Source: Alphaproteobacteria bacterium LSUCC0684
GTDB lineage: Bacteria; Pseudomonadota; Alphaproteobacteria; Puniceispirillales; UBA1172
Direction of reading: 5' to 3'
Assembly (NCBI GenBank): GCA_041228335.1
Contig: CP166130.1
Coordinates: 610,638-674,637 of the forward strand
DNA: 64,000 bases
Both the position numbers and the translations under genes were made by a program. Under the pieces are notes generated by a model. That model saw only the letters and a list, made by a program, of their open reading frames with translations. It was not told where the DNA came from and ran no database searches. Numbering within the stretch: the stretch's first letter is position 1; the number at the start of each line of letters is the position of its first letter. Shown in pieces: positions 1 through 64,000 of this stretch.

Positions 1-1
1 T

Positions 2-643
2 AAAAACAATTTTTTGACTAAACCAAATGCTTTAAATGGAAAATTAGGTTTTTGTATTCTTTATTCTCCTCCAATCTCTGATGCAGAAATTATGGTTATT
101 GGTCAACAGCCATCAAGTTTTGGTTTATTTGACGAAATAATGATGGATGGAAATATTCCTAAAATAAACTCATATACTGAGCATGAATATCCTTTTGCAA
201 AAAAGTTAACGGATATTTTTGATAACCAAAGTGATAAACAAAGTTTATTAAAAAATTGCATAGGACTTAATATTTGGTTTTACCAAAAAAAGAATAACTT
301 CAATTTATCCGATGTTGAGGAAAAAAAAATTAAAGATTTTTGTCAAAACAAAACAAAAGAAATTATTAAAATTTTAAAACCAAAAACAATTTTTGTAGTT
401 GGTATAGGTGTTTTCAATCGGCTGATTGTTGGTCGTGAAGTTAAACAAAAGATTCATACAATTAAAAGCATTAAAAAAAATAAGAAAAAACAAACTTATT
501 TCGCTGAAGGATTATTATGGAATGAAATTCCAATTTTTGGTTGTCCTCAATTTGCAGCAGAAGGATATTATAAAAAAGGTGGTGGCTTTCACGAAGGTGT
601 GTCGATGTGTATAGAAAAAATAAATGATATTTTAAGAAATTAG
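2..643 (+). CDS. hypothetical protein, possibly uracil-DNA-glycosylase-like fold (5' partial)
   Basis: The frame is open to the left edge and has no nearby ATG; the first possible start is a TTG at 14 with no clear ribosome-binding site, so the gene is probably cut by the window edge. At least 209 residues are visible. The segment IMVIGQQPSSFG near the N-terminus, the hydrophobic strand IFVVGIGVFNRL in the middle and FGCPQFAAEG near the C-terminus recall the order of conserved strands in the uracil-DNA glycosylase superfamily, but the diagnostic residues are not clear enough to claim activity. Strongly AT-rich and lysine-rich, like the rest of the island. The next gene begins 11 bp downstream, suggesting one transcript. 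Confidence 0.55.
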   Translation, partial: KNNFLTKPNALNGKLGFCILYSPPISDAEIMVIGQQPSSFGLFDEIMMDGNIPKINSYTEHEYPFAKKLTDIFDNQSDKQSLLKNCIGLNIWFYQKKNNFNLSDVEEKKIKDFCQNKTKEIIKILKPKTIFVVGIGVFNRLIVGREVKQKIHTIKSIKKNKKKQTYFAEGLLWNEIPIFGCPQFAAEGYYKKGGGFHEGVSMCIEKINDILRN

Positions 644-654
644 GTGCTTAATGA

Positions 655-1086
655 ATGACAATTTCAACTGAGTTTGAAACCATAATTGTATGTAAACCAA
701 TTTTGGAACTGCGTTTTAAAGGTGGTTGGAAAACTTGGTTAAAGAAATTTTCTATGGAAGATGATGGAGAACTTTCTCGGATATCTGCCATGAGTGGGCA
801 TGATATTTCTTATTTAGAAAAGAAAATACAAAAATTAGGTTTACTTCCGCCTAATATTTCTGAGGATAAGTTTCATTATCGAGATTACTTTATTTATTCT
901 TTGGAATATAAACCGCACAGATTACGTGGCTTCCAGTCATTCACTATTCCTGATTGGTTGATATGGAATGAACCGTTAATGAATAAGATGTCACTTTTTG
1001 AAATAGTTAAACTTCCATTAGATTCATTAAAAACTCACCCTGCAAGACCAACATTTGACTTCAACAAAAAGGCTGTAATTAGATGA
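655..1086 (+). CDS. hypothetical island protein, 143 aa
   Basis: Not recognised. It encodes a 143-residue soluble protein with no signal peptide or membrane segment and several aromatic residues (WKTWLKKF near residue 25; a Tyr-rich stretch around residues 80-90). A second ATG at 651 is out of frame, so 655 is taken as the start. AT-rich composition matches its neighbours. It begins 11 bp after the upstream gene and its stop overlaps the start of the following gene by four bases (ATGA), so the three genes appear translationally coupled. Confidence 0.6.
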   Translation: MTISTEFETIIVCKPILELRFKGGWKTWLKKFSMEDDGELSRISAMSGHDISYLEKKIQKLGLLPPNISEDKFHYRDYFIYSLEYKPHRLRGFQSFTIPDWLIWNEPLMNKMSLFEIVKLPLDSLKTHPARPTFDFNKKAVIR

Positions 1087-1313
1087 TTTATACATTTGAC
1101 TGGAAAGATGTAATCCATGGAAAGATAGAAATTGAAGCCCAAAATGGCCATGAAGCAGAAAAGATTTTTAATAATATGGGCTTGATTGAGAGGTTGTCTG
1201 CATCCGAAGTAGATTGTGACAATAATACTTTAGTTATTAAATTTGTAGATGCTGGCATTGGTGACTTGCATACAAGAGAAGAATGGGAAGAAGAAGTAAG
1301 AAACTATACTTGA
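1083..1313 (+). CDS. hypothetical small acidic island protein, 76 aa
   Basis: Not recognised. The ATG at 1083 overlaps the TGA of the preceding gene, typical of translational coupling. The product is small and acidic, ends in a Glu-rich tail (REEWEEEVRNYT), and has no membrane segment. Its coupling to the upstream 143-aa protein suggests the two act together, for example as partners in a complex; this is inference only. Confidence 0.55.
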   Translation: MIYTFDWKDVIHGKIEIEAQNGHEAEKIFNNMGLIERLSASEVDCDNNTLVIKFVDAGIGDLHTREEWEEEVRNYT

Positions 1314-1725
1314 TGAAACACCCCTATATTTCTCCACCAAACTTCCACTGATATTTATATATACAAACTGATACCATTTCTTTGGGTGGGGGTGTCACTA
1401 ACCAGCCCTTAAAATCCCCAGCAAATTGGCTAAGGGATTCCTTACCACTCAGACATGCTCTCAATCGCCATATAAGATTCATACAGGCCGTTTGGGTTAT
1501 TCAGAATCCCAATCACACACAAGTATACAAAGCCCGTCAGCGGCGCTGGAGATTCCATTAAACACACATCGGGGTATCAGGGGTGTATGTGTCTTCTGTT
1601 TGTCACTTATTGACGCACAAATTGACGTACAAAATGTGCCTGTTGACACAACCAAAGAAGATAATAACACTAAGGAATTACTGACTTTTCAGTCTGGTTG
1701 TGTTCCTGACAGGGGTGTCACCATC
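1314..1725. other. non-coding end of island with short repeats
   Basis: No convincing gene. A 108-codon open frame at 1426-1752 has no plausible start signal, low-complexity composition, and runs into the inverted repeat, so it is not called. The stretch contains the 9-bp repeats at 1610-1650 and an 11-bp sequence (GACTTTTCAGT, 1683-1693) that is repeated inverted at 1756-1766 and directly at 3797-3807 inside the two 72-bp repeat copies. It is best read as attachment-site DNA of the integrase. Confidence 0.5.
1610..1650 (+). repeat. direct 9-bp repeats, candidate integrase arm-type sites (left)
   Basis: TTGACGCAC (1610-1618) and TTGACGTAC (1622-1630) are spaced 12 bp start to start, with a weaker TTGACACA at 1643-1650. 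The same motif pair with the same 12-bp period occurs on the minus strand at 3751-3771. Paired short direct repeats flanking a core are what tyrosine-integrase arm-type binding sites look like; binding is inferred. Confidence 0.45.
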
Positions 1726-1797
1726 CTCCGCCAGCACCACCTCACCATGTAAGTAACTGAAAAGTCTGTATTATTTATATTGACTGCTCAGGTGACG
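1726..1797 (+). repeat. 72-bp inverted repeat, left copy
   Basis: By reading, this is the exact reverse complement of 3766-3837. Its first 14 nt (CTCCGCCAGCACCA) equal the 3' end of tRNA-Thr including CCA, and its last 27 nt encode the final eight codons and stop of the nuclease-like gene. The first mismatch on the outer side is at 1725 versus 3838, within the position of the tRNA T-arm. Confidence 0.9.
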
Positions 1798-2610
1798 CAC
1801 TAGTTTCTTTACATATTCGAATGTGAGAAGTTTATCCTTGGCATTTTCCATGTAATCACTTTTTTTGTCAGATGCATGTATGTCATCTTTCAAAATATCA
1901 CTAATCATTTTCATCAGTGCATTCTGGATAGAGTTATCTAGAGGTGTAGATGAATAATTATTGAATTTTTCATTCAAGATTTTAATCATGTCTTCCGTGT
2001 TTGAAGCAGAAAGACTATGTTTAACCATCATAGGAATTGCCAATTTAAGGGCTTCACTGATTATTTGATTATCTCTACCGGTTATATCCTTGCTAACGAT
2101 GTTATCTTGATAAATACCTATTAAATCAGTGATTTCTCTTCCCAAATTACCTGTTTTTATTTCTTTATTATTTTGTAAATCGCTAATTATATCACCTATA
2201 AAAATAGTATTGATATGCTTCTTGATTTCCAGAAGTTCTTCTTGGTGTCTTACAACTCCATGAACAAGGCAAAACTCCCAATTAACATCTTCAGTTTCAC
2301 CATAAAGATTACTTCTCATTAATGATTTCTTGTCTGATTTAAACTTTTTTTCTATCCACTCTTCCGTTGAAATGACCAACTCATCCAGAGTTCTTTTTTT
2401 TGCGCTGTTGTTTCCAGTTATGTAAGCAACAGGATTATAAGAAACTTGGACTTCGTAATGCACGTATTTGGGTGAAGAGTTTTTAGATTGAATACCTAAT
2501 AAATCTATCTCATCAACACCTTTCTTTAGACCTCTTATTGTAAAGAAACCTTTTGAGTTCAACCATTCTTCCACCAATGTTTCTGCTATTAATCCCAAGT
2601 GACACTCCAT
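1771..2610 (-). CDS. putative PD-(D/E)XK-type nuclease linked to integrase
   Basis: A 279-residue soluble protein whose N-terminal third has the layout of a restriction-endonuclease-like core: an acidic helix (Glu14/Glu15), then GVDEIDLLGI with Asp36, then HYEVQVS with Glu53-x-Gln55 where the family usually has E-x-K (Gln variants are known). The C-terminal 150 residues are Lys/Ile/Asn-rich and not recognised. The gene starts 6 bp after the integrase stop on the same strand, so the two form an operon. Its last eight codons and stop lie inside the 72-bp inverted repeat, suggesting that the repeat replaced or trimmed the original C-terminus. Nuclease activity is a fold-level inference, not established. 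Confidence 0.65.
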   Translation of the reverse strand: MECHLGLIAETLVEEWLNSKGFFTIRGLKKGVDEIDLLGIQSKNSSPKYVHYEVQVSYNPVAYITGNNSAKKRTLDELVISTEEWIEKKFKSDKKSLMRSNLYGETEDVNWEFCLVHGVVRHQEELLEIKKHINTIFIGDIISDLQNNKEIKTGNLGREITDLIGIYQDNIVSKDITGRDNQIISEALKLAIPMMVKHSLSASNTEDMIKILNEKFNNYSSTPLDNSIQNALMKMISDILKDDIHASDKKSDYMENAKDKLLTFEYVKKLVRHLSSQYK

Positions 2611-2616
2611 TTTGTA

Positions 2617-3762
2617 TTAGTTGGAAATCATGGCTAACCATCTAAATTTTATTTCATTTGGAAATCCAATTCCATAAGTTTGTCCAACACCTTCTGTTGT
2701 CCATCCACCAATGGCGTCAATGATGTCTGAAGGACACTCTACAGCCCTTAGCCTATCTCTTAATCCATGACGTAATCCATGGATGACATACTCTTTACCA
2801 ATAACTGTCTTTATCCATTTGTTTAATGCTGCACTGGCTGAGTTGGAGTTTGTGTTAGTTCCATCACAGTATTTAGGAAAAGCAAACACTGTATGATGTT
2901 TAACTACTTGTTGTGCTGCCCATAAAGACACACCAACCAAGGGAACAGTTCTTTTACTGCTCTTTGTCTTTAACCTTCTCCAAGGATGTGGCTGTATGAT
3001 TAGGTGAGGGATGTCTGTGTCCAATTGTATGTCATCTAAATGAAGACCAACTGCTTCTGCTAATCTCATTCCTGTGTCTGACAGAAGAGCAACAAGCCAT
3101 CTCAATTGGTCATTCTTATCAACACAAGCGTCTTGCAGGGTGACAAGGGTTGTATCCACGATTGGTAGTCGTTTGTTTTCTTCCTGCTCACCCTGATGCA
3201 AGTACACATTAGCAAAGGCATTGCTTCCTTCTATGCCCATCTCTCTCATAACAAGATTGATAATGGAGCGAAGAGAACCAAGGATACGTTTGACACTCCC
3301 AAGGCTAAGGTCTTTTTTGAATAGTTTATCTCTAAAGGATGCCGCATCAGCAGAAGAGTAAGCAGTAATAGGTTTATTGCCCAATGCCTTTACCAGATAC
3401 TTGGTGTTTCTTTTTACAGCACGAACAAAGGTTGGATTACTGTTCCTCTTTATTCGGAGATAAATATCTGCTGCTTCAAGAATGGTAGGGCTTGAATGTT
3501 CATTCTCTTTTCTATCCTCAACAAGCAGATGCAAGGCAGGAACATCCATCTCCTTCAATCTCAATCCTAACCAATAGTCATCAAGTCTTTGATTGATGGA
3601 ACTTGCTGTTCTTAAAGCATGGTTATGAGAACGTGTCTTCAGGCTAAGGCTAACCCTGTCTGACTTGTAATATTGCTGTAAGTCTGAAGGAACACGTCTG
3701 ACAAAGTGATAGATACCTTGTCTAATACGGAGATGAGAAGAGGAGTTTTTGTACGTCAACAT
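2617..3762 (-). CDS. tyrosine-type site-specific integrase
   Basis: A 381-residue phage/island integrase. The N-terminus (GIYHFVRRVPSDLQQYY) resembles the small N-terminal domain that precedes the SAM-like core-binding domain in many alphaproteobacterial island integrases. Catalytic-domain motifs appear in order: Arg in DTGMRLAEAVGL, Lys in KSSKRTVPL, His/Arg in HGLRHGLRD, IGGW, and the nucleophile Tyr in GQTYGIGFP near the C-terminus. A longer frame from a TTG at 3783 exists, but the ATG at 3762 has AGGTGA five bases upstream and fits the family, so it is preferred. That ribosome-binding site lies inside the right 72-bp repeat. It likely recombines at the tRNA-Thr 3' end. Confidence 0.92.
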   Translation of the reverse strand: MLTYKNSSSHLRIRQGIYHFVRRVPSDLQQYYKSDRVSLSLKTRSHNHALRTASSINQRLDDYWLGLRLKEMDVPALHLLVEDRKENEHSSPTILEAADIYLRIKRNSNPTFVRAVKRNTKYLVKALGNKPITAYSSADAASFRDKLFKKDLSLGSVKRILGSLRSIINLVMREMGIEGSNAFANVYLHQGEQEENKRLPIVDTTLVTLQDACVDKNDQLRWLVALLSDTGMRLAEAVGLHLDDIQLDTDIPHLIIQPHPWRRLKTKSSKRTVPLVGVSLWAAQQVVKHHTVFAFPKYCDGTNTNSNSASAALNKWIKTVIGKEYVIHGLRHGLRDRLRAVECPSDIIDAIGGWTTEGVGQTYGIGFPNEIKFRWLAMISN

Positions 3763-3771
3763 GTACGTCAC
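3751..3771 (-). repeat. paired 9-bp repeats, candidate arm-type sites (right)
   Basis: On the minus strand GTGACGTAC (3771-3763) and TTGACGTAC (3759-3751) sit 12 bp apart, matching the spacing of the left pair at 1610-1630. They overlap the integrase start codon, so integrase binding here could also repress its own gene. Confidence 0.4.
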
Positions 3772-3837
3772 CTGAGCAGTCAATATAAATAATACAGACT
3801 TTTCAGTTACTTACATGGTGAGGTGGTGCTGGCGGAG
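3766..3837 (-). repeat. 72-bp inverted repeat, right copy
   Basis: Perfect reverse complement of 1726-1797. It spans the last 14 nt of tRNA-Thr (3824-3837), the tRNA-integrase spacer and the integrase ribosome-binding site. The AT-rich part beyond the tRNA probably carries the integrase promoter. Confidence 0.9.
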
Positions 3838-3899
3838 AGACTCGAACTCCCAACCGCCCGATTACAAATCGGGTGCTCTACCAATTGAGCCACGCCAGC
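3824..3899 (-). tRNA. tRNA-Thr(UGU)
   Basis: On the minus strand a full cloverleaf is readable: 7-bp acceptor stem GCTGGCG/CGCCAGC, D-arm GGCTCAATTGGTAGAGC, anticodon stem-loop CCCGATTTGTAATCGGG with anticodon TGT (Thr), T-arm with TTCGAGT, discriminator A and encoded CCA. The 3' 14 nt are part of the 72-bp inverted repeat, so this tRNA is the apparent attachment site of the island. Confidence 0.96.
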
Positions 3900-3920
3900 A
3901 TGGACCCTGCGGTCAGCGGC

Positions 3921-3949
3921 ATATTCGGTTAAAGCCGGCGCATATGCAA
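3921..3949 (-). promoter_or_regulatory. putative sigma-70 promoter of tRNA-Thr
   Basis: On the minus strand TTGCAT (3949-3944) and GAATAT (3926-3921) are separated by 17 bp and lie about 22 bp before the mature tRNA 5' end, a good distance for a stable-RNA promoter with a short leader. Confidence 0.45.
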
Positions 3950-4105
3950 GTAATTTTTTGCGGATCTCGCCCGTTGCCATTAAGATCAAGATAATGGCGG
4001 AGGCGGTGGCGGCAACCCCGTTTCAACTGATGCGGACCAGATGCATGATCCGGGGGCAATCACCCGAAAGCAACCATCGGCAAACAGGCAAGGAGAGACA
4101 AGACC

Positions 4106-4543
4106 ATGGAGCTACATCCACGTGATCCCGACTTCGAGGAAAAAGCCCGTTCAAGTTTCGCCGCCCAGACCGTGATGAAGACGCTGGGCATGTCGATGGA
4201 TCAAATCGAGCCGGGCCGGGCCGTGATCTCGCTTTTCCGGAATGAACGTCTCTTCCAGCAGCAGAAATTCATCCATGGCGGCGTGCTGGCAGCCGGCCTT
4301 GACAGTGCCTGCGGCTATTCCGCCCTGAGCCTGGCTGAAAAGGGGCTTGAGGTGATGACCGTCGAATTCAAGACAAGCTTCATCGCCCCGGCAGGTCAGG
4401 AGAAGATTATTTTCACCGGCCGCGTCATCAAGCCGGGGCGCCGGGTCATTTTTACCGAAGGCACAGCCCATGGTCTTGATGATGACCGGATGATCCTCAT
4501 TGCCACCATGACCGCCACCATGACTTATGTCGAGCTTGGGTGA
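4106..4543 (+). CDS. PaaI-family hotdog thioesterase
   Basis: A 145-residue single hotdog-fold protein, the usual length for the PaaI/YiiD-like acyl-CoA thioesterases. The helix motif HGGVLAAGLDSACGYSAL (about residues 58-75) supplies the typical HGG and Asp that position the thioester, and VEFKTSFIAP is the following strand. It probably hydrolyses an acyl- or aryl-CoA released by the neighbouring acyl-CoA pathways, but the substrate cannot be read from sequence. AGGAGAGA precedes the ATG. Its 3' end overlaps the convergent AbrB-like gene by 19 bp. Confidence 0.85.
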   Translation: MELHPRDPDFEEKARSSFAAQTVMKTLGMSMDQIEPGRAVISLFRNERLFQQQKFIHGGVLAAGLDSACGYSALSLAEKGLEVMTVEFKTSFIAPAGQEKIIFTGRVIKPGRRVIFTEGTAHGLDDDRMILIATMTATMTYVELG

Positions 4544-5628
4544 TGCTGTCTTTTCAGCCATGTCGCCAGCACCGGCATGGTGAGGAAGATCAGAAATACC
4601 CGCACCATATGATGAAAGGCGATAAAGGCGATATCAAAGCCGAAGATCAGCGCCAGCAGCGTCACTTCGTAGAGGCCGCCCGGAACAAAGGCAAGCCAGA
4701 TCGAAAGAAAACCTGCATGGGTGAAATGGGCGATGCCCAGCGCTGCCAGCAGATACGCAAGAAGGATGATCCCGCTTGTGAGCAATCCATCGCGAAGGTA
4801 GACAAGAAGTGAGCTTAATTCAACCTGGGCAAGTCTGGCGCCAACCCCGCCGCCTATTGCCAGCTGGGCCAGCATGATGAATTCGTGAATACGGGGGATA
4901 AACACAAACCCGGTGATATGAAACGCCATGCTAAGCCCCATCGGGCCGAGCAGATGAGGCATGGGAAGGCGCAGGAACCGCGCAATCCCGTAGCCTGCAA
5001 TGGCAAGGCTGATAAAGGCAAGTATCTGCCCGGAGGTGAGATCAAGGATCCCCGGCATGTTGAGAAGTCTTTGATTGGAGACCGCCACCGCCTCACCCCC
5101 CTCAAGTACGGCCAGGAGAAGAGGGGTGCTGAAGAAAATGACCGCAACACGGATCAGGTGGAAAAGCGCCACAACATAATCCTTGTCCACCATCTCTCTT
5201 GCCATGACGAGGGCTTCGGCCTGCCCGCCGGGAACAGAACACAGCAGGGCCATCACCGGATCATACCCCCTGATCCTGCGCAGAAACCCATAGCCGAGGA
5301 TGGAGACCAGAAGTGTGACAGCGATCATGATGCTCACGGTGGTCATCCAGTGGCTTGCCTGTTCGATCATGGCTGAGGTGAAATTCGCACCAATAAACAC
5401 CCCGAGGCCAAGAACAACCGGGACATGAAACCATCTTGGCACGCCAAGCTCAGGCCTGATCGAGGGAAATATCCCGCCGATGATCCAGACCCCAAAGAGA
5501 CTGCCCATGAGGAACGGCGCAGGTAGAGCCATGTAGAGGAAACCATATCCCGCCAGAAGTGCAATCGTGAAGGTGATCACCATTCGGCGGAAATCCGAAA
5601 AAATCCCGGCAAGTTCAGAAGATTTCAT
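4525..5628 (-). CDS. AbrB-family membrane protein (putative transporter/regulator)
   Basis: A 367-residue polytopic protein with about nine to ten hydrophobic segments and an internal two-fold repeat: the GxxxP-rich block around FLMGSLFGVWIIGG is echoed by MPHLLGPMGLSMAFHITG in the second half. This is the pattern of the AbrB duplication family (often labelled ammonia monooxygenase-like, a misnomer, since these are integral membrane proteins of poorly known function). It lies at the 3' end of the leucine-degradation run, 41 bp after the hydratase gene, so it may be co-transcribed; a role in substrate uptake or efflux is only a guess. Confidence 0.75.
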   Translation of the reverse strand: MKSSELAGIFSDFRRMVITFTIALLAGYGFLYMALPAPFLMGSLFGVWIIGGIFPSIRPELGVPRWFHVPVVLGLGVFIGANFTSAMIEQASHWMTTVSIMIAVTLLVSILGYGFLRRIRGYDPVMALLCSVPGGQAEALVMAREMVDKDYVVALFHLIRVAVIFFSTPLLLAVLEGGEAVAVSNQRLLNMPGILDLTSGQILAFISLAIAGYGIARFLRLPMPHLLGPMGLSMAFHITGFVFIPRIHEFIMLAQLAIGGGVGARLAQVELSSLLVYLRDGLLTSGIILLAYLLAALGIAHFTHAGFLSIWLAFVPGGLYEVTLLALIFGFDIAFIAFHHMVRVFLIFLTMPVLATWLKRQHHPSST

Positions 5629-5669
5629 GGAGATACGGGACCGCTACCCTGCAAGACGATGTTGTTAAA

Positions 5670-6458
5670 CTATTCCGGCCTTATCCAAGGTGGATCCTGG
5701 CGGGCGAAAAAGGCGCTGATGCCAGCCCTGGTCTCCGGGCTTTCCCAGCAGTCCGCAAGTACGGTGACCGCCTGGTCGATATCCTTTTCAAGATTGCCGC
5801 CTTCCTGGGCGAGGATCAGGGCCTTTGCCCGTGCCATGGCATCAGGTGAGGCTTTCAGAATCATTTCAACCTCACGGGAAATGGCTTCATCGAGTTGATC
5901 AATGGGGAGAGATTGTGAAACAAGCCCCAGTTTCTCCGCCCTTGCGGTATCCATGACGCTGCCGGTGATAAAGACCGACCGTGCCTTGCCATGGCCTATC
6001 CGGCGCAGGACAAAGGGCCCGATGGTTGCCGGGATGAGCCCGAGGCGGGTTTCGGTCAGCGCAAAGCGCAGGCCGGTTGCCGCAATAACGATATCCGAAA
6101 TTGCCATCAGCCCGAGCCCGCCGCCATAGGCATTACCCTGAACACGCGCAATCACCGGAACGGGAAGGGTGTAGAACGCGGCCAGCATGTCAGCGAGCAT
6201 CCGCGCCTGATGGATCTTTTCCTCCCTGCTGGCGTTGATCTGGGCTTGCATCCAGCCAAGGTCACCGCCGGCGCAGAAACTCGGGCCGGATGACTGAAGA
6301 AGAACGGCCCGGGTTCCCGGATTGTCGCGCGCCTGACTTGCCGCTTCTGCCAATGCGCTGATCATCGCCTGATCCATTGCGTGATGCTTGTCGGGCCGGT
6401 TGAGGGTAATGATCAGAAGCCCGCTTTCGTGAAGATCGGTCAGGATGGGTTCAGCCAT
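5670..6458 (-). CDS. liuC: enoyl-CoA hydratase, probably methylglutaconyl-CoA hydratase
   Basis: A 262-residue crotonase-fold protein. FCAGGDLGWMQ and the GNAYGGGLGLM loop form the oxyanion hole, and Glu in LTETRLGLIPATIGP is the catalytic acid/base seen in true hydratases. The WMQ sequence after the first loop is typical of the methylglutaconyl-CoA hydratase branch. It would hydrate 3-methylglutaconyl-CoA to HMG-CoA, between the carboxylase and the lyase of leucine breakdown. Its start overlaps the stop of the HMG-CoA lyase gene by 8 bp, which supports that assignment. Confidence 0.88.
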   Translation of the reverse strand: MAEPILTDLHESGLLIITLNRPDKHHAMDQAMISALAEAASQARDNPGTRAVLLQSSGPSFCAGGDLGWMQAQINASREEKIHQARMLADMLAAFYTLPVPVIARVQGNAYGGGLGLMAISDIVIAATGLRFALTETRLGLIPATIGPFVLRRIGHGKARSVFITGSVMDTARAEKLGLVSQSLPIDQLDEAISREVEMILKASPDAMARAKALILAQEGGNLEKDIDQAVTVLADCWESPETRAGISAFFARQDPPWIRPE

Positions 6459-7332
6459 TGCCGTTGTCCTTGTCTTTTACCCCGAGGGTCCGGATAAATG
6501 CTTCGATTTCAGCCAGTATGGTCAGGTCAAGTCCGGTTGACCAGCCGATATTTTCAAGATGCCGGGCCAGCGCAAGGGTTGAGACATTGCCCTTGGCCCC
6601 GGGGGCATAGGGGCATCCACCAAGCCCGCCCACGGCGCTGTCAAAGCGGCGTAATCCATATTCAAGAGAGATGTCGATATTCGCGAATGCCTGGTTGCCG
6701 GTATCGTGATAGTGGCCGGCTAGACAAGACACCCCTGTTCTGGGGATGACGCAATCCAGCATGGCGGCGATGCGGTGAGGCGTGCCTGCCCCGATAGTAT
6801 CGCCAAGAGAGATTTCATAGCAACCCATATCAAGAAGGGTTTCGGCGACATCCGCCACCGTTTCGGGCAATGTATCCCCGTCATAGGGGCAGGCGATCAC
6901 GCAGGAGATATAGCCGCGGACCGGGATATTGTGCTCAGCGGCGGCACGGGTCACCGGATAAAAACGATCGAGGCTTTCGGCGATGGAACAGTTGATGTTT
7001 TTCTGGCTGAAACCTTCGGAAGCGGCCCCGAAAATAGCGACTTCATCCGCGCCTGCGGCAAGGGCATCCTCAACGCCGCGGAGATTCGGGGTCAGCACCG
7101 CATAACGGAGATTTTCCTTACGCTTTATTCCGGCCATGACGGCGGCGGCATCGGCCATCTGCGGCACCCATTTCGGGGAGACAAAACTGGTCACCTCGAT
7201 CCGGGAAAAACCGGCCTCGCTGAGGCGGTCAACAAGGCGGATCTTGTCTTCGGTGCGGATGAAAAGCGGCTCGTTCTGCAGGCCATCACGGGGGCCTACC
7301 TCAACCAGTTCCACCTTTCCACCTATCGTCAT
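6451..7332 (-). CDS. liuE: hydroxymethylglutaryl-CoA lyase
   Basis: A 293-residue TIM-barrel lyase splitting HMG-CoA into acetyl-CoA and acetoacetate. The N-terminal VEVGPRDGLQNEP contains the catalytic Arg-Asp pair; GHYHDTGNQA provides the metal-binding histidines; and GGCPYAPGAKGNVST carries the signature active-site cysteine. The length is normal for bacterial enzymes (about 300). The start overlaps the stop of the biotin-carboxylase subunit gene by four bases, so this is a translationally coupled leucine-catabolic operon. Confidence 0.96.
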   Translation of the reverse strand: MTIGGKVELVEVGPRDGLQNEPLFIRTEDKIRLVDRLSEAGFSRIEVTSFVSPKWVPQMADAAAVMAGIKRKENLRYAVLTPNLRGVEDALAAGADEVAIFGAASEGFSQKNINCSIAESLDRFYPVTRAAAEHNIPVRGYISCVIACPYDGDTLPETVADVAETLLDMGCYEISLGDTIGAGTPHRIAAMLDCVIPRTGVSCLAGHYHDTGNQAFANIDISLEYGLRRFDSAVGGLGGCPYAPGAKGNVSTLALARHLENIGWSTGLDLTILAEIEAFIRTLGVKDKDNGNG

Positions 7333-9275
7333 GTTGTTTCCTTGAACGTGATCAGCACCTGGCTGTCCGCGACCGTATCACCAACCGCGCCGGTGACTTC
7401 ATCTATTACCCCATCCCGCGGGGCGGTCAGGATATGTTCCATCTTCATGGCCTCAAGCGCAATGAGCGCATCGCCGCTGGATACATGGTCGCCGGGCTTG
7501 ACCGAGATGTGCCGGATCACGCCTGTCATCGGCGCGGTAACCTGACCTGCGTTCGGGCCCTCTCCTTGCTGATCAAGCCTGTCAATACGGGCAAAACACC
7601 AGATTTCACCGGCGAGATTGAAACTGACATGGCCGGGGCTGATTTCCGCCTCGACCTGCTGGCCATCCATCTTCAGCATATTCGGACCGGGCTGAATATC
7701 CTGAAAGGTGACGGGCCCTTCAGGGGTTGCAACCATCATGCCGCCATCATCAAGCGGTGTCAGTCGGCAGGGCAGGGTGTTCTCCCCGTAACGAAGAGCC
7801 AGATGGCTTGCCCCGGCGCCCCAGTGCCGCCAGCCGCAACGCGCCGTCCTCGATGTGAGGCCTGATGCTAGAAGCGCGGCAATCGCAATGATCTGAGGAG
7901 AAGGGCCAGGTGAAGAAAGCAGATCATCGCTCCGGTCAATCCAGCTGGTATCGATCCGCATGGCCGAAACATCCGGATGCCGACACAGCCGGCTGAGGAA
8001 GCCGAGATTGGTCGTCAGCCCATGGACATGAGTGCGGTTGAGCGCCGCGTCAAGCCGGGCAAGGGCAGATAAGCGTGTATCTTCATGGCTGATGATCTTG
8101 GCCACCATCGGATCGTAATAGGCTGAAACGCTGTCGCCATCCTCAATCGCGCTATCTGCCCGCACGCTGCGGTGAAAGACAATCCGCTCAACCCGCCCGG
8201 GGCTTGGCAGGAAGTTGCGGGCCGGATCCTCGGCATAAAGGCGGGCCTCAATGGCGTGCCCGTTCAGGGTGATCTCCTCCTGGCGGCGGGGCAGAGGCTC
8301 ACCTGAAGCAACGCGAAGCTGCCATTCGACAAGATCAATACCGGTCACGGCCTCGGTGACCGGATGCTCGACCTGAAGCCGGGTGTTCATTTCCATGAAC
8401 CAGAAACCGTCCGGTTTCAGCCCGTCTGTTCCGTCGGCGATGAACTCAACCGTCCCGGCGCCGATATATCCGATGGCGCTGGCCGCGGTGATGGCGGTAT
8501 CGGTCATCGCTTTACGCGTTGCGGCATCAATCCCCGGGGCGGGGGTTTCCTCAAGAACTTTCTGGTGCCGGCGTTGCAGGGTGCAATCCCGCTCAAAGAG
8601 ATGGACGGTCTCACCATGGCTGTCGGCAAAGATCTGGACTTCGACATGCCGGGGACTTTCGATGGCTTTTTCAAGCAGAACCTGATCGTCACCAAAACTG
8701 GCGGCAGATTCGCGCCGGGTTGCGGCGAGGGCTGAGGCGAAATCCTCCGGCCCTGCAACATGCCGCATGCCTTTGCCGCCCCCACCGGCGCGGGCCTTGA
8801 TAAAGACGGGATAGCCGATCCGTGCTGCCTCGGCCTCAAGTCGCTCAAGGCTCTGGTCATCGCCATGGTAGCCCGGAACGGTGGGAACACCTGCATCAGC
8901 CATCAGTGACTTGGCGGCATCTTTCAGCCCCATTGCCCTTATGGCCGATGCTGGCGGGCCGACAAAGATCAGCCCTGCTGCCGTAACGGCATCGACGAAA
9001 TCAGCATTTTCGGAAAGAAATCCATAGCCGGGATGAACGGCATCGGCACCGCTCTCCCTTGCCGCGTTGAGGATTGCGCTGATGGAAAGATAGCTTTCCC
9101 TTGATGGCGGCGGGCCGATCCGTATTGCCTGATCCGCAAGCCGGACATGCCGGGCCGCACGATCCGCATCCGAATAGACCGCGACGCATTCGATCCCCAT
9201 CCGCCGGGCCGTGGCGATGATCCGGCAGGCGATCTCTCCCCGATTGGCGATGAGCAGGCGCTTGATCATGATCAC
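7329..9275 (-). CDS. liuD: 3-methylcrotonyl-CoA carboxylase, biotin-containing alpha subunit
   Basis: A 648-residue subunit with an N-terminal biotin carboxylase ([16 protein letters not shown] start, ATP-grasp glycine loop GGGGKGMR at about residues 163-170, [15 protein letters not shown] catalytic block) and a C-terminal biotinyl domain with EAMKMEH; the biotin-accepting Lys is about residue 611. It carboxylates 3-methylcrotonyl-CoA together with the adjacent beta subunit. Its start overlaps the beta-subunit stop (ATGA). The pairing with isovaleryl-CoA dehydrogenase and HMG-CoA lyase argues for methylcrotonyl- rather than propionyl- or geranyl-CoA carboxylase. Confidence 0.95.
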
Positions 9276-10876
9276 ATCCGGAAAACAGGGAAGACGGTAT
9301 CCGCAACCGGTGCATTTGCCGCCGCCTGCAAGGACAAGGCCAGAACATCCCGCGTGCGGACGGGATCGATTATTCCGTCATCCCACAGCCGTGCCGAGGC
9401 ATAAAGCGGGTCGGACTGGCGGTCGAACTGCTCAAGGACAGGTGACTTGATCGCGGCTTCGTCTTCATCGGACCAGCTCTCACCCCGGGCCTCGATCGCG
9501 CTTCGTTTCACCCGGGCCAGGACACCGGCGGCCTGTTCGCCGCCCATCACCGCGATCCGGGCATTCGGCCACATCCACAGAAAGCGAGGGCCAAAGGCAC
9601 GGCCGCACATGCCGTAATTCCCGGCCCCGTAAGAGCCGCCGATGATGACCGTGATCTTGGGGACACTGGCGCAGCTGACCGCGGCGACAAGTTTGGCGCC
9701 ATGCTTGGCGATACCTTCAGCCTCGTATTTCGAGCCGACCATGAAGCCGGTGATGTTCTGCAGAAAGACCAGCGGGATTTTCCGCTGGCAGCAAAGTTCG
9801 ATGAAATGCGCACCCTTGGTTGAACTTTCCGAGAACAACACCCCGTTATTGGCAATGATCCCGATCAGCCTGCCATCGATCCGGGCAAAACCGCAGACAA
9901 GGGTGGTGCCGTACACCGCCTTGAATTCATCAAAATCCGAACCATCCACAATGCGGGCGATGACTTCGCGAATATCAAACGGTTTGCGGGAATCCGCCGG
10001 GATGATGGCCATGAGATCTTCGGGGTCAAGTTTGGGCGGCACCGGGGGGTTTTCAGGCTGGCGGCGCCCGGCCATGCCGAGATTGCGGATACACTGGCGG
10101 GCCAGCGCGAGCGCGTGGGTATCGTTTTCAGCCAGCATATCGGCAACGCCGGAAAGCCGGGCATGGGTATCTCCGCCACCAAGCGTTTCGGCATCCACCT
10201 CCTCACCGGTGGCCTGTTTCACCAGCGGCGGGCCGGCAAGAAAGATCGTTCCCTGATTGCGGACAATGATGGTCTGGTCGCTCATGGCCGGCACATAGGC
10301 GCCGCCGGCGGTGCAGGAGCCCATGACCACGGCGATCTGCGGGATACCCTTCGCGCTCATCCGTGCCTGATTGTAGAAGATCCGGCCGAAGTGATCGCGA
10401 TCAGGGAAGACTTCATCCTGATTTGGCAGATTGGCGCCGCCGCTATCCACCAGATAGATGCAGGGCAGGCGGTTTTCTTCGGCGATTTCCTGGGCCCGGA
10501 GATGTTTTTTTACCGTCAAGGCATAATAGGTGCCGCCTTTTACCGTGGCATCGTTTGAGACAATCATGCAATCCCGGCCTTCGACCGTGCCGATGCCGGC
10601 AATCATGCCGCCTGCGGGGATGGCTTCATCATAGACTTCATGGGCAGCAAAAAGACCGATTTCAAGGAAAGGGGAGCCGGGATCAAGAAGCGTGTCTATC
10701 CTGTCTCTCGGTAAAAGCTTGCCTCGCTTGAGATGGCGTTCGCGCGATTTTTCCGGCCCGCCAAGACAGATGACCTCGGCCAGTGCCTTGATGCGATCTA
10801 CCTTCGCTTCCATGGCGGCCCGGTTCCCAGCGGCTTCCTCGCTATGTGGATCGAAGGAGGATTTCAGTTCGGTCAT
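9272..10876 (-). CDS. liuB: 3-methylcrotonyl-CoA carboxylase, carboxyltransferase beta subunit
   Basis: A 534-residue acyl-CoA carboxyltransferase with two crotonase-like halves. Visible features are [19 protein letters not shown] near the N-terminus, [17 protein letters not shown] and [17 protein letters not shown] in the first half, and [16 protein letters not shown] and [16 protein letters not shown] in the second; the last block and the overall length match methylcrotonyl-CoA carboxylases. It starts 12 bp after isovaleryl-CoA dehydrogenase and overlaps the alpha subunit by four bases. Confidence 0.96.
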
Positions 10877-10888
10877 GGCGATATTCTG

Positions 10889-12052
10889 TCAGGCGGTTTC
10901 AGCAAAAAGTTCACGGCCGATGAGCATTCGGCGGATTTCAGACGTGCCCGCCCCGATCTCATAGAGTTTGGCATCCCTCAGCAGGCGTCCGGTAGCGTAA
11001 TCGTTGATATAGCCGTTGCCGCCAAGGCACTGGATGGCCTCAAGCGCAATCTGGGTTGCCTTTTCCGCCGCATAGAGGATGCAGCCGGCTGAATCCTTTC
11101 GTGTTGTCTCGCCGCGATCACAGGCAGCCGCGACTGCATAGACATAGGCCCGGCAGGCGTTCATGGTGGTATACATATCCGCCAGCTTCCCCTGCATCAG
11201 CTGAAACGTGCCGATGGCCTGGCCGAACTGTTCGCGTTCATGAACATAGGGCATGACGATATCCATCGCCGCCGCCATGATGCCGATTGGACCTGCGGCC
11301 AGCACAACACGTTCATAATCAAGCCCTGACATGAGAACATGGACGCCTTTGCCTTCTTCGCCTAGTATATTTTCAAAAGGCACTTCGCAATCCTCGAAGA
11401 TCAGCTCGGCGGTATTCGATCCACGCATGCCAAGCTTGTCGAGTTTGGCGCCGCTGGAAAACCCGGCCATATCACGTTCGATCAGAAAGGCCGTAATGCC
11501 CTTGGGGCCTCTCTCCATATCTGTCTTGGCATAGACAACAAGCGTGCTGGCATCGGGGCCATTGGTGATCCACATCTTGTTGCCGTTGAGCACAAAGCGG
11601 TCGTTGCGTTTTTCCGCCCTGAGTTTCATGGACACAACGTCGGAGCCGGCGCCGGGTTCGGACATGGCAAGCGAGCCGACATGCTCCCCGCTGATGAGCC
11701 CGGGGAGATATCTTGCCTTTTGTTCCGGCGTGCCCCAGCGCGCGATCTGGTTGATGCAGAGATTGGAATGTGCGCCGTAGGACAGCCCGACCGAGGCGCT
11801 GGCCCGGCTGATTTCCTCAACGGCAATACAATGGGCGAGATATCCCATGGCGCTGCCGCCATCCTGTTCCGGCACGGTTATGCCATGCAGCCCGAGCGCC
11901 CCCATCTTCTGCCAGAGATCAGGCGGGAAGCTGTTGTCCTTGTCGATCTGCTCCGCCCTCGGGGCGATTTCATCCTGGGCAAAACGGTGGACCACCTGCC
12001 TCAAGGCGTCGATCTCTTCCCCAAGGTGAAAATTCATGCTGGCATGGAACAT
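10889..12052 (-). CDS. liuA: isovaleryl-CoA dehydrogenase
   Basis: A 387-residue FAD-dependent acyl-CoA dehydrogenase oxidising isovaleryl-CoA to 3-methylcrotonyl-Co[13 protein letters not shown] and [10 protein letters not shown] are the FAD/substrate loops. The catalytic base is placed as in isovaleryl-CoA dehydrogenases: [13 protein letters not shown] (about residue 245) carries the Glu, while the position used by most other family members (near GTSEIRR at the C-terminus) has Gly-Ala. This residue swap, plus the adjacent carboxylase genes, makes the substrate call strong. It is the first core liu gene after a 96-bp gap from the upstream synthetase gene. Confidence 0.96.
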
Positions 12053-12148
12053 CAGAACGTCTCCCTTATCGCCCCTATTCTACCCACCATGTCAGGATTA
12101 TCCAGCCAGAATGCATCCGCCCGTCTTCGCGGTCGTGGCGCCCGGGCG

Positions 12149-13861
12149 CTATTGATCCTCAAGGCCAAGCTCGTCGATCATTTCGGTACGCATGATGAAT
12201 TTCTGGGGTTTGCCGGTAACCGTCATGGGCATCGAGCGGCGAAAGCGAATATGCCGGGGGATTTTGTAATGGGCGATCTGCCCCTCGCACCAGCGGCGAA
12301 TGGACGCCTCATCTTCGTCCTTGTCTTCATAAAGGATGATATAGGCGCAAAGCTCTTCGCCATATTTCGCATCCGGCACGCCGAAAACCTGCACCTGCTG
12401 GATGGACGGGTGGGTGTAGAGAAACTCCTCCACTTCCCTCGGGTAGATGTTCTCCCCGCCCCGGATCACCATATCCTTCACCCGGCCAACAATGCGGCAG
12501 TATCCATTCTCATCAAGGGTGGCGAGATCACCTGTATGCATCCAGCCTTCGCTGTCAATGGCGGCGGCGGTCTGGTCTTCCTCGCCCCAGTATCCCTGCA
12601 TGACCGAATATCCGAGGGTCAGCAGTTCACCTTTTTCACCTATCGGCACCACTTTGCCATCCTGATCGACGATACGGACCGTTGTATGGGGATGGATCCG
12701 CCCAACGGTCGACACCCTTAAGTCAATCGGATCATCGGGATGAGACTGGAAGGAAACCGGACTTGTCTCGGTCATCCCGTAGGCGATGGTAATCTCGTTG
12801 AGATGCATCTTTCCCATGACCCGCCGCATCACTTCCATCGGGCAGGGCGCGCCTGCCATGATGCCGGTGCGGAGAGAGGAAAGATCAAAACGGGAAAATT
12901 CCGGATGATCCAGCATGGCAAGGAACATGGTCGGCACGCTGTAAAGCGCCGCGCAGCGCTCCGCTGACACCGCCGATAAAGTCATCAGCGGATCGAAGGC
13001 TTCGGCCGGAAAGACCATGAAGGCCCCCCGGGTGACGCAGGCAAGAGACCCCATCACCATGCCGAAACAGTGATAGAGCGGCACCGGAATGCACAGCCCT
13101 TCGCCGGTCTGAAGACGCATCCGCTCAACGGTGAAGCGGGCGTTGTTCACGATGTTCCGGTGGGTGAGGGTTGCGCCTTTGGGGGCGCCGGTGGTGCCGC
13201 TGGTAAACTGGATATTGATGGGATCATCAGGGTTGAGCGAGGCGGATATCTCCTCAACCTTCTGGCAGAGCGCATCGGTTGCCCGCGCCATCAGGTCACG
13301 GGTATTCATCATTCCGGGGGTGTTCTGATCTCCCATCCGGATGCAGATACCAAGCGCCGGAAGCCGCGCGGATTCGAGCATCCCGGGGGTGCTCCCAACA
13401 AGTTCAGGGGCAAGATCGGTGATCATGCCAATATAATCCGAGGTCTTGAATTCCGGTGCCAGCATCAGGGCCTTTGCGCCGGTCTTGTTGAGGACATATT
13501 CGACTTCTGCCCGGCGGTAGGCCGGATTAATCGTTACCAGAACCGCGCCGATCCTTGCCGTTGCAAATTGCAACGCCACCCATTCCCAGCGATTGGGTGA
13601 CCATATGCCGACCCTGTCGCCGCGTTCAATCCCTACCGAGAGTAGCCCTGCCGCCATGTCGCGGGTGATGCGGTCAAGATCATCGTAGCTCCACCGGATG
13701 CCGCTTTCATGAAAGACGGCGGCGATATCGGATCCATGGGTGCGGACAGTTTCGGCGAGAACTTCGGGGATTGTTTTCTCCCATATCGGCTGGTCAACAG
13801 GGCCCGATACCAATGACAGCCCGTTCTGTGGCTTCAGCCTGTCTTCAAACCTGTGCATCAT
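12149..13861 (-). CDS. acyl-CoA synthetase (AMP-forming), ACSF2-like
   Basis: A 570-residue ANL-superfamily ligase. The P-loop-like motif FTSGTTGAPKGATLTHRN (about residues 205-222), YGMTETSP, TGDLATLDENGYCRIVGR and the C-terminal GKPQKFIMR with the catalytic lysine are all present, so it should be active. The family activates medium- or branched-chain fatty acids, and in leucine clusters such enzymes are often thought to activate acetoacetate or branched acids; the substrate is not determined here. It sits 8 bp from the SDR gene and is transcribed toward liuA. Confidence 0.88.
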   Translation of the reverse strand: MMHRFEDRLKPQNGLSLVSGPVDQPIWEKTIPEVLAETVRTHGSDIAAVFHESGIRWSYDDLDRITRDMAAGLLSVGIERGDRVGIWSPNRWEWVALQFATARIGAVLVTINPAYRRAEVEYVLNKTGAKALMLAPEFKTSDYIGMITDLAPELVGSTPGMLESARLPALGICIRMGDQNTPGMMNTRDLMARATDALCQKVEEISASLNPDDPINIQFTSGTTGAPKGATLTHRNIVNNARFTVERMRLQTGEGLCIPVPLYHCFGMVMGSLACVTRGAFMVFPAEAFDPLMTLSAVSAERCAALYSVPTMFLAMLDHPEFSRFDLSSLRTGIMAGAPCPMEVMRRVMGKMHLNEITIAYGMTETSPVSFQSHPDDPIDLRVSTVGRIHPHTTVRIVDQDGKVVPIGEKGELLTLGYSVMQGYWGEEDQTAAAIDSEGWMHTGDLATLDENGYCRIVGRVKDMVIRGGENIYPREVEEFLYTHPSIQQVQVFGVPDAKYGEELCAYIILYEDKDEDEASIRRWCEGQIAHYKIPRHIRFRRSMPMTVTGKPQKFIMRTEMIDELGLEDQ

Positions 13862-13869
13862 GGGTGATC

Positions 13870-14637
13870 CTATTTGGGCGGCATTCGTATAGCGCCATCA
13901 AGACGGATAACCGCACCGTTCAGCATCGGGTTTTCAGCGATGTGAAGGGCGAGATCCGCAAATTCGGACGCCTCGCCCAGCCGTGAAGGGAAAGGGATCT
14001 GGGCGGCAAGGGCATCCTGCACCTCCTGGGGGAAGGCGCGAAGCATGGGCGTGCCAAAAATCCCAGGAGCTATGGCCATGACTCGCACCCCTTTATCGGC
14101 AAGATCACGCGCCATGGGCAGTGTCATGGCGGCGATACCGCCTTTTGAGGCGGCATAGGCGATCTGGCCGATCTGCCCGTCAAAGGCCGCGACCGAGGCG
14201 GTGTTGATGATCACCCCGCGCTCCCCATCATCGGTGACGGGTGCGGCCGAAGCCATGCCTGCCGCGCTCTGGCTTGCAAGATTGAAACTGCCGATCAGGT
14301 TGATGGCGATAACGCGCTGGAAAAGTTCCGCATCATGGGCCTCACCGCGCGAGACGGTCTTGCGGGCGGGGGCAATGCCGGCGCAATTGATGGTGAGCCG
14401 TTCCTGGCCATGGGCCTGTCTTGCCTTGGCAAGGGCCGCCGTGACCGCGGCAGGGTCGGTTACGTCACAGGCCAGAAAGAGCGCGCCGGTTTCCTTTGCC
14501 AGGGCTTCACCCATTTCGGTATTGGTATCAAGAATGGCTATGCGCGCATCACGTCCGGCCAGGGCCGTCACTACCGCGGCACCAAGCCCCGAGGCGCCGC
14601 CGGACACGGCCGCGGCAATGGTATGGTCAATTTTCAT
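13870..14637 (-). CDS. SDR dehydrogenase, HSD10-like 3-hydroxyacyl-CoA dehydrogenase
   Basis: A 255-residue short-chain dehydrogenase: NAD-binding SGGASGLGAAV at the N-terminus, NCAGIAP, catalytic Ser in INTASVAAFDGQIGQ and YAASKGG with Tyr-x3-Lys. DGQIGQIAYAASKGG and the following APGIFGTPML are characteristic of the 3-hydroxy-2-methylbutyryl-CoA dehydrogenase (HSD17B10) group, which works in isoleucine and fatty-acid breakdown. This fits the surrounding branched-chain catabolic genes. It is the first gene of the minus-strand run that ends with the AbrB-like gene. Confidence 0.87.
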   Translation of the reverse strand: MKIDHTIAAAVSGGASGLGAAVVTALAGRDARIAILDTNTEMGEALAKETGALFLACDVTDPAAVTAALAKARQAHGQERLTINCAGIAPARKTVSRGEAHDAELFQRVIAINLIGSFNLASQSAAGMASAAPVTDDGERGVIINTASVAAFDGQIGQIAYAASKGGIAAMTLPMARDLADKGVRVMAIAPGIFGTPMLRAFPQEVQDALAAQIPFPSRLGEASEFADLALHIAENPMLNGAVIRLDGAIRMPPK

Positions 14638-14751
14638 GGCAAGCCTGCTGCCTCCCGCAACGGATATTTAATGTATCAACCCAGTTTCAGCCCGGAGACA
14701 TGATTCTGTCAACACGGCCGGCCGTTCCATCTGGCGAGAATTGAAGATGCC

Positions 14752-14773
14752 CCGGGGCATGAACATGCCCCGG
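14752..14773. terminator. strong hairpin between symporter and SDR gene
   Basis: CCGGGGCATG (14752-14761) and CATGCCCCGG (14764-14773) form a perfect 10-bp stem with a two-base centre. A TTTTTT run follows within 10 bp on the plus strand, while the minus-strand side is less T-rich. It probably limits transcription from the symporter into the SDR operon; orientation is uncertain. Confidence 0.5.
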
Positions 14774-14789
14774 AGCTGTTTTTTCGCGA

Positions 14790-16151
14790 TTACTTGTTCG
14801 CGTAATATTCCTGTGTCAGTTTGAAGACAACCGGGCTGAGAAGAATAAGCGCGATCAGGTTTGGCAAGGCCATCATCGCATTAAGCGTATCGGCAACAAG
14901 CCAGATGAGATCAATCCCGGCGCGGGCACCACCTTCTAAAGTGAGTGCCATCGGGCCGATAAAGACCGCAATGATCCACAGAACCCGGTAAATCCTGATG
15001 CTGCCGACGCCGAAAATATACTGCCAGCATTTCTCACCGTAATAACTCCAGCCGAGAATGGTGGTGAAAGCAAAGATGGTGAGCGCGATGGTAACAATGA
15101 ACTCACCACCGGCGAGCGATCGCGAGAAGGCAAGCGCGGTCAGATCCACCCCGGTTTCACCGGTTGTCCAGGCGCCGGTCGATACAATCGCAAGCCCGGT
15201 AATCGAGCAGACGATGATGGTATCGATAAAGGTGCCCAGCATGGCGATGGACCCCTGGCGGACAGGATCGTTCGTCTTGGCAGCGGCATGGGCGATCGGC
15301 GCACTGCCGAGCCCGGCTTCGTTGGAGAATACCCCGCGGGCAACCCCGAAGCGGATGGCTGCCCAGACGGCTGCACCTGCAAACCCGCCCTGCGCGGCCG
15401 TGCCGGTAAAGGCATGGCTGAAGACGGTGCTGATCGCTGCCGGCACATTGCCGATATTGATCATCAGGACGATCAGACCGAAGACAATATAGAAAAACGC
15501 CATGAACGGCACCAGCCGGCCGGCCCAGACCGCGATCCGGGTGATGCCGCCGATGAGCACCGCGCCGGTCAGCACAATCAGGATGACCGCGGTAAGCATC
15601 GGATCCAGCCCGATCTTGTCATCGAGCGCATCGGCTATAGAGTTCGACTGAACCATATTGCCTATTCCAAATGCCGCAACGGCACCAAACAGGGCAAAGA
15701 GAAACCCGAGCCAGTGCCATTTCTGCCCGAGACCATTCTTGATGTAATACATGGGCCCGCCGATATGCCTTCCTTCGGCATCGACTTCACGGAAGTTGAC
15801 GGCCAGCACGGCTTCGGCATATTTCGTGGCCATGCCGACAAGAGCGGTCACCCACATCCAGAACAGCGCTCCAGGCCCGCCGATGGCGATTGCCGTGGCA
15901 ACTCCGGCAATATTGCCGGTGCCGATTGTCGCCGAAAGTGACGTCATCAGCGCATTGAAGGCGCTGATATCGCCGACGCCGTCCGGACTTCGTCCCTGCC
16001 AGAGCAGCGAAAACCCGTAGGAGATCTTGCGCCATGGCATGAATGCTGTCCGGACCAGAAGATATGCCCCGACCCCGACGATGAGTATCAGCATCAGCGG
16101 GCCCCAGACAATACTGTTGATCTGGCCAACAAGTGAGTTGATTGTTTCCAT
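14790..16151 (-). CDS. sodium:alanine/glycine symporter (AgcS family)
   Basis: A 453-residue membrane protein with about eleven hydrophobic segments. The family signature region is clear: SATIGTGNIAGVATAIAIGG (about residues 74-93) with the conserved Gly-Asn, GGPMYYIKNGLG, and RFGVARGVFSNEAGLGSAPI. Members import alanine or glycine with Na+ (or H+), consistent with a marine habitat. It is separately transcribed: a 245-bp gap lies upstream, with no other gene, and a hairpin lies downstream. Confidence 0.93.
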   Translation of the reverse strand: METINSLVGQINSIVWGPLMLILIVGVGAYLLVRTAFMPWRKISYGFSLLWQGRSPDGVGDISAFNALMTSLSATIGTGNIAGVATAIAIGGPGALFWMWVTALVGMATKYAEAVLAVNFREVDAEGRHIGGPMYYIKNGLGQKWHWLGFLFALFGAVAAFGIGNMVQSNSIADALDDKIGLDPMLTAVILIVLTGAVLIGGITRIAVWAGRLVPFMAFFYIVFGLIVLMINIGNVPAAISTVFSHAFTGTAAQGGFAGAAVWAAIRFGVARGVFSNEAGLGSAPIAHAAAKTNDPVRQGSIAMLGTFIDTIIVCSITGLAIVSTGAWTTGETGVDLTALAFSRSLAGGEFIVTIALTIFAFTTILGWSYYGEKCWQYIFGVGSIRIYRVLWIIAVFIGPMALTLEGGARAGIDLIWLVADTLNAMMALPNLIALILLSPVVFKLTQEYYANK

Positions 16152-16396
16152 GATGGTCTTTCCTCCAGATGTTGAACATGGAGGGTGGCCGGAGGACCGG
16201 ACACCCCGGGTTCAGGCCTTTGGATAGGAAACGGTGATGGAGTTAAACTAAACAGTCATGCCAAAGGTATATCGGTCTTACCCAACCATGAAACGTGAGT
16301 ACTGAAATCGGCATGATTCCAGGATGACCTGATGTGGTAATATACCCCAATTTCCTAAGAAAGAGTATACCTATCTGAAACCGGGGGTTTTGCGCG

Positions 16397-17575
16397 TCAG
16401 GGACGTTCGATGGCCAGCGCCAGCCCTTCGCCGCCGCCAAGACAGATCGCCGCCACGCCCCGCTTGAGGTTGTTCCGCTCAAGGGCGTGAAGAAGGGTGA
16501 CAATGATCCGGCTGCCCGATGCCCCGATGGGATGCCCAAGCGCGCAGGCCCCGCCATGGATATTGAGCTTCTCGTGATCAACGCCAAGCTCGCGCATGAA
16601 GGCCATGGGGACAACGGCAAAAGCTTCGTTGACCTCCCAGAGATCGACGTCATCAACCGACCAGCCCAGGCGATCGAGAAGTTTCCTTGCCGCCGGTACA
16701 GGGGCGGTGGTGAACCAGCCCGGCGCCTGCGCATGGCCGGCATGGCCGCGGATAATGGCCCTAAGAGGCAGATCATATTCCCGGACGGCATCGCTGCCGG
16801 CCAGCACAAGTGCGGCCGCGCCATCTGAAATCGAGGAAGAGTTGGCGGCCGTGACCGTGCCATCCTTCCGGAAGGCCGGACGCAGGGATGGAATTTTTTC
16901 AGGTTTTGCCTTGGCTGGCTGTTCATCCTGACTGATCGTGATCTCGCCTCTGCGCGTTGCAATCGTGAGCGGCGTGATCTCCTGATCAAACGCCCCTGAA
17001 TCCCGGGCGGCGATGGCGCGTTCCAGTGAGGCCAGCGCGTAATTGTCCTGCTCTTCTCTTGAGAACTGGTAATGCTCAGCGCAGTCTTCGGCAAAACTCC
17101 CCATCAGCGTGCCGCTGTCATAGGCATCTTCGAGCCCGTCATAGAACATATGGTCGTTCAGCTGATGATGCCCGAGCCTGCCGCCATTTCGGGTGGCAAG
17201 CGAAAGATAGGGCGCGTTGGTCATGCTTTCCATGCCGCCGGCAACCGCGATCCGGGGGCCGCCTGCACGGATGGCATCATGGACGAGCATCACCGTCTTC
17301 ATTCCCGAGCCGCAGACCTTGTTGACCGTGGTGGCGGGGGTTTCCTTTTCAAGCCCGCCATGGAAACCTGCCTGACGTGCGGGGGCCTGCTTCAGCCCCG
17401 CGGGCAGAACGCATCCCATCATCAGCTCATCCACCTGATCAGGGGAAATGCCGGCGGATGCGATGGCCGCCGCAATCGCCCTGCCGCCAAGCTCCGGCGT
17501 GGTGAGGCTTGCAAGTTCCCCCTGAAAGCCCCCCATCGGGGTGCGGGCTGTGCCCGTGATGCAGATGTCGGTCAT
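16397..17575 (-). CDS. acetyl-CoA C-acyltransferase (thiolase)
   Basis: A 392-residue type-II-like thiolase. VNKVCGSGMKT holds the nucleophilic Cys (about residue 89), HGGACALGHPIGASGSR the catalytic His, and CLGGGEGLALAIE the second Cys region's glycine loop, although the residue aligned with the usual C-terminal Cys reads as CLGGG and retains Cys. The frame extends upstream to 17665, but ATG at 17575 follows AAAGGA and matches family N-termini (TDICITGTARTPMGGF). It is last in the ten-gene run with isobutyryl-CoA dehydrogenase and hydrolase genes and could act on 2-methylacetoacetyl-CoA or acetoacetyl-CoA. Confidence 0.94.
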   Translation of the reverse strand: MTDICITGTARTPMGGFQGELASLTTPELGGRAIAAAIASAGISPDQVDELMMGCVLPAGLKQAPARQAGFHGGLEKETPATTVNKVCGSGMKTVMLVHDAIRAGGPRIAVAGGMESMTNAPYLSLATRNGGRLGHHQLNDHMFYDGLEDAYDSGTLMGSFAEDCAEHYQFSREEQDNYALASLERAIAARDSGAFDQEITPLTIATRRGEITISQDEQPAKAKPEKIPSLRPAFRKDGTVTAANSSSISDGAAALVLAGSDAVREYDLPLRAIIRGHAGHAQAPGWFTTAPVPAARKLLDRLGWSVDDVDLWEVNEAFAVVPMAFMRELGVDHEKLNIHGGACALGHPIGASGSRIIVTLLHALERNNLKRGVAAICLGGGEGLALAIERP

Positions 17576-17595
17576 TTCATCATCCTTTCCCGGTT

Positions 17596-18609
17596 TCAAT
17601 CGAGCGGCGCCAGCATGGCGAGGTGATCCGCATCCGGAACATCTTCGATCGAGGCATGTTTCCATGAAGGGCTGCGGTCCCGGTCGATAATAGCGGCACG
17701 GATGCCTTCAAGGAAGTCCCCATACGCGCTGCTGCGGCTGGTAAAGCGATATTCAAGGTCAAGTGCGTGGGCGAGGCCGGGCTCTTTCCTCAGTCTTTCC
17801 AGTATGCCAAGGGTGCCGTAAAGCGACAGCGGGGATTGACGTCGTAACGTGGCGGCGGTTGTGGCCGCAAATTCCCCTTCTGCCGATTCGATCTGCCGGA
17901 TCAGCGTTGCGGCATCGGCGGTGGTGAACAAGGCATTGATCTCCGGCTCATGCCCGGAAAGATCAGGCGTGGGCGCCGGCAGGGCATGGCGCTTGAGGCA
18001 ATCCGGGTTTCCTTCGGCAATCAGTTCTGCGGTGATCCCGGGCCAGTCGTCTTCAGGGATGAAGATATCGGCAAAACCTGTATGGATGGCATCGCCTGCA
18101 TTCATCCGATAACCCGTGGTTGCCAGATAATCACCAAGACGCCCCGGGGCGGCGGCGAGAATAGCGCTGCTGCCGACGTCAGGAACAAGCCCGATCGAAC
18201 ATTCGGGCAGGGCAATGCGGCTTGTCCGACCTACCACCCGATGCGAGCCATGGCAGGCAACGCCGACACCGCCGCCCATCACAAAACCCTGCATCAGGAC
18301 GATAAAGGGCTTGGGATATTCGGCAATCAGGGTGTTGAGCCTGTATTCATCACGCCAGAAACGCTGGCCGAAAGCAAAATCCCCGGCCCGGCCATGGTGA
18401 TAGAGATCCTGGATATCGCCACCAGCGCAGAAGGCTTTCTCGCCCGATGCATCGACGAGGATCTGGCTGATGCCGTCGTCACTTCTCCAGGCGTTGAGCT
18501 GATCTTCCATCAAGAGCGCCATGTCATGGGTCAGCGCATTCAGCGCATCAGGACGGTTGAGCGTCAACCTGCCGGTGCTGTTTTCCTTTCCCGTAATGAG
18601 GTCGGTCAT
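17596..18609 (-). CDS. 3-hydroxyisobutyryl-CoA hydrolase
   Basis: A 337-residue crotonase-fold protein, longer than ordinary hydratases (about 260) and matching the HIBCH family. AFCAGGDIQDLYHHG and GFVMGGGVGVACHGSHRVV form the oxyanion hole, and ALPECSIGLVPDVGSS contains the Glu and Asp diagnostic of the hydrolase. It releases 3-hydroxyisobutyrate in valine degradation. The start overlaps the stop of the acyl-CoA dehydrogenase gene by four bases. A hydratase for methacrylyl-CoA is not adjacent, so another crotonase must supply that step. Confidence 0.92.
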   Translation of the reverse strand: MTDLITGKENSTGRLTLNRPDALNALTHDMALLMEDQLNAWRSDDGISQILVDASGEKAFCAGGDIQDLYHHGRAGDFAFGQRFWRDEYRLNTLIAEYPKPFIVLMQGFVMGGGVGVACHGSHRVVGRTSRIALPECSIGLVPDVGSSAILAAAPGRLGDYLATTGYRMNAGDAIHTGFADIFIPEDDWPGITAELIAEGNPDCLKRHALPAPTPDLSGHEPEINALFTTADAATLIRQIESAEGEFAATTAATLRRQSPLSLYGTLGILERLRKEPGLAHALDLEYRFTSRSSAYGDFLEGIRAAIIDRDRSPSWKHASIEDVPDADHLAMLAPLD

Positions 18610-19760
18610 GCGTCGCGGGCAGCCAGCAGTGAACGGGAGATGATCAGGCGCATGATCTCATTCGTGCCTTCGAGTATCTGGTGCACCCGAAGATCGCGGA
18701 CGATCTTTTCGATCCCGTAATCGGCAAGATAGCCATAGCCGCCATGGATCTGAAGGGCCTGATTGGCAACATTGAAGGCAACATCGGTCACAAATCTCTT
18801 GGCCATGGCGCAGTACCGGGTCGCTTCAGGGTCCTTGCGGTCAAGTTTCCACGCGGCCTTATGCAGAAAGACACGGGCCGCCTGAAGTTCGGTTTCCATG
18901 TCGGCAAGCTTGAACTGCAGGGACTGGAACTGATCAATCGACCGGCCAAAGGCCTTGCGTTCCCCTGCATAGACAAGAGCCCGGTTGAGCGCATCCTGGG
19001 CGCCGCCCAGCGCTGCCGCGGCGATATTCAACCTGCCGCCATCAAGCCCCATCATCGCATAGCGGAAGCCGGCGCCCTCTTCACCGAGCAGATTTTCGGC
19101 CGCGACCTGGCAGTTGTCAAAAATAACCTGCGCCGTTGGCTGGCCACGCCAGCCCATCTTGACTTCCTGGGCCCCGAAGGAAAGACCATCAGTGCCCGTA
19201 TCCACCATGATGGCTGAAACCCCCTTGGGGCTGTCATCGCCGGTCCGGCACATGACCACATAAAGATCGGAATAATCGCCGCCGGAGATGAAAGATTTGG
19301 TCCCCGTCAGCCGGAACCCTTCATTGGTGCGTTCGGCCTTTGTTTTGAGCGCCGCCGCATCGGAGCCTGATCCAGGTTCGGTCAGGCAGTAGGAGGCGAT
19401 TTTCGTCATGGTATTCAGATCATGCTGATACCGGTCCCGGAGCCCGTCGCTGCCAAAACTCGAAACCATCCAGGCCACCATGTTATGGATGGAAAGAAAG
19501 GATGACACCGAAGGACAGGCCATGGCCAGGGCCTCGAAAACAAGCGCCGCATCAAGACGTGTCAGGCCGGAGCCGCCATGTTCTTCCGGGACATAGATCG
19601 CCGCAAGCCCTAGTGCCGCCGCCTCACGCAGCATGTCCTTGGGCATTTCCTGATTCTGGTCCCAGGCCAGCGCATGGGGGGCAATGGCGTTCTGGCCGAA
19701 ATCCAGGGCCATGTCGAAAACAGCCTGCTGTTCCTCGCTGAGCGAAAAGTCCATCTTCAT
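18606..19760 (-). CDS. acyl-CoA dehydrogenase, probably isobutyryl-CoA dehydrogenase
   Basis: A 384-residue FAD enzyme. CLTEPGSGSDAAALKTKAE and TKSFISGGDYSDLYVVM are the usual flavin/substrate loops, QIHGGYGYLADYGIEKIVRD follows, and the catalytic Glu is at the common C-terminal place in ILEGTNEIMR. The wording of these loops fits the isobutyryl-CoA dehydrogenase (ACAD8) branch, and the translationally coupled HIBCH gene downstream supports valine degradation. 2-Methylbutyryl-CoA is a possible alternative substrate. Confidence 0.9.
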   Translation of the reverse strand: MKMDFSLSEEQQAVFDMALDFGQNAIAPHALAWDQNQEMPKDMLREAAALGLAAIYVPEEHGGSGLTRLDAALVFEALAMACPSVSSFLSIHNMVAWMVSSFGSDGLRDRYQHDLNTMTKIASYCLTEPGSGSDAAALKTKAERTNEGFRLTGTKSFISGGDYSDLYVVMCRTGDDSPKGVSAIMVDTGTDGLSFGAQEVKMGWRGQPTAQVIFDNCQVAAENLLGEEGAGFRYAMMGLDGGRLNIAAAALGGAQDALNRALVYAGERKAFGRSIDQFQSLQFKLADMETELQAARVFLHKAAWKLDRKDPEATRYCAMAKRFVTDVAFNVANQALQIHGGYGYLADYGIEKIVRDLRVHQILEGTNEIMRLIISRSLLAARDA

Positions 19761-19782
19761 ACCTCGCCTTTATGATGATGAT

Positions 19783-21021
19783 CTAGCCGATCTCGCGGCG
19801 GTCATCAATCACCTTGCCGTCATTCGGTAAACTTCCCGGGGCGCACCATTCGACGGTGCCGCGCAGTTTCAACACATCTCGGATGGCATCATCGATGCCG
19901 GAAATATCACTTTCGCTGGATTCAAACTGGATATGCATCTGATCCGATGAGCCGTCATGGCTTACGGTGACGCGGGCCTTGCTGATAGCGTCAAAGCGGG
20001 CAACAAGCAGGGCGACCTGTTCAGGGCGGACAAACATCCCCTTGACCTTGGTGGCCTGATCGGCGCGGCCGCGCCAGCCGACAATCCGCAGATTGGTCCT
20101 CCCGCAAGGGCTTTCTCCCGGCAAAACAGCCGAAAGATCGCCGGTGGCAAGGCGGATCATCGGAAAGTCGGGATTAAGGCTGGTGACCAGAACTTCGCCG
20201 ATCTCCCCGGCCGGAACAGGATTGCCGGTGCCCGGGGTGACGATTTCAACGATCACCCCTTCATCGACGATCATCCCTTCCATCGCCTCGCTCTCATAGG
20301 CAATATGGCCGACATCCGCCGTGCCATAACACTGCAGGCAGGTGATGCCGCGGTTTTTATATTCTTCCCTGAGCGCCGGGAAGAGCGGCCCACCACTCAC
20401 CGCGGCTTTCGTAACCTTGCTCATGTCAAGGCCCATCTCCTCGCCTTTTTCGAGGATGGCTTTGAGGTAGTCCGGCGTGCCGGCATACACATCGACGCCA
20501 AGATCAGACATGGCAGCTGCCTGCATTTCCGTCTGCCCGGTGCCGGCAGGAAAGACGGTGGCGCCAACAGCATGGGCCGCGCTTTCAAACATCATCCCGG
20601 CCGGGGTGAAATGATAGGCAAAACAGTTCTGCACAATATGGCCGCGCCCAACCCCGAGCGCATGAAGAAAGCGGCCAAAACGCCACCAGTCCCGGCCGCG
20701 CATCCCCGGCTCATAGATCGGCCCAGGGGACTGGAACACATGATCGATATCCGCCATCTCACGGCCGATGAAATCCTTGAGTGGCAGTGGCTCACCGGGG
20801 CTGTGCATCATCCGGCCCTTGCGCAGGACAGGGAGTGAAGCCAGGCTTGCCGCATCGATGATACGTCCGGCCTCAACCCCCTTCAGGCTTTCGGTATAGC
20901 CGGGGATGTTTTCCTGCGCATGACGGATGAGCGGGGGAAGGGCAGATGCCATGTCTTCGGCCCGCGCCGCCGTGCTCCGGGTTTCAAGCGTATCAAAATA
21001 CTGGCTGTTCTCTTGTGTCAT
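19783..21021 (-). CDS. phenylacetate-CoA ligase-like AMP-binding enzyme (PaaK family)
   Basis: A 412-residue ligase of the PaaK type, with YGTADVGHIAYESE in place of the usual adenylation A5 motif and RGRADQATKVKGMFVRPEQV as the hinge/A8 region; the N-terminal segment FQSPGPIYEPGMRGRDWWR replaces the Ser/Thr-Gly P-loop. The C-terminal domain is short, as in PaaK. It should activate an aryl or small organic acid. Its start abuts the stop of livF, so it is co-transcribed with the Liv transporter, suggesting that the imported compound or a product is CoA-activated by it. Confidence 0.85.
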   Translation of the reverse strand: MTQENSQYFDTLETRSTAARAEDMASALPPLIRHAQENIPGYTESLKGVEAGRIIDAASLASLPVLRKGRMMHSPGEPLPLKDFIGREMADIDHVFQSPGPIYEPGMRGRDWWRFGRFLHALGVGRGHIVQNCFAYHFTPAGMMFESAAHAVGATVFPAGTGQTEMQAAAMSDLGVDVYAGTPDYLKAILEKGEEMGLDMSKVTKAAVSGGPLFPALREEYKNRGITCLQCYGTADVGHIAYESEAMEGMIVDEGVIVEIVTPGTGNPVPAGEIGEVLVTSLNPDFPMIRLATGDLSAVLPGESPCGRTNLRIVGWRGRADQATKVKGMFVRPEQVALLVARFDAISKARVTVSHDGSSDQMHIQFESSESDISGIDDAIRDVLKLRGTVEWCAPGSLPNDGKVIDDRREIG

Positions 21022-21855
21022 CTAGCTGAGCCATCTCTTGCGCCGGCGATACGATCTCACGTCGCGGAAGGATTTCCGGCCTTCATCCGACATGCCGAGA
21101 TAGAATTCCTTCACATCCGGATTTTCGCGCAATTCCGCCGCCGGTCCATCCATCACCACCCGGCCGTTTTCAAGGATATAGCCGTAATGGGCAAAACGAA
21201 GCGCGATATTGGTATTCTGTTCTGCGAGGAGGAAGGAAACACCTTCCTTTTCGTTAAGATCTTTCACGATATTGAAAATTTCCTCGACCAGCTGCGGGGC
21301 CAGGCCCATCGAAGGCTCATCAAGAAGGACAGTTTCCGGCATCGACATGAGGGCGCGGCCGATTGCGCACATTTGCTGCTCCCCGCCGGACGTGTATCCG
21401 GCCTGGGACTTGCGGCGTTCCTTCAGCCGCGGGAAATAGGTGTAGACACGTTCAAGCTCGGCGTTGATATCCCCGCGGCTGGCCTTGCGCGTGAAGGCAC
21501 CGGTCAGAAGATTTTCTTCAATCGTCAGATGTTCAAAGCAATGGCGGCCTTCCATGACCTGAATGACGCCCTTGCGGACAAGTGTTGCCGGATCAAGATC
21601 AGCCACTGGCTGACCGCGATATCGGATCGATCCCTTGGTGACTTCCCCGCGCTCGGAATGAAGAAGATTGGAAATGGCTTTGAGTGTTGTTGTCTTGCCG
21701 GCGCCGTTGCCGCCAAGAAGGGCCGTGATCCCGCCTTTCGGCACGGTCAGCGACACGCCTTTCAGCACCAGAATGACGTGGTTGTAAATCACTTCGATAT
21801 TATTGACATCGAGCAGGGTTTCCTGATTTTCGGGCATCGGAGTTGTCGCTGTCAT
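21022..21855 (-). CDS. livF: branched-chain-type ABC transporter ATP-binding protein LivF
   Basis: A 277-residue ATPase: Walker A GGNGAGKTTT, signature TSGGEQQM (about residue 155), Walker B ETVLLDEPSMGL and the switch His in the following segment. It is about 40 residues longer than standard LivF (about 235) because of a C-terminal extension ending in an Arg/Lys-rich tail (RSYRRRKRWLS), typical of the livF copies that accompany acyl-CoA ligase genes. It pairs with livG at 25.4 kb to energise the LivH/LivM permease. Confidence 0.93.
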   Translation of the reverse strand: MTATTPMPENQETLLDVNNIEVIYNHVILVLKGVSLTVPKGGITALLGGNGAGKTTTLKAISNLLHSERGEVTKGSIRYRGQPVADLDPATLVRKGVIQVMEGRHCFEHLTIEENLLTGAFTRKASRGDINAELERVYTYFPRLKERRKSQAGYTSGGEQQMCAIGRALMSMPETVLLDEPSMGLAPQLVEEIFNIVKDLNEKEGVSFLLAEQNTNIALRFAHYGYILENGRVVMDGPAAELRENPDVKEFYLGMSDEGRKSFRDVRSYRRRKRWLS

Positions 21856-21896
21856 GTCTCGGCCTTTAAATCTGTTCCATCATGAATGAATTAAGG

Positions 21897-21926
21897 CCCG
21901 GCCCCCGGGAAGAGGGCCGGGTTTTT
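21897..21926 (-). terminator. hairpin in the livK-livF gap
   Basis: CCCGGCCC (21897-21904) and GGGCCGGG (21914-21921) form a GC stem just after the livK stop. On the minus strand the stem is followed by CCTTAATT rather than a long T run, so partial termination or 3'-end stabilisation of abundant livK mRNA is more likely than a full stop. Confidence 0.4.
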
Positions 21927-21933
21927 GATCAGG

Positions 21934-23217
21934 TCAGCAACGTTCGGCGATGTTGTTTTCCGCCGCGTAAGCTGCGCTGTCTTCCTGGATCAGGGCATTG
22001 ATGACATCGGTGTCGGTTGGCTTGAAGTCCGAGATCAGCTTCCAGGTGCCGCTTGACGCATCCCACTGCTGAACTGCGGCCAGACCCGGGCCACCATGGT
22101 TTTCACAGGAAACCTTGAAACTCGGACCGAAATTCGGCATGCCGAGTTCGGTCATGCGGGCTTCGGTGATCTCAAGTGCTTCCATCCCGTTGCGCATGTC
22201 GGCGGCGGTGATGTCAGCCTTGCCTGAAATCTTCTGGGCGTTGCGGGCAGCTTCGGCTGCAAGCATCGCCGCATACATGCCCCGGTTGTAGAGGACCGTA
22301 CCCATCTGATCACCGGCACCGGCAGCCTTGCCCGCGTCGTAGACATATTTTTTCAGATCGCCATAAACGGGGTAGTCGTCGCCGACATTGTGCATGTTCA
22401 GGGCCTTGTAGCCATTGGCCGCGGCACCCACCGGGCGGACGTCATTTTCAGACCCGGACCACCATACGCCGATGAAGTTTTCCATCGGGAAACGGATATT
22501 GGCCGCTTCCTGTATAGCGGTCGGGTTCATCACGCCCCAGCCCCACATGGCAACATAATCCGGCTTCTCGCGGCGGATCTGAAGCCATTGGGACTTCTGT
22601 TCCTGACCGGGGTGATCCACCGGCAGAAGGGTGAGGTTGAAGCCGTGCTTTTTGGACAACTCTTCGAGCGTCCGGATCGGCTCCTTGCCATAGGCGGAGT
22701 TATGATAGACAAGCGCCAGTGACTTGCCCTTGATATTGCCGCCGTTGATTTCCAGCAGGTGATTGACCACCGCCGAAGCCCCGTTCCAGTAGTTGGCCGG
22801 ATAGTTGAAGACATGGCTGAACACCTTGCCGTTGGCAGCCGACGTCCGGCCATAGCCCATGGAGTGGATGGGGATACCATCTGCGGTGGCTTTCGGGATC
22901 AGCTGGTAGGTGATGCCGGTGGAAAGCGGCTGATATACCAGCGAGCCCATGCCCTTGGTGGATTCGTAGCATTCCACGCCTTTTTCGGTGTTGTAGCCGG
23001 TTTCACATTCGACCACGTTGATCGGAACGCCGCCAATGCCGCCATCCCGCTCGTTCAACAGGGTGAAATAGTCCGCATAGCCATCGGCAAACGGGATGCC
23101 GTTTGCGGCATAAGGACCTGTCCGGTAGCTCAGCGACGGGAAGACAAGATCTGCCATTACCGGGCCTGCCATCGTGACAGCCATGGCTCCCGCCATCATC
23201 AGTGTCTTGAGTTTCAT
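21934..23217 (-). CDS. ABC transporter substrate-binding protein, LivK-like
   Basis: A 427-residue periplasmic type-I binding protein. A clear signal peptide (KLKTLMMAGAMAVTMAGPVMA) ends at about residue 22 with Ala-x-Ala-type cleavage before Asp. The mature part begins LVFPSLSYRTGPYAANGIPF and has the ligand-binding Tyr/Thr region typical of the branched-chain family, but it is longer than amino-acid LivK proteins (about 370), with two cysteine pairs. Proteins of this length next to acyl-CoA ligases may bind carboxylates rather than Leu/Ile/Val. It has a gap of 60 bp after livM and 78 bp before livF. Confidence 0.9.
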   Translation of the reverse strand: MKLKTLMMAGAMAVTMAGPVMADLVFPSLSYRTGPYAANGIPFADGYADYFTLLNERDGGIGGVPINVVECETGYNTEKGVECYESTKGMGSLVYQPLSTGITYQLIPKATADGIPIHSMGYGRTSAANGKVFSHVFNYPANYWNGASAVVNHLLEINGGNIKGKSLALVYHNSAYGKEPIRTLEELSKKHGFNLTLLPVDHPGQEQKSQWLQIRREKPDYVAMWGWGVMNPTAIQEAANIRFPMENFIGVWWSGSENDVRPVGAAANGYKALNMHNVGDDYPVYGDLKKYVYDAGKAAGAGDQMGTVLYNRGMYAAMLAAEAARNAQKISGKADITAADMRNGMEALEITEARMTELGMPNFGPSFKVSCENHGGPGLAAVQQWDASSGTWKLISDFKPTDTDVINALIQEDSAAYAAENNIAERC

Positions 23218-23277
23218 GTTGATTCCTCCATTAGTTCAACATTTTCGCCGCCTGAAGCAGCAGTTGCAATGACCCGA

Positions 23278-24354
23278 TCAGTGCGGAAAGGGCCAGAGTC
23301 TCAGTTTTTCCTTGATAATCCGCCACAGCATTGCCAGCCCATGAGGCTCGACAATAAGGAAGAAGATGATCAGGAAACCTACAATCACGAATTCAAAATG
23401 CGCCGCAATATCGGTGGCCCAGCCAAACTGCCCCACCATGATATTCTTGAGAAGCACCGGCAAGAGCACCATGAATGCCGCCCCGGCAAAAGAGCCGAAC
23501 ATCGAGCCAAGCCCGCCGATGATGATCATGAAGAGCACAAGAAACGATTTCTGGATGCCGAAGACCTCACCGACTTCCACGGCGCCAAGATATACCGAAA
23601 ACAGCAAGGCGCCGGCGATCCCGACATAAAATGAACTCACCCCGAAGGCGGTAAGTTTGGCCATCAGCGGGTTGACGCCAATGATCTCGGCCGCGATATC
23701 CATATCCCGGATCGCCATCCAGCGACGACCGGTGGACCCGCGTGTCATGTTCCTGGCCAGAAGGGCCAAGACCACAAGAAAGCTCAGGCAGAAAATATAG
23801 ATCGTGACCGGCGACGCATTGGGCCCGGTGACGATATACCCGAAAATCTCCCGCTCCGGGGCGTTGATCTGGCCAGAAGCGGAATTATTGTAAAACCACG
23901 GCACCTTGTTGAAGAGCCAGACAAGAAAGAACTGGGCGGCCAGCGTCGCCACGGCCAGATAAAAGCCCTTGATGCGCAGGCTTGGCAACCCGAACACAAT
24001 CCCCACCATGGCGGTGATACCGCCGGAAAGAAGGATGCAGACGACGATGCTCATTTCAGGGAAAGCGGTCATGAGCTTGTAGCAGGCATAGGCCCCCACC
24101 GCCATGAACCCGCCGGAACCCAGCGACACCTGGCCGCAATATCCCGTCAGGATGTTGAGCCCGATCGCGGCAATCGAATAGATCAGAAAGGGCAGAAATA
24201 CCGCATTGGCCCAGTAATCGTTAATGGCAAAGGGCACAACCAGAAAGGCCGCAAGAATTGCCACCGCGAAAGCCACGCGATCAAACAGAATGGGGAATGT
24301 CTGCTGATCCGACCGATAGGATGTTTTGAAATCACCCGCCTCACGATACAGCAT
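23278..24354 (-). CDS. livM: branched-chain-type ABC permease LivM
   Basis: A 358-residue polytopic permease of the LivM family, with about nine hydrophobic segments; GYCGQVSLGSGGFMAVGAYA near residue 72 is the family hallmark and GRRWMAIRDMDIAAEIIGVN is the cytoplasmic coupling loop that contacts the ATPases. It is separated from livH by 2 bp, so translation is coupled. Confidence 0.94.
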   Translation of the reverse strand: MLYREAGDFKTSYRSDQQTFPILFDRVAFAVAILAAFLVVPFAINDYWANAVFLPFLIYSIAAIGLNILTGYCGQVSLGSGGFMAVGAYACYKLMTAFPEMSIVVCILLSGGITAMVGIVFGLPSLRIKGFYLAVATLAAQFFLVWLFNKVPWFYNNSASGQINAPEREIFGYIVTGPNASPVTIYIFCLSFLVVLALLARNMTRGSTGRRWMAIRDMDIAAEIIGVNPLMAKLTAFGVSSFYVGIAGALLFSVYLGAVEVGEVFGIQKSFLVLFMIIIGGLGSMFGSFAGAAFMVLLPVLLKNIMVGQFGWATDIAAHFEFVIVGFLIIFFLIVEPHGLAMLWRIIKEKLRLWPFPH

Positions 24355-24356
24355 GG

Positions 24357-25355
24357 CTAGACCCTCTCAATGATCTTTTCGCCGAACAGCCCCTGGGGAC
24401 GGAAGACAAGGAAAACCAGTGCCAGCATATAGGCAAACCAGTTTTCCGTGGCCCCGCCCAGAAACGGTGCGCCGATCAGAAATTCAAACATTTTTTCACC
24501 AACCCCGATGATCAACCCGCCGATAATCGCCCCCGGGATTGACGTAAACCCGCCCAGCATCAGGACGGGCAAGGCTTTCAGCGCGATCAGCGACAGCGAG
24601 AACTGGACGCCGGATTTCGACCCCCACATGATCCCGGCCACCAGCGCGACAAAACCTGCAATGCCCCACACGATCACCCAGATCCCGCGAAGTGAGATCC
24701 CCACCGAAAGCGCGGCCTGATGATCATCGGCAACAGCCCTGAGGGCGCGGCCCATTTTGGTGTATTGGGAGAAGATCACAAGCCCTGCCACCAGCACCGT
24801 TGCAATGACCGTGGCATAGATATCGAGCGTATCGAGATAAAAGCCGTAGAAATCATCCCCGCCAAGGAAGGCGGTGTTTTCCTCAATCCAGAAATTGCCG
24901 CCTTGCGGGATGCCGACATCAAGTTTCTTGACATCCGAGCCCCACATGAGGTCACCAAAGCCTTCCATGAAATAGGCAAGGCCGATGGTGGCCATGAAAA
25001 GGATGATCGGCTCCTGGTTGACGAGATGCTTGAGGATCAGTTTTTCCACCAGCACGGCAAAGACAACCATGACCAGAAGCGCGAACAGGATGGCGAGAAA
25101 AGCAGGCAGGTGCCAGCCGAAATGATGCACTTCGGTGCCGAAAACGGCGTTGATCAGATGGGCAAAGGGTATCTGGCCATCCTGAAAGCCGACAAGCGTC
25201 AGCGCCGCGAACAGCGCCATCACCCCCTGGGCATAGTTGAAAATACCGGAAGCCTTGAAGATCAAGACAAATCCGAGGGCCACAAGGGAATACATCACCC
25301 CGGCCATCAGCCCGTTGATGAAAACTTCCATGCCGAAATAAAATTCAGCACCCAT
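24357..25355 (-). CDS. livH: branched-chain-type ABC permease LivH
   Basis: A 332-residue polytopic permease. GLMAGVMYSLVALGFVLIF at the N-terminus and MGRALRAVADDHQAALSVGI (coupling loop, about residue 206) are LivH signatures. An insertion of about 40 residues around residues 135-175 (including GIPQGGNFWIEENTAFLGG) makes it longer than amino-acid LivH proteins. It lies between livG and livM. Confidence 0.94.
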   Translation of the reverse strand: MGAEFYFGMEVFINGLMAGVMYSLVALGFVLIFKASGIFNYAQGVMALFAALTLVGFQDGQIPFAHLINAVFGTEVHHFGWHLPAFLAILFALLVMVVFAVLVEKLILKHLVNQEPIILFMATIGLAYFMEGFGDLMWGSDVKKLDVGIPQGGNFWIEENTAFLGGDDFYGFYLDTLDIYATVIATVLVAGLVIFSQYTKMGRALRAVADDHQAALSVGISLRGIWVIVWGIAGFVALVAGIMWGSKSGVQFSLSLIALKALPVLMLGGFTSIPGAIIGGLIIGVGEKMFEFLIGAPFLGGATENWFAYMLALVFLVFRPQGLFGEKIIERV

Positions 25356-25423
25356 AATATTGTCCTCTCATCCTTTGGCCCCACATTCTCGGGCCCCACA
25401 TCATCGGGCAGAAGAAAGACGAT

Positions 25424-26269
25424 CTAGTCATGAGATACCCCGAGATAGGCGTCAATCACGTCCTGGTTGGATCGAACTTCTGCCGGCGTGCCATCGCCGA
25501 TTTTCCTGCCATAATCCATGACGACAACGCGATCGGCGATATCCATCACGACGCCCATGTCGTGTTCGATCAGCACGATCGTGGTGCCGAATTCCTCATT
25601 AACATCGAGAATGAAGCGTGACATATCCTCTTTCTCTTCGATGTTCATCCCGGCCATCGGCTCATCAAGCAGGAGAAGAGAGGGTTCGGCCGCCAGCGCG
25701 CGCCCAAGTTCAACCCGTTTCTGCAAGCCGTAGGGAAGACGTCCTACCGGGGTCTTCCGGATCGACTGAATTTCAAGAAAATCGATAATATGTTCAACAA
25801 ACTCGCGATTGGCGATCTCCTCTTTTTCCGCCGCGCCCTTCCAGAGCATTTCGGTGAAGAGGGTTGATTTCATGTGAGTGAGCCGCCCGGTCATGATATT
25901 GTCCAGCGTCGTCATCCCCTTGAAGAGGGCAATGTTCTGGAAGGTCCGGGCAATGCCCTGATGCGCGATCTGATAGGGTTTTAGCGATTTGCGGCGTTCC
26001 CCATGAAACCAGATTTCACCTTCCTGGGGATGATAAAACCCGTTGATGACATTGAGCATCGAGGATTTGCCGGCCCCGTTCGGCCCGATGATCGCCCGGA
26101 TTTCTCCTTCGAGGATATCAAAGGAAATATCACGGATTGCCACCACCCCGCCAAAGCGCAGGGTGATGTTCTTCATTTCCATGACCTTGCCGCCGATGAG
26201 CCGGCCATCGGGGGTCATGGTCTTGCCTGCTGGAATGGCTGTGGTTGTTGCGGTTGCTGGTGTTGTCAT
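25424..26269 (-). CDS. livG: branched-chain-type ABC transporter ATP-binding protein LivG
   Basis: A 281-residue ATPase: Walker A GPNGAGKSSM (about residues 59-68), signature region LPYGLQKRVELGRALA, Walker B SLLLLDEPMAGM and switch His in IVLIEHDMGVVM. The C-terminal DVIDAYLGVSHD is typical of LivG. The N-terminal about 20 residues are an Ala/Thr-rich extension (TTPATATTTAIPAG). The start overlaps the ligase stop by four bases. Confidence 0.94.
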   Translation of the reverse strand: MTTPATATTTAIPAGKTMTPDGRLIGGKVMEMKNITLRFGGVVAIRDISFDILEGEIRAIIGPNGAGKSSMLNVINGFYHPQEGEIWFHGERRKSLKPYQIAHQGIARTFQNIALFKGMTTLDNIMTGRLTHMKSTLFTEMLWKGAAEKEEIANREFVEHIIDFLEIQSIRKTPVGRLPYGLQKRVELGRALAAEPSLLLLDEPMAGMNIEEKEDMSRFILDVNEEFGTTIVLIEHDMGVVMDIADRVVVMDYGRKIGDGTPAEVRSNQDVIDAYLGVSHD

Positions 26270-28245
26270 GCGGCGGTTCTTGTCACGTTGATGGTGGCGG
26301 CGGCCCGGATTTCAAGCGTTGCAGCGATGGAACCCTTGCTGCCATCCTCATAAGTCACTTCGGTTTTGGTATAAATGGATGCTGAACCGTTGTAGAGCGC
26401 CTCGATCAGGTCACCATATTTATCGGCAATGATGTTGCGGCGAACCTTGCGGGTGCGGGTCAGCTCCCCGTCATCGGCGTCAAGTTCCTTATGCAGGATC
26501 AGAAACCGGTGGATCTGGCAGCCTGCCAGCATCTCATCTTCAGCAAGCGACGCGTTGACCTCTTCGACATGGCTCTGGATGGTGGCGTAGACCTGGGGCA
26601 GGGCGGCGAGTTCCTGATAGGAGCCATAGGCGATATTGTTGCGTTCCGCCCAGTTTCCCACCGCCTGAAGATCGATATTGATAAACGCCGTGCATTCATC
26701 GCGGTTGTCACCAAAGATCACGGCTTCGAGGATGTTGGGGTAGAATTTCAGCTTGTTTTCAACATATTTGGGGGCAAACAGGCTGCCGTTCTTCATCTTG
26801 CCGACATCCTTGGCGCGGTCGATGATGCGCAGATGGCCGCTTTCCTTTTCGATGAAGCCCGCATCCCCCGTGGCAACCCAGCCTTCCTTGTCTTTCGTCT
26901 TTTTCGTGCTGGCCGGATTTTTGTAATATTCAACAAACGTGCCGGGGGAGCGATAATGCACCTCACCGTTGTCGTCGATGCGGATTTCAACCCCCGGGGT
27001 CGGGATGCCCACCGTATCGGACCGCACCTGACCATCGGGATGCTGGGTGATGAAGACGCTGGCTTCGGTCTGGCCGTAAAGCTGCTTGAGATTGATTCCA
27101 AGCGAGCGATAAAACTCAAAGATCTCGGGGCCGATAGCCTCACCTGCGGTGTATCCGACCCGAACCTTTGACAGGCCGAGTGTGTTTTTAAGCGGACCAT
27201 AAACAAGAATGCCGCCGAGCCGGTATTTGAACCGGTCCATGAAGCCGACCTCCTCGCCATCGAGGATTGAGCCGCCGACGCGCCTTGCGTGGTCCATGAA
27301 ATAATTGAAGATACGCTGCTTGAAGGTGCCGGCATCTTCCATCCGGATCAGCACGGTGGTCAGCACGGTTTCAAAATACCTTGGCGGCGCAAAGAAATAG
27401 CTGGGCCCGATTTCGCGCAGATCATGCTGCATCGTGTCCGTGGATTCCGGGCAGTTGACGCAAAAGCCGCACCAGCTCGCCTGACCGATCGAAAAGATGA
27501 AATCCCCCACCCAGGCCATGGGCAGATAAGCGAGCACGCTGTCGGTTGCGCGCAGGCCATCGAAATCACTCGACGATCGGGAGGTGGAAATCACGTTGTG
27601 ATGCGAAAGCACAACCCCCTTGGGCTGGCCGGTTGTCCCGGATGTGTAGAGCATCGCGCAGGTACTGTCCCCATGCTGGCTTTCCATTCGGCGTTTGAGT
27701 TCCGCCTGATGCTTGCCCCGGGTTTCCCGACCGAGTTCCTGGAGGACGGAATATTTGCACAGGCGCACATGGTCATATTTGCGCATGCCCCGCGGGTCTA
27801 TGTAGATGACCCATTCGAGATCCTTGAGCTGGTCCTGAATTTCAAGAACCTTGTCAACCTGCTCCTGGTTTTCGGCAATGATGAACCTGGCGTTGCAATG
27901 CTGCAGCACAAAGGCCATCTCGGTTGCAACGGAATCCTGATAGATCGGAACCGGAACAGCCCCGGCGGACTGGGCTGAAATCATGGCCCAGTAAAAATAT
28001 GGTCTGTTGCGGCCGATCAGGGCAATATGATCGCCTTCGTTCAACCCAAGTTCGATGAGGCCGAGTGCAAGAGCGTCAATGGCTTCACCGGATTCCTTCC
28101 AGGTCCAGCTTTGCCAGATGCCGAATTCCTTTTCGCGATAGGCGGCTTGATCCGGAATCCGGCTAACGTGATGGGCAATAAGCTTCGGGACCGTATCAAG
28201 GTTGCCTTTAGCCACATCATCCGGACGCGTGCCTGCGTCAGTCAT
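26266..28245 (-). CDS. long-chain-type acyl-CoA synthetase linked to Liv transporter
   Basis: A 659-residue ANL ligase of the long-chain (FadD15/ACSL) type: MLYTSGTTGQPKGVVLSHHN (A3), LYGQTEASVF (A5), ATGDAGFIEKESGHLRIIDR (A7), and a C-terminus with LTRTRKVRRN and the usual Lys. ATG at 28245 with GGGAGA six bases upstream is preferred to an in-frame start at 28341. It is first in the ten-gene run that includes livGHMKF and a second, PaaK-type ligase. Activation of a carboxylic acid brought in by the transporter is the obvious inference, but the acid is unknown. Confidence 0.9.
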   Translation of the reverse strand: MTDAGTRPDDVAKGNLDTVPKLIAHHVSRIPDQAAYREKEFGIWQSWTWKESGEAIDALALGLIELGLNEGDHIALIGRNRPYFYWAMISAQSAGAVPVPIYQDSVATEMAFVLQHCNARFIIAENQEQVDKVLEIQDQLKDLEWVIYIDPRGMRKYDHVRLCKYSVLQELGRETRGKHQAELKRRMESQHGDSTCAMLYTSGTTGQPKGVVLSHHNVISTSRSSSDFDGLRATDSVLAYLPMAWVGDFIFSIGQASWCGFCVNCPESTDTMQHDLREIGPSYFFAPPRYFETVLTTVLIRMEDAGTFKQRIFNYFMDHARRVGGSILDGEEVGFMDRFKYRLGGILVYGPLKNTLGLSKVRVGYTAGEAIGPEIFEFYRSLGINLKQLYGQTEASVFITQHPDGQVRSDTVGIPTPGVEIRIDDNGEVHYRSPGTFVEYYKNPASTKKTKDKEGWVATGDAGFIEKESGHLRIIDRAKDVGKMKNGSLFAPKYVENKLKFYPNILEAVIFGDNRDECTAFINIDLQAVGNWAERNNIAYGSYQELAALPQVYATIQSHVEEVNASLAEDEMLAGCQIHRFLILHKELDADDGELTRTRKVRRNIIADKYGDLIEALYNGSASIYTKTEVTYEDGSKGSIAATLEIRAAATINVTRTAA

Positions 28246-28418
28246 CCGCAATCTCCCTGCCCTAATTCCAATTTGCTTGGATTGTTCCTGTTTTCCAATT
28301 AGGTTAACATCCAGTCTGACCTTGTAAATAGGTCTTCGCAAATTTTCTTGCCTCTGGCGGATATGATAAAGACCTTCCCGACACCTGAGGCCAGGGGTTG
28401 AATTTTCTGGAGAATGCC

Positions 28419-29420
28419 GTGATTGAGAACCCCCTGTACTCTTCCTCGCTGACGTTGCCGCTTATTGTCGCACCCATGTTCCTGTCGTCGGGACCTGAAC
28501 TGGTGACCGCCTGCTGCCGTGCCGGTGTCGTCGGCACGTTCCCGGCCCATAATCAGCGCACCACCGAAGGTTTCGGGGAATGGCTCGAGGCAATCGAGGG
28601 GAATCTTGCGGCTTTCGAGCGTGAAAGCGGATGCAGGCCTGCCCCTTACGGTGTCAACCTTATCGTCCACCGGTCTAATGCCAAACTTGAGGATGAACTT
28701 GCGCTCTGCGTCAAACATGAAGTGCCGATCATCATCACATCCCTTGGCGCGGTCAGTGATCTGGTGGATGCGGTCCATGGGTATGGCGGTATCGTTCTTC
28801 ATGACGTGATCAGCCTGCGCCATGCCCGCAAAGCGGCGGCGGCCGGAGTTGACGGGCTGATTGCTGTTTCAGCAGGTGCCGGCGGGCATACCGGCCAGGC
28901 CAATCCTTTCGCGCTGGTGCATGAAATACGGGCCTTTTTCGACGGGCATATTGTTTTGTCCGGGTCTCTCTCCAGCGGAGCGGATGTTGCCGCAGCGCAG
29001 GTGATGGGGGCGGATTACGCCTATATGGGGACACGTTTCATCGCCACACGCGAGTCCATGTCAGCCGAAGAATATAAGGACATGATCGTGGCCGCGACTG
29101 CCGCCGATATCGTCAGCACCAAGGCGGTGACCGGCGTGAATGCAAATTTCATCGCCCAGAGTCTGGAAAAGGCCGGGATTGATATCGATTCCCTGCCGGA
29201 ACATGGCGAGATGGATATCAACGCCGAACTGGGCGAAGCATTGAAGGAATCCAATACAGCAAAGCCCTGGCGAGATATATGGTCTGCTGGCCACGGGGTC
29301 GGCAGTGTCGAGGATGTTCCCGGGGTTGAGGAACTGGTGCAACGGCTCAAAGGTGAATATCTTGAAGCCGTCGAAGCCCAGCGCGCCCGCGCCCGGGCCT
29401 ATGGAGGCGACGGATGCTGA
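28419..29420 (+). CDS. nitronate monooxygenase-family flavoprotein
   Basis: A 333-residue FMN TIM-barrel enzyme of the 2-nitropropane dioxygenase family. It opens with LTLPLIVAPMFLSSGPELV, contains SAGAGGHTGQANPFALVHEI (the phosphate-binding/His motif, about residue 150), SGSLSSGADVAAAQVMGADY and YMGTRFIATRES, all standard. It oxidises nitronates such as propionate-3-nitronate to semialdehydes. A GTG at 28419 with GGAG six bases upstream is preferred to a TTG at 28398. It diverges from the ligase operon, with a 173-bp gap between starts. Its stop overlaps the start of a 24-codon ORF. Confidence 0.92.
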   Translation: MIENPLYSSSLTLPLIVAPMFLSSGPELVTACCRAGVVGTFPAHNQRTTEGFGEWLEAIEGNLAAFERESGCRPAPYGVNLIVHRSNAKLEDELALCVKHEVPIIITSLGAVSDLVDAVHGYGGIVLHDVISLRHARKAAAAGVDGLIAVSAGAGGHTGQANPFALVHEIRAFFDGHIVLSGSLSSGADVAAAQVMGADYAYMGTRFIATRESMSAEEYKDMIVAATAADIVSTKAVTGVNANFIAQSLEKAGIDIDSLPEHGEMDINAELGEALKESNTAKPWRDIWSAGHGVGSVEDVPGVEELVQRLKGEYLEAVEAQRARARAYGGDGC

Positions 29421-29488
29421 ACGCCTTTGTCTTCAACGCCGATGCCCGCGCAACCTACAGGCGCGGTATCCGTGGGGCGGCGTGGTGA
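29414..29488 (+). CDS. tiny ORF (24 aa) coupled to nitronate monooxygenase
   Basis: ATG at 29414 overlaps the TGA of the monooxygenase (ATGCTGA), and its own TGA (29486-29488) overlaps the ATG of the next small gene (TGATG). The predicted peptide is LNAFVFNADARATYRRGIRG-like, basic and not recognised. It could be a real micropeptide or simply a translational-coupling bridge that carries ribosomes to the 53-aa gene. Confidence 0.25.
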   Translation: MLNAFVFNADARATYRRGIRGAAW

Positions 29489-29649
29489 TGAAACCGAAAC
29501 CGCCACCCGGGCGTGAAGATCGCCAGCGCCGCCTGATGGGGCCTGTTCTGGATGTGTTCGACCATCTGCATGGCAAGGGCTGGGTCACGCTGATCGGCAT
29601 TGTTGCGCTGATCGTGCTGGTGGTGATGTCCTTCTGGCCGGGGATCTGA
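29488..29649 (+). CDS. small single-pass membrane protein, 53 aa
   Basis: Not recognised by name. The N-terminal 17 residues are Pro/Arg/Lys-rich (PKPPPGREDRQRR), followed by an amphipathic stretch and one membrane helix (WVTLIGIVALIVLVVMSFW) at the C-terminus. The layout, basic cytoplasmic tail plus one helix, is that of small inner-membrane proteins. It ends 29 bp from the convergent rlmB stop. Start overlap with the upstream 24-codon ORF suggests coupling to the nitronate monooxygenase. Confidence 0.5.
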   Translation: MKPKPPPGREDRQRRLMGPVLDVFDHLHGKGWVTLIGIVALIVLVVMSFWPGI

Positions 29650-29678
29650 CTTGATCGGCAAGGATGCCGGTTCCAGCC

Positions 29679-30563
29679 TCAGGGCTGAACGGCGAAAAGT
29701 GCAACCGCGGCGGCGTTGGAAACATTGAGGGATTCCGCATCATCATCAATCGGGATGCGCACCAGCAGATCCGCGCGTTCAGTCGTCAGCCGTCTGAGGC
29801 CCTTGCCTTCGGCGCCAAGCACGAGACCAAGCCGTTGTTCGGTGGCGAGGTGCTGGATCGGGGTTGTCCCCTGGGCGGTGAGTCCGGCAATTGTAAACCC
29901 GTGATCCTTCAGCTTTTCCATCGCCTGGGCAAGGTTGGTCACGCGAATGAGCGGAATATGTTCTGCCGCGCCTGAGGCGGCTCTGAGCATGGTCGCGTTT
30001 TCTTCCGGGCAATGGCGGTCGGTGGTGATGATTGCCGCCGCGCGAAACGCCCGGGCAGATCGCATGATCGCGCCGATATTCCGGGTGTCGGTGATCTGAT
30101 CGAGGAGCAGCACGAGCGGCCGTTCAGGCAGGTCCTGACCCAGCCAGTCATCAAGATGCGGGGCCGCAAGCGGGGCGGCGATGACGATAACGCCCTGATG
30201 GACGGCTTTATCCTCGCTATCAAGGCTCGCGGCCATGGTGATCTTGTCCATCATTATCGGGGCGGGATGCGAGGCCTCGAGTTCAAGCGACTGAAACCAT
30301 TCAGTATGGCCCGGGTCCAGATATATCGCCGAAATACGGCGTTTCGGGTTGCACAAGGCAGACAAGGCGGCATGACGCCCCCAGATCATGACCTTGCCTG
30401 GGGGGCAGGAAATCATCCGCTCGGGCAGGGTTTTTTGTCTCTTCTCCGGCGTTGCGGAGGAGGTGCCCGACCTTGTGGGCGGGCGTTTCTGGCGGCGTGA
30501 TTTCATATCGCCGGGTTTCGCATTGGCCCGGGGATGGGTTCTGGTGTGCTTATTTTTTCGCAT
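29679..30563 (-). CDS. rlmB: 23S rRNA 2'-O-methyltransferase, TrmH/SpoU family (RlmB)
   Basis: A 294-residue SPOUT methyltransferase that 2'-O-methylates guanosine 2251 of 23S rRNA. It has a basic N-terminal tail of about 55 residues, a substrate-binding domain starting MIWGRHAALSAL, and the SPOUT core: LDQITDTRNIGAIMRSARAF (motif 1, catalytic Asn/Arg), LGAEGKGLRRLT (motif 2) and IPIDDDAESLNVSNAAAVAL (motif 3, the knot). The frame is open to 30674, but ATG at 30563 fits better because the promoter of tRNA-Tyr overlaps the longer version. It is divergent from tRNA-Tyr/tuf, a common neighbourhood in alphaproteobacteria. Confidence 0.92.
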   Translation of the reverse strand: MRKNKHTRTHPRANAKPGDMKSRRQKRPPTRSGTSSATPEKRQKTLPERMISCPPGKVMIWGRHAALSALCNPKRRISAIYLDPGHTEWFQSLELEASHPAPIMMDKITMAASLDSEDKAVHQGVIVIAAPLAAPHLDDWLGQDLPERPLVLLLDQITDTRNIGAIMRSARAFRAAAIITTDRHCPEENATMLRAASGAAEHIPLIRVTNLAQAMEKLKDHGFTIAGLTAQGTTPIQHLATEQRLGLVLGAEGKGLRRLTTERADLLVRIPIDDDAESLNVSNAAAVALFAVQP

Positions 30564-30581
30564 TATCTGGTGACTTTCATA

Positions 30582-30610
30582 TTGACAAAACCGCTGGGCT
30601 TTCCTACCAC
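30582..30610 (+). promoter_or_regulatory. putative sigma-70 promoter for tRNA-Tyr/tuf
   Basis: A perfect TTGACA (30582-30587) is followed after 17 bp by TACCAC (30605-30610). It lies about 70 bp before tRNA-Tyr, inside the longer reading of rlmB, and points toward tRNA-Tyr and tuf. The -10 box is weak. Confidence 0.45.
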
Positions 30611-30682
30611 GCTTGACCATGGACTCGTATCGGATGCCCGCAGATTGTATCACAGGGTTTTCCGGAGAGTTCAAACATTTAT

Positions 30683-30767
30683 GGTGGGGTGGCCGAGTGG
30701 TTAAAGGCAGCAGACTGTAAATCTGCCCGCGTAGCGTACGTAGGTTCGAATCCTACCCCCACCACCA
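30683..30767 (+). tRNA. tRNA-Tyr(GUA)
   Basis: Class II tRNA of 85 nt with long variable arm. Acceptor GGTGGGG/CCCCACC, D-arm with GTGGTTAAAGGC, anticodon stem-loop GCAGACTGTAAATCTGC with GTA, variable arm CCGCGTAGCGTACG, T-arm GTAGGTTCGAATCCTAC, discriminator A, encoded CCA. It is followed 60 bp later by tuf. Confidence 0.97.
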
Positions 30768-30827
30768 CTTTTACGACCGGGCAGATCAAGAGCTGCCAGT
30801 GCATACACCTGAAGGAGAAACAGGGCG

Positions 30828-32018
30828 ATGTCGAAGGAAAAGTTTGATCGAAGCAAGCCGCATGTAAACATCGGCACGATAGGGCACGTTGACCATGGCA
30901 AGACGACGCTGACGGCGGCGATCACGAAGGTGATGGCGGAATCCGGAGGTGCGGAGTTTCAGGCGTATGACCAGATTGACAAGGCGCCCGAAGAGCGCGC
31001 TCGCGGTATCACGATATCGACGGCACATGTTGAGTATGAGACGTCCAATCGTCATTATGCGCATGTTGACTGCCCGGGTCACGCGGATTACGTGAAGAAC
31101 ATGATCACGGGTGCGGCGCAGATGGATGGAGCGATCCTTGTTGTATCCGCGGCGGATGGACCGATGCCGCAGACGCGTGAGCACATTCTCCTGGCGCGTC
31201 AGGTAGGTGTTCCGGCGCTTGTTGTGTTCATGAACAAGACCGATCAGGTTGACGATGAGGAGTTGTTGGAGCTGGTTGAGCTTGAGATCAGGGAGCTTCT
31301 GTCGAGCTATGATTTCCCTGGAGACGATATTCCGATCGTGAAGGGTTCGGCGCTTGCGGCGCTTGAAGGGACGAATGATGCGATCGGGAAATCGGCGATC
31401 GAGGAGTTGATGGCGGCGGTAGATGGGTATATTCCGCAGCCGGATCGTCCGAAGGATCAGCCGTTCCTGATGCCGATCGAGGATGTGTTCTCGATTTCGG
31501 GTCGCGGGACGGTGGTGACGGGCCGTATCGAGCGTGGCATGGTGAAGGTCGGCGAAGAGATCGAGATTGTCGGGATCAAGGCGACGGAGAAGACGACCTG
31601 CACGGGTGTTGAGATGTTCCGGAAGCTGCTGGATCAGGGCGAGGCCGGAGACAATGTCGGGGTTCTGCTTCGTGGCACGAAGCGTGAGGAAGTTGAGCGC
31701 GGGCAGGTTCTGGCGGCGCCCGGATCGATCACGCCGCATACGGAGTTCAAGGCGGAAGCGTATATCCTGACGAAGGATGAAGGTGGACGTCATACGCCGT
31801 TTTTCTCGAACTATCGTCCGCAGTTTTATTTCCGGACGACGGATGTGACGGGATCGGTGACACTGCCGGAAGGGACGGAGATGGTGATGCCCGGGGACAA
31901 TATTGCGATGACGGTAGAGCTGATCGCGCCGATCGCGATGGATGAAGGTCTTCGCTTTGCCATCCGCGAAGGTGGCCGTACCGTCGGCGCCGGCGTCGTC
32001 TCAAGCATCGTTAAGTAG
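30828..32018 (+). CDS. tuf: translation elongation factor Tu
   Basis: A 396-residue GTPase that delivers aminoacyl-tRNA to the ribosome. G1 [10 protein letters not shown]2 RGITI, G3 DCPGH and G4 NKTD are intact; domains II and III follow at normal length. GGAGA lies upstream of the ATG. Codon choice is unusual for the window: many GCG, ACG, GAT and TTG codons with a long open antisense frame, which may reflect expression-related bias or gene conversion with a second tuf copy in the str operon (not in view). It is flanked by tRNA-Tyr and tRNA-Trp. Confidence 0.98.
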
Positions 32019-32026
32019 GTGCGAAT

Positions 32027-32102
32027 AGGAGTGTAGCTCAATTGGTAGAGCACCGGTCTCCAAAACCGGGGGCTGGGGGTTCGAGTCCCTCCACTCCTGC
32101 CA
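32027..32102 (+). tRNA. tRNA-Trp(CCA)
   Basis: 76-nt cloverleaf 8 bp after tuf: acceptor AGGAGTG/CACTCCT, D-arm GCTCAATTGGTAGAGC, anticodon stem-loop CCGGTCTCCAAAACCGG with CCA, T-loop TTCGAGT, discriminator G, encoded CCA. It is co-transcribed with tuf. Confidence 0.97.
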
Positions 32103-32111
32103 CGAATACAA

Positions 32112-32143
32112 AAAACCCCGGGGCAATTCCCCGGGGTTTTTTT
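32112..32143 (+). terminator. Rho-independent terminator after tuf/tRNA-Trp
   Basis: AAAACCCCGGGG, a CAATT loop, CCCCGGGGTTTT and a further TTT form a 12-bp perfect stem followed by a T tract, starting 10 bp after the tRNA CCA. It ends the tRNA-Tyr/tuf/tRNA-Trp transcript, so secE is not read from here. Confidence 0.95.
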
Positions 32144-32501
32144 GATCTGATAAGCTAAGCTTTTTCTAATCATAATAAAAAATTAACTTTTTAACTTCTA
32201 TGCCATGGGTTGATCTGTCCGTGGGAAGGGTTTGCATTCTGTTGGAATTATGCGCTCATTATATTGTGCTATAACAGGTGGGGAAGGGGGGCCGTTCAGT
32301 GAAAAAAATCGTGTTTTGTTCACTTTAAATTAACCAATTTATCGTAGCCTGAACATCAAGTCTGTTTCAGCAGTATCACCAGATATTGACTATAAGCTGT
32401 GGTTTTTGAAGTTGTGGATTTTGGCGTCAGATGTTGTTTCGTGATGGTTGTTGGCGGATTTGTGATGAGATCAGCACGAACAAAACACAGGATGCAAGAC
32501 C
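32144..32501. promoter_or_regulatory. AT-rich upstream region with a dyad before the lipoprotein gene
   Basis: No gene is visible in these 358 bp. The region is clearly more AT-rich than its surroundings and includes an interrupted dyad AGTGAA-N15-TTCACT (32298-32303 / 32319-32324). It presumably carries the promoter of the cadherin-like lipoprotein gene; no convincing -35/-10 pair with correct spacing was found. Confidence 0.35.
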
Positions 32502-35318
32502 ATGCCAAACGAGATGAACCACCCCGCCCGCCAATCCTCCACCCACCTGTTTCAATCCAGGTTGCCGGAAGCCTTCAGGCATCGGCGCCGGGGCGACGGG
32601 ATGATATCGGTATTCGTGTGGACAGCAGGCGGGCTTGTGCTGGCGGCGTGTTCAGGTGGGCGTAGTAGCGATATGGATGCTGGCGGTCTCCCTGCCAGCG
32701 TGGATGATGCTGGCAGGATAAGGGTGGCAGATCAGGGGTCTGGCTATGTGGATGATAATGGCGACGGGCTTCTGGCGGAGAACGCTTCAATCCGGGTCGA
32801 GATCGGGGCGCTGAGCCATGAGATCTCGAGTCAGGTGAATTTCGAGCTGACGAAGGACGAGAATGACGATTTCCTGGAAGACAACGCGGATTTTGAGATC
32901 TCTTCAGGCACCCTCTATTACACCGGCAATGCATCCGGAGATTTCGAGACGGGGAATACGCTGACGGTATTGATCACCTCGACGGATGAGAATAACGAGA
33001 ACGAGATCACGGAGAATTACCTTATCTATCTTGCGGACGCGGATGATCTGCCGATGTTTGGTGCCTCGTCCTATAGGTTCATGCTGGCGGAGAACACCGA
33101 TGGCAGCGGCGGGGCGGTGGCGATCGGCACAGTCGGGGCGAGTGACGAGGATACCGGGGACAGCCTGCTCACCTATCGGTTTGCTGACGGGGAGCAGAGT
33201 TCCGGAGATTTCCGGATTGATGCGAGCACAGGTCAGATCAGCTATGCAGGTTCAGGTGTGGATTTCGAAGGGGCAACCACGAGCTTTGATCTGATAGTGG
33301 AGGCGGCACCCACGGGGAGTGGGACGGGCACCCTGACGGCGACAGCGGCGGTCACGGTGACGGTGACGGATGCGGATGACGCGCCGACGGCGATGACGCT
33401 TTCGGCGAGCACGGCAAGCGTGGCGGAAGGCACGACTGCGGCGCGGGAACTTGCGGTAATCACGTTTACCGATGACGGGTTGGGGATGAACACGGCGACG
33501 GTGAGTGACGAGACGCGGTTTGAGATCAGGAATGGCACGCAACTGTGGCTGAAGGCAGGAGTTGATCTGGATTATGAGACGAACACCAGCCATACGGTGA
33601 CGGTGACGGCGAGCGTGACCGGATCAGGGAGTGCACCAGCCGCACAGGTCTTCACGCTGAATGTGACGGACGTGAATGACGAAGCACCGGGGATTACCTC
33701 GGGCGGGACGGGCACGGCGATTGTGGAGGAAACGGAAGCTTCGGCCAGCATGGTGGCCTACACGGCGACAGGCACTTATGATGTGACGCCGATCACCTGG
33801 TCCTTGTCGGGAGGGGGTGATTTCGAGATCGACGCCAGCACCGGGGAAGTGACGCTCACGGAGCCCATCATACCGGACCATGAGACGCAAGACAGCTACA
33901 CATTCACGGTTCGGGCGACGTCGGGCAGTTTCACCACCAATCAGGAGGTGACCATCGCGGTGACGGACGTGGATGAAGCGCCGACGGGGATCAGCCTGAG
34001 CAGTGACCGGTTCGCCTTCAGTGATACCATCATAGGCACGGTGACGGTGACAGACCCGGATGCGGGAGAGAATTACACGCCGGCAAATATCTCGCTGGGC
34101 GGGGCGGATAAAGACGTGTTTGAGGTTGTTTCCGATGGCAACGGGGGGATGGTGCTGGGTTTTGAATCGGGGCAGAAGGCAAAAAAAATAAGTTACGCGA
34201 TCACGCTTATGGCGACGGATCCGGATAGCGGGGCACAGACAGCGGCAATCCCGTTCACGATCGAGCTTCGCGGGGTGAAGGTTGCAGATGAGGGGACCGG
34301 CTATGTGGATGCTAATGGCGACGGTCTCCTGGCGGAGAACGCGGATGGGAGTTCCTCTCGGGTTGAGATAGGTGAGCTTAGCCATCAGCTTTCAACGCAG
34401 GTGAATTTCGAGCTGGTGGATGGCGCGAACAACAACGCGGATTTTGAGATTTCTTCCGGCAAGCTCCATTACACAGGCAAGGATTCGGGGGATTTCGAGA
34501 AGGGAGATACACTGACGGTGCGGATCACGTCGACGGATGAGAATAACGAGAACCCGCTCACGGAACTCTACGTGATCTATCTTTCGGATGTGGCAATCAC
34601 TGCCCCGGAAATAACGCAGGAGAGCATCTCTGTCGCCGCCGGGACCAATACCGGTAACGCGATCGGAACGATTTCGGCGACGGACAAGGACGGGGATTCG
34701 ATTTCCTATTCCCTGCCGGTGGGGGTACAGGATAACGGCAAGTTTGAAATCGATTCCGCTACCGGGGCGCTGAAGGCCAAATCCGGGGAAATCTCATCTT
34801 ATTCCAGCGGGGATCAATATAAAGTTGTTGTTCTTGCCAGCAACGATGCTTCCGTCTACCCGGATACGGCCGAGGAAAAAAGTGAAATTACCGACAGGCC
34901 TAATTTATTTGTGCATGGGCTGATTTTCACCAACACGGGGAGTGCGATCGACCCTGAAGACAACACAACCTATTCTATCTCGGAGATAGATTTCGTAACC
35001 CGCCAGACGCTTACAGCCAACCCTCCGTTTGTGGCTGTGCAAGCCAACCAAGGCTCACCAGAACTGAATATTGCGTCGCCTAGTTTTAAGCAGCTGGAGG
35101 TCAAGCTCAGCGAATTATATGATGCTGTTCAGAACACGAAAAACCATGTGGGGAGTGGCATTGCGGATATTCCCAATCTCATCCAAGCGAGCTACGCGAC
35201 TGACCAGGATGGCAACGTCGTCGCAGACCCGGATTATATTTTCAATTTTAAAGATTACCCCAATGTGGAAAACCTTCTCTTCCAGGATTACGCGGTGCTG
35301 ACGATTGATGTGGTTTGA
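32502..35318 (+). CDS. large cadherin-repeat-like lipoprotein
   Basis: A 938-residue secreted lipoprotein. From Met34 (ATG at 32601) there is a textbook lipoprotein signal, with hydrophobic core and lipobox LAAC; lipidated Cys is Cys50. The 33 residues before it (from 32502) are Arg-rich, so 32601 is a possible true start. The mature part is a chain of cadherin-like beta domains with Ca-binding phrases: ADADD, DASTGQISYAGSGVDFE, VTVTDADDAPTAM, LDYETN, VTDVNDEAPGI, FEIDASTGEVTLT, VTDVDEAP. A 105-residue module is present twice (see the repeats). The last 150 residues are unlike the repeats and not recognised. Probably a surface adhesion or matrix protein; strong Asp/Thr/Ser richness supports extracellular location. 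Confidence 0.85.
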   Translation: MPNEMNHPARQSSTHLFQSRLPEAFRHRRRGDGMISVFVWTAGGLVLAACSGGRSSDMDAGGLPASVDDAGRIRVADQGSGYVDDNGDGLLAENASIRVEIGALSHEISSQVNFELTKDENDDFLEDNADFEISSGTLYYTGNASGDFETGNTLTVLITSTDENNENEITENYLIYLADADDLPMFGASSYRFMLAENTDGSGGAVAIGTVGASDEDTGDSLLTYRFADGEQSSGDFRIDASTGQISYAGSGVDFEGATTSFDLIVEAAPTGSGTGTLTATAAVTVTVTDADDAPTAMTLSASTASVAEGTTAARELAVITFTDDGLGMNTATVSDETRFEIRNGTQLWLKAGVDLDYETNTSHTVTVTASVTGSGSAPAAQVFTLNVTDVNDEAPGITSGGTGTAIVEETEASASMVAYTATGTYDVTPITWSLSGGGDFEIDASTGEVTLTEPIIPDHETQDSYTFTVRATSGSFTTNQEVTIAVTDVDEAPTGISLSSDRFAFSDTIIGTVTVTDPDAGENYTPANISLGGADKDVFEVVSDGNGGMVLGFESGQKAKKISYAITLMATDPDSGAQTAAIPFTIELRGVKVADEGTGYVDANGDGLLAENADGSSSRVEIGELSHQLSTQVNFELVDGANNNADFEISSGKLHYTGKDSGDFEKGDTLTVRITSTDENNENPLTELYVIYLSDVAITAPEITQESISVAAGTNTGNAIGTISATDKDGDSISYSLPVGVQDNGKFEIDSATGALKAKSGEISSYSSGDQYKVVVLASNDASVYPDTAEEKSEITDRPNLFVHGLIFTNTGSAIDPEDNTTYSISEIDFVTRQTLTANPPFVAVQANQGSPELNIASPSFKQLEVKLSELYDAVQNTKNHVGSGIADIPNLIQASYATDQDGNVVADPDYIFNFKDYPNVENLLFQDYAVLTIDVV
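32721..33038 (+). repeat. module copy 1 in the lipoprotein gene
   Basis: Residues about 74-179 (VADQGSGYVDDNGDGLLAEN to YLIYLADAD). Similar to residues 593-697 along its full length, including FEISSGTLYYTG and ITSTDENNEN; copy 1 carries a seven-residue acidic insert (near DENDDFLED). Confidence 0.85.
34278..34592 (+). repeat. module copy 2 in the lipoprotein gene
   Basis: Residues about 593-697 (VADEGTGYVDANGDGLLAEN to YVIYLSDV). Nucleotide similarity to copy 1 is also high in places (the stretch around GATGCTAATGGCGACGG), so the duplication seems relatively recent or homogenised. Confidence 0.85.
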
Positions 35319-35455
35319 CCCAAGCCCTGATCTCCGGGATCAGGGCGGGGGCGGATGAGGCATCGCCGAAAGGTGATGTCTTTCCTGCTTGAGCCCGGCC
35401 TGGCGCAGGGTTAGACTTTTTCCTGATGTTGCAGGCCGGAGATTCAGCCCTTTCC

Positions 35456-35962
35456 ATGGTGCGGTTTTATGCAAACGATGATCTGGCGGCGGTTGCCGCC
35501 ATCTATGCCCATCATGTGCGACATGGAACAGCCTCGTTTGAGGAAACACCCCCAACCGAGGCGGAGATGGCGCGGCGCCTTGCCCTTATGGCCGATGACG
35601 GCATGCCTGTTCTGGTGGAGGCTGATGAAAACGGGCAGATCCGCGGATATGCCTATGCCGGTTTCTACAACCGCCGTTCCGCCTATCGCTTTACGGTGGA
35701 AAACTCGATCTATGTCGATGCGCGATATCAGCGGCAGGGCGTAGGCCGTGCGCTTTTGGCCGAATTGATACTCCAGTGCCAGAAAGCCGGTTACCGGCAG
35801 ATGATGGCAGTGATCGGTGATGGCGGCAATGCCGCTTCCATCGGTCTGCATCAAGCGCTGGGGTTTGAGCATCTCGGGGTGGCAAAGCAGATCGGCTTCA
35901 AGTTTGATCGCTGGCTTGATGTGACCTATATGCAGCGTGACCTCGGGGTCAGGCTGGATTAG
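35456..35962 (+). CDS. GNAT N-acetyltransferase, phosphinothricin-acetyltransferase-like
   Basis: A 168-residue GNAT-fold enzyme. VRFYANDDLAAVAAIYAHHV is the N-terminal strand-helix; GTASFEETPPTEAEM is a hallmark of the PAT/Bar and methionine-sulfoximine acetyltransferase group; RYQRQGVGRALLAELI is the acetyl-CoA-binding Q/R-x2-G-x-G/A loop; and NAASIGLHQALGFEHLG closes the fold. The likely substrate is a small amino acid analogue. The frame opens at 35426, but family N-termini begin at Met 35456; neither start has a strong ribosome site. Its end overlaps by four bases a small convergent gene. Confidence 0.88.
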   Translation: MVRFYANDDLAAVAAIYAHHVRHGTASFEETPPTEAEMARRLALMADDGMPVLVEADENGQIRGYAYAGFYNRRSAYRFTVENSIYVDARYQRQGVGRALLAELILQCQKAGYRQMMAVIGDGGNAASIGLHQALGFEHLGVAKQIGFKFDRWLDVTYMQRDLGVRLD

Positions 35963-36216
35963 GGACGCGGTTCAGAAGATGGCTGGCTGAATTCAGCTGA
36001 GGAGCGCCCGGGGCTCTTCCTTTTGTTCGACGCATGAGGGTTGTTCGACGCGTGGGGGGAGAGATATTTCACCACCTCCATGATTGTCACCGTGGCGGCG
36101 AAGAAAAAGCAGAAGGAATCCTTCAACTGTTCAAGAAAGAGTTCATCTTCCTCAAGGGAGGCTTCAGTAATGGCGGCTTTTTCCGGGGCGGGATTGACCA
36201 TGTGATCTGAATACAC
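35959..36216 (-). CDS. hypothetical small protein with HASN repeat, 85 aa
   Basis: Not recognised. Codons look protein-like (GC at third positions) and the first half is acidic (EASLEEDELFLEQLKD), followed by a short hydrophobic stretch (SFCFFFAATVTIM) that could be one weak membrane segment. The C-terminal half is Ser/Pro/Arg-rich and includes a near-tandem HASNNPHASNK. ATG at 36201 is an alternative start. It overlaps the GNAT gene end by four bases, convergent. It may be a genuine small gene or a chance frame. Confidence 0.35.
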   Translation of the reverse strand: MYSDHMVNPAPEKAAITEASLEEDELFLEQLKDSFCFFFAATVTIMEVVKYLSPHASNNPHASNKRKSPGRSSAEFSQPSSEPRP

Positions 36217-36443
36217 CTTGCTGATCGTAACATATCAAATTGCGATGGATGCTCGCTGGCTTCGCGGGGTCTGTGCCAGGGTATCGGGGCGCTGCAATTT
36301 CCCTTTTAGACTACGCCGGAGGCCGAAACAGGTAAAGATCTATTCCCGGGCGAAGACAACGCGGATAAATCACTTGCTTCTCGGGCCGGAACGCGAAAAG
36401 ATTGCAGTTAAGAATATTTATAATCTTTGGAGAGGAGATACGC

Positions 36444-38027
36444 ATGAGTATCATGAAAACAGGACTAGCCGTGCTGGCCATGACCTGCATTGCTTTTTCT
36501 TCCGCCCATGCCGAAACGCTGCGCTGGGCCAGATCAGGAGATTCGCTGACACTTGACCCCCACGCCCAGAACGAGGGGCCAACCCATACGCTCGCACATC
36601 AGATTTATGAGCCGCTTCTGCATCGCGACATGGCCGGGCAGATCACGCCGGCACTCGCCACTTCATGGAAGGCTTTGCCGGACAACCCTAATGTCTGGCG
36701 CTTTACCCTGCGCAAGGGGGTGACGTTCCACGACGGCTCGGCTTTCACCGCCGATGATGCGGTCTACAGTTTCAATCGCGCCATGATGCCGACCTCGGCC
36801 ATGAAGGAGCTGCTCACCAGCGTCAAGGAAGTCCGCAAGGTCGATGACCATACCATCGATATGGAAACCAATGGGCCGAACCCGCTCCTGATCAACAACC
36901 TGACCAACCTGTTCATGATGGACAGTGGTTGGACCGAAGCCAATGGCGCCGGCGCACCGCAGGATGTGGCGGGGGGCGAAACCACGTTTGCCTCGCAGAA
37001 CACCAACGGCACCGGGGCGTATATGCTGATGAGCCGGACCCCGGACCAGAAGACCGTGCTCAAGGCCAACCCGAATTACTGGGGCAAGGGGCAGTTTCCG
37101 CTTGAAGTCAGCGAGATTGTCTACACGCCGATCCAGTCCGCCGCGACACGGGTGGCGGCCCTGCTTTCCGGTGAGGTGGATTTCATTCAGGACGTGCCGG
37201 TGCAGGATCTGGGCCGTGTCCGGGGGCAGTCCGGTCTCAAGGTGGTCACCGCCGCCCAGAACCGGGTGATTTTCTTCGGCATGAACAGCGGCCTTGATGA
37301 CCTCAAGACCGACAATGTCGATGGCAAGAACCCGTTTGCTGATCTGAGGGTGCGGCAGGCCATGAATATCGCCATCAATCGTGATGCGATCAAGAAAGTG
37401 GTGATGCGGGATCAGTCCTCGCCAACCAATGTCATCATGCCGCCATTTGTCAATGGCTGGACGCCGGAGCTTGACCAGATCCCGGCCCATGATGTCGCCA
37501 AGGCAAAGGCACTGATGGCCGAGGCGGGATATGGCGACGGGTTTTCGGTCACCCTCAACTGCCCCAATGACCGATATATCAACGACGAGGCGATCTGCCT
37601 TGCCGCGGTCGGCATGCTTGGCCAGATCGGCATCAAGGTCAATCTCGACGCCAAGCCGAAGGCCCAGCACTTCCCGCTTATCAAGAACAAGACAACCGAG
37701 TTCTACATGCTGGGATGGGGTGTGCCGACGTTTGACTCGCATTACATCTTCAACTTCCTTGTTCACGAGACCACCGAGAATCGCGGCTCATGGAACAATA
37801 CCGGCTACAGCAATGCGGCGGTGAATGCGAAGATCGTCAGCCTCGAATCCGAAACGGACCTGGCGAAGCGTGATGCGACCATCGCGGAGATCTGGGCGCA
37901 GGTTCAGGCCGATCAGATCTATCTGCCGATCCATAACCAGGTGCTGAACTGGGGCATGAAGGATGGCATCAATTTCGATGTCCAGCCGGAAGATCAGCCT
38001 CATTTCAAGTATCTGAGCTTCAAGTAA
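36444..38027 (+). CDS. ABC transporter substrate-binding protein, family 5 (DppA/OppA-like)
   Basis: A 527-residue periplasmic binding protein. The signal peptide (KTGLAVLAMTCIAFSSAHA) ends near residue 23 before ETLRWARSGDSLTLDPHAQN, the usual start of SBP family 5. VWRFTLRKGVTFHDGSAFTADD is the family signature. AGGAG lies six bases before ATG 36444, so the in-frame start at 36402 is rejected. It heads the five-gene importer operon; the ligand could be a peptide, an opine or another nitrogenous solute. Confidence 0.94.
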   Translation: MSIMKTGLAVLAMTCIAFSSAHAETLRWARSGDSLTLDPHAQNEGPTHTLAHQIYEPLLHRDMAGQITPALATSWKALPDNPNVWRFTLRKGVTFHDGSAFTADDAVYSFNRAMMPTSAMKELLTSVKEVRKVDDHTIDMETNGPNPLLINNLTNLFMMDSGWTEANGAGAPQDVAGGETTFASQNTNGTGAYMLMSRTPDQKTVLKANPNYWGKGQFPLEVSEIVYTPIQSAATRVAALLSGEVDFIQDVPVQDLGRVRGQSGLKVVTAAQNRVIFFGMNSGLDDLKTDNVDGKNPFADLRVRQAMNIAINRDAIKKVVMRDQSSPTNVIMPPFVNGWTPELDQIPAHDVAKAKALMAEAGYGDGFSVTLNCPNDRYINDEAICLAAVGMLGQIGIKVNLDAKPKAQHFPLIKNKTTEFYMLGWGVPTFDSHYIFNFLVHETTENRGSWNNTGYSNAAVNAKIVSLESETDLAKRDATIAEIWAQVQADQIYLPIHNQVLNWGMKDGINFDVQPEDQPHFKYLSFK

Positions 38028-38035
38028 TCTGCAGG

Positions 38036-38063
38036 CCGGGGCGGCAATCCGCCCCGGTCTTTT
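38036..38063 (+). terminator. hairpin between binding protein and permease genes
   Basis: CCGGGGCGG (38036-38044), CAAT loop, CCGCCCCGG (38049-38057), then TCTTTT. A perfect 9-bp stem with short T run; probably partial termination giving more binding protein than permease. Confidence 0.65.
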
Positions 38064-38088
38064 CAGGCATTTTTGCTGGAACAGATCC

Positions 38089-39075
38089 ATGTTGGTCATC
38101 CTCATCAGACGCCTGTATCAGGCCGTGCTTGTGCTTCTGCTGGTGGCGCTGGTGTCGTTCAGCATCTTCCGCTTTGTCGGTGATCCGGTGGATAATATCC
38201 TCGGCCAGGAAGCCACGGTTGAGGACCGGAGAGAGCTCATCGAACGGATGGGGCTCGAAGACCCGATTGTTGTCCAGTATGTGCGGTTCATCTGGAATGC
38301 TGTCCGTGGTGATTTCGGGATATCCTACCGCACGGCGGAACCTGTATCCGGCCTGATTGCCGAACGCCTGCCGGCAACCCTTGAACTTGCCTTTGTCTCG
38401 GCGATGTTCGCCCTCACGGTGGGGATTTTGCTGGGCATTTACACGGCGGTAAGGCGCAATGGATTTCTTGCCAATCTGGTGATGACGGTCTCGCTCATCG
38501 GGGTGTCGCTGCCCACGTTTCTGATCGGTGTGCTGCTGATCTGGCTTTTTGCGGTGGAGCTCAGCTGGCTGCCGTCTTTCGGCCGCGGGAAAACGGTCAT
38601 GATCGGGGTCTGGGAGACCGGGTTGCTGACGGTATCCGGGCTTAAATCGATCCTGCTGCCGGCGATCACACTCGGTCTTTACCAGATGACGCTGATCATG
38701 CGTCTGGTGCGATCCGAGATGCTTGAGGTTCTGCGCCAGGATTTCATCAAATTCGCCCGCGCGCGGGGGCTTACCGAACGGATGGTGCTGTTCCGCCACG
38801 CGCTCCGAAACACGCTGGTGCCGGTGACAACCGTGGCAGGGCTTCAACTGGGTGCGATCGTGGCCTTCGCGATCATTACCGAGACGGTGTTTCAATGGCC
38901 CGGGGTGGGGCTGATGTTCATCAATGCCGTCTATTTTGTCGATATTCCGGTGATGTCGGCATATCTGCTGCTGGTGGGGACATTGTTCGTGATCATCAAT
39001 TTTGCTGTTGATCTGCTCTATCTCGCCATCGATCCGCGGATCAAGGATGATCATCTCAAAGGAGGCGGGTCATGA
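38089..39075 (+). CDS. ABC transporter permease, DppB-like
   Basis: A 328-residue inner-membrane permease with about six helices. The N-terminus IRRLYQAVLVLLLVALVSFSIFR and the coupling loop LRQDFIKFARARGLTERMV (EAA-like motif, about residues 220-238) are standard for the DppB/OppB family. Its stop overlaps the next permease start by four bases. Confidence 0.95.
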   Translation: MLVILIRRLYQAVLVLLLVALVSFSIFRFVGDPVDNILGQEATVEDRRELIERMGLEDPIVVQYVRFIWNAVRGDFGISYRTAEPVSGLIAERLPATLELAFVSAMFALTVGILLGIYTAVRRNGFLANLVMTVSLIGVSLPTFLIGVLLIWLFAVELSWLPSFGRGKTVMIGVWETGLLTVSGLKSILLPAITLGLYQMTLIMRLVRSEMLEVLRQDFIKFARARGLTERMVLFRHALRNTLVPVTTVAGLQLGAIVAFAIITETVFQWPGVGLMFINAVYFVDIPVMSAYLLLVGTLFVIINFAVDLLYLAIDPRIKDDHLKGGGS

Positions 39076-40004
39076 AGGAAACGGCGCCAAAAACACGCTG
39101 GCAGCGGTTTCTGGAGAGTGATTTTGTCTTTGACTATCGGCATGCGCCGGTCACCATCACAGCTTCGGTGGTCGTGCTGCTGCTGGCCGTGATTGCGGTG
39201 CTGGCGCCGCTGGTTGCCCCGACCAATCCCTTTGATCCCGCATCGCTCAATCTGATGAACGGCTTCACCCCGCCGATGGAACCCAATACCTTCACCGGCG
39301 AGCAGTTTCTTCTGGGAACCGATGATCAGGGCCGTGATCTGCTCTCGGCGATAATCTACGGGCTCCGGGTGTCGCTTTTTGTCGGGATCATGTCGGTGAT
39401 GCTGGCCATGGGGATGGGGGTCAGCCTCGGGCTTCTGGCGGGATATATCGGCGGCTGGGTGGATAACCTCATCATGCGATGTGCCGATATCCAGATGACG
39501 TTTCCTTCCATTCTGATTGCCATGCTGATCTTCGGGGTGTTGCGCGGGATCATTCCCCCTGATCTCCGGGATGAGATGGCGATACTTGTGCTTATTCTGG
39601 CGATCGGTCTTTCGGAATGGGTGCCGTTCGCGCGTACCGTCCGGGCAACAACCCTTGTTGAAAAGGAAAAGGAATATGTGCAGGCGGCGCGGCTCATCGG
39701 GCTCAGCCGTCTGCAGATCATGCGCCGGCATATCCTCCCGAACGTGCTCGGGCCGGTGCTGGTCATCGCCACGATCACCCTGGCGCTGTCGATCATTGCC
39801 GAGGCAACGCTGTCCTTTCTCGGTGTCGGCGCGCCGCCGACGGAACCAAGCCTCGGCACGCTCATTCGCATCGGCCAGGATTACCTTTTTTCAGGCGAGT
39901 GGTGGATCCTGCTGTTTCCGGCCCTGACCCTGCTGGCGCTGGCGCTCTCGGTCAATCTCCTGGGGGATTGGCTCAAGGATACCCTGAACCCGAGGCTCAA
40001 ATGA
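39072..40004 (+). CDS. ABC transporter permease, DppC-like
   Basis: A 310-residue permease: N-terminal DppC-type domain, LLGTDDQGRDLLSAIIYGLR (about residues 78-97), and EAA loop EKEYVQAARLIGLSRLQIMR. It overlaps both neighbours by four bases (ATGA), so dppB, dppC and dppD are translationally coupled. Confidence 0.95.
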   Translation: MKETAPKTRWQRFLESDFVFDYRHAPVTITASVVVLLLAVIAVLAPLVAPTNPFDPASLNLMNGFTPPMEPNTFTGEQFLLGTDDQGRDLLSAIIYGLRVSLFVGIMSVMLAMGMGVSLGLLAGYIGGWVDNLIMRCADIQMTFPSILIAMLIFGVLRGIIPPDLRDEMAILVLILAIGLSEWVPFARTVRATTLVEKEKEYVQAARLIGLSRLQIMRRHILPNVLGPVLVIATITLALSIIAEATLSFLGVGAPPTEPSLGTLIRIGQDYLFSGEWWILLFPALTLLALALSVNLLGDWLKDTLNPRLK

Positions 40005-40954
40005 CGGCGCCATTGCTTGAAATAGAAAGGCTGCGGGTTGTTTTCCCCACCCGCCGGGCGGTGCTGACCGCGCTTGACGATGTTTCCTTCACCCTTGAGC
40101 GCGGGGAAATCCTTGGCTTTGTGGGGGAGTCCGGTGCCGGGAAATCGATCACCGGGGCGGCGATCATGGGGCTGATCGAACCGCCGGGACGTATCGATGG
40201 CGGGGTGATCCGCCTTAAAGGCAAACCTGTTGCGGAGCACGGAACCTCACTCAGGGGGCGGCAGATCGGGATGATTTTCCAGGATCCGCTGACCAGTCTC
40301 AATCCCCTGCGGCGGGTGGGAGACCAGCTCATCGAAACCATCCTGCATCATCTCGATGTGACCACGGCCGAAGCAAGGCAGCGCGCCCTTGCCGGATTTC
40401 AGGAAGTCGGGATTGCCGCGGACCGGTTTGATGCCTATCCCCATGAGTTTTCAGGCGGGATGCGGCAGCGGATTGTGATTGCGCTCGCGCTGGCGGCGGA
40501 ACCTGATCTGATTATCGCCGATGAGCCCACCACTGCCCTTGATGTTTCGGTGCAGGCCCAGGTGCTTGATCTGTTGCGGGATATCTGCCGGAAGCGCGGT
40601 GCTTCGGTCATCCTTATCACCCATGACATGGGCGTGATTGCACAGACAACCGATCGGGTCGCCGTTCTCTATGCCGGAAGGCTGGTGGAGATCGGGCCTA
40701 CAGCGGACGTGATGCGCGAGCCGCGTCATCCCTATACCAAAGGGCTGATTGCTTCAACGCCCGCACTTGACGGGGTAGACGCGGATACGGTCCTCTCGCA
40801 GATCCCCGGGTCCATGCCGCCGCTGAACGCGCTGCCATCGGGATGCCGTTTCCACCCGCGCTGTTCGGCCTGCCTGCCTCAATGTTCTGTCGAAAACCCT
40901 GCCTTTCGCAATGGCGTTGCCTGCCATCATTTCGGGGAGGATGGTGATGGCTGA
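40001..40954 (+). CDS. ABC transporter ATP-binding protein, DppD-like
   Basis: A 317-residue ATPase: Walker A GESGAGKS, signature FSGGMRQRIVIALALA, Walker B LIIADEPTTALD, switch His ITHDMG, and the C-terminal oligopeptide-transporter domain with Cys cluster (CRFHPRCSACLPQCS) seen in DppD/OppD proteins, where it can bind an Fe-S cluster. The frame opens at 39899 but ATG 40001 overlaps the dppC stop and fits the family. Confidence 0.95.
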   Translation: MTAPLLEIERLRVVFPTRRAVLTALDDVSFTLERGEILGFVGESGAGKSITGAAIMGLIEPPGRIDGGVIRLKGKPVAEHGTSLRGRQIGMIFQDPLTSLNPLRRVGDQLIETILHHLDVTTAEARQRALAGFQEVGIAADRFDAYPHEFSGGMRQRIVIALALAAEPDLIIADEPTTALDVSVQAQVLDLLRDICRKRGASVILITHDMGVIAQTTDRVAVLYAGRLVEIGPTADVMREPRHPYTKGLIASTPALDGVDADTVLSQIPGSMPPLNALPSGCRFHPRCSACLPQCSVENPAFRNGVACHHFGEDGDG

Positions 40955-41765
40955 TCCATTTCTTTCTTGCTCCGGGTTGACCCGGGTCTTTGATCTGTCC
41001 TCGCCATGGCTTGTCCGCAAGATAACCGGCGCGCCGGAGCATCATCTTGTGGCGGTTGACGATGTGAGTTTTGCCATTCCCCGGGGGCGGACCTATGCCC
41101 TTGTCGGGGAGAGCGGATCAGGCAAGTCCACCATCGCCCGGATGGTGGTGGGGCTGCTCAGGCCGCATCAGGGGGTGATCTCGGTGGATGGCCATGATCT
41201 CAACGACGGGTCTGTGGCGAAGAGCACCCATGACGCGGTGCGGCAGAAACTTCAGATGGTCTTTCAATCCCCTTACTCCTCGCTCAATCCACGCTGGCGG
41301 GTGGGGGATATTCTGGCCGAGCCCATCCGTGCCTTCGGGCTGATCGATGGTGACGCCGCCCAGCAGCAACGTGTCCGGGGCCTGCTCGAGCAGGTAGGGC
41401 TTTCGGCAAGCGATGCCGGCAAATATCCCCATGAATTTTCAGGTGGCCAGCGGCAGCGTATCTCGATTGCCCGGGCGCTGGCTTCCAACCCGGCGTTCAT
41501 CGTCTGCGATGAGCCGACCTCGGCCCTTGATGTTTCGGTGCAGGCGCAGGTGCTCAATCTTCTCAAGCAGTTGCAGAAAGAGCTTGGCCTTACCTATCTG
41601 TTCATTTCGCATGATATGGCCGTTGTCCGGGTGATGGCGCATCATGTCGGTGTGCTCAAGAATGGCCGCCTGATTGAGGAAAACTCCGCCGATGCCCTGT
41701 TTTCAAACCCTGAGGCGGAATACACGAGAACGCTGATCAATTCGACGCCGCGTATCCGGTTCTAG
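40947..41765 (+). CDS. ABC transporter ATP-binding protein, DppF-like
   Basis: A 272-residue ATPase: Walker A GESGSGKSTI, signature FSGGQRQRISIARALA, Walker B FIVCDEPTSALDVS, switch His ISHDMAVV. GGGGAGG precedes ATG 40947 by six bases, choosing it over 40911 and 40941. It lacks the C-terminal Cys-rich domain often present in DppF (about 320 aa), so it is short. It ends 3 bp before the convergent LysR gene. Confidence 0.94.
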   Translation: MADPFLSCSGLTRVFDLSSPWLVRKITGAPEHHLVAVDDVSFAIPRGRTYALVGESGSGKSTIARMVVGLLRPHQGVISVDGHDLNDGSVAKSTHDAVRQKLQMVFQSPYSSLNPRWRVGDILAEPIRAFGLIDGDAAQQQRVRGLLEQVGLSASDAGKYPHEFSGGQRQRISIARALASNPAFIVCDEPTSALDVSVQAQVLNLLKQLQKELGLTYLFISHDMAVVRVMAHHVGVLKNGRLIEENSADALFSNPEAEYTRTLINSTPRIRF

Positions 41766-41768
41766 TGG

Positions 41769-42719
41769 TCAGGTCCGGGTTGGTGCCGGTTCAAGCCCGG
41801 GCAGGGTGTTCTGGTCAACCCGTTGCTGCAGATGCTCGGCGAAGGCTTCGACGATCCTGGGGGCAAGGCTGCCCTTTTTTCGGGCCGTTCCAAGGACCAT
41901 GGGACGTGGCGGGCGCGGGGTTTGTTCAATTTCAAGAAAGGCCAGTTCCTCTCCATCCGGCGCCAGAGCGGAGGCAGGATGGATATTCATCAACCCATAG
42001 CCGAAACCGTTGGCCACAAGACTGCGCATTACGGCCGGGTCCGGGCTCCGCTCGGCAATCTTCGGGCGCAGGCCCTGCTCATGAAACATGGCGAGGAAAT
42101 ATTCGCGACTGAACGGCAGGTCAAGAAGCACCATGGGCTCGCCTGCGAGGGTCGCAAGAGCAACCGAAGACATGCCCGCCAGAGGATGTGAGGCAGAAAC
42201 CATGACATAAGGCGGCAGTTCAATCATGCCGGTGAAGGCGATATCACTTGGAATATCGAGGTTGTAGGTGATCGCCAGATCTATCTCAGCCCGGCCGAGC
42301 ATGGCCAGGAGATCAGCCTGATGGGCGGTTTTAACACTGACTTTCGCCTCCGGATAGATCGCTTCAAAACTGCGCCGGATACTGGCGCTGACCATCGGCG
42401 CTAGGGTAACAAGGCAGCCGAGTGAAATCGTCCCCCGGGGGATGCTGCTGATATCCCCGGCAAGATCGGTGAGTGCATGGGCCTGATCCATGATACGCTT
42501 GGCTTCGTTGAAAATCCGCTGGCCGCCGGTGGTAAGCGAAAGCCCCTGGGCATGTTGACGGATAAACAAGGTGACGCCGAGTTCGGCTTCAAGCTGGCTG
42601 ATTGCCGCCGATATCGAGGCCGAAGAAATGCTGATCGCCTTTGCCGCCTCGATGATGCTGCCAGCCTCACCCGCCGCGATGAAATATTCCAGTTGTCGTA
42701 AAGTGTAGCGTAATTTCAT
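41769..42719 (-). CDS. LysR-family transcriptional regulator
   Basis: A 316-residue regulator. The winged helix-turn-helix is LRYTLRQLEYFIAAGEAGSI through SASISAAISQLEAELGVTLF (about residues 3-50), followed by the LysR effector-binding domain (GTISLGCLVTLAPMVSASI, MVLLDLPFSREYFLAMF). Met at 42719 matches family N-termini; the frame extends 20 residues further. It lies downstream of the HpaB-like gene on the same strand. Similar dyads lie just before it and in the hpaB-ridA divergent gap, so it probably controls itself and both of those units. Confidence 0.92.
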   Translation of the reverse strand: MKLRYTLRQLEYFIAAGEAGSIIEAAKAISISSASISAAISQLEAELGVTLFIRQHAQGLSLTTGGQRIFNEAKRIMDQAHALTDLAGDISSIPRGTISLGCLVTLAPMVSASIRRSFEAIYPEAKVSVKTAHQADLLAMLGRAEIDLAITYNLDIPSDIAFTGMIELPPYVMVSASHPLAGMSSVALATLAGEPMVLLDLPFSREYFLAMFHEQGLRPKIAERSPDPAVMRSLVANGFGYGLMNIHPASALAPDGEELAFLEIEQTPRPPRPMVLGTARKKGSLAPRIVEAFAEHLQQRVDQNTLPGLEPAPTRT

Positions 42720-42754
42720 GCCTGCCTGCCGCAACAAGCCTGCCAGAAATCGCC

Positions 42755-42775
42755 TGATTAAGGCAAGCCTAATCA
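42755..42775. promoter_or_regulatory. LysR-type box upstream of the lysR gene
   Basis: TGATTA-AGGCAAGCC-TAATCA, a perfect 6-bp dyad over 9 bp that contains a T-N11-A LysR box (TTA...TAA). It is 36 bp before the LysR start, a usual autoregulation site. Confidence 0.5.
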
Positions 42776-42803
42776 GCAAATCATCGGGTTTGGGAAAACG
42801 AAA

Positions 42804-44339
42804 CTACTCGGCGGCCTGGCTTTTCTGGCTGTCGAACCACTGCCGGATTGCCGGATCTCCCCCCATGTTATCGGGGGCCGGGCGGACTTTGTCTGAAAGG
42901 CCGGCGCTCTTCTGGACGAAATCAAGGGTGGATTCCCAGTCAAAGTTACGCCATACCGCTCCCATCTGGGCAAAAGGGGCGGATTGCGCGAAAAGCTGGA
43001 AGGTCAGCCGGTGGCCGGCATAGTCGGAATTCAAGAGGTCTCTTGCATAGGCAAGGAGCTTGCGCCGGTCTTCTGCGCCCCATTTCTCATTGATGGTGTA
43101 GTATTTTTCCATCCATGGGGCGGTTTCAGGCGAGGTAAAGGTGGCGATATTCGGCGTCACGCAGATCTGTCCGCCGCAGAGCTCCCGCGCAATATGCATC
43201 ATCTCGTTCAAATGGTTGAGCGCCGTGCAGCGTCCGGTATAGAGCAGCGACTGGTTGGGCATCATCAATCCTGCCGGCGAACGCTCCCCAAGGGTGATGG
43301 CCGCGGTGAGATGCGCGTTGATATTCTCCCGCCAGATGGCCAGGCTTGCCAGTTTCTCCTGAACGGCGGGCTGGTGCTCAAGGCCGGTCTGGCGCACATT
43401 GAAGAGTGCCGCACCGATCATCATGTCGGCAAGTTTGAGGGTGCGCTGAACAAAGGCAAAAGCCGAATAGCGATGCAGGGTGGCGCGGATGAATGCCGCC
43501 GCCCTTGTATGCCTGTAGAAAAGTACGTTTTCCCAGGGGATCAGCACATTGTCGAAGATCACCATCGTATCCACTTCATCGAATTTGTTGGCGAGCGGGT
43601 AATCCAGCTGGTTGGCGCGCGGGCATTGACCGGAAGCCCCGGCAAAACCTCCACGGCAGATAAACTTCAGGTTGGGGGAGTTGAGATCACAGATGAACCC
43701 CACCGCGTAATCTGACAGCGCCGCATCCCCCCAGTTGGCGATCGTGGGCTTGGTGAAGGCCTGGTTGGCATAGGCCGCCGCGGTTTCATATTTGGCGCCG
43801 CGCACCACAATGCCTTCGTCGGTTTCCTTGACCACATGAAGCAGCATGTCCGGGTCCTGATCCTGCGGCGCCTTGGATCGGTCGCCTTTGGGGTCGGTGT
43901 TCGCCGAAACATGGAACGGGTCTTCATGCAGAACACGGTGAATATGACGCTCAATATTCTTTGAAAACTGCGGATCGACTTCATTGAGCACATCCTGGCC
44001 ATCATAAAGAGACCACATCTCACCCACGGTTTCATCCCCGACACGGGTGACAATCCCGCCGACGTCTTCCATGACCGCATCGGATGCCCGGCGCTTTGCC
44101 CACCAGTCTTCCTGGGTATAGGGGAGCGCGTTGCCGACGGCGTTGATATCGCCATCCTGTTCAACCGTCATGATCGCCCGGGTTTTTTCTTCGTGCTGCA
44201 TGTCGTAGATGCGCGCCCGGATATCGACAATCGGCTTGAACATGGGATGAGTCGTAACATCGGCGACACGCTCACCATTCATGTAAACCTCGCGGGTGCC
44301 GCGAATGCTGTCCTTGTACTCTGCGCCTGTGCGGATCAT
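42804..44339 (-). CDS. HpaB-family FADH2-dependent aromatic hydroxylase (4-hydroxyphenylacetate 3-hydroxylase-like)
   Basis: A 511-residue protein of normal length for two-component flavin hydroxylases. The N-terminal domain begins RTGAEYKDSIRGTREVYMNG, a strong HpaB/PvcC family start; HEDPFHVSANTDPKGDRSKA and the Arg-rich FAD pocket follow; and the acyl-CoA-dehydrogenase-like C-terminal half has ARELCGGQICVTPN. Family members use reduced flavin from a separate reductase (HpaC) to hydroxylate phenols, but no reductase gene is in view. Located divergently from ridA. Its true substrate may not be aromatic acid; the neighbours point to a nitrogenous compound. Confidence 0.88.
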   Translation of the reverse strand: MIRTGAEYKDSIRGTREVYMNGERVADVTTHPMFKPIVDIRARIYDMQHEEKTRAIMTVEQDGDINAVGNALPYTQEDWWAKRRASDAVMEDVGGIVTRVGDETVGEMWSLYDGQDVLNEVDPQFSKNIERHIHRVLHEDPFHVSANTDPKGDRSKAPQDQDPDMLLHVVKETDEGIVVRGAKYETAAAYANQAFTKPTIANWGDAALSDYAVGFICDLNSPNLKFICRGGFAGASGQCPRANQLDYPLANKFDEVDTMVIFDNVLIPWENVLFYRHTRAAAFIRATLHRYSAFAFVQRTLKLADMMIGAALFNVRQTGLEHQPAVQEKLASLAIWRENINAHLTAAITLGERSPAGLMMPNQSLLYTGRCTALNHLNEMMHIARELCGGQICVTPNIATFTSPETAPWMEKYYTINEKWGAEDRRKLLAYARDLLNSDYAGHRLTFQLFAQSAPFAQMGAVWRNFDWESTLDFVQKSAGLSDKVRPAPDNMGGDPAIRQWFDSQKSQAAE

Positions 44340-44435
44340 GTTCAGCTCCTCCCGTTTTCCGTATCTTCCCCGAAGATAAGAAAGACAGTATTGTCGTTTC
44401 CGAGGTGGGGATTAAGAAGGGAATTCCAAAACTCT

Positions 44436-44472
44436 GGTTAGGAATTATCTAATCAATCTTCGCTTGGATTAG
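44436..44472. promoter_or_regulatory. LysR-type boxes in the hpaB-ridA divergent promoter
   Basis: GGTTAG-N7-CTAATC (44436-44454) contains a T-N11-A box; a second half-site GATTAG (44467-44472) lies 12 bp further and is inverted relative to CTAATC. The half-site matches the dyad in front of lysR. Placement between divergent starts (44339 and 44518) fits an activator site. Confidence 0.45.
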
Positions 44473-44517
44473 GTGATGCCTGAAGTTAAGCTCAATCAGA
44501 TGTATCAGGGGGAAGAC

Positions 44518-44940
44518 ATGGCACATAAACGCATTCGACCATTCAACACGAAAGTCACCTATCCGGAACAGAAACTGGATAATGATCTGGCGCAGGCCGT
44601 GGTAGCAAGGGGGACGACCATCTATCTGCGTGGCCAGGTGGCGCAGAATCTGGATGATGCGACGAATATCGATCAGCTGGATCTCGTCTCGCAGACACAT
44701 AAGGTGATGCAGAATATTCAGCAACTGATCGAAGAGGCCGGAGGCCGGATGGAGCATCTGGCGCGGATTGTTGTCTACCTGACGGATATCCGCTACCGCG
44801 AAGATGTCTACCAGACCATGGGGAAATATATCAGGGGCGTGCATCCTGTTTCCACCGGGGTGGTGGTGGATGCGCTGGCACGACCGGAATGGCTGGTGGA
44901 AATCGAGGCAACAGCAGTCATTCCCGATGACGAGGGCTAG
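44518..44940 (+). CDS. RidA-family enamine/imine deaminase
   Basis: A 140-residue single-domain RidA/YjgF/Rid protein. GTTIYLRGQVAQNLDD and HLARIVVYLTDIRYREDVYQ match the fold, and the loop PVSTGVVVDALARPEWLVEI ends with the usual Glu, but the Arg of canonical RidA (R105) is replaced in this region: the sequence reads STGVVVDALARPE with Arg displaced, so it belongs to one of the Rid subgroups rather than archetypal RidA. The frame opens at 44473; ATG 44518 has GGGGGAAG upstream. It is 3 bp before the DUF1028 gene. It may hydrolyse unstable imine or enamine intermediates of the local pathway. Confidence 0.88.
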   Translation: MAHKRIRPFNTKVTYPEQKLDNDLAQAVVARGTTIYLRGQVAQNLDDATNIDQLDLVSQTHKVMQNIQQLIEEAGGRMEHLARIVVYLTDIRYREDVYQTMGKYIRGVHPVSTGVVVDALARPEWLVEIEATAVIPDDEG

Positions 44941-44943
44941 ATC

Positions 44944-45618
44944 ATGACGTTTTCGATTGTTGCGCGATGCGCTGAAACCGGACTTTTCGGCATGGCGGTC
45001 TCGTCGTCTTCGCCGGCGGTGGCGGCACGATGTGCCCATGCCCGGGCAGGAGTCGGCGCGGTTTCGAGCCAGAACGTGACTGACCCGTCGCTGGGCCCGA
45101 AAACGCTTGATGCGATGGCGGCGGGCCTTTCAGCCGAAGAGGCGATAAAGAAGGTCATCAATTCAGCCGAACACACGGAATATCGTCAGCTTCTGGCGGT
45201 GGACCGTAAGGGAGGCACGGCCATCCATTCAGGGCGGAACACCCTCGGCACCCATGCCGAAGCGCAGTCGCTCAACGCCGCGGCGGCGGGAAATATCCTT
45301 GCCGATGCCGGTGTTCCTGCGGCCATGCTTGATGCGTTTCACCATGCTGATGGGCATCTCGGGGACCGGCTGGTGGCGGCCATGATGGCGGCGCTCGATG
45401 CCGGCGGGGAGGAAGGGCCGGTGCATTCCGCCGGGCTGCTGATTGTTGATCGCCAGTCCTGGCCACTCGCGGAAATCCGCTGCGACTGGTCCGAAGATTG
45501 CCCGATCACGGCCATGGCTGAAGGCTGGGCTGTGTATAAGCCGCAGATGCAGGATTATGTGACCCGGGCGCTCAACCCTTCGGCAGCGCCGAGCTACGGC
45601 GTTCCGGGTGACGCGTGA
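44944..45618 (+). CDS. DUF1028 family protein (Ntn-hydrolase-like)
   Basis: A 224-residue protein of the DUF1028 family: TFSIVARCAETGLFGMAVSS at the N-terminus, SSSPAVAARCAHARAGVGAV, SQNVTDPSLGPKTLDAMAAG and a central DRKGGTAIHSGRNT, all conserved in the family, whose fold resembles N-terminal nucleophile hydrolases. The catalytic residue would be Thr2 if the initiator Met is removed, but function is unproven. Such genes are often found near RidA and amino-acid or peptide catabolic genes, as here. Confidence 0.9.
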   Translation: MTFSIVARCAETGLFGMAVSSSSPAVAARCAHARAGVGAVSSQNVTDPSLGPKTLDAMAAGLSAEEAIKKVINSAEHTEYRQLLAVDRKGGTAIHSGRNTLGTHAEAQSLNAAAAGNILADAGVPAAMLDAFHHADGHLGDRLVAAMMAALDAGGEEGPVHSAGLLIVDRQSWPLAEIRCDWSEDCPITAMAEGWAVYKPQMQDYVTRALNPSAAPSYGVPGDA

Positions 45619-45634
45619 CGGGAAGGCAAGGGGC

Positions 45635-46792
45635 CTAGATCCCTTCTTCAAGCCGCAGGATCAGCCGGGCCAGCATGTCATCGCAGGCGTCGAGCTGATC
45701 GCGTGACACAAACTCATCAGGTTTATGTCCCTGTTCCATGGAACCAGGGCCGCAGACAACCGTGGGAATGCCAAGATCACGCTGAAAGAGCCCGCCTTCG
45801 GTGCCAAAGGCAACCTTGATGGTCTTGTTGCTGCCGGTCAGCCCGGTGACGAAAGACACAATCTCTGACTCAAGCGGGGTTTCTAGCCCGGGATAGGTGT
45901 TGGTGATCCTGATCTGGATATCCGCCGCAGGTGCCGTCTTGCGGGCAACGGCAATAATCGGGGCGATGGCGTGCTGCAGGCGTTCGAGAATGGCATCGGG
46001 GCTGTCGCTGGAAAGATTGCGGATCTCAAAGGCCACTTCGGCATGGCGAGGCACGATGTTGAGCGCAACGCCAGCATTGATAAGCCCGGCATGCAGAGTC
46101 GTGTAGGGGATGTCATAGGCGTCATCCCGGTGGCCATGGAGCTTGAGGTCTTCCTGGATATGGCGGATTTCCTGGATGAGGTCACAGGCCAGATATACGG
46201 CGTTGACCGCGGTCGGGGCAAGGGCGGAATGAGCTTCACTGCCGATGCAGGTGGCCTTTAACGCCGTCTTGCCTTTGTGACCTGTCGCAACCGCCATATG
46301 GGTCGGCTCACCCACGATGCAGAAGGCTGTCCGGACCGGGGCGTCGCCAAGCATGGAGATGAGTGAACGCACCCCGATACAGCCAATTTCCTCATCAAAG
46401 GAAAACGCCAGATGGAGCGGTGTTGCGAGCGATCTGGTCGTGGCATGGCAGAACGCACTAAGTGATGATGCAATAAACCCCTTCATGTCGGCGGTGCCGC
46501 GGCCATATAGGCGGCCATCTTCTTCGGTGCATTCGAAGGGCGGTTTTGTCCAGTCCTGGCCATCGACCGGCACTACATCCGTATGTCCGGACAGCATGAC
46601 GCCGGCAACTCCCTCGGGCCCGGTGGAGGCGAAAAGGTTGGCCTTGGTGCCGTCTTCGTTCTCGATGATGATCGGCTCAACACCATGCCGGCGAAGCAAT
46701 GCCGCCACCCATTCGATCAATTGCCTGTTGCTGTCGCGGCTGACGGTGGGAAATCCGATCAGATGGTGAAGCGCTTCAGTCGTGGTGATCAT
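45635..46792 (-). CDS. M20 metallopeptidase, acetylornithine deacetylase (ArgE)-like
   Basis: A 385-residue M20 deacylase. Metal and catalytic residues are all visible: LSGHTDVVPVDGQDW (His, Asp), GTADMKGFIA (bridging Asp), SFDEEIGCIGVRS (Glu pair), and CGPGSMEQGHKPDEFV (C-terminal His). It belongs to the ArgE/DapE branch by VPVDGQDWTKPPFE. It is the last gene of a three-gene operon with Rieske and PhyH oxygenases, each overlapping by four bases, so it more likely deacylates a catabolic intermediate than takes part in arginine biosynthesis. Confidence 0.9.
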   Translation of the reverse strand: MITTTEALHHLIGFPTVSRDSNRQLIEWVAALLRRHGVEPIIIENEDGTKANLFASTGPEGVAGVMLSGHTDVVPVDGQDWTKPPFECTEEDGRLYGRGTADMKGFIASSLSAFCHATTRSLATPLHLAFSFDEEIGCIGVRSLISMLGDAPVRTAFCIVGEPTHMAVATGHKGKTALKATCIGSEAHSALAPTAVNAVYLACDLIQEIRHIQEDLKLHGHRDDAYDIPYTTLHAGLINAGVALNIVPRHAEVAFEIRNLSSDSPDAILERLQHAIAPIIAVARKTAPAADIQIRITNTYPGLETPLESEIVSFVTGLTGSNKTIKVAFGTEGGLFQRDLGIPTVVCGPGSMEQGHKPDEFVSRDQLDACDDMLARLILRLEEGI

Positions 46793-47916
46793 GCGGAAAC
46801 GCTACTGGCGATATGACGGGTGAAATCCCAGATCGTCCCTTCGAGATCGGCAGGGCCAAGAGGTGCCATCGGCCGGTAGGCGGTGCCGGTGCTTTTCTGC
46901 ATGATTTCAAGCACGGCCTTGTCTTCGGCGTTGAATTCATGGGCAAGGGAAATGTAGTCCCTGGTGGCCTGAAGATCATCCGCGCCGTCCTGAACCAGCA
47001 CCCCCATCCTGATATTGACGCTTTCGGGCGTGTCCGGAAGGAGGATGAGGAAAATGGCGCAGTTCGGGCCCACCGTGATGACAAAATTCGGGTAGACGGA
47101 GAACAGCACCGATGATCGTCTTTCCTTGGCGGTCAGGCCTTCGGGATAGGGTTTCCGCTGCGGGAAACTGTCATCGTAATTGGACCGGTAGGCGGTGTAT
47201 CTAGATCCGTTGCCGAGCTTTTCGCAAAGCCGTGTCGGGGTGATGTGATCGAGGGTTTCGGCGTGTGTCACGGAAAGATGATAGCCTTCCATGAAGTTTT
47301 CAACGAGCGACTTCCAGTTGGTCTGCCAGGTTTCAACCCAGGTTTCGGTGCTGTGGCGATCCTGGGGACGATAGTTTTCAAGAAAGGGCATCATGCCTGC
47401 CATCTCCGCACCAAGATCAGGGGCGTTGCCGTCGATATTGATGAAAATAAACCCAAGCCATTGATCCAGCCGGAATTCCGGCAAACTGCAGCCCGCAGCA
47501 TCAAAATCCGGCACCTGATCCATGTAAGGGGCTTTGTTGAGGGACCCGTCGAGCGCATAGCTCCAGGCATGATAGGGGCAGGTCAGTACCGGCGCGCGTC
47601 CTTTGCCTTCGACCAGCTGCATTCCGCGGTGTCGGCAGACATTGCTGAAGGCACGCAATTTGCCGTCTTTATCCCGGAGAACAACCACCGGCTCATCGCC
47701 AATGACAAGGGTGAAATATTCACCCGGTTTCGTGATCTCGCTCTGGTGGCCGGCGGCAACCCAGCCGGTGCGAAACACGGTCTGCTTTTCAAGGGCGAAG
47801 AAGTCCGGATCGGCATAATACCAGCCCGGCATGGAATGCGGCGCACGGGAGGTATCTCTCGCGATGGATTGAAGAAGGGATGTTTTTTCGGCATCTAGCG
47901 GCATCTTGAACCTCAA
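46789..47916 (-). CDS. Rieske non-heme iron oxygenase, alpha subunit
   Basis: A 375-residue ring-hydroxylating-oxygenase-type protein. The Rieske cluster ligands are CRHRG and CPYHAW (about residues 93 and 113); mononuclear iron ligands are in NFMEGYHLSVTHAE (His, His), with a distal Asp near the C-terminus. The short C-terminal domain and LVENFMEGYHL match the carnitine/choline/glycine-betaine monooxygenase (GbcA/CntA-like) group, which act on quaternary or methylated amines rather than aromatics. No reductase gene is adjacent. Coupled on both sides by four-base overlaps to PhyH and M20 genes. Confidence 0.9.
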   Translation of the reverse strand: MRFKMPLDAEKTSLLQSIARDTSRAPHSMPGWYYADPDFFALEKQTVFRTGWVAAGHQSEITKPGEYFTLVIGDEPVVVLRDKDGKLRAFSNVCRHRGMQLVEGKGRAPVLTCPYHAWSYALDGSLNKAPYMDQVPDFDAAGCSLPEFRLDQWLGFIFINIDGNAPDLGAEMAGMMPFLENYRPQDRHSTETWVETWQTNWKSLVENFMEGYHLSVTHAETLDHITPTRLCEKLGNGSRYTAYRSNYDDSFPQRKPYPEGLTAKERRSSVLFSVYPNFVITVGPNCAIFLILLPDTPESVNIRMGVLVQDGADDLQATRDYISLAHEFNAEDKAVLEIMQKSTGTAYRPMAPLGPADLEGTIWDFTRHIASSVSA

Positions 47917-48764
47917 CGTTGCTGCTGATCAAAGAAGGATGCTCCATCGGGAAGCTGCGGCAATGGAATATCAAAGGGGGTTGACCTGATCTGCCGCCGA
48001 TCCTTGCCGCGTACGATCATACCCTGATCCCTGGTTGGCACGGGCGATGGCGAAAGCGGGACGGCGTCGGCGGCGCTGTAGACGCAGATATAAAGCGTTC
48101 GTGGGTCCGGCGAGTTGTTCGGAGCCGAGCCATGAAGAAGCCTTGTATGCATCAGGCAGACCGATCCGGCCTTGCCGGTACAGAGAACGCGGTTGTCCAG
48201 TGCCTTGCGGGTCACCTCTTCGGTGACGGCGCCGGTAAATACCCCGTCATGCCAGAGGCTGTGAATCTCGCCATCATGGGTGGCGGGCCAGACTTCGAGA
48301 GGACCGTTTTCCTCGGTAACCTCATCCACCATCAGAAGGGCGGTGACAAGGCTGTCGTTGCTGTGGGGGGTGAAGGGGAAGTCCTGGTGCCATTTCACCG
48401 CCGTGGCGGAACCGGGAAGCTTTGAATTGATCTTGGTGTGGTGAAGTTTGATATCCGGGCCGATCAGTTCAGCCACCGCATCGGTCATCCCGCTATCGGC
48501 CATGGCTTTTCGATAGGCATCGGAAATCTCATGCGGGGCGTTGACCCGCCGGAGCGCCGGCTGATCCGCGCTATGCCCTTTTTCCACATCGAAGCGGGGC
48601 TTGCCGTTGATCATCTCGCCAAAACTGCCGTCATGGCCCCGGCTTTCCTCAACCCAGGTGTTGAAATCCTGCCGCAGTGAAGCCAGAAGTTCAGGGCTCA
48701 CCACATCCTCAACAACAAGATAGCCATTGGCATCGAAGAAATCCTTTTGTGCTGGCGTGATCAC
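47913..48764 (-). CDS. phytanoyl-CoA dioxygenase (PhyH)-family oxygenase
   Basis: A 283-residue Fe(II)/2-oxoglutarate dioxygenase. KWHQDFPF supplies the His-x-Asp pair, LLHGSAPNNS the distal His, and the Arg for 2-oxoglutarate lies shortly after. The family includes ectoine hydroxylase and many small-molecule hydroxylases. Two GTG starts are possible; GTG at 48764 has a perfect AGGAGG five bases upstream, while the one at 48770 abuts the ribosome site, so 48764 is chosen. First gene of the PhyH-Rieske-M20 operon, divergent from the M24 hydrolase gene. Confidence 0.88.
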   Translation of the reverse strand: MITPAQKDFFDANGYLVVEDVVSPELLASLRQDFNTWVEESRGHDGSFGEMINGKPRFDVEKGHSADQPALRRVNAPHEISDAYRKAMADSGMTDAVAELIGPDIKLHHTKINSKLPGSATAVKWHQDFPFTPHSNDSLVTALLMVDEVTEENGPLEVWPATHDGEIHSLWHDGVFTGAVTEEVTRKALDNRVLCTGKAGSVCLMHTRLLHGSAPNNSPDPRTLYICVYSAADAVPLSPSPVPTRDQGMIVRGKDRRQIRSTPFDIPLPQLPDGASFFDQQQR

Positions 48765-48901
48765 GGCCACCTCCTTCTGTATTTTGCTGTTTCAGTATTC
48801 GGCTATTTTTCAATCCGTGCAAGTGTCTTTCCTTATGGCCTGCTTTGTATAAACTAATTCGCGGTATTGATCGTTTAATCCATGTCCTGAGGGGGCTCGT
48901 C

Positions 48902-50050
48902 ATGACACTTCACTTTACCCGCGATGAATTTTCCCGCCGTCAGCACCTGGCGAAGGAGGCGATCAGTTCGGCCGGGCTCGATGCCATTCTCATGTTCGCG
49001 CCGGAAAGCCATTTCTGGCTCTGCGGCTATGATACGTTCGGATTTGCGATGTTCCAGTGTCTCGTCATGACGAAAGGCGGGGATATCCACCTGCTGACAC
49101 GTGCGCCGGATCTTCGCCAGGCGCGCTATACCTCAACACTGGACGACGATCATATCCATATCTGGAACGAACGCGAAGGCGCCAACCCGGCGCAGGATCT
49201 ATATCGACTGCTGGCTGATCTCGGGGTTGTGGATGGCGCGCTCGGCTATGAGGCGGATACGCCGGGCCTCACGGATCGCAACGGACGGATGCTGCGCGGC
49301 GAGGTGCCGGGCCTGATTGAAACCTCGGATCTGATCCGGCAACTCAGGCGCGTTAAATCCGATGCCGAAATCGAGATGCACCGCAAAGCTGCCAGTCTTT
49401 CGGATGATGCTCTTGACGCGGCGCTGGATATCGCTGGTGCCGGGGCCTTTGAGGGCGATATCCTTGCCGCGATGCAGGGGGCGGTGTTCAAGGGTGGCGG
49501 GGATTACGCGGGCAACGAATTCATCATCGGCTCAGGCCCCGGTGGTCTGCTGGTGCGATATTATTCCGGCCGCCGCCATCTTGATGCGACCGATCAGCTG
49601 ACCCTTGAATGGTCCGGGGCCTATGCCCGATATCACGCTGCCATGATGCGGACGCTGGCGATTGGCGGGGCTTCCGATATCCAGAAGAAAATGCACGCTG
49701 CCACCGCCGAGGCCATGCTTGCCTGTGAGGCGGCGATCAAGCCCGGCAAACCGATGGGCGATGTGTTCGACGCCCATGCCCGGGTGTTTGATGCAAAGGG
49801 ATTTGGTCATGCCCGACTGCAGGCATGCGGCTACGGGATGGGGGCGGTGTATAACCCGATCTGGGTTGATTTTCCCATGTTCTATGAAGGCAATCCGATG
49901 ATCATGCAGGAAAATCAGGTCTTCTTCCTGCATATGATACTGGTGGACAGCGACAGCGGTCTTGCCATGACGCTTGGCCATTCGGTGCGCGTCGGTGCCG
50001 ACGGCGTTGAACGTCTGTCGCGGCACGGGCTTGATCTCCTGGAATGCTGA
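48902..50050 (+). CDS. M24 (creatinase/EutD-like) hydrolase lacking metal ligands
   Basis: A 382-residue pita-bread protein: N-terminal creatinase domain (residues about 1-130) and C-terminal catalytic domain from about 150. At the five metal-binding positions of M24 aminopeptidases the residues appear replaced: LEWSGAYARYHAAMMRT has Glu and His/Ala where two Asp are usual, HARLQACGYGMG lacks the usual His, and FFLHMILVD and GHSVRV replace the two Glu. This is the pattern of metal-independent members such as creatinase and ectoine hydrolase (EutD/DoeA), which open C-N bonds in small solutes. ATG 48902 follows GAGGGGG; an in-frame upstream ATG at 48845 is rejected. Substrate unknown. Confidence 0.86.
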   Translation: MTLHFTRDEFSRRQHLAKEAISSAGLDAILMFAPESHFWLCGYDTFGFAMFQCLVMTKGGDIHLLTRAPDLRQARYTSTLDDDHIHIWNEREGANPAQDLYRLLADLGVVDGALGYEADTPGLTDRNGRMLRGEVPGLIETSDLIRQLRRVKSDAEIEMHRKAASLSDDALDAALDIAGAGAFEGDILAAMQGAVFKGGGDYAGNEFIIGSGPGGLLVRYYSGRRHLDATDQLTLEWSGAYARYHAAMMRTLAIGGASDIQKKMHAATAEAMLACEAAIKPGKPMGDVFDAHARVFDAKGFGHARLQACGYGMGAVYNPIWVDFPMFYEGNPMIMQENQVFFLHMILVDSDSGLAMTLGHSVRVGADGVERLSRHGLDLLEC

Positions 50051-50056
50051 TCTGAC

Positions 50057-50539
50057 CTAAGCCAGAAGAGCGGGCAGGGCAAATGAAGCAAGCAGGCGCG
50101 CGGTGTTGACATGCGCCTCACCATAATAGCCTTCTTCATGCAGAAGATTGACCGAACCGAGCACAACCCCTTCATAAACCAGCGGGATGTTGAGGACCGA
50201 CGCACAGCCAAGCGCCGTGATTGTTTCATGATCGGGAAATGCATCCCGGATATCTGCTGCGGTATATCCGATATAGGGATTGCCGTGATCAAGCACCTCG
50301 CTTGTCCAGCGTGACGGAACGATGACCTTGCGCCCCGAAAAAGGATAGGCTTGAGGCTGATTGGTATAAAGGCGTTCCAGTTCTCGTGGATGCCGGTGTT
50401 GCCGCAGGACGGTGAAAAGACGGTGGCCGATCTCCTCCCCCATGACCTGATCCAGGGTGCTGAAGATCTCCCGGGGTTGGGGCGTACGGCGCTGGGCTGA
50501 AAGAAGCAGGTCGATGGCGTGTTGATATGTTTCTTGCAT
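50057..50539 (-). CDS. GAF-domain protein, 160 aa
   Basis: A single GAF-like domain covers almost the entire protein: IFSTLDQVMGEEIGHRLFTV opens it, and NIPLVYEGVVLGSVNLLHEE with the following helix closes it. Conserved PSRWTSEVLDHGNPYIGYTA sits in the ligand-binding loop. No output domain is present, so it may be a small-molecule sensor partner or an enzyme of the fRMsr type; the Cys pattern of fRMsr is not evident. It is 11 bp downstream of gntR and convergent with the M24 gene. Confidence 0.8.
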   Translation of the reverse strand: MQETYQHAIDLLLSAQRRTPQPREIFSTLDQVMGEEIGHRLFTVLRQHRHPRELERLYTNQPQAYPFSGRKVIVPSRWTSEVLDHGNPYIGYTAADIRDAFPDHETITALGCASVLNIPLVYEGVVLGSVNLLHEEGYYGEAHVNTARLLASFALPALLA

Positions 50540-50550
50540 GACAGAGACCC

Positions 50551-51270
50551 TCAGATTTCCAGTTGATCGGACAGGCTTTTGCTCTGGCTCGACAGAAGCG
50601 AGTCCAGTCGTGCGCGGGCAAGTTTGTGATGCTCGAAGGCAAGGCGATCCGCCTGTTCGATATCCTGGTTCCTGATGGCTTCAAAGATAAGGCGATGTTG
50701 CCGGGCGGTCTCGGCAAGATGGCTTGAGATGTTCTGATCGTTCTCCCGGCTTGCGGAAAAGCAGATACGGTTAAGCCGCAAGGCTTCGGTCAGAACACCT
50801 CGATAGAAGTCAGAGATATAGGGATTGCAGGTGGCATCGGCGATGGCCAGATGAAATTCGTGGTTGGCCTCGGTCAGCATGACGCCGTCAAGAGATGGTA
50901 TCGTGGTTTCAAAGAGAATCATCCGATCATGGATGATATCAAGCTCGGCTTCGGTGCGCATCTCCGCGGCAAGTCGCTGGACAAGCCGGCTTGATATATG
51001 AAGCGCATCATATAGAGGCGGTATCCGGGCGAGATCAAGCTGGGCCACGGCGACGACACGCCCCTTGCGCATGGCAAGGCCATCGGCAATCAGCTGGATC
51101 AGCGCTTCCCGCACCGGCGTGCGGGAGACGTTCATCTTCCTGGCAAGACTGCTTTCATCAATAACGGCGCCGGGCTGGAGTTCAACGCGCAGGATAGACT
51201 CACGCAACCGCCGGTAGACGCTGTTGCCGTCTCGCTGATAGGTGCCTTGCTCAATTCCGGTATCGCTCAC
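50551..51270 (-). CDS. GntR-family transcriptional regulator (FCD/FadR subfamily)
   Basis: A 239-residue regulator: winged helix (SVYRRLRESILRVELQPGAV, SRTPVREALIQLIADGLAM) in residues about 15-80 and an FCD effector domain with ANHEFHLAIADATCNP (metal-binding Asp/His) and HRLIFEAIRNQD. Such proteins usually repress catabolic genes and are released by an acidic substrate. It diverges from hyuA with a 106-bp gap containing a repeated TGCAAATATT motif, its likely operator. Confidence 0.92.
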   Translation of the reverse strand: MSDTGIEQGTYQRDGNSVYRRLRESILRVELQPGAVIDESSLARKMNVSRTPVREALIQLIADGLAMRKGRVVAVAQLDLARIPPLYDALHISSRLVQRLAAEMRTEAELDIIHDRMILFETTIPSLDGVMLTEANHEFHLAIADATCNPYISDFYRGVLTEALRLNRICFSASRENDQNISSHLAETARQHRLIFEAIRNQDIEQADRLAFEHHKLARARLDSLLSSQSKSLSDQLEI

Positions 51271-51306
51271 GTTTCATCCCGGTTGATGGTTTCAAGGTAT
51301 TTTTGT

Positions 51307-51334
51307 TGCAAATATTTTTCTGTATGCAAATATT
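51307..51334. promoter_or_regulatory. candidate GntR operator / hyuA promoter
   Basis: TGCAAATATT occurs at 51307-51316 and again at 51325-51334, 18 bp apart, followed by TATACT. TTGCAA...TATTAT gives an imperfect promoter (19-bp spacing). The repeat lies in the gntR-hyuA divergent gap, with GC-poor sequence unlike the genes on either side. Confidence 0.45.
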
Positions 51335-51376
51335 ATACTAGAATTAACGCTGTATCAAATAGGATGTCAGGTCAAT

Positions 51377-53422
51377 ATGTCTTGGGTTCTGGGGGTTGAT
51401 GTCGGGGGCACGTTCACGGATTTTTCCATCCGCAATGACGATACCGGCGAGGTGTTCATTCACAAGAGGCCGTCGACACCTGAAGATCCCTCTCGCGCGA
51501 TAATTGAGGGGTTCAGGGAGCTTCTTGAAAAGGTTTCCATTGACGGGGCGGAAGTTGCGCGGTTTGCCCATGGGACAACGGTTGCGACCAACGCTCTCCT
51601 GCAGCGGAAAGGCGGGCGGCTTGCCCTTGTCACCACAGGTGGTTTCCGTGATCTGCTTGAAATCGGCCGCCAGGTCAGGCCGAAGGTCTATGATCTGCAA
51701 ATCGATGCGCCGCCGCCGCTTATTCCGCGCCACCGGCGATTTGAGATTGCCGAGCGTATCGGCTCAAAGGGCGAGATCATCACCCCGTTGCGCAACGAGG
51801 ATATCGACAGGGTGATCGCAGATATCCGTGCGCTTGAAGATATCGATGGCGTGGCGGTATGCCTGCTCTTTTCATTTCTGAACCCGGCGCATGAGCAGCG
51901 CATCGGCAAAGCCATCGAGGCCGCATTGCCGGAAGTATCGGTATCGCTTTCAAGCGAGGTCCACCCTGAATTCCGCGAATATGAGCGGTTTTCAACGGCG
52001 GTCATCAATGCCTATCTTCAGCCTGAAGTCAGTCGGTATATGGAAAATCTCAACCTCGGGATCGCCAGGGATGCGCCGTCAGCCAGGCTTGGTATTTTTC
52101 AGTCCAGCGGGGGGTTGACCTCGGTTGAGCGGGCATCGCAATTCCCGGTACGCATGGCACTTTCCGGGCCCGCCGCAGGGGTGGTGGGGGCCGCGCAATG
52201 CGCAGGCAAGGCGGAAATCGGTGACGTGATCACCCTGGATATGGGGGGGACGAGCACGGATGTCTGCGTCATCCGCGATGGCAAGGCCGATCTTGCCAAT
52301 ATGCGGGATATTTCGGGATTTCGCATCCGCCTGCCAATGGTTGATATCAATACCGTCGGGGCGGGCGGCGGTTCCATCGCCCATATCGGCAAGGATGGGT
52401 TGATGAAGGTTGGCCCCATCAGCGCTGGTGCGGTTCCGGGCCCGGCCTGCTATGGGCATGGCGGCACGGAGCCGACGGTCTCTGACGCCAATCTGGTACT
52501 GGGCAGATTGCCCGAACAACTTGTCGGCGGGGGGCTTGCGCTGGATCACGCCAAGGCCGTGGCTGCGATTACGCCGCTTGCCGATCATCTGGGGATGTCG
52601 GTCGAGGCAACCGCCCTTGGCATCATCGGCATTGTCAATTCGAACATGACCAGAGCCATCCGGGCCGTCACGGTCGAGCGCGGCCATGATCCGAGGCATT
52701 TTGCCCTGATGCCTTTTGGTGGCGCCGGCGGGTTGCATGCCACGGATGTGGCCGAATCTCTCCTCATGAAAACGATACTGATCCCGAGGTCGCCTGGTAT
52801 TCTCTGCGCCGAAGGGCTGATTGTTGCAGATCTGCAGGAAAGTTTTGTCGCCACCCAGCGCACGCCGCTCGATGGTGACCTTGCGCCGGTAAAATCGGCG
52901 CTGGCGGAACTGGTTGAAAAAGCCATGCCATGGTTCGAGGATGAAGGGGCAGGGAGCATCTCCCAGGCGCTGATGCTTCAGGTCGATATGCGATATATCG
53001 GCCAGAATTACGAATTATCCGTGCCGGCGGGCGACATGCTCGCGTCACGAGATCTGCCGGAGACGGGTCTGCTCAAGCAGTTGTTCTTCGAGGCCCATGA
53101 ACGGAGTTATGGGCATCACGATGCCCAGGCGGCGGTGGAAATCGTCAATATCCGCCTGCAGGCCATTGCCACATTGCCGGAAATTTCAGGCGTCAATGCG
53201 CCAAGATCCGGCACGCCTGAGCCGCTGGGATATCGAGATGTCTGGTTTGATCGTGATGGCCCCCAGAAGACCCCTGTCTTTGACCGGGCATCGCTGGCAC
53301 CTGGTTTCACCCATGAAGGCGCGGCGATCTTCACCCAGACGGATGCGACGACGCTCATGCCGCCCTGGTGCCGAATGAAGGTGGATGCGCAGGAAAACCT
53401 GATCCTGGAGATTACCCGATGA
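51377..53422 (+). CDS. hydantoinase/5-oxoprolinase subunit A (HyuA family)
   Basis: A 681-residue ASKHA-fold ATPase. The two phosphate-binding loops are visible: VLGVDVGGTFTDFSIRND at the N-terminus and TLDMGGTSTDVCVIRDG (about residue 286), with AHGTTVATNALLQRKGGRLA typical of the family. HyuA subunits hydrolyse ATP to open lactam or hydantoin rings (5-oxoproline, N-methylhydantoin) or carboxylate ketones, together with HyuB; the substrate is not determinable. Its stop overlaps hyuB by four bases and gntR is divergent. Confidence 0.93.
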   Translation: MSWVLGVDVGGTFTDFSIRNDDTGEVFIHKRPSTPEDPSRAIIEGFRELLEKVSIDGAEVARFAHGTTVATNALLQRKGGRLALVTTGGFRDLLEIGRQVRPKVYDLQIDAPPPLIPRHRRFEIAERIGSKGEIITPLRNEDIDRVIADIRALEDIDGVAVCLLFSFLNPAHEQRIGKAIEAALPEVSVSLSSEVHPEFREYERFSTAVINAYLQPEVSRYMENLNLGIARDAPSARLGIFQSSGGLTSVERASQFPVRMALSGPAAGVVGAAQCAGKAEIGDVITLDMGGTSTDVCVIRDGKADLANMRDISGFRIRLPMVDINTVGAGGGSIAHIGKDGLMKVGPISAGAVPGPACYGHGGTEPTVSDANLVLGRLPEQLVGGGLALDHAKAVAAITPLADHLGMSVEATALGIIGIVNSNMTRAIRAVTVERGHDPRHFALMPFGGAGGLHATDVAESLLMKTILIPRSPGILCAEGLIVADLQESFVATQRTPLDGDLAPVKSALAELVEKAMPWFEDEGAGSISQALMLQVDMRYIGQNYELSVPAGDMLASRDLPETGLLKQLFFEAHERSYGHHDAQAAVEIVNIRLQAIATLPEISGVNAPRSGTPEPLGYRDVWFDRDGPQKTPVFDRASLAPGFTHEGAAIFTQTDATTLMPPWCRMKVDAQENLILEITR

Positions 53423-55101
53423 CGCGCCAAGAACCTGATCCCATCGCCCTTGAAATCCTCTGGAACAACCTGAATTCGATTGCCGATGAATGTTTCATCA
53501 CCCTGATGCGGAGCGCGTTTTCCACCAATATCAAGGAACGCCATGATCACTCAACGGCCATCACCGATGCGGCGGGCAACCTCATTGCCCAGGCGGAGCA
53601 TGCCCTGCCCATCCATCTTGCCTCAATGGCCGGGCTGGTTGCGCATATTCTTGAACGCTACGATGGCGATATTGCCGAAGGAGACATTTTTATTTCCAAT
53701 GATCCGCATGTGGCGGGCGGCACGCATCTGCCGGATATCAACATGGCGATACCTGTTTTCAGCGAAGGACGCCTGCTCGGCTTCGTTGCCAATATCGTTC
53801 ACCATGCGGATGTTGGCGGGGCCATGGCCGGATCGATGTCCGGCGGTATGGATGAGATCTATAAGGAAGGCCTGCGTATCCCGATTGTCAAATTGTACAG
53901 GCAGGGCGTGGTGGATGATTCCATCCTCCGCATTCTGTTGCTGAACATGCGGCTTCCCGATGAACGAAAAGGGGACCTGAACGCCCAGATTGCGGCCTGC
54001 CGCCTCGGGGCATCGCGGATCGGGGATATCATCAACCGCCATGGGGCCGAGTATCTTGAGGATATTTTTGCCGCCATTCTCAGCCGGTCGCGCCTGCGCA
54101 TGGAAACGGCGATCGAGGCGCTTCCCGACGGCAGCTATCAATTTGAAGACATGATGGATGATGACGGTATCGATACCCTCGATATCCGGATTGCGGTGGA
54201 TATCACCAAAAAGGGGAATAAAATCCTGTTTGATTTCTCTCGCAGCGCGGAGCAGGTTCCCGGCAATTTCAACCTCACCTTCAATGCAACCCAGTCGGCG
54301 GTGTGTTATTCCCTCAAAGCGTTGCTTGACCCGGAAATGCCCAATAACAGCGGTATTTTCCAGGCGATCGATATCACCGTGCCGAAAGGATCTTTCCTTA
54401 ATTGTGTTGCGCCTGCCGGCGTCGCCTTGCGGGCAAATACCTGCCAGCGGGTTGTCGATGTGGTGATCGGTGCTTTTGCGGATGTTCTGCCCGAAGAGGT
54501 AACCGCGGCGGCCAATGGCGCCAATACAAGCGCGGTCTTCGCTGGAACCGATCCTCAAACAAAAAACAGATATGTCTATCTTGAAACACTGGGCGGCGGC
54601 ATGGGCGCGCGGGCAACCAAGGACGGCAAGGACGGGGTGCAGGTGAATATAACAAACACCTCAAATCTTCCGGTCGAGGCCATCGAGATGGAATACCCTT
54701 TGCGTGTTGAGGCCTATGCGCTGGTTGAGGATTCCGGCGGCGCGGGTGAATATCGGGGCGGCATGGGTATCCGCCGCACCATCCGCCCGATCGGCCATGT
54801 CTGTGAATTCAATGGCGTCGGGGAGCGCTTTCGGCATCAACCCTGGGGGGTGTTTGGCGGCAAGCCGGGGGCGGCAGGGCAATTCTATATTGTCGATGCC
54901 AGCGGGAAGAAGAAACCACTTGCCTCGAAGACAGGCAGTATCAAACTTGACAGCAGCAGTTGCGTTTTCATGGAAACACCGGGGGCAGGGGGATATGGCC
55001 CGCCGGAGAAACGCTCAAAAGAAAATCAAGAAGAAGATAGAAGATCAGGAAAATTCAGTGATGAATTTCTTGCCAAGTACTATCCAAAGCGGTCAAGATG
55101 A
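53419..55101 (+). CDS. hydantoinase/5-oxoprolinase subunit B (HyuB family)
   Basis: A 560-residue partner subunit. DPIALEILWNNLNSIADECF is the family N-terminus, SNDPHVAGGTHLPDINMAIP and NIVHHADVGGAMAGSMSGGM carry conserved His/Asp metal-binding residues, and GGGMGARATKDGKDGVQVNI is another signature. The frame opens at 53368 but ATG 53419 overlaps the hyuA stop. The last 40 residues are Lys/Glu/Arg-rich, as in many HyuB proteins. Acts with HyuA; followed 38 bp later by the TRAP transporter. Confidence 0.93.
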   Translation: MTRQEPDPIALEILWNNLNSIADECFITLMRSAFSTNIKERHDHSTAITDAAGNLIAQAEHALPIHLASMAGLVAHILERYDGDIAEGDIFISNDPHVAGGTHLPDINMAIPVFSEGRLLGFVANIVHHADVGGAMAGSMSGGMDEIYKEGLRIPIVKLYRQGVVDDSILRILLLNMRLPDERKGDLNAQIAACRLGASRIGDIINRHGAEYLEDIFAAILSRSRLRMETAIEALPDGSYQFEDMMDDDGIDTLDIRIAVDITKKGNKILFDFSRSAEQVPGNFNLTFNATQSAVCYSLKALLDPEMPNNSGIFQAIDITVPKGSFLNCVAPAGVALRANTCQRVVDVVIGAFADVLPEEVTAAANGANTSAVFAGTDPQTKNRYVYLETLGGGMGARATKDGKDGVQVNITNTSNLPVEAIEMEYPLRVEAYALVEDSGGAGEYRGGMGIRRTIRPIGHVCEFNGVGERFRHQPWGVFGGKPGAAGQFYIVDASGKKKPLASKTGSIKLDSSSCVFMETPGAGGYGPPEKRSKENQEEDRRSGKFSDEFLAKYYPKRSR

Positions 55102-55139
55102 TTTCAGTTCAGTAAGAAGTCCAATAAAGGGAGGAGAAA

Positions 55140-56138
55140 ATGAACATATTTGCAAAGACATTCATGATTTCAGCGGCAGCTGTGCTGGCCTTCAGTTCAG
55201 CGGCGTCAGCGGCCACCGTCAAATGGGACATGGCCAATGAATATCAGGAAAGCTCGATTCACGGCCAGGGGCAGAAAGTCTTCTCGGAAACCCTGTTGAA
55301 GGAATCGGGCGGGTCTGTTGTCGTCACCAATCATTTTGGTGGCTCAATCGGCTACAAATCAAAGGAACATTTTGACGCTGTTGGCGATGGCGCACTTCCG
55401 ATTGCCAATACATCCATGGGGCAGGTCGCCGGGATTGAGCCGATCTTCCTCCTCTCATCATTGCCTTTCCTTGTCGGGTCGGCAGAGGAAGCAAAGCTTC
55501 TCTGGGAAGTTGCCAAGCCGCATTACGAGAAAGTCTTTGCCAAGCATAACCAGATCCTTCTCTACGCATCGCCATGGCCGCCTGCGGGAATCTGGTCAAA
55601 GAAGCCTGTTCTTTCCACCTCTGATCTCAATGGGCTGAAAATCCGTGCCTGGGATGCCAGCGGCACGCGGACCCTGAAAACCGCGGGTGCCGCTGCCGTG
55701 CAGATGAGCTGGGCCGATGTCGTCCCGCAGCTGTCGGCAGGTGGTATCGAGGCGGTGCTGACGTCGGCCGAAGGCGGGGTGAACGCCAAGTTCTGGGAGC
55801 ATCTTTCCCATTTCAACGCCATCAACTATTCGATGTCGCTCAATATGACCCATGTCAACAAGGATGCCTTTGATGCGCTGAGCGCGGATCAGAAGGCGGC
55901 GGTCATGAAAGCGTCGGAAGCGGCAAGCGACGCGGCATGGTCGGCATTGGCGGAACGTGTGGGCCAGAACTACAAGGACATGCGTGCCAATGGCATCACG
56001 GTTGCGGAGACGGTTCCCGGAGATTTCCTGGGCGCGCTGAATTCAGCCGGGGATGCGGTGTATTCCGACTGGCTCTCAAAGGTTGGTGACACCGGAAAAT
56101 CCATCCTCGACGAGTATAAAAAGCGTCGCGGTAACTGA
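55140..56138 (+). CDS. TRAP transporter substrate-binding protein DctP
   Basis: A 332-residue periplasmic receptor. Signal peptide NIFAKTFMISAAAVLAFSSA ends near residue 24 after AASA. The mature protein has the DctP-family LNGLKIRAWDASGTRTLKTA (Arg that binds the carboxylate of the ligand, about residue 163) and SAEGGVNAKFWEHLSHFN. GGAGGAG lies upstream. The ligand is probably an organic acid, and co-transcription with hyuAB suggests an acidic cyclic or N-carbamoyl compound. Confidence 0.93.
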   Translation: MNIFAKTFMISAAAVLAFSSAASAATVKWDMANEYQESSIHGQGQKVFSETLLKESGGSVVVTNHFGGSIGYKSKEHFDAVGDGALPIANTSMGQVAGIEPIFLLSSLPFLVGSAEEAKLLWEVAKPHYEKVFAKHNQILLYASPWPPAGIWSKKPVLSTSDLNGLKIRAWDASGTRTLKTAGAAAVQMSWADVVPQLSAGGIEAVLTSAEGGVNAKFWEHLSHFNAINYSMSLNMTHVNKDAFDALSADQKAAVMKASEAASDAAWSALAERVGQNYKDMRANGITVAETVPGDFLGALNSAGDAVYSDWLSKVGDTGKSILDEYKKRRGN

Positions 56139-56149
56139 ACCTGATCTGG

Positions 56150-56179
56150 AACGGGCAGGCATCATACCTGCCCGTTCTT
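56150..56179 (+). terminator. hairpin between dctP and dctQ
   Basis: AACGGGCAGG (56150-56159) and CCTGCCCGTT (56167-56176) form a perfect 10-bp stem with a 7-nt loop, followed by CTTT. As in other binding-protein operons, it likely reduces expression of the membrane subunits. Confidence 0.6.
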
Positions 56180-56206
56180 TCCTGAGCGTTACGAAAAGGG
56201 GGAGTT

Positions 56207-56710
56207 ATGCTCAGCTTGCTTGAAGGCTTGTCACGACGCTTGAGCACCGCAGGCGCATGGGTTGCTGCCGGTCTTCTTGTCTATATGGTGATCCATATTC
56301 TGGTTGAAATCGTGGCCCGGACAGGTTTTGATTCGTCCACCTATTCGCTCGATGAATTTGTCGGCTACGCGATTGCGTCGATGACCTTCCTGTCGCTTGG
56401 GCATACGTTCAGTTCGGGCAAGCTGATCCGGGTCAATATTCTGACCAATGCCATCTCCGGGCTTTTCAGCCTGGTGGTGGAATTGATCTGTATCGCCTTT
56501 ACCTTCTCGGTGATCCTGTTCTTTGCCCGATATGTCTGGCGCAGTCTCTACCGCAACTGGGAGCGCGGCACCATCAGCCCGACACTTACCGAAACCCCGA
56601 TATGGATGGTTGAAAGCGTTTTCTTCTGCGGTCTCTGCATCTTCCTTTTGCAAATGCTGACGACCGCTCTTGTCCGGATTGAACGATATCGATCCGGGGA
56701 AGACGAGTAG
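56207..56710 (+). CDS. TRAP transporter small permease DctQ
   Basis: A 167-residue membrane protein with four helices, the DctQ layout: AGAWVAAGLLVYMVIHILVE, VGYAIASMTFLSLGHTFSSG with the conserved Gly-His, and the last helix VFFCGLCIFLLQML. GGGGGAG precedes the ATG. Lies 20 bp before dctM. Confidence 0.9.
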   Translation: MLSLLEGLSRRLSTAGAWVAAGLLVYMVIHILVEIVARTGFDSSTYSLDEFVGYAIASMTFLSLGHTFSSGKLIRVNILTNAISGLFSLVVELICIAFTFSVILFFARYVWRSLYRNWERGTISPTLTETPIWMVESVFFCGLCIFLLQMLTTALVRIERYRSGEDE

Positions 56711-56730
56711 GAACGGGGAAGGAAGACAGG

Positions 56731-58044
56731 ATGGAATCGCTCAATATCGCCTTTATCGTTCTGCTGCTGCTGGTTTTCTATCTCGGGCTGGGTGTCTGGG
56801 TGTTTTCAGGCCTTCTTCTGGTCAGCGTGACGGGCCTGACGCTGCTGCTGGATATGCCCCTGCACCGTATCGGGACGATCATGGCGCCGCTGATCATCCG
56901 CTCCGCCACATCATGGGAGCTTTCCGCCATTCCGATGTTTGTCTGGATGGGGGAGCTGATGTTCCGGACCGATATCTCGGACCGGCTTTTCCGAAGTCTG
57001 TCGCCACTGGTCTATCATCTGCCCGGCCGGCTTCTTCACACCAATATTTTCGGGTCGGCCCTTTTTGCGGCGGTGAGCGGCTCAAGTGCGGCGACGACCG
57101 CTACCGTCGGTAAAATCACCACCACCGAACTTTTGCAGCGCGGCTATTCCCCCTCGCTGACTTTTGGCTCGCTGGCCGGTGCAGGCTCGCTTGGTCTGCT
57201 GATCCCGCCATCGATCGTGCTGATCGTCTACGGGGTGCTGGCCGAAGTTTCAATTTCAAGACTGTTTGCCGCCGGGGTCTATCCGGGGCTGCTGATCGCC
57301 TTTCTCTATTCCGGGTATGTGATGTGCCGGAGTATTCTCAACCCATCGCTGACGCCGGCCAAGGAAGAGCCCCCAAGCCTCTGGGACATGGTCATGGGGC
57401 TGGTCAATCTTGTGCCCATTGTGCTCCTTATTTTCATTGTTCTCGGGGCGATCTATTCCGGGTTTGCAACCCCATCGGAGGCCGGGGCTGTCGGTGTCAC
57501 CGCCACCCTGATCATGGCTCTTGTTACCAGGCAGATGACCCGGGAGATTTTCTTTGAAAGTCTGATGGCATCGGTCCGGACGTCCTGCATGATCGCGTCG
57601 ATCCTGCTGGCGGCGGCGTTCCTTTCCACCAGCATGGCCTATCTGCATGTGCCGCAGGATGTGGCGATGAGTATCGCCAGGATGGAATTGTCACCCTATG
57701 AGCTGATCTTTGTTCTGGCGATTTTCTATATCCTGCTCGGGCTGTTCCTTGAAGGCATATCCATAACGGTGATGAGCCTGCCGATCACCCTGCCGCTTGT
57801 GCTGGCCAGCGGTTTTGATCCGGTCTGGTTCGGCATCTTTCTGGTCATCATGGTTGAACTGGCGCAGATTACCCCGCCCATCGGCTTCAACCTCTTCATC
57901 ATTCAGGGGCTTACGGGAACGCCGATCTTCCGGGTCGCGATTGCCTCGGCACCTTTCTTTATCCTGATGTGCGTGGCCGCAACCATCATCACGATCTATC
58001 CCGAAATCGCGCTCTGGCTGCCGGATAAACTGTTCAACAAATAG
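56731..58044 (+). CDS. TRAP transporter large permease DctM
   Basis: A 437-residue permease with about twelve helices: GSSAATTATVGKITTTELLQ (about residues 116-135), AGAGSLGLLIPPSIVLIVYG and the C-terminal AQITPPIGFNLFIIQG are conserved DctM motifs. The Na+-coupled transporter completes dctPQM and, with hyuAB, forms one operon. Convergent with the amidohydrolase gene 7 bp away. Confidence 0.94.
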   Translation: MESLNIAFIVLLLLVFYLGLGVWVFSGLLLVSVTGLTLLLDMPLHRIGTIMAPLIIRSATSWELSAIPMFVWMGELMFRTDISDRLFRSLSPLVYHLPGRLLHTNIFGSALFAAVSGSSAATTATVGKITTTELLQRGYSPSLTFGSLAGAGSLGLLIPPSIVLIVYGVLAEVSISRLFAAGVYPGLLIAFLYSGYVMCRSILNPSLTPAKEEPPSLWDMVMGLVNLVPIVLLIFIVLGAIYSGFATPSEAGAVGVTATLIMALVTRQMTREIFFESLMASVRTSCMIASILLAAAFLSTSMAYLHVPQDVAMSIARMELSPYELIFVLAIFYILLGLFLEGISITVMSLPITLPLVLASGFDPVWFGIFLVIMVELAQITPPIGFNLFIIQGLTGTPIFRVAIASAPFFILMCVAATIITIYPEIALWLPDKLFNK

Positions 58045-58051
58045 GACAGCA

Positions 58052-59281
58052 TCAACCGAGATGGTTGATGCAGATCCGGCCTTCCTTCATCACCATTTTG
58101 AGTGATGTTTCAGGGGTGGTCAGGGCTGAGATATCTTCAAGAGGATCACCGTCGATTACCAGCAGATCAGCCAGAAGGCCTTCCTTGACCTGGCCAATCT
58201 GATCCTCCATCTCAAAGAGTCTGGCGGCATTAGAGGTGGCCTGCCGGATGAGATCGACATTGGGAACCACCGGACTTCTGAGGGTGAATTCTTCGAGCTG
58301 GCGGCGATGCATGATGCCGAGCAGATCGCTTCCATAGGCGATGTTGACGTTCTGCTGATAGGCAAGTTTGAGCGCGTCCAGCCCTGAATCGAGCACTTCA
58401 TAGGTTTTCTGGACAAGCTCGGCCGAAAGGCCGGCTTCGGTTCCCTCGGCGATGAGCGCATGATAGATCACCAGCGTCGGCACCAGATACCGCTCATGCT
58501 CAAGCAGCAGATCGACGCTTTCCTGATCGAGCAGATTGCCATGTTCAATCGATGTCACGCCGCAGCGGATGGCGCGGTTTATCGCTCTTGCCGTATAGGC
58601 ATGCGCCATGACCGGAATATTGGCGGCCCTGGCTTCATTGACGATGGCCCGCAATTCATCTTCGGTGAACTGGGTGGAGGTGATGCGATCAGTCGGCGAG
58701 GAGACGCCGCCGGAGGCCATGATCTTCAGATGCGTTGCCCCGCGCCGGATTTCTTCTCTCGCTGCGCGCAGAACTTCAGCAATACCGTCGCAGACATGGC
58801 CCATGCCTGAACAGCAGAAGCACTGGTGAAGGCTGACTTCACCCGGGCCGCGGACATCGCCATGGCCGCCTGTCTGGGACAAGGCATGGCCGCAGAAAAG
58901 AAGCCTCGGGGCCGCGGTCGGGTTTTCCTCAATCGCGCGGGCAAGACCGTAATCCGCGCCGCCTGCGTCACGGACCGTCGTAAAGCCCCGGGCCAGCATG
59001 CCCCCCATGATCTCAAGCGCCTTGACGCCGACATAAAAGGGGGAGGTGGCCTTGAGTTTGGCAAAATCGGCGGTGTAGGCGGTGACATGAACATGCGCAT
59101 CACACAAGCCGGGCATCAGGGTTTTGCCGTTGAGCGGAATTTCGGTGCTGTCCTTGCCTGCCTTAACGGAAGCTCCGATCTCGGCAATTCTGCCATCGAT
59201 GATTCGAACCGACTGCCCTGTCCTATAGTCGCCGGCAGCAACATCCAGCACGGTTGCATCAGAAAATACGATATCAGCCAT
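58052..59281 (-). CDS. metal-dependent amidohydrolase (imidazolonepropionase-like)
   Basis: A 409-residue amidohydrolase. LMPGLCDAHVHVTAY gives the metal-binding His-x-His (about residue 60); HAYTARAINRAIRCGVTSIEHG supplies the later His residues; and IAYGSDLLG the final Asp. The sequence belongs to the branch with Xaa-Pro dipeptidases and N-acyl amino-acid deacylases, where KIMASGGVSSPTD has the carbamylated-Lys position. Possibly cleaves a hydantoin- or dipeptide-like amide related to the substrate of the neighbouring HyuAB. GGGGGAAAG precedes the start. Confidence 0.9.
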   Translation of the reverse strand: MADIVFSDATVLDVAAGDYRTGQSVRIIDGRIAEIGASVKAGKDSTEIPLNGKTLMPGLCDAHVHVTAYTADFAKLKATSPFYVGVKALEIMGGMLARGFTTVRDAGGADYGLARAIEENPTAAPRLLFCGHALSQTGGHGDVRGPGEVSLHQCFCCSGMGHVCDGIAEVLRAAREEIRRGATHLKIMASGGVSSPTDRITSTQFTEDELRAIVNEARAANIPVMAHAYTARAINRAIRCGVTSIEHGNLLDQESVDLLLEHERYLVPTLVIYHALIAEGTEAGLSAELVQKTYEVLDSGLDALKLAYQQNVNIAYGSDLLGIMHRRQLEEFTLRSPVVPNVDLIRQATSNAARLFEMEDQIGQVKEGLLADLLVIDGDPLEDISALTTPETSLKMVMKEGRICINHLG

Positions 59282-59330
59282 GTTCTTTCCCCCTTTTGCT
59301 GCATATTCTAGAAGAATAATGAAAGGGTTT

Positions 59331-59402
59331 CATCTGAAATCATGCTTCCATCTGAAATCATCAAGCAGCAGCGCTCGGGGACCCGGCCCGACCAGCTGCT
59401 GC
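59331..59402. repeat. direct repeat and hairpin in amidohydrolase-HAD gap
   Basis: CATCTGAAATCAT is repeated at 59331-59343 and 59349-59361 (18-bp period). It is followed by GCAGCAGC...GCTGCTGC, an imperfect hairpin at about 59367-59402. No gene is visible in 59282-59527. The direct repeats, upstream of the amidohydrolase, could be an operator. Confidence 0.35.
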
Positions 59403-59527
59403 GTGGTGGCGGGAAATGGCACTGGCCCGAAAGGGAATCATCTGGTTAAATGATCTCATGGTTGAACTGTCGGCGTGAACACAAAGCCGGAATGATCAGC
59501 CGGTGAGAAATAGCAAGGATACGGCCC

Positions 59528-60199
59528 ATGCCTCTTGTTTTCGATGTGTACGGAACGCTGCTTGATGTCGATGCCGCGGCCCGTGAGGCGGCGGCAGAAC
59601 CCGGCATGTCGTCTATCAAGGAAAACTGGGCGCCTCTTTCCGCAGCCTGGCGTCAACGCCAGCTCAGCTATTCCTGGCTTCGGTCGCTGATGGGGGAGTA
59701 TGTGGATTTCTGGCAGATCACCACGAATGCCCTTGATGTCACCCTTGAGGAGCTTGCCATCAGCGATCAAGCGGTGCGTGAACGCCTGCTTCAGCTCTAC
59801 ACCCGGCTGAGCGCCTATGATGAAGTCACGGCTGAGCTCACGGCCATGAAGAATGCCGGCCACCAGCTCGGGGTGCTGTCCAACGGCAGCCCGTCGATGC
59901 TGGAAAATGCCCTTGAAGGGGCGGGAATCGCCCCGCTCCTTGATCAGGTGCTGAGCGTCGATGCCATCGGTATCTACAAGCCGGATATGCGGGTCTATGC
60001 TATGGTCACCGATGCCTATGGATGTGCGCCCGGGGACGTGACGTTCTTTTCATCGAATAACTGGGATGTGGCCGGGGCAGGAACCTTCGGTTTCCGCACC
60101 ATCTGGGTGAACCGGGCAGGGCGTATCTGGGATGATCTGCCCCGGTCGCCGGACCATGTTGTCGCCTCTCTTGAAGAGGCCATGGAATTGATCTCCTGA
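59528..60199 (+). CDS. haloacid dehalogenase, type II (HAD superfamily)
   Basis: A 223-residue HAD hydrolase. VFDVYGTLLDVDAAAREAA carries the nucleophilic Asp; SNGSPSMLENALEGAG motif II; Lys in IGIYKPDMRVY; and FFSSNNWDVAGAGTFGFRTIWVNR the acidic/Asn motif IV of the (S)-2-haloacid dehalogenase type, including the SNN-D diagnostic. It should hydrolyse L-2-haloacids or a related substrate, but phosphatase activity cannot be excluded. Last accessory gene before the secE operon. Confidence 0.88.
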   Translation: MPLVFDVYGTLLDVDAAAREAAAEPGMSSIKENWAPLSAAWRQRQLSYSWLRSLMGEYVDFWQITTNALDVTLEELAISDQAVRERLLQLYTRLSAYDEVTAELTAMKNAGHQLGVLSNGSPSMLENALEGAGIAPLLDQVLSVDAIGIYKPDMRVYAMVTDAYGCAPGDVTFFSSNNWDVAGAGTFGFRTIWVNRAGRIWDDLPRSPDHVVASLEEAMELIS

Positions 60200-60287
60200 C
60201 CAGGTGAAAGCCGCATCAGGGCGAAAGCTGCAGGGGCATGAGGTGTGACTGCCGGGTTGAATATTTGCCCGATGCGTTAAATTGGGC

Positions 60288-60316
60288 TTGCATCTGCCCC
60301 CTTCCTGGGGTAGAAA
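60288..60316 (+). promoter_or_regulatory. putative sigma-70 promoter of secE-nusG operon
   Basis: TTGCAT (60288-60293), 17-bp spacer, TAGAAA (60311-60316), about 109 bp before the secE start. Spacing is ideal; the -35 is close to consensus. An own promoter is expected because tuf is far away and terminated. Confidence 0.5.
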
Positions 60317-60424
60317 CCGCCATCCATCAAAGATCCTGATACCTCAAACGGCACCTGCCGCAAAGGTCGCTGGTGGAAGAAATGAAACACAAAGGCCAGA
60401 ATTGGCTTGCTTGGATGCGACGGA

Positions 60425-60622
60425 ATGGCTAAAACTAGTCCTGCACAATTTGTTCGACAGGTTCGGCAGGAAATAAGCCGGATAACCTGGGCATCGCGAC
60501 GCGATACGGTCACCGCTACGATAACAGTTCTGGTGATGACCTTTATTGCGGCCGCGTTCTTTTTGCTTTTGGACTGGATTTTGTCAAACGTTGTGCAATT
60601 GGTTTTGGGTTTTGGCGGCTAG
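60425..60622 (+). CDS. secE: preprotein translocase subunit SecE
   Basis: A 65-residue single-helix SecE, the short type found in most bacteria outside enterics. AKTSPAQFVRQVRQEISRIT leads into VTATITVLVMTFIAAAFFLL, the membrane helix. Start ATG 60425; an in-frame ATG at 60407 is rejected because family proteins begin at AKTSP. It stabilises SecY in the Sec translocon. Confidence 0.95.
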   Translation: MAKTSPAQFVRQVRQEISRITWASRRDTVTATITVLVMTFIAAAFFLLLDWILSNVVQLVLGFGG

Positions 60623-60674
60623 GTGAGCGGCGGTTGGGGTGTTTTGCCCCATAATTTGGCGAGAGTATCAAAGA

Positions 60675-61205
60675 ATGGCAAAACGCTGGTATGTTGTTCA
60701 CGTTTTTTCGGGTTCCGAAAAGAAAGTGGCCCAGTCCATCCGGGAGCAGGCGGCAAGCTATGGTCTTGAAGACCAGATCGAGGACGTGCTGGTGCCTACC
60801 GAAGAAGTGACCGAAATCCGGCGTGGCGCCAAGGTCTCTTCGGAGCGCAAATTCTTCCCCGGTTATATCCTCGTGAAAATGGAACTGACCGATCAGTCCT
60901 GGCATATCGTCAAGTCACAGAATCGTGTCACCGGTTTCCTGGGCGGGCAGGGCAAGCCGGTGCCTATCACCGAGGGTGAGGCCGAACGTCTGATCAAGCA
61001 GGTGACCGAAGGGATCGAACGTCCGCGTACCGATATCTTGTTTGAGATCGGCGAGCAGGTCCGTGTCTCTGATGGGCCGTTTGCTTCCTTTAACGGCTAT
61101 GTCGAAGAAGTTGATGAAGACAAGTCACGGCTCAAGGTGACGGTTTCTATTTTTGGCCGGTCAACGCCTGTTGATCTGGAATATTCGCAAGTGGAGAAAA
61201 TCTAA
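60675..61205 (+). CDS. nusG: transcription termination/antitermination protein NusG
   Basis: A 176-residue NusG: NGN domain ([40 protein letters not shown]) and C-terminal KOW domain ([20 protein letters not shown]). It couples RNA polymerase to Rho or the ribosome. ATG 60675 matches the family; the longer frame begins at 60639. Confidence 0.97.
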
Positions 61206-61241
61206 CATCAGCCCCAGGTCTGATGCTCGAGGGATATAATC

Positions 61242-61670
61242 ATGGCAAAGAAAATCGAAGGATATATCAAGCTGAACATTCCTGCCGGGGCGGCAAACCC
61301 GTCTCCACCGGTTGGTCCTGCACTCGGGCAGCGTGGTGTCAATATCATGGAATTCTGCAAGGCGTTCAACGCGGCGACCGAGAGCATGGAAAAGAACATG
61401 CCTGTTCCTGTCATCATCACCGTCTTCGGGGACAAGTCTTTCACCTTCAAGATGAAACAGGCGCCGGTCAGCTTCTTCCTCAAGAAAGCCGCCGGGCTCG
61501 CGAAGGGCGGCCAGACACCTGGCCGGGCGGTCGCTGGATCCGTTACCATGGATCAGGTTCGCGATATTGCAGACAAGAAAATGAGTGACCTCAACGCCAT
61601 TGATCAGGATGGCGCGGTTCAGATGATCCTTGGTTCGGCCCGCGCAATGGGCCTTGAAGTGACGGAGTAA
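61242..61670 (+). CDS. rplK: 50S ribosomal protein L11
   Basis: A 142-residue L11, with [20 protein letters not shown] at the N-terminus, [12 protein letters not shown], and the Pro-rich hinge region; binds the GTPase-associated centre of 23S rRNA. Three bases before rplA. Confidence 0.98.
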
Positions 61671-61673
61671 ATC

Positions 61674-62363
61674 ATGGCGCAAGGCAAAAAGCTGAAGGCA
61701 GCGTACGAGAAAATCGACCGGATGTCGCAATATTCTCTCGAAGAGGCGATCAAGATGGTCAAGGGCAATGCGGCCGCGTCTTTTGACGAGACCGTCGAGA
61801 TTTCCATGAATCTCGGGATTGACCCACGCCATTCGGATCAGATGGTGCGTGGTGTTGTCGCCATGCCTCATGGCACCGGCAAGACGATGCGTGTTGCTGT
61901 CTTCGCCCGTGATGACAAGGCGGAGGAAGCCAAGGCTGCTGGCGCCGATGTGGTTGGTGCTGAAGACCTGGCCGATGAAATCCAGAACGGCCGTCTTGAT
62001 TTTGACCGCGTGATCGCAACCCCGGACATGATGGGTGTTGTCGGGCGTCTTGGTAAGATCCTCGGCACAAAAGGGCTGATGCCAAACCCAAAACTTGGCA
62101 CGGTTACCCCCAATGTCGGCGATGCCGTGGCCGCCGCCAAGGCCGGGGAAGTGCAGTACCGTGCCGAAAAGGCGGGGATTGTTCATGCCGGGATCGGCAA
62201 GGTCAGCTTTGGTGAGGACAAGCTGCGTGAAAACGCGGCCGCTTTCATCGATGCCGTAGCCAAGGCACGCCCGAGCGGGGCGAAAGGTGTATTCATCCGG
62301 AAGATCAATGTCAGCTCCACCATGGGCGCCGGCGTTCAGGTCGATCCGGCCCGGGCCTCCTGA
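61674..62363 (+). CDS. rplA: 50S ribosomal protein L1
   Basis: A 229-residue L1, including [19 protein letters not shown], the rRNA-binding signature. L1 normally represses translation of the rplKA mRNA by binding its leader. Confidence 0.98.
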
Positions 62364-62389
62364 GGCCTCAAGGTTTCCGGTATTGAAAG

Positions 62390-62575
62390 ATGCCGGATCG
62401 GGGCTTCGGCCCCACCTGTCCAAGACGGTAGGTGTGCCTCCGGGTGCTTAATATCCTATTCAGACGGGGAGAGCGAGAATTTCGCTTGAACTATGGGCAG
62501 GCCATGGGATGGCTGCAGTTGCAGGCATCCTTCGTGCAACCGGGGCTGGCAGGCCAGCCCCACAACTAGTGGAGA
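62390..62575 (+). promoter_or_regulatory. L10-L12 leader of rplJL mRNA
   Basis: The 218-bp rplA-rplJ gap holds a GGGGC-TTCG-GCCCC hairpin (62400-62413), the segment ACGGTAGGTG...GGTGCTTAATATCC reminiscent of the bacterial L10 leader, and a GGGGCTGG/CCAGCCCC hairpin (62542-62561) just before the GGAGA ribosome site. L10-(L12)4 binding here represses rplJL translation in known systems. Confidence 0.7.
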
Positions 62576-62581
62576 CGATCG

Positions 62582-63091
62582 GTGAACAGAACCGAGAAAA
62601 CGGAACTGATCGAAACCCTGCACGCAACCTTCAGCGATGCAGCCTCTGTGGTTGTAACGCATCAGGTTGGGCTGACTGTTGTTGAAAGCAGTGCGCTTAG
62701 GAACAAGATGCGGGAAAAAGGTGCCGCCTTCAAGGTCACCAAGAACCGTATTGCCAAAATCGCGCTGAAGGATACGGCTTACGAAACCCTGAGCGACTAT
62801 TTCACCGGACCGACGGCCATTGGCACGTCATCTGACCCGGTGACCGCCGCAAAGGTGCTCGTGGATTTCGCCAAGGAAAACAGTAAATTGACCATTGTCG
62901 GGGGCGCCATTGGCGGCCAGATTCTGGACAAGGCCGGGGTTGAAGCCCTTGCCAAACTGCCTTCCCTGGACGAACTGCGTGCGAAACTGGTCGGGCTGCT
63001 TCAGGCACCTGCCACCAAGGTCGCGCGCGTTACCCAGGCTCCGGCTGCACAGCTGGCGCGGGTAATCCAGGCCAAGTCAGAGCAAGGTTAA
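62582..63091 (+). CDS. rplJ: 50S ribosomal protein L10
   Basis: A 169-residue L10 starting with GTG at 62582 (GGAGA six bases upstream). NRTEKTELIETLHATFSDAA and RNKMREKGAAFKVTKNRIAK are family features; the C-terminal Ala/Gln-rich helix binds L7/L12 dimers. Confidence 0.97.
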   Translation: MNRTEKTELIETLHATFSDAASVVVTHQVGLTVVESSALRNKMREKGAAFKVTKNRIAKIALKDTAYETLSDYFTGPTAIGTSSDPVTAAKVLVDFAKENSKLTIVGGAIGGQILDKAGVEALAKLPSLDELRAKLVGLLQAPATKVARVTQAPAAQLARVIQAKSEQG

Positions 63092-63139
63092 ATCTGGGCC
63101 CTGCCCACGATCTCTAAGTTCAAGCCAAAGGAGACAAAA

Positions 63140-63523
63140 ATGGCTGATATTGAAAAAATTGCTGAAGACCTCTCATCCCTGACCGTTCTGGAAGCTGCCG
63201 AACTGGCCAAGCTGCTGGAAGAAAAATGGGGTGTTTCCGCTGCTGCCGCTCCGGTAGCTGTTGCTGCGGTTGCCGCTGGTGACGCTGGCGGTGCTGCTGC
63301 TGGTGAAGAACAGACCGAATTTGACGTTATTCTGGCCGCTGCCGGCGACAAGAAGATCAACGTCATCAAGGAAGTTCGCACCATTACCGGCCTTGGCCTC
63401 AAGGAAGCCAAGGACCTTGTTGAAGGCGCGCCAAAACCTGTCAAGGAAGGCGTCTCCAAGGATGAAGCCGCTAGCATCAAGGCGAAGCTGGAAGAAGCCG
63501 GCGCAACCGTCGAGGTCAAGTAA
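63140..63523 (+). CDS. rplL: 50S ribosomal protein L7/L12
   Basis: A 127-residue stalk protein: N-terminal dimerisation domain, Ala/Val/Gly-rich hinge ([18 protein letters not shown]) and C-terminal factor-binding domain ([20 protein letters not shown]). Confidence 0.98.
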
Positions 63524-63553
63524 TGGCTACGCCTGCTGGCGTATAATATTTCA

Positions 63554-63597
63554 CCAAGCACCGGTCGGGTTTCCCTTCCGGTGCTTGGGTTTTGTTT
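63554..63597 (+). terminator. attenuator-like hairpin between rplL and rpoB
   Basis: CCAAGCACCGG (63554-63564) and CCGGTGCTTGG (63578-63588) form an 11-bp perfect stem followed by GTTTTGTTT. Placed where partial termination sets the ratio of ribosomal protein to RNA polymerase transcripts in other bacteria. Confidence 0.75.
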
Positions 63598-63662
63598 GGT
63601 CCGGGAAATCCGGTCTTGATAAATTGTGTTAAATCAACGCTCTAAACACAAAGGATCATCCA

Positions 63663-64000
63663 ATGACTTCTAATGTCACCGCCCTCAACAGTCGTAAACG
63701 TCTTCGTCATACTTTCGGTTCGATCACCGAAGTTGCGGCCATGCCGAACCTCATCGAAGTACAGCGTACGAGCTATGAGACGTTTCTGCAGCGGGACATT
63801 CCTGCCCATGAACGCGAAGATATCGGGCTTCAGGAAGTCTTCAAATCGGTGTTCCCGATCAATGATTTTGCCGGCAAGTCCATGCTCGAGTTCGTCTCCT
63901 ACGAACTTGAAGATCCGAAATATGATGTTGAAGAGTGCCAGCAGCGCGGGATGACCTATGCCTCGCCGCTCAAGGTCATTCTCCGTCTGGTCGTCTGGGA
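63663..64000 (+). CDS. rpoB: DNA-directed RNA polymerase subunit beta (5' part)
   Basis: The first 112 codons of rpo[35 protein letters not shown] and [20 protein letters not shown] are typical alphaproteobacterial beta-subunit sequence. The gene continues past the right edge. Follows rplL after an attenuator-like hairpin. Confidence 0.97.

Follow-up and report, generated by a model that had tools for sequence, protein, structure and literature searches.

An inverted second attachment site in a tRNA-Thr element, across which recombination would turn the cargo around relative to the integrase

The inverted repeat and the element around it

An integrase gene enclosed by inverted copies of the end of a neighboring tRNA gene raises the question of why an integrative element would keep an attachment site in the reverse orientation. 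Such an arrangement is found in the window (the whole 64,000-nt stretch of DNA analyzed, G000:C1:610638-674637), which belongs to a host genome, G000, assembled as a single contig of 2,704,644 bases. Positions 1726-1797 are the exact reverse complement of 3766-3837 over 72 nt with 0 mismatches (80 nt with 3 mismatches), a match far above chance, and the right copy includes the last 14 nt of tRNA-Thr (3824-3899, minus strand), in agreement with the preliminary description of this locus. The right arm stops shortly before an integrase ATG and the left arm within the 3' end of a nuclease gene. This repeat forms just the innermost portion of a larger arrangement. The left copy runs on to the left into another inverted repeat, an exact one of 405 nt (window 1335-1739) with its partner beyond the window: the 405 nt starting at C1:607767 match, inverted and with 0 mismatches, the sequence on the other side of the left copy. 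The preliminary description had the second tRNA end inverted in place of the normal direct repeat; the inversion stands, but a direct repeat exists as well, since a check of the left flank, which that description had suggested, located a core copy in direct orientation at G000:C1:607767, 2.9 kb left of the window start.

Read on the tRNA strand, the whole element (locus L011) runs tRNA-Thr-core-N-int-nuclease-N'-core'-F'-cargo-F-core and spans 6,708 bp, with a G+C content of 35% against 57-59% in its surroundings. It contains three tRNA-end cores, those of sites 1 and 3 in direct orientation (a direct repeat, L011 5767-5780 against 12461-12474) and that of the middle site 2 inverted. To judge from its sequence, the middle site is attP-like, joining F and N around the core as in an excised circle, but inverted. 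Read from the integrated form, F-core-N amounts to 405 + 72 - 14 = 463 nt, exact, as two inverted copies. The features of the window are as follows.

3824..3899, minus strand: tRNA-Thr (TGT), the integration target, whose 3' end is the site 1 core (ARAGORN)
3824..3837, minus strand: site 1 core, attL-like (tRNA-core-N)
3766..3837, minus strand: N arm, core plus leader to the integrase start, 72-nt exact inverted repeat with 1726-1797
3751..3772, minus strand: integrase-side predicted arm-type pair (3751-3760, 3763-3772), 12-bp period, at the integrase start, GGTGACGTAC / GTTGACGTAC
2617..3783, minus strand: int, tyrosine recombinase, 388 aa from the TTG at 3783 (ATG at 3762), DUF6538 + Phage_integrase
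1771..2610, minus strand: accessory gene of the integrase module, predicted PD-(D/E)xK-type nuclease, C-terminus within N'
1726..1797, plus strand: N' arm of the inverted site 2, with only part of one integrase-side arm-type site, one mismatch
1726..1739, plus strand: site 2 core, inverted relative to sites 1 and 3
1335..1739, plus strand: F' arm of site 2, 405-nt exact inverted copy of the element far end, partner G000:C1:607767-608171
1609..1630, plus strand: F' tandem predicted arm-type sites (1609-1618, 1621-1630), 117 and 105 nt from the core
1083..1313, plus strand: cargo ORF, 76 aa, without clear family
655..1086, plus strand: cargo ORF, 143 aa, without family, homolog in element L075
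1..643, plus strand: cargo ORF, 238 aa, start beyond the window, sub-threshold resemblance to uracil-DNA glycosylases

The best Foldseek match of the accessory nuclease was MspJI (E 2.2e-4), and conserved residues support the prediction; the Pfam search of 1771..2610 gave no match. The resemblance of the ORF at 1..643 to uracil-DNA glycosylases is below the cut-off (Pfam E 0.17), and the full-length ORF has no Pfam match. A known defence system was considered for the five proteins of the element and rejected, as PADLOC returned no match for them. Right of the tRNA gene (window 4106-12052), the G+C-rich chromosome resumes with ORFs that, by eye, resemble a leucine-degradation cluster (acyl-CoA carboxylase, HMG-CoA lyase, acyl-CoA dehydrogenase).

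Recurrence in related elements

Integrases related to that of the window (E 1e-50) were found in at least 74 of 136 genomes of the order and in 10 of 385 genomes drawn from the class, 5 of these 10 lying outside the order. There were at least 101 full-length matches in the order, of which 94 were taken and 7 left out, and two loci with partial integrases (L023 and L026) went unscored. The scored set comprised 110 integrase genes from 106 loci, or 107 distinct integrases once 3 duplicates were dropped. An N repeat (53-121 nt, 90-100% identical, 42 perfect) surrounds the integrase at 70 of the 107. This search of relatives, also proposed in the preliminary description, disposes of the single aberrant integration event offered there as one explanation. 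L072 and all loci with repeats of <50 nt, >130 nt or <88% identity were counted as lacking the repeat. Among the 37 such loci, 18 have <2.5 kb of contig after the integrase; the other 19, with >2.5 kb downstream, have no repeat that fits the definition, and 6 of these show an inverted repeat that is weaker, longer or shorter. Loss or alteration of the second site is thus possible. A tRNA gene lies at most 400 nt upstream of the integrase at 54 of the 70 N-repeat loci, the targets in view being Leu, Arg, Thr, Gly, Phe, Asn and, once, SeC. A clade integrase at tRNA-Phe without N repeat (L070, G089:C1:1438727-1458627) has two perfect inverted repeats, one of 383 nt directly after the integrase gene and a second, separate one of 931 nt.

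Fourteen elements of 4.1-15.5 kb were scored as complete, with N, F and the third core (L141_1 among them, with poorly matching cores), and L085 and L115 proved complete after extension, at ~18 kb, which brings the total to 16. L068 and L073 hold tandem elements, with the next integrase at or beside the F-core end of the first. Genome G000 has a second element of identical layout at tRNA-Asn, with an integrase 43% identical to the one in the window, an N of ~80 nt at 95%, an F of 246 nt at 98.8% and the third core direct. This element (G000:C1:1232303-1243038; L012 from 6303, and L021) carries in its integrase module a gene for a Rieske ring hydroxylase along with part of another integrase, and in its cargo Prim-Pol, AAA_25 and, by eye, an IS-like transposase. 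Short remnants of related integrases in the same genome (G000:C1:2352261-2352380, 2359567-2359632, 2038406-2038597 and 923011-923220) are probably decayed elements, and the one at 2359567 has N-arm-like sequence (86%).

Ruegeria sp. TM1040 has this layout too, at tRNA-Phe, in the finished record of its megaplasmid, where the 85-nt N and the 1,148-nt F are each repeated without mismatch. This was the single match among the plasmid records searched; the search of genome contigs added one partial locus. The TM1040 F arm includes a BRO-family gene annotated twice under a single protein accession, the identical proteins lying at L158 (NC_008043.1) 13478-14053 and 23822-24397 in the two inverted arms. 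The right flank of this element seems to hold a P4-type integrase, and the site may be a stacked hotspot. A phage identity was rejected, since 50,697 phage records gave no match at E 1e-20 and the viral contigs no relative.

At L108 (tRNA-Gly), the two flanks, once joined, match an uninterrupted stretch in 8 of 40 congeners (91-95% identity) and in 6 more (71-72%), which indicates that the three-core element entered as one piece. These empty sites and the direct repeat at the far end led us to reject a two-gene transposon; the minimal two-gene mobile unit of the preliminary description gives way to a unit of 6.7 kb, a related three-core version of which is absent as a single block from congeners.

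That the repeats are an artefact of assembly or amplification is hardly credible. Many draft contigs do end beside repeats, 28 of the 70 N-repeat loci hold <1 kb after site 2, and the contig of L072 is a 2.3-kb palindrome. However, the repeats are also present, with element-specific sequence, in the single-contig genomes G000, G089 and G094 and in the finished Ruegeria record, and the artefact reading is refuted for the family. The ends of the L072 contig (G014:C47) are inverted 2.3-kb copies that include tRNA-Leu, either an N-repeat assembly artefact or the trace of a flipped junction.

This attachment-site design is conserved and specific to one integrase clade. Repeat-bearing integrases form a single clade of 98 leaves (FastTree support 0.947, rooted on L208), 67 with the repeat, 18 cut off and 13 without, and pairwise identity within it goes down to 38%. 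From the same genomes, 14 arm-domain integrases (PF13356; of 16 matches, two below the cut-off being left out) gave no N repeat (0 of 14, 2 of them cut off by contig ends within ~1 kb). Among 20 DUF6538 integrases hand-picked across the phylum, the repeat was found in 3, each 372-381 aa from domain start to stop, and in 0 of the other 17, which fall outside the clade (384-591 aa).

Orientation of the integrase module and the cargo

Wherever the sequence includes the tRNA gene of an N-repeat element (54 elements), the integrase reads away from it; the sequence around a further 16 includes no tRNA gene, and the ambiguous L072, with its palindromic contig, was excluded. The integrase-nuclease segment is therefore not a free switch, and the self-inverting integrase device envisaged in the preliminary description was rejected, with 0 of 54 flipped. 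Between elements, it is the cargo, most of it beyond the coordinates of that description, and not the integrase module, that changes orientation. To this extent, the underlying idea of that description, an inverted attachment site with recombination between the inverted copies mattering, is borne out.

Nine cargo pairs were picked by hand, mostly for opposite orientation. In L085 and L115, with three cores each, a 7.47-kb cargo block, 95.9% identical, lies in opposite orientation relative to the integrase, together with two shorter inverted blocks. A block of three genes common to M2 and L131 is likewise inverted between the two, and shorter inverted cargo matches link L074/L108, L095/L130, L067/L069 and L069/L167. 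The orientation is the same in L074/L095 and L011/L075, the latter pair differing by gene-level rearrangement with no clean module inversion, and L126/L131 have mainly the integrase module in common. The polymerase-like gene points toward the integrase in L011, L066, L073, L115 and L123 and away from it in L074, L075, L085, L092 and L142 (5:5, some copies being fragments). A polymerase-, primase- or helicase-type protein is carried by 8 of the 16 complete elements (polymerase-like in L011, L073, L085, L115 and L123, primase-type in M2, L131 and L140), none being common to all, and no partition gene was recognized in the scanned part of the cargo.

Reorientation of the cargo probably takes one of two routes, integrase action at the cores or RecA action at the F arms. 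In L085 and L115, the shared cargo sequence breaks off within the F arm, which places that exchange away from the core. This agrees with an explanation that we take seriously but find unlikely, namely, that exchange between the inverted arms, and their continued likeness, are due solely to RecA-type homologous recombination and gene conversion, the second site being an inherited by-product of an old duplication that the integrase ignores. Most F arms are long enough for it (138-1,148 nt in complete elements), and orientation varies only for the cargo that they flank; RecA acting on long F arms could invert the cargo without the integrase, which would also explain why the short-armed integrase module never flips. 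Harder to reconcile with RecA are the N arms, which evolve in concert and are 90-100% identical despite measuring merely 53-121 nt, the F identity that extends outward from the core, and the persistence of the design down to 38% integrase identity in one clade, outside which it is not seen.

Attachment arms

The arms were analyzed in the 54 elements whose sequence extends at least 140 nt beyond site 2. The F arm contains tandem similar 10-mers with a 12-nt period at a median of 116 nt from the core. These repeats are at least 7/10 alike in 49 of the 54 elements compared with 9.2% of shuffles, and at least 9/10 alike in 42 compared with 0.2%. A pair matching the F 10-mers was recognized at the integrase start in 48 of the 54 elements; among these 48, N' contains no member of the pair (23) or one (25), and never both. 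In the 6 elements without a recognized integrase-side pair, the best match, at chance level, lies inside N' in 4. We infer that the repeats in F and at the integrase start are arm-type integrase sites. If so, the middle site would be an attP with an incomplete integrase side, which could explain the invariable orientation of the integrase.

Within elements, the N copies mismatch at 50 of 5,348 nt (66 of the 70 elements, those with arms of equal length), an identity that is partly a selection effect, because similarity was the criterion by which the arms were identified. Of the column differences between elements, 470 are common to both N copies and 97 are not, in pairs that are not independent; this pattern points to concerted evolution of the N arms. 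The F arms of L085 are exact for 736 nt from the core and then ~70% identical within a still homologous stretch. Identity that runs outward from the core fits core-anchored recombination with branch migration, and gene conversion by RecA could also produce it.

The duplicated leader might instead be an expression device, in which N' gives the accessory gene of the integrase module the same leader that N gives the integrase, and promoters in F-core-N drive both. Indeed, the main ORF, as called mechanically, runs from N' toward the integrase in 32 of the 47 modules with room for an accessory gene, starting at most 50 nt from the inner edge of N' in 23 of those 32. However, it runs the other way in 13 of the 47, including the element of the window, and 23 of the 70 modules consist of the integrase alone and still keep N', so we consider this role quite improbable.

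Proposed mechanism

The architecture itself, an inverted second attachment site within the 6.7-kb tRNA-Thr element, is firmly established. As to its use, we lean, with limited confidence, toward a model in which the inverted sites recombine and the cargo would thereby be turned around relative to the integrase module. The enzyme would most likely be the integrase that the element encodes, and the design would probably let such elements reverse their cargo with respect to their integrase. Recombination of site 1 with site 3 would excise a circle with two inverted attP-like sites (alike over 463 nt in the element of the window). The integrase would then recombine these two sites within the circle, and branch migration from the core would homogenize the arms and flip the cargo. 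Only the attP on the integrase side would retain both integrase-side arm-type sites, and re-integration would for that reason always place the integrase beside the tRNA. Recombination of attP with attP by a phage serine integrase has been reported at <5% of attP x attB (PMC3556126), so the inverted-site reaction may be slow here too. The inverted sites may serve to reorient the cargo, to copy out or amplify the element, or to allow single-strand entry.

The last of these corresponds to an improbable alternative in which the inverted attP copies of a one-strand circle pair into a double-stranded attP, as in CTX-type phages, and a strand copy could integrate directly. Two inverted attP-like copies with one fixed integration orientation are what strand-specific entry predicts, and precedents are available in CTXphi, which pairs two attP sites 90 nt apart (PMC5357621), and in the tyrosine-recombinase element Tn6283, for which strand-biased circles are known (PMC5991714). 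Against it, the loops on the integrase side would be 1.1-4.5 kb long, no relaxase or rolling-circle domain was found among the Pfam-scanned cargo proteins (the window element plus 20 proteins from five further elements), and folding by itself leaves the cargo inversions unaccounted for.

Island finders keyed to direct repeats would likely miss this inverted design, and its repeats may often break short-read assemblies. The layout makes it possible to test why an integrative element retains a second, inverted attP and how attachment arms evolve in concert with their tRNA target; since the finished genome of Ruegeria sp. TM1040 has an intact-looking copy, the mechanism is directly testable. It also bears on the reorientation of varied cargo in marine bacteria, including restriction systems, transporters and replication genes.

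Comparison with known systems

A tyrosine recombinase beside a tRNA gene, a direct tRNA-end repeat at the far end and, for the relative L108, a precise empty site place these elements among the tRNA-targeted integrative elements. They share with P4-type islands and ICE/IME the integrase next to the tRNA gene, the tRNA 3' end as the core, direct end cores, cargo, tandem arrays and precise empty sites. Unlike in those islands, a third, inverted core with an F arm and an N leader splits complete elements into an integrase module and a cargo module, and the 14 PF13356 integrases of the same genomes show no such arrangement. Tycheposons are likewise cargo islands at tRNA genes with a tyrosine recombinase, in marine and freshwater bacteria, but the portion of their description available mentions no inverted internal attachment site (PMC10872708). 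Tn6283 is also non-conjugative and moved by tyrosine recombination, and an unusual excision is conceivable here too; it differs in having two recombinase genes, and the available portion of its account does not mention an inverted internal attP (PMC5991714). The single-strand attP of CTXphi resembles the present case in the two inverted attP copies on the element. CTXphi depends on host XerCD, whereas these elements have their own DUF6538 integrase, copies kilobases apart and arms with arm-type-like repeats (PMC5357621). A close inverted attP pair (~90 nt) was not found among the N-repeat loci, where the gap is 1,137-4,549 nt. Full-text searches of mostly open-access literature returned no paper whose title or opening abstract lines describe a layout with an inverted double attachment site.

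A parallel in form is the yeast 2-micron plasmid, which two identical inverted repeats with the Flp target divide into two unique regions, one of them with the recombinase gene. The circle proposed here would likewise have two identical inverted repeats with the recombinase target and two unique regions, one carrying the recombinase gene, and about half of the complete elements carry a replication-type protein. In contrast to the 2-micron plasmid, our elements sit integrated at tRNA genes, have no common replication or partition gene and keep the integrase half in one orientation: with respect to inversion isomers, the cargo is found both ways between elements and the integrase module one way in 54 of 54. 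It is conceivable, though we find it doubtful, that they represent a widespread bacterial counterpart of the 2-micron plasmid, in which tRNA islands would excise as circles with two inverted attP sites, an integrase of their own would turn the cargo around relative to the integrase half, this flipping during replication would amplify or copy out the element, and the sole attP with full arm sites would then reinsert it beside the tRNA.
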